DNA of 10,992 nt from Acidimicrobiia bacterium (GTDB taxonomy: Bacteria > Actinomycetota > Acidimicrobiia > IMCC26256 > BP-133). A program made the position numbers and the translations under genes. Within the stretch, counting starts at the first letter, position 1; each line of letters begins with the position of its first letter. The stretch lies in NCBI GenBank assembly GCA_025934385.1, contig JAICYE010000031.1, positions 1 through 10,992 of the forward strand, given 5' to 3'. Below, piece by piece: positions 1 to 10,992 of this stretch. The notes under the pieces were generated by a model, which had not been told where the DNA came from, searched no databases, and worked only from the letters and a program-made list of their open reading frames with translations.

Positions 1-422
1 GCCGCCGACCGTCGCACCGCTTCGGATACGGGTTCCACCACCTCGGGGTCCCGCAGGATCAACCCGTCGACGAAGCGCATGACGTAGAACGGCGCGCCGG
101 TGACGGTCTCGTCGGTGCACAGCCCGACCACCGGCGGGACGGGGACCGGCGAGCCGACCAGCGCGGCGATGATGCGGTGCTCCCGGCCCATGTCGTGGGC
201 TGACGGCAGGAGCGGGCCGAGCGGCGGCCGGCGCAGCACGAAGCGCCGGCCGGCGGCGTCGGTGACCGTGTAGGTGAGGTTCGACCGGCCGCCGGCGATC
301 AGCGAGAAGCGGAGCGGCGGCACGACCTCGGCGGCATGGGCCTGGAGCCAAGCCGTCACGCCGACTGCATTGATCCCTTCGGGAACGGGGTTGATCCCTT
401 CCGGGGCGGGAACGTCGGTCAT
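1..422 (-). CDS. APH-like phosphotransferase family protein, N-terminal 140 residues (partial)
   Basis: The visible part reads as the N-lobe of the aminoglycoside phosphotransferase/choline-kinase-like fold (PF01636 type), in the branch often found near acyl-CoA dehydrogenases (ACAD10-like). Supporting motifs are the nucleotide loop GGRSNLTY at about residues 44-51, the strand FVLRRPP at 61-67, the helix AHDMGREHRII at 75-85 and the strand PFYVMRFVDG at 111-120. The catalytic HGD and DxG motifs lie beyond the window edge, so activity and substrate cannot be judged. The ATG at 420-422 is the natural start. It lies 34 bases beyond the stop of the upstream small membrane protein gene, so the two are probably cotranscribed. 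The N-terminus carries a short tandem repeat (PEGINPVPEGINAV) ahead of the conserved domain. The family call is fairly secure; the physiological substrate is unknown. Confidence 0.8.
   Translation of the reverse strand, partial: MTDVPAPEGINPVPEGINAVGVTAWLQAHAAEVVPPLRFSLIAGGRSNLTYTVTDAAGRRFVLRRPPLGPLLPSAHDMGREHRIIAALVGSPVPVPPVVGLCTDETVTGAPFYVMRFVDGLILRDPEVVEPVSEAVRRSA
370..411. repeat. Two tandem 21-bp units inside the phosphotransferase gene
   Basis: TTGATCCCTTC occurs at 370-380 and again at 391-401, and about 17 of 21 positions match between the two units. The period is seven codons, so it gives a repeated PEGIN pentapeptide near the protein's N-terminus. It is in frame and lies before the conserved kinase-like domain. 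Confidence 0.7.
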
Positions 423-456
423 GGACCGACAGTAACGGCCCGGCGCCGCCGTCCTT

Positions 457-879
457 CTACGGGATCGGGTCCTCCGGCTCGCCCTCTTCGCGGCGGCGCA
501 GCTCCTCCTCCCGGCGGCGCAGATCCCGTTCCCAACTGGCCAGCCGGTCCTCGTGCGAATCGAGTGGCGCCGGCGACGACGGCGGCAGCAGCGGTCGCAT
601 CGGGCCGGCGGGGAAGTCGGGCCGATCCTCCGGTCCGACGACCCGCCTCGGCGGCGTCCGCCGCGTCGTGTCCCCCGGCCGCCAGCCGGCGTAGAGCGGC
701 CGGCCGAGCAGCAGCCAGGCCAGCGAGCCGATGTCGGGCAGGAAGAAGACGATCAGCAGCCAGAAGCCCTTGGGCAGGTTCCGGGTCAGCGCTTCGTCCG
801 TGGCGATGACGTCGAAGATGCAGTAGATCCACAAACCGAGCAGCAGGACCGGAATCAGGCCCTCTTCGAACAGGAACAC
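457..879 (-). CDS. Small membrane protein with PLDc_N-type domain and charged C-terminal tail
   Basis: The predicted protein of 140 residues has two hydrophobic segments, about residues 8-25 and 38-58. They are joined by a short charged loop ([16 protein letters not shown]), and the second runs into [20 protein letters not shown]. This is the pattern of the phospholipase D nuclease N-terminal domain (PF13396), a membrane-anchoring module often found alone in actinobacteria. A proline-rich linker and a strongly charged helix follow (about 117-132, [16 protein letters not shown]), probably a cytoplasmic coiled coil. I chose the GTG at 877-879 because GGGGGAT lies just upstream and the membrane domain begins at once. 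An ATG at 976-978 would add 33 arginine-rich residues unlike the family. Its biochemical role is unknown. The phosphotransferase gene follows after 34 bases. Confidence 0.75.
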
Positions 880-1002
880 GCGTGATCCCCCGAGCTGCGG
901 CCTCCCCCGGGCCGTCCGGTCAAGGATCGCTCTAGGTTCGCCGCTCCGGCAAGCGGAGCGCCGGGGCGCGCCGACCACAGTGGCCGTCAGCGTCCCTACC
1001 CC

Positions 1003-1008
1003 TACACT
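1003..1008 (+). promoter_or_regulatory. Candidate -10 element (TACACT) of the trp operon
   Basis: TACACT fits the TAnnnT -10 pattern of actinobacterial housekeeping promoters and ends 11 bases before the trpC ATG. Transcription would begin at about 1014-1016, giving an almost leaderless mRNA. That fits the lack of a ribosome binding site in front of trpC. No convincing -35 box is visible. The 140-base divergent spacer (880-1019) holds nothing else I can name, and no Trp-rich leader peptide is present there. Confidence 0.35.
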
Positions 1009-1019
1009 CGGACTCCGAT

Positions 1020-1844
1020 ATGACGGTGCTCGACGAGATCCTGGCCACGAAACGGGCCGAGGTGGCCGGCCTGGCGGGCCGCGCCGCGGTGCTCGAGGCC
1101 GAGGCGGCCGCCGCCGGGCCGTCGGAGCGGGATTTCGCCGCCGCTCTCCGCCGGGCCGACGGGCGGCTGGCGGTGGTCGCCGAGATCAAGCGCCGCTCCC
1201 CGTCCAAGGGGCCGCTGGCCCCCGGTCTCGACGCCGCCGCCACCGCCGCCCACTACGCCGCGGGCGGGGCCGCCGCCCTGTCGGTGCTGACCGACGGGCC
1301 CTACTTCGACGGTTCGCTGGCCGACCTGCGGGCCGCCCGGGCGGCCTGCGCCCTGCCCGTCCTCCGCAAGGACTTCACCGTCGACCCGGTGCAGCTCTAC
1401 GAGGCCCGGGCGGCGGGCGCCGACGCCATCCTGCTGATCGTGGCCGCCCTGCCCGACGACGCCCTGCTGGCCGCGCTGTGTGCGCTGGCCGGCGACCTCG
1501 GCCTGGCCGCCCTGGTCGAGGCCGACGACGAGGCGGGCGTCGAGCGGGCCCTCCGGGCCGGGGCGGGGATCGTCGGCGTCACCAACCGCAACCTGGCCGA
1601 CTTCGGGGAGGACCTGTCGACCGGCGCCCGCCTGGCCGGGCTGATCCCGCCCGACGTGGTGGCCGTGGCCGAGAGCGCCATCCGCTCGGTCGACGACGCC
1701 CGGGCCATGGCCGATGCCGGGTTCTCGGCCGTGCTCGTCGGCGAGCACCTCGTGCGCTCGCCGGACCCGGAAGCGGCGGTGGCGGCCCTGGCCGCCGTGG
1801 AGTACCGAATCGAGGCAAGGGAGGAACGATGCGCTACCTCATGA
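1020..1844 (+). CDS. trpC: Indole-3-glycerol phosphate synthase
   Basis: This cytoplasmic TIM-barrel enzyme closes the indole ring of tryptophan, converting carboxyphenylamino-deoxyribulose phosphate to indole-3-glycerol phosphate. At 274 residues it has the normal length. Family motifs are clear: [11 protein letters not shown] at 54-64 (Glu55, Lys57 and Ser60 match catalytic positions), TDGPYFDGS at 91-99, LRKDF at 115-119 (Lys117) and LVEAD at 165-169 (Glu167), with AVLVGEHL near the C-terminus. Two signature positions differ. The usual GxNxR(D/N)L reads GVTNRNL, so Thr188 takes the place of a conserved active-site Asn, and the usual ESG(I/V) reads ESAI (218-221). The enzyme is probably still active. 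The ATG has no ribosome binding site and may be leaderless. The gene overlaps trpB2 by 16 bases, making it the first gene of the operon. Confidence 0.93.
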
Positions 1845-3145
1845 CCCCCGACAAGACCCCGAGCGCCTGGTTCAACGTGGCCCCCCACCTGCCCGAACCG
1901 CTGTCGCCGCCGATGCACCCCGGCACGGGGCAGCCGGTCGGCCCCGACGACCTCGCCCCGCTGTTCCCCATGGCGCTGATCGGCCAGGAGATGTCGGCCG
2001 ACCCCTGGATCGACATCCCCGGCGAGGTCCTCGACATCCTCAAGCTGTGGCGGCCGACGCCGCTCTGCCGGGCCACCCGGCTGGAAGAGGCCCTCGGCAC
2101 CCCGGCCCGCATCTACTTCAAGGACGAGTCGGTCTCCCCGGCCGGGTCCCACAAACCCAACACCGCCGTGGCCCAGGCGTACTACAACAAGGCGGAGGGG
2201 ATCGGCCGCATCTCGACCGAGACGGGCGCCGGCCAGTGGGGGAGCGCCCTGGCCTTCGCCTGCCAGCAGTTCGGGCTGGAGTGCTTCGTCTACATGGTGG
2301 CGGCGTCGTACCACCAGAAGCCCTACCGCCGGGTGATGATGGAGACGTGGGGCGGCCAGGTCGTGCCGAGCCCGTCCGACCGAACGCAAGCGGGAAAGGC
2401 CGTACTCGCCCGGGACCCGGACACCTCCGGTTCGCTCGGCATCGCCATCAGCGAGGCGGTGGAGGACGCCGCCACCCACCCCGATACCCACTACTCGCTC
2501 GGATCCGTGCTCAACCACGTCCTGCTCCACCAGACGGTCATCGGCCTCGAGGCCCGCCAGCAAATGGAACAGGCCGGAGAAGGCCTGCCCGACGTGGTCA
2601 TCGGCTCCTGCGGCGGCGGCTCCAACCTGGCCGGGCTGGCGCTGCCGTTCGTGCCCGACTGCGCCGGGGCGGTCGGGGCCAAGGGCGGCTCCGGCGGGCC
2701 CCGCCTCGTCGCCGTCGAACCGTCGGCCTGCCCGACGCTGACCGAGGGCCGCTTCGAGTACGACTTCGGCGACGAGGCCGGCATGACGCCGAAGATCCTG
2801 ATGTACACGCTCGGCCACGAGTTCATCCCGCCGCCGATCCACGCCGGCGGGCTGCGCTACCACGGCGACGCCCCGATCATCTGCAACCTGGGGAAGAACG
2901 GGTGGATGGAGGCCGTGGCCTCCCCGCAGGGCAAGGTGTTCGAGGCCGCCGTGCAGTTCGCCCGCACCCAGGGGTCGATCCCCGCTCCCGAGACGTCGCA
3001 CGCCGTCCGGGCGGCGATCGACGAGGCGCTGGCGGCCAAGGAGGCGGGGGAGGAGCGGGTCATCCTGTTCAACTACTCCGGCCACGGCCTGCTCGACCTG
3101 GCCGCCTACGACGCCTACCTCCACGGCCAGCTGGTCGACGTCTAG
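1829..3145 (+). CDS. trpB2: TrpB2-type tryptophan synthase beta-like protein
   Basis: This 438-residue PLP enzyme belongs to the TrpB2 (TrpEb_2) branch. It is longer than canonical TrpB and keeps the branch's N-terminal block, [23 protein letters not shown] (13-36 approx.), and the segment [14 protein letters not shown]. The PLP lysine is Lys109 in GSHKPNT, where canonical TrpB has GSHKINN. The catalytic Glu131 sits in ETGAGQWG, and the phosphate-binding loop GGGSN is at 262-266. The C-terminal block HAGGLRYHG...[12 protein letters not shown] is typical. Family members convert indole and serine to tryptophan, usually without firm TrpA binding, and some use phosphoserine; which applies here cannot be read from sequence. 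The start is the ATG at 1829, with GGGAGGA five bases upstream. The long frame upstream to 980 is only an open reading frame over trpC. Confidence 0.92.
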
Positions 3146-3171
3146 CCAGCCAGTCCAGGAGGAGGAGCTCC

Positions 3172-3842
3172 TTGTTCGTCAAGGTCTGCGGCGTCACCAA
3201 CGAGGACGACGCGCTGCTGGCGGTGGCCATGGGCGCCGATGCCGTCGGCTTCGTCTTCGCGCCCAGCCCCCGGCAGGTCCACCCCGAGGTGGTGCGCGAC
3301 ATCGTCAAGCGGCTGCCCCCGGAGATCCTCACGGTCGGGGTGTTCCGCAACGAGACCCCGGAACGGGTGATCGACGTCCTCGGGCGGACGGGCCTCAAGG
3401 GCGCCCAGCTCCACGGCGGCGAGACGGCCGAGGACCTGCGGCTGGTGCGGCTGCGGGTGCCGTTCGTGATCCAGGCGCTGCCGGCCGGCGACGCCCGGCT
3501 GGCGCAGGCCGGGACGGGGCCGGAGTCCGCCGACGTGGTGCTGATCGACTCCCAGGCGCCGGGGTCGGGCGAGGTCTTCGACTGGTCGCTGGCCGAGGGC
3601 GCCCCCGACGGCGTGCGGCTGCTGCTGGCCGGCGGGCTCGACCCCGACAACGTCGAGCAGGCGATCCGCAAGGTGCGGCCCTGGGGAGTCGACGCCGCCT
3701 CGGGGCTGGAGGCGTCGCCGGGCAGGAAGGACGCCACCAAGGTGCGGCTGTTCATCGCCCGGGCCAAGGAGGCCGGCAAGGCGCTGGAGGAAGGGTGGAC
3801 GCCGTCGCCCGACGGGCCCTACGACTGGGCGGAGGACGGGAC

Positions 3843-3846
<4 letters not shown>
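3172..3846 (+). CDS. trpF: Phosphoribosylanthranilate isomerase
   Basis: This TIM-barrel enzyme performs the Amadori rearrangement of phosphoribosylanthranilate to carboxyphenylamino-deoxyribulose phosphate, the substrate of TrpC. The protein has 224 residues. It opens with KVCGVT, where Cys6 is the general base. QLHGGE follows at 79-84, then LIDS with catalytic Asp127 and FDW, then the phosphate-binding [10 protein letters not shown] (152-161) and [15 protein letters not shown] (173-187). The start is the TTG at 3172, placed just after an unusually strong AGGAGGAGGAG at 3158-3168; the conserved domain starts immediately, leaving no alternative. After the usual C-terminal helix there is a tail of about 20 residues rich in Pro, Trp and acidic residues (from GWTPSP to the end). 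Trp residues in a trp gene are a mild oddity. The stop overlaps the trpB start as GTGA. Confidence 0.93.
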
Positions 3847-5083
<1,237 letters not shown>

Positions 5084-5087
<4 letters not shown>

Positions 5088-5149
5088 AACGGAATTCCTT
5101 TTCGCGCCCGTGGCGAGAACGGATTCCGATCGAAAAGGAATTCCGTTGA
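5084..5149 (+). CDS. 21-codon mini-ORF bridging trpB and trpA (possible coupling/leader peptide)
   Basis: An ATG at 5084-5086 overlaps the trpB stop as ATGA. The frame then runs 21 codons and ends in TGA at 5147-5149, overlapping the trpA start as TTGA. The peptide begins [10 protein letters not shown] and ends IEKEFR. It is strongly basic and carries one Trp codon (TGG, 5111-5113) as codon 10, which lies in the loop of the surrounding hairpin. No good ribosome binding site precedes it, so it would be read by ribosomes that reinitiate after ending trpB. The double overlap is visible in the sequence. That it is translated, or that it senses charged tRNA-Trp, is inference. It could be an accidental frame across a palindromic insertion. 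Confidence 0.45.
5088..5147 (+). promoter_or_regulatory. Perfect 17-bp inverted repeat (hairpin) masking the trpA start
   Basis: AACGGAATTCCTTTTCG (5088-5104) and CGAAAAGGAATTCCGTT (5131-5147) are exact reverse complements separated by 26 bases. The element is markedly AT-richer than its surroundings. Each arm contains the palindrome GGAATTCC, and the loop holds a near copy of the arm start (AACGGATTCCG, from 5119). As RNA, the 3' arm contains the likely trpA ribosome binding site (AAGGAA, 5135-5140) and the first two bases of its TTG start. The hairpin would therefore block trpA unless a ribosome opens it. No U-run follows, so it is not an ordinary Rho-independent terminator. Confidence 0.85.
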
Positions 5150-5952
5150 ACCTCGAGACCCATCTCCGGGCCCGGCGGGAGGAGGGCCGGAAGCTGCTCG
5201 TGCCCTACGTGACCGGCGGGCTGGGCACGGCCTGGCTCGACGTCGTGCGGGCCGTGGCCGACGCCGGTGCCGACGCCATCGAGATCGGGATCCCGTTCTC
5301 CGACCCGGTGATGGACGGGCGGATCATCCAGGAGGCGTCCCGCCGGGCGATCGAGATCGGGGCCACGCCGGCCGGGATCATCGCCGACCTGGCCAAGGTC
5401 GACGTCGGCGTCCCCACCGTGGTGATGACCTACTACAACCCCGTCCAGCACTACGGCCACGAGCGCTTCGCCGCCTCGCTGGCCGGCAGCGGCATCGACG
5501 GCGCCATCGTTCCCGACCTGCCGCTCGACGAGCTGGTCGGGGGGGCCGCCGACGGCTCAGTGGCGGCGGGCTCCTGGGCCGAAGCGGCCGACACCTGCGG
5601 GGTGGAGACGGTGCTGCTGGCCGCCCTCACGACCCCCGACGACCGGCTGGCGGCGATCTGTGCCCGGAGCCGGGGGTTCGTCTACGGCGTTTCGCTGCTC
5701 GGGGTGACGGGGGAGCGGGCCAAGCTGTCGGAGGGGGCGCTGGAGATGGGCCGCCGGCTCAAGGCCGCCACCGAGCGGCCCGTCCTCCTCGGCGTCGGCC
5801 TGTCGACGCCGGAGCAGGCCGTCGAGGCGAGCTCAGGGGCCGACGGCGTGATCGTGGGCAGCGCCCTCGTCCGCCGGCTGCTCGAAGGCGGCGGACCCGA
5901 ACAGGCCGGTGCCCTCGTCGACTCCTTCCGCCAGGCCCTCGACGGCTCGTAG
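5146..5952 (+). CDS. trpA: Tryptophan synthase alpha chain
   Basis: This TIM-barrel subunit splits indole-3-glycerol phosphate into indole and glyceraldehyde 3-phosphate and passes indole to TrpB. The protein has 268 residues, the normal length. The catalytic Glu46 lies in AIEIGIPFSDP and Asp57 in DPVMDG. MTYYNP (94-99), IVPDLPLDE (121-129), GVSLLGVTG (181-189) and GADGVIVGSALV (231-242) follow the family order. I placed the start at the TTG at 5146 because AAGGAA lies five bases upstream and the protein then begins MNLETHLRA, as relatives do. A GTG at 5110 is also in frame, but it lies in the hairpin loop, has no ribosome binding site and would add 12 unconserved residues. Translation is probably coupled to trpB through the hairpin and mini-ORF. 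The stop directly abuts the convergent regulator gene. Confidence 0.93.
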   Translation: MNLETHLRARREEGRKLLVPYVTGGLGTAWLDVVRAVADAGADAIEIGIPFSDPVMDGRIIQEASRRAIEIGATPAGIIADLAKVDVGVPTVVMTYYNPVQHYGHERFAASLAGSGIDGAIVPDLPLDELVGGAADGSVAAGSWAEAADTCGVETVLLAALTTPDDRLAAICARSRGFVYGVSLLGVTGERAKLSEGALEMGRRLKAATERPVLLGVGLSTPEQAVEASSGADGVIVGSALVRRLLEGGGPEQAGALVDSFRQALDGS

Positions 5953-6405
5953 CTAGCCCGGCTCGTCGCTGGCCGGAGGCTCGGGCGCCGGCGTCCCCTT
6001 GGCCTTTGACGGCGCGGTCCTGGGGCCCCGCTTGATGGTGTTGCGGCTCTCGGCCACGTAGCTGCGGTAGACGGCCAAAAGGGCCTCCCGCTGGCCGTCG
6101 GTTAGGTAGGGGTCGGCGGAGATCGCCGCCTCGGTGGCACCGTGGATGCGGCCCTCGTCGTCGTTGTCGCCGACGAGGCCGACCTGGGCCAGCAGCGTCT
6201 CGGTGGAGATGTCGAGGGCTCTGGCGATGGCCTGTATGACGCGGATCGACGGCTCGTGCAGGCCCCGCTCGATCTGGCTGAGATAGGGGTTCGACACCCG
6301 GGCCAGCTCGGCCAGCTCCCGCAGCGACAGCTTGGCCAGCTGCCGCTGGGTCCGGACGAAGCTGCCGAACGCTTCGAGCTGCGTTCTCCAGGGATCCTCG
6401 GCCAC
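5953..6405 (-). CDS. XRE-family helix-turn-helix transcriptional regulator of the PHA/phasin locus
   Basis: This 150-residue cytoplasmic DNA-binding protein has an N-terminal cro/C1-type HTH at about residues 12-67. LSLRELAELARVS forms the first helices of the HTH, NPYLSQIERG (39-48) is the recognition helix, and PSIRVIQAIARAL follows. A second predicted helix with TDGQREALLAVYRSYV (102-117) may serve in dimerisation. The last 25 or so residues are a Pro/Ala/Lys-rich disordered tail. Similar actinobacterial regulators sit beside phasin or HbhA-like genes, which matches this context. The start is the GTG at 6405, with AAAGG upstream; the dehydrogenase stop lies only nine bases away, so they share a transcript. 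Palindromes at the phasin promoter are plausible targets (inference). The stop abuts that of trpA with no gap. Confidence 0.88.
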   Translation of the reverse strand: MAEDPWRTQLEAFGSFVRTQRQLAKLSLRELAELARVSNPYLSQIERGLHEPSIRVIQAIARALDISTETLLAQVGLVGDNDDEGRIHGATEAAISADPYLTDGQREALLAVYRSYVAESRNTIKRGPRTAPSKAKGTPAPEPPASDEPG

Positions 6406-6414
6406 GGTGCCTTT

Positions 6415-7278
6415 CTAGCGCGTGTAGTCGTAGAAGCCGCGGCCGACCTTGCGGCCGAGCAGCCCGGCCTCGACCATCCGGGACAGGAGCGGCGGCGGGG
6501 CGTAGAGCGGCTCCTTGAACTCCTCGTAGAGCGACTGCGACACGGCGATGGTCGTGTCGAGGCCGATCAGGTCGGTCAGGGCCAGCGGGCCCATCGGATG
6601 GCGGAGGCCCTCGACGACGCCGGAGTCGATGTCCTCGGCGGTGGCGAAGCCCGACTCGAGCATGCGGATGGCCGAGAGGAGGTATGGGATCAGGAGTGCG
6701 TTGACGATGAACCCGGCCCGGTCCTTGGAGCGGATGACCCGCTTGTCGAGGACGCCGGCGGCGAACGACTCGGCCGCCGCCGCCGACTCCGGCGACGTCA
6801 GCAGCGACGGGATCAGCTCGACGAGGTGCATGACGGGGACGGGGTTGAAGAAGTGCAGGCCCAGCACCGACGCCGGCCGGTTGGTGGCCATGGCCAGCTT
6901 CATGACCGGGATCGACGACGTGTTCGTGGCCAGGATGGCGTCGTCGGACTCGACGGCCTTGTCGATCCCCCGGAAGACCTCGAGCTTCTCGGCCTCGTTC
7001 TCGATCACCGCCTCGACGACGAGCTGGCGGTCGGCGAACTCGCCGAAGTCGGTCGTGTAGCGGAGGCGGCCGACGGCGGCGTCGCGGTCGGCCCCGGGGA
7101 GCTTGCCCGAGCGGACGGCCCGGTCGAGCGAGGTCTCGATCCGCTTCCGGCCGGCATCGAGGGCGCCCTTGTTGACCTCCCGGACGATGACGTCGAGACC
7201 GGCCCGGGCGCAGACCTCGGCGATCCCGGAACCCATGAGGCCGCAGCCCACCACGCCGACGCGCTCGATCTGGCTCAT
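6415..7278 (-). CDS. fadB2: 3-hydroxybutyryl-CoA / 3-hydroxyacyl-CoA dehydrogenase (FadB2-like)
   Basis: This cytoplasmic NAD(P)-dependent enzyme interconverts 3-hydroxyacyl-CoA and acetoacetyl-type 3-ketoacyl-CoA. The protein has 287 residues, the usual length of the monofunctional family. The Rossmann motif is GVVGCGLMGSGIA (8-20). ATNTSSIPV lies at 117-125. The catalytic pair is His142 in GLHFFNP and Glu154 in HLVEL. The C-terminal domain shows DRAGFIVNALLIPY, RHPMGPLALTDLIGLD and the closing GRKVGRGFYDYTR. This family usually handles the (S)-isomer, while PHA synthases take the (R)-isomer. It therefore more likely links PHA metabolism to beta-oxidation or butyrate metabolism than makes the monomer directly. 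The ATG at 7278 is preceded by AAGGAGAT. The gene lies between the phasin and the regulator. Confidence 0.92.
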   Translation of the reverse strand: MSQIERVGVVGCGLMGSGIAEVCARAGLDVIVREVNKGALDAGRKRIETSLDRAVRSGKLPGADRDAAVGRLRYTTDFGEFADRQLVVEAVIENEAEKLEVFRGIDKAVESDDAILATNTSSIPVMKLAMATNRPASVLGLHFFNPVPVMHLVELIPSLLTSPESAAAAESFAAGVLDKRVIRSKDRAGFIVNALLIPYLLSAIRMLESGFATAEDIDSGVVEGLRHPMGPLALTDLIGLDTTIAVSQSLYEEFKEPLYAPPPLLSRMVEAGLLGRKVGRGFYDYTR

Positions 7279-7326
7279 CCGGATCTCCTTACTGCTCGGT
7301 CAACGAATTCGAAAGCGGACGCGCCG

Positions 7327-7356
7327 CTGCCCGGCGAGAATCATCTCGCCGGGCAG
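7327..7356 (-). other. Perfect 13-bp GC-rich hairpin between phasin and dehydrogenase genes
   Basis: CTGCCCGGCGAGA (7327-7339) and TCTCGCCGGGCAG (7344-7356) pair perfectly around a four-base loop, 57 bases after the phasin stop. No T-run follows on either strand. It is better seen as an mRNA-stabilising or processing hairpin, or a weak terminator, that lets the phasin be expressed more strongly than the dehydrogenase downstream. The rest of the 134-base spacer shows only the dehydrogenase ribosome binding site. Confidence 0.6.
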
Positions 7357-7412
7357 GGCCCAAGAACCGGACGGAGGGGGGCCGTCGGTTCCCGTGATTG
7401 ACGGTGCGTGGA

Positions 7413-7760
7413 TCAGACCGCCGGGCTGGTCTTCGAGGCCGGGCTGCCGGGCTTGGCGGAAACACCGTTCTTGACGGCCTTGTCGGCCGCACCGTAGACG
7501 GGCTTGGCGGCGTCGAGGATGGCGGCGGCGAACTCCCGCTGCGAAGCGAGGAGCTTGTCGACGAAGGCGAAGACGTTCTCGATGACCTCCGACGTGGCCG
7601 GGAGCTGGTCGGCGAAGGGCAGCGGGGGGAGGTCGGGGATCAGGTTCTTGCTGGCGTCGGCCCAGGTACGGACGGCCTTGACGACGGCCTCCTGGCCCTG
7701 CTTGACGGTCTCGAGCACCTGGTCCTCGAGCGAGGTGAACATGTCGGTGGCGGTCGCCAT
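7413..7760 (-). CDS. Phasin family protein (PHA granule surface protein)
   Basis: This small amphipathic protein of 115 residues is predicted to be mostly helical, with no signal peptide. A first helix runs over about 8-37 (SLEDQVLETVKQGQEAVVKAVRTW). The proline-rich turn LIPDLPPLPFADQLP (40-54) follows, then a long helix at 56-88 with FAFVDKLLASQREFAAAILDA, which resembles the actinobacterial phasin signature. The Ala/Lys/Pro/Ser tail is probably disordered. Phasins coat PHA granules, control their size and are often among the most strongly expressed proteins of the cell. I chose the ATG at 7760, with AAGGAG seven bases upstream; a longer frame to 7808 would start upstream of the probable transcription start. 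The gene has its own promoter after phaC. The call rests on both pattern and neighbourhood. Confidence 0.8.
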   Translation of the reverse strand: MATATDMFTSLEDQVLETVKQGQEAVVKAVRTWADASKNLIPDLPPLPFADQLPATSEVIENVFAFVDKLLASQREFAAAILDAAKPVYGAADKAVKNGVSAKPGSPASKTSPAV

Positions 7761-7771
7761 GGGGGTTCTCC

Positions 7772-7808
7772 TTGCAACTCGTACGACGTTCTCGTCTGTA
7801 TGTTGCAA
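7772..7808. promoter_or_regulatory. Operator-like inverted repeat TTGCAAC ... GTTGCAA in the phasin leader
   Basis: TTGCAAC (7772-7778) and GTTGCAA (7802-7808) are inverted copies whose centres lie 30 bp apart, about three helical turns. One copy covers the predicted transcription start and the other touches the ribosome binding site. Each contains the palindrome TTGCAA. An 8-bp palindrome, TCGTACGA, lies between them at 7779-7786. A dimeric regulator binding both could block transcription. This is inferred from symmetry and position only. Confidence 0.45.
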
Positions 7809-7838
7809 AGGATACTACCCAGATGCTTGGTATGTCAA
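7809..7838 (-). promoter_or_regulatory. Sigma-70-type promoter of the phasin gene
   Basis: On the minus strand TTGACA (7833-7838) is a perfect consensus -35 box. It is followed after 18 bases by TATCCT (7809-7814) as the -10 box; TAGTAT at 7812-7817 is an alternative with a 15-base spacer. Transcription would start near 7802, leaving a leader of about 40 bases. Such a consensus-like promoter is rare in this GC-rich window and fits a highly expressed phasin. Confidence 0.7.
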
Positions 7839-7841
7839 GCA
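7824..7841. promoter_or_regulatory. Palindrome TGCTTG-N6-CAAGCA overlapping the phasin -35 box
   Basis: The half-sites TGCTTG (7824-7829) and CAAGCA (7836-7841) are perfect inverted repeats around six bases, and the TTGACA -35 box lies inside. A protein bound here would exclude RNA polymerase, so this is a good candidate operator. TGC/GCA half-sites recall those of PhaR-type PHA repressors, but no PhaR-like gene is seen here. The XRE protein two genes downstream is the local candidate binder. Confidence 0.5.
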
Positions 7842-7870
7842 CCTCGGGCCCACATTCGATCTACCCGAGG
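7842..7870 (-). other. Stem-loop at the phaC stop codon
   Basis: CCTCGGG (7842-7848) and CCCGAGG (7864-7870) form a 7-bp stem with a 15-base loop that contains most of the phaC TAG. No T-run follows in the phaC direction. It may be a weak terminator or 3' stabiliser that separates phaC from the phasin promoter; the evidence is only the pairing. Confidence 0.3.
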
Positions 7871-9720
7871 ACGTACTTCCCGGGGGCGTCGCCGACCGGC
7901 GGGCGGGCGGTGCCCCCCACCGGCGGCGGCGTGCGCCGGGCGCCCGCCCGCTCGCCGATCCAGCCCGTCCAGTCCTCCCACCAGGAGCCCTTGTGCTCCG
8001 TGGCGCCAGCCAGCCAGGCCTTGGGATCCCGGGGGTTGGAGGAGTTGGTCCAGTGCACCGCCTTGGGGCTCGGTGGGTTCACGATCCCGGCGATGTGGCC
8101 CGACGACGACAGCGTGAACCGGACCCGGCCGGGCAGCAGCTGGGTCGTCTTGTAGGCCGACGTCCAGGGGGCGATGTGGTCCTCCTTGGCCGACAGCACG
8201 TAGGTGTCGACCTTGACCTGGCCGAGGTCGAGGCGGGTGTCGGCCAGGGTCATGACGCCCCGGGCCAGCTGGTTCTCGATGTAGCAGGACCGGAGGTAGA
8301 AGGAGTGCATGGCCGCCGGCATGCGGGTGCCGTCCTCGTTCCAGGCCAGGATGTCGAAGGCCGGCGGGTCCTCGCCCATGAGCCAGCTGCTGGCCACGTA
8401 GCTCCAGATGAGATCGTTCGCCCGCATGAAGTCGAACGTGCGGGACATCTCGTTGGAGTCGAGGAACCCCCGCTTGGCCATCTTGGCCTCGATGCGGGTC
8501 ACCGACTCGGGGTCGGAGAACGTGCCGAGAGCGCCGGGCTCGGAGAAGTCGACCAGGGTGTTGAGGAAGGTCGCCGAGTTGAGCCGGGTGTCGCCCTTGG
8601 CGGCCATGTAGGCCAACAGCATGGCGGTGAGGCTGCCCCCGAGGCAGAGCCCCACCATGTTGACCTTCTCGGAGCCGGTGACGTCGTTGATGACGTCGAG
8701 CGCCGTGCGAGGGCCGTCGAGGAGGTAGTCGTCGAGCCGGACGTGGCCCATGGTGGCGTCGGGGTTGCGGTAGCTGATCTGGAACACGGTGTGGCCGTGC
8801 TGCACCGCCCACTCGGCGAAGCTGCGCCCCGGGGCCAGGTCCATGATGTAGTACTTGTTGATCCAGGGCGGGCTGAACAGCAGCGGGACCTCATAGGTGG
8901 TCTCGGTCTGGGGGGCGTACTGGATCAGCTCCATGAGGTCGTTGCGGAACACGACCTTGCCCGGTGTGGCGGCGATGTTCTTGCCCACGGTGAACGCCGA
9001 CCGGTCGACCTTGCGGGGCAGCCCGCCATTGGTCGTGAGGTCGGTCATGAAGTTGCGGAATCCCCGCAGCAGGCTGACGCCGCCGGTCTCGAAGGCCCGC
9101 TTGAGGGCGGCGGGATTGGTGGCCAGGAAGTTGGTCGGGGCGAGGGCGTCGACCATGCCCCGGAGGGCGAACGACGCCTTGCCGTTCCAGGGCTCCTCCA
9201 GCTCGGCCAGGGCCACGAGGTCGTCCACGAGGCGGCCCACGAGGCGGTAGGCCTGTCCGGTGGCGAAGAAGGCGGCGTTCTCCTCCCAGGCCCGGTCGGC
9301 GAAGCGCTTGTCCTTGGCGGCCGGCGGGAGCGGGCCGGGGGTCTTCAGCCCGACGGCCCGGCCGGCGGCGGCCAGCCCGGTCAGGCCGAGGCCGGTGCCG
9401 CACCGGGCCACGGCGGCGATGGTCGGCAATGGCCGGCGGGCCACCTCGGTGCCGAAGCGGGCCAGCGCCTTGCTGAACGAGACCGGGTCGAGGGCGGCCA
9501 GACCGGTCTCGGGGGCGAGGATCTCGGCCGCCCGGGCGCCGGCGTGGTGCGACGCCGACCCCCGCCTCTCGGTCGTCTCGTCGGCCGGCGCGTCGATCAC
9601 GCCCGCGGTGCTCCGGCCTGTCGCTCGACCACTGTCCCTGGCGGCTCCCGCCGCCGTTGTCGGGGGGACACCCCCCAACCCCCGGCCGTTGCCCGTACCT
9701 TGGCTCTGCGGCGTTGCCAT
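7861..9720 (-). CDS. phaC: Class I polyhydroxyalkanoate synthase
   Basis: PhaC polymerises (R)-3-hydroxyacyl-CoA into PHA on the granule surface. The protein of 619 residues has a class I length and an alpha/beta-hydrolase domain. The lipase-like box GLCLGG (357-362) carries the nucleophile Cys359, with Asp514 in SAKEDHIAPW and His542 in SSGHIAGIVNPP completing the triad. The conserved blocks PLLFSPPWINKYYIMDLAPGRS (about 279-300) and NDLIWSYV (435-442) are also present. The first 65 or so residues are a Gly/Ala/Thr/Arg-rich disordered extension. I chose the ATG at 9720, with GAGGAG 11 bases upstream. A GTG at 9732, overlapping the upstream stop as GTGA, would add four residues and is possible. 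It appears to follow the hydratase and unknown genes in one operon. No PhaE or PhaR subunit gene is present, as expected for class I. Confidence 0.95.
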   Translation of the reverse strand: MATPQSQGTGNGRGLGGVPPTTAAGAARDSGRATGRSTAGVIDAPADETTERRGSASHHAGARAAEILAPETGLAALDPVSFSKALARFGTEVARRPLPTIAAVARCGTGLGLTGLAAAGRAVGLKTPGPLPPAAKDKRFADRAWEENAAFFATGQAYRLVGRLVDDLVALAELEEPWNGKASFALRGMVDALAPTNFLATNPAALKRAFETGGVSLLRGFRNFMTDLTTNGGLPRKVDRSAFTVGKNIAATPGKVVFRNDLMELIQYAPQTETTYEVPLLFSPPWINKYYIMDLAPGRSFAEWAVQHGHTVFQISYRNPDATMGHVRLDDYLLDGPRTALDVINDVTGSEKVNMVGLCLGGSLTAMLLAYMAAKGDTRLNSATFLNTLVDFSEPGALGTFSDPESVTRIEAKMAKRGFLDSNEMSRTFDFMRANDLIWSYVASSWLMGEDPPAFDILAWNEDGTRMPAAMHSFYLRSCYIENQLARGVMTLADTRLDLGQVKVDTYVLSAKEDHIAPWTSAYKTTQLLPGRVRFTLSSSGHIAGIVNPPSPKAVHWTNSSNPRDPKAWLAGATEHKGSWWEDWTGWIGERAGARRTPPPVGGTARPPVGDAPGKYVLG

Positions 9721-9728
9721 GCGTTCGC

Positions 9729-10307
9729 TCACTCCTCGGTCGTCAGGCTCAGGAACTCACGTTGCCAGTCGGCGTAGTTCAGATCGCCGGGCAGGGCCGC
9801 CACCTCGGCGGTCTTCTTGGCCGTCTCGTCGCCCCGGCGGCGGGCGATGTCGGCGATGTCGTCCGGGGAGCGATCGTTGCCCACGACCACGGCCCGCACG
9901 TCGCCGCCCTCGCACTCGGCCAGCACCGCCCGGGCCAGCACCCGCAGGAGGTCGATCCGGGCGTGGCGGTCGTCGGGCGTCGACGCCCCGGGCAGGTTCC
10001 CGGCCACGAGGACGACGCAGCCGTCCTTGGCCAGGACGGGCACCACGGTGGCCGCCGCCTCGAACCGGGCCAGCAGGCCTTCGGCCAGGAACTGCCGGAC
10101 GCGCCCGATGAGGCTCGGGGCGTCGACCTTCGTCTCCTTCGGCAGCTGCACGTAGCAGGCCAGGCTGCCGGGCTCGATGCCAACGCAGACCCCGGCCAGA
10201 TCGCCCGGCTCCGGCGCCCGCACCACCGAGAAGCCGGCCCGCTCCAGCGCCGCCGAGACCTCGTCGACCCGACCCGCCGAGCCCGTCACCAAGACTGTGT
10301 CACCCAT
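9729..10307 (-). CDS. Conserved-looking protein of unknown function in the PHA operon (Rossmann-like N-terminus)
   Basis: I do not recognise a named family for this 192-residue protein. The N-terminus, TVLVTGSAGRVDEVSAALERAGFSVV (about 4-29), reads as a beta-strand, glycine turn and helix, as in nucleotide-binding Rossmann folds or short-chain dehydrogenases. The turn is not a full TGxxxGxG, and no YxxxK is visible. The middle has two strand-like segments, ATVVPVLA and GCVVLVAG, as in a degenerate reductase fold. There are no membrane segments or signal peptide. The C-terminus (LNYADWQREFLSLTTEE) is acidic. The ATG at 10307 has AAGGAGA upstream. It lies 47 bases after the hydratase stop, and its own stop overlaps or nearly touches the phaC start, so it is cotranscribed and may act in granule formation or substrate supply. 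An inactive reductase-like scaffold is one possibility. Confidence 0.75.
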   Translation of the reverse strand: MGDTVLVTGSAGRVDEVSAALERAGFSVVRAPEPGDLAGVCVGIEPGSLACYVQLPKETKVDAPSLIGRVRQFLAEGLLARFEAAATVVPVLAKDGCVVLVAGNLPGASTPDDRHARIDLLRVLARAVLAECEGGDVRAVVVGNDRSPDDIADIARRRGDETAKKTAEVAALPGDLNYADWQREFLSLTTEE

Positions 10308-10339
10308 CCCGCCGTCTCCTTCCAGGGACCGTGGTCGGC

Positions 10340-10355
10340 GCGGCCGGCGGGCCGC
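10340..10355 (-). other. Short GC hairpin after the hydratase stop
   Basis: GCGGCC (10340-10345) and GGCCGC (10350-10355) pair around four bases and touch the hydratase stop codon. No T-run follows. In such GC-rich DNA this may be chance; at most it trims or stabilises the transcript between the two genes. Confidence 0.2.
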
Positions 10356-10819
10356 TACTCGTAGTACCGGAACAGGATCTCGGCCACACAGGCCGGCTTC
10401 GACTGGCCGTCGATCTCGAAGGTGGCGGCGAGCGTGACCTGCACCCCGCCGGCCACGGGCTCGACGGCGGCGATCTCAGCGCCCATCCGCACCCGGGAGC
10501 CCGCCGGCACCGGCGCCGGGAACCGCACCTTGTTGAGGCCGTAGTTCACGACGAGCTTGGCGCCGTCGACCTTGAGGAGCTGGAAGACGAAGACCGGCAC
10601 CAGCGACAGCGTGAGGTAGCCGTGGCCGATGGTCGTGCCGAACGGGCCGCTCTTGGCCCGCTCGATGTCGACGTGGATCCACTGATGGTCGCCCGTGGCG
10701 TCAGCGAAGCGGTTGATCTGCTCCTGGTCGATCGTGTGCCAGTCGCTGTGGCCCAGGTGCTTCCCGATCATCCCGGGCAGGTCGGCGAGGCTGATCGTGG
10801 CGGCGTCGCTGGTGCTCAT
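10355..10819 (-). CDS. MaoC-type (R)-specific enoyl-CoA hydratase (Rv0130/PhaJ-like)
   Basis: This 154-residue hot-dog-fold protein hydrates trans-2-enoyl-CoA to (R)-3-hydroxyacyl-CoA, a route from beta-oxidation to PHA monomers. The hydratase-2 motif is complete: FADATGDHQWIHVDIERA (38-55), with the catalytic pair Asp44 and His49 at the same spacing as in PhaJ, then GPFGTTIGHGYLTLSLVP (58-75). The block NYGLNKVRFPAPVPAGSRVR (92-111) and the end KPACVAEILFRYYE closely match, from memory, the mycobacterial Rv0130 type. I chose the ATG at 10819 because the conserved part begins soon after. An upstream in-frame start at 10858 would add 13 unconserved residues. The ribosome binding site (AGGGG) is weak. 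Its place upstream of phaC supports a supply role. No phaA or phaB is in the window. Confidence 0.9.
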   Translation of the reverse strand: MSTSDAATISLADLPGMIGKHLGHSDWHTIDQEQINRFADATGDHQWIHVDIERAKSGPFGTTIGHGYLTLSLVPVFVFQLLKVDGAKLVVNYGLNKVRFPAPVPAGSRVRMGAEIAAVEPVAGGVQVTLAATFEIDGQSKPACVAEILFRYYE

Positions 10820-10903
10820 GCAGGCCCCTGTCGCTCGGTCGGCGGGCACCGGCGGCACGCCGGCGCGACCAATCGAGCATAGGCGGGGCGACCCGGGCCG
10901 CCC

Positions 10904-10992
10904 TCATCGCCGGAAGGGCAGCACCACCCCCTCCGGGGCGGGTTCGGAGACCGGCGGGCCGAACCCCTCGGCGGCCAGGGCCGGGCCCGCCA
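10904..10992 (-). CDS. C-terminal end of an unidentified gene (partial)
   Basis: In the minus frame that ends in TGA at 10904-10906, the last 28 residues read AGPALAAEGFGPPVSEPAP and then EGVVLPFRR. The composition looks like a normal protein tail, and the frame is open to the window edge. It is too short to name. The 84 bases between it and the hydratase start hold a possible -10 box (TATGCT on the minus strand, 10876-10881), so the hydratase could start a new transcript. Confidence 0.4.
   Translation of the reverse strand, partial: AGPALAAEGFGPPVSEPAPEGVVLPFRR

Follow-up and report, generated by a model that had tools for sequence, protein, structure and literature searches.

The window, by which we mean the whole stretch of 10,992 nucleotides analysed here, belongs to an Acidimicrobiia bacterium and carries a trp operon whose genes and junction features are collected in Table 1. 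Alongside trpC, trpF, trpB and trpA the operon encodes a second PALP enzyme, which we take to resemble TrpB2. Counted from its ATG, its gene shares 16 nt with the end of trpC; a start at 1841, where an in-frame ATG lies, would give another ATGA overlap at the trpC stop. The trpF-trpB junction (3843-3846) reads GTGA, the trpB GTG overlapping the trpF stop, and the chain of stop/start overlaps extends upstream in this way. Beyond trpA lies a convergent helix-turn-helix gene on the minus strand (5953-6405), the two stop codons abutting at 5952/5953. Farther downstream, a perfect inverted repeat with 13-bp arms and a 4-nt loop (7327-7356) is flanked by a 3-hydroxyacyl-CoA dehydrogenase gene and a 131-aa ORF, both on the minus strand; the latter is without Pfam match and appears phasin-like by eye.

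Table 1. Genes and sequence features of the window at and around the trpB-trpA junction.
Feature	Position	Strand	Remarks
trpC			PF00218
Second PALP enzyme	1829-3145		Between trpC and trpF, same operon as trpB
trpF			PF00697
trpB	3843..5087	+	GTG start, TGA stop 5085-5087; PF00291, E=1.8e-42
Bridging mini-ORF	5084..5149	+	21 codons; its ATG (5084) formerly started trpA
62-nt insertion	5088..5149 (equivalently 5085-5146)	+	Relative to the direct overlap in relatives
Inverted repeat, 5' arm	5088..5104	.	Perfect, 17 bp
Trp codon	5111..5113	+	Sole one in the mini-ORF; in the hairpin loop
Internal near-repeat of 5' arm	5118..5127	+	Predicted to pair with 5137-5147 once the 5' arm is covered
Inverted repeat, 3' arm	5131..5147	.	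Covers the trpA ribosome binding site and first start bases
Shine-Dalgarno-like AAAAGGA of trpA	5134..5140	+	Supplied by the insert; read from sequence
trpA	5146..5952	+	TTG start within TTGA; PF00290, E=7.2e-66

The bridging mini-ORF and its hairpin

The coordinates confirm an observation of the first-pass annotation, namely that a 21-codon frame joins trpB to trpA by two stop/start overlaps. Upstream, the ATG of the frame (5084-5086) shares bases with the trpB stop in an ATGA; downstream, its TGA stop (5147-5149) lies within the TTGA at 5146-5149, whose TTG is in the trpA frame. Both ends are stop/start overlaps of the -4 or -1 nt type, as found in termination-reinitiation pairs.

The two arms of the inverted repeat enclose a loop of 26 nt. 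When the window was simulated 60 times with a first-order Markov model, no perfect inverted repeat was longer than 14 bp, against the 17 bp of the real one. The hairpin has a fold z-score of -2.82, none of 200 shuffles being equally stable, and GC falls locally to about 52% at the repeat. AAAAGGA, which ends five bases ahead of the TTG, and the first two bases of that TTG are both contained in the 3' arm; the earlier description of a sole Trp codon placed in the loop and of a 3' arm masking the trpA ribosome binding site holds on both points. An alternative GTG start at 5110 shares its second and third bases with the first two of this Trp codon. Across the window there were no Rfam matches at gathering score.

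Insertion into a stop/start overlap

L001 and L002, at about 84% TrpA identity the closest relatives to be found, have trpB and trpA joined by one direct ATGA overlap at the same site: their junctions read CTCGAATGAACCTCGAG and GTCGAATGAAGCTCGAA, that of the window CTCGAATGA-62 nt-ACCTCGAG. Direct GTGA or ATGA overlaps also occupy the corresponding junction in L003, L004 and L006, and a third genome of the family of L001 and L002 gave no TrpA match. Because the two relatives have a single ATGA overlap exactly there, the mini-ORF corresponds to a 62-nt insertion, and alignment of the junctions makes it close to certain that it arose by insertion of a 62-nt palindromic sequence. TGA flanks the insert on both sides (5085-5087 and 5147-5149). 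Since 62 is not a multiple of three, trpA is shifted out of the frame of ATG 5084; the TTG at 5146, composed of one insert base and the TG of the second TGA, restores the trpA frame. The N-termini of TrpA homologues agree with this history. Among 120 listed of 7615 matches, 22 homologues with identities of up to 93% were read, and 21 of them start at the conserved site, with M or V followed by NLE or KLE, which is what an insert-free trpA start predicts; homologue P0112 has an N-terminal extension unlike one from GTG 5110. TrpA conservation in relatives begins at residue position 2. An assembly artefact is conceivable for a single record such as the window; the precision of the insertion site and the flanking pair of TGAs speak against it.

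The insert is known from the window lineage alone, and conservation of this particular mini-ORF has no example. A 60-mer query gave matches of just 14-26 query bases in 7 close genomes (E 0.22-2.9), none in 3 family genomes at E<=0.1, and partial matches in 6 of 58 order genomes, covering 19-26 bases within query positions 14-45, around which the palindrome was not seen by eye. The arm, searched at up to two mismatches in 395 class genomes, yielded 73 matches in 55 of them, never two per contig, and the longest perfect inverted repeat in the surroundings of 34 of the 73 was 10 bp. Viral contigs held no copies of the element, the arm search giving 24 stretches with one arm each; among plasmids, 25 records were returned, none with 80% query coverage. 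A MITE-like mobile element would have terminal inverted repeats, a target duplication and several copies; the insert shows inverted repeats and a TGA on both sides, with no second copy in the genomes and viral contigs searched, and by analogy it is probably mobile. An integron attC-like site was also considered in the light of attC core motifs and rejected: GTTGAAC stands at the 3' end, but the 5' end shows no matching inverse core by eye.

Bridging mini-ORFs at other trpB-trpA junctions

Junctions were collected from TrpA relatives, from the order of genome G001 (51/58 genomes with a match), from the class (317/395), from the families of G331 and G005 (5/6 and 2/2) and from the order of G331 (179/198); the class and G331-order matches were fetched in part, mostly the better-scoring ones. 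The 268 loci processed, one of which was unusable (L317), gave 243 distinct junctions once duplicates were removed. A direct NTGA overlap in the trpA frame is present in 183 of the 243 junctions and a direct 1-nt overlap (TGATG or TAATG) in 12. No overlap exists in 24 junctions, and trpB-trpA coupling is thus not obligatory in the class. Another 24 have an NTGA at the trpB stop whose start is out of the trpA frame, as in the window.

Among these 24 out-of-frame junctions, 17 are relays, that is, they contain a mini-ORF of 3-49 codons ending in an NTGA trpA start: the window (21 codons), L005 (26), L080 (8), L170 (49), L248 (3), L249 (6), L252 (3), L266 (3), L301 (15), L309 (3), L319 (25), L322 (5), L328 (3), L330 (5), L333 (23), L336 (25) and L357 (24). 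Two others, L277 (ATGCCTGA) and L284 (ATGGCTGA), have by eye an 8-nt overlap ending on the trpA ATG, and five (L174, L183, L311, L341 and L358) have no link. Gap shuffling led to an expectation of 5.2 relays against the 17 observed in the 19 usable junctions, with L174, which could not be parsed, and L183, L311, L341 and L358, for which no shuffle had an in-frame trpA start, standing outside the test. A count of 17 was reached in none of 200,000 Monte Carlo draws, the largest being 13. Where the gap exceeds 10 nt (n=18), frames permitting a 4- or 1-nt overlap outnumber the other by 16:2 (P=0.00066), and by 13:2 (P=0.0037) when the group of L319, L336, L322 and L330 is taken as one. On a tree of 226 junctions, built with a fast method and omitting 15 of the 243 that were not relocated and 2 that were too short, none of them relays, at least 14 changes account for the 19 labelled junctions (the 17 relays with L277 and L284). 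The relay count is raised by sampling that was partly steered towards the relatives of a genome with a relay: relays made up 4 of 146 junctions before this follow-up and 9 of 77 in loci L283-L362. The mini-ORF relay layout recurs across related lineages, and does so above shuffle expectation.

The mini-ORFs of L319 and L336 differ by 5 synonymous and 3 nonsynonymous codon changes, and to judge from this comparison the relay peptides appear to be without visible selection. Between these two genomes and the close ones of L322 and L330 the relay is retained and its length varies, from 25 to 5 codons. Elsewhere in the collection a PadR-family regulator gene (PF03551, E=5.4e-15) sits between trpB and trpA (L007:3564-3944), and the 454-nt gap of L310 looks by eye homologous to that gap.

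Origin of the bridging sequences

Three bridges contain inverted repeats longer than those of their own shuffles: 21 bp in L005, 12 bp in L170 and 17 bp in the window, the maxima from 100 shuffles of each insert being 9, 9 and 7 bp. In L080, L301, L319, L333, L336 and L357, relays long enough to test, no inverted repeat exceeded that of their own shuffles. The palindrome of L005 is present in three exact copies in genome G005, all situated 16-25 nt behind NTGA overlaps, at trpB/trpA, purE/purB and pdxS/pdxT; in L108, where the genes are on the minus strand, and in L109 the copy lies at 1501. The three share one reading frame (SRVHSVRNPNAMYS). At trpB/trpA it forms a bridging mini-ORF; at the other two sites it continues in frame into the downstream gene and adds the same peptide to PurB and to PdxT. 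The neighbouring genes were assigned by Pfam (AIRC, Lyase_1/ADSL_C, SOR_SNZ), and PdxT is presumed from a motif. The arms of the L170 insert occur twice in G331 with differing interiors, and the second copy stands behind an AMP-binding gene with a CTGA stop, so outside an NTGA overlap.

Other relays seem to have arisen differently. Those of L252, L266 and L357 look by eye like small tandem duplications of the junction, and the 24-codon mini-ORF of L357, which starts with MSLTGWFQ where TrpA has VSLTERFQ, suggests a tandem duplication of the trpA start. A wider generalization can tentatively be drawn, although we consider it somewhat doubtful: unrelated palindromic families in Acidimicrobiia may specialise in the NTGA overlaps of operons, remaining translationally transparent through their open frame, and together with tandem duplications may produce relays that selection would keep since the trpB/trpA subunit ratio needs coupling. 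The second G331 copy, lying as it does outside any NTGA overlap, makes this generalization less likely. As a counterpoint, tandem duplication of an NTGA could make some relays without selection, an objection that the frame bias alone opposes.

A proposed stop-start relay between trpB and trpA

From the junction sequences the following succession of events may be proposed. A short palindromic element, probably a mobile one, entered the NTGA at which trpB and trpA overlapped and left a TGA on both sides. The old trpA start thereby lost the trpA frame and now opens the 21-codon mini-ORF. The element brings its own Shine-Dalgarno-like sequence and forms, together with the second TGA, the TTG start of trpA; its stem would mask that start against free ribosomes. 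A ribosome ending trpB would reinitiate at ATG 5084, translate onward and melt the stem, terminate at TGA 5147 and then reinitiate at TTG 5146. One-step coupling of trpB and trpA would in this manner become a two-step relay. We regard such a palindromic insertion, with a stop-start relay maintaining translational coupling between the two genes, as the probable reading of the locus.

The spacing between the genes is pertinent. Coupling was nearly abolished at a spacing of about 20-38 nt in reporter work, as given in the accessible part of the source (PMC10666635), and on that account the 58-nt gap should uncouple trpA if no relay existed. A folding prediction puts the opening of the trpA start at 10.8 kcal/mol when no ribosome is present. 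With a ribosome placed at the trpB stop, a hairpin between 5118-5127 and 5137-5147 is still predicted to mask the start (8.8-10.0 kcal/mol; 9.3 and 5.5 in two other fold windows), and a ribosome completing the mini-ORF would sit on the trpA start itself. As purely supportive evidence these predictions would make delivery through the mini-ORF more plausible than a simple melting of the stem by a ribosome at the trpB stop; the opening costs vary with the assumed ribosome footprints and with the fold window. That a ribosome finishing the mini-ORF reinitiates at trpA had been proposed in the first-pass annotation; the excess of relays among the usable junctions fits this proposal, of which the reinitiation step is one that we infer.

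Could the mini-ORF instead be a neutral by-product, a chance and functionless reading of the insert, with trpA expressed through its own Shine-Dalgarno sequence? The double overlap of the window taken by itself is not beyond chance and, given the insertion, was likely to arise anyway: with the gap length, and hence the frame, held fixed and the gap shuffled, it appeared in 58% of those shuffles that had an in-frame trpA start. The mini-ORF is also without codon adaptation, its GC3 being 0.57 against 0.95-0.96 for trpB and trpA, and such a reading would be at ease with both the position of AAAAGGA ahead of the TTG and the junctions that have no overlap at all. It has to contend, however, with a stem predicted to mask that very Shine-Dalgarno sequence and start in the absence of ribosomes, and with the relay excess across lineages (17 of 19 against 5.2), and we judge it unlikely.

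A regulatory variant of the relay, in which a ribosome stalled at the Trp codon when charged tRNA is scarce would hold the stem open and raise trpA expression, was the idea favoured by the first-pass annotation. The single Trp codon does lie in the loop, and a ribosome with its A site there gives the cheapest predicted opening of the trpA start, 3.2 kcal/mol, the lowest of 12 positions in the fold of 5040-5230. This part of the idea stands in that one fold: in two other fold windows, for which a single value was computed, the scan covering 5040-5230 alone, opening with the A site on the Trp codon costs 6.6 and 8.0, and in one of these two it is cheaper with a ribosome at the trpB stop (5.5). 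The remainder fared less well. There is one codon and no tandem, trpB already has five Trp codons upstream, and Trp is present in just 3 of the 17 relay mini-ORFs; with all relays pooled, Trp makes up 5 of 247 codons, a rate at which a frame of 21 codons would include one or more Trp with a probability of 0.35. A consensus scan of 4950-5300 found no terminator-like partner. Both close relatives compared, L001 and L002, lack the insert and its frame and have the direct overlap in its place, an outcome that the first-pass annotation itself had named as refuting its idea. A Trp-sensing role of the mini-ORF is not supported, and we hold it to be very improbable.

That trpA begins at GTG 5110 within the insert as an N-terminally extended protein, leaving TTG 5146 unused, is scarcely credible: the trpA frame is open that far upstream, but no Shine-Dalgarno-like sequence was seen by eye ahead of this codon and none of the 22 TrpA homologues read, among the 120 listed of 7615, has such an extension.

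Comparison with known systems

The stop-start relay, if correct, would make the trpB-trpA junction a natural evolutionary test of translational coupling, out-of-frame spacers usually holding a bridging mini-ORF. It would also suggest how small palindromic elements settle within operons yet leave downstream genes unsilenced, and it advises caution, as tiny operon-internal ORFs may be couplers and not peptides. In the literature on coupling, short ORFs and repeats, consulted as titles and abstracts and mostly outside subscription papers, bridging trpB-trpA mini-ORFs were not reported.

In trp leader-peptide attenuation a short ORF with Trp codons, usually in tandem, is associated with alternative hairpins. 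The window shares the short Trp-containing ORF and the alternative hairpins; it differs in that this ORF is operon-internal, contains one Trp codon, is accompanied by no terminator-like site in the region scanned and is not conserved. Rickettsia palindromic elements are small repeats carrying open frames. The same is said of the enterobacterial RU elements in the accessible part of the source (PMC2759123). The elements described here are comparable to both, by description, as small open-frame repeats, and the G005 copies extend PurB and PdxT; the hosts are other ones, and the copies found here stand behind NTGA overlaps.

Termination-reinitiation coupling of trpB and trpA through a stop-start overlap goes back to Das and Yanofsky 1989, as cited in the accessible portion of PMC10666635. 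The gene pair is the same, and the window adds a 21-codon cistron with two overlaps. Bicistronic designs and short upstream ORF boosters deliver ribosomes and clear structure, according to what is accessible of two sources (PMC12548453, PMC13255528). They share with the window a short ORF directly ahead of the next gene; they are synthetic and placed before a single target, whereas the ORF of the window is natural, operon-internal and fed by an upstream overlap.

The closest known system is that of the MIRUs (mycobacterial interspersed repetitive units), the likeness being one of description. MIRUs have NTGA (DTGA) as their target site. A 2025 review (PMC12548453), in its accessible part and with reference to Supply et al. 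1997, presents them as small repeats of mycobacteria, apparently mobile, which land at start codons and contain an ORF whose 4-nt spacing from the gene downstream couples the two. Similarly, the insert of the window occupies an NTGA in which the stop of one gene and the start of the next overlapped, as the ATGA of L001 and L002 indicates, and its ORF (5084-5149) overlaps the downstream trpA by 4 nt, with an additional 4-nt overlap upstream. MIRUs occur in dispersed copies, whereas none of the window element was found in relatives, the analogous G005 palindrome having three. The window element further differs from MIRUs in being a palindrome, in having a stem that would mask the downstream start and in its host, which is related to Acidimicrobiia MAGs; the MIRU-type phenomenon would in this way be extended to another actinobacterial class and to palindromes.
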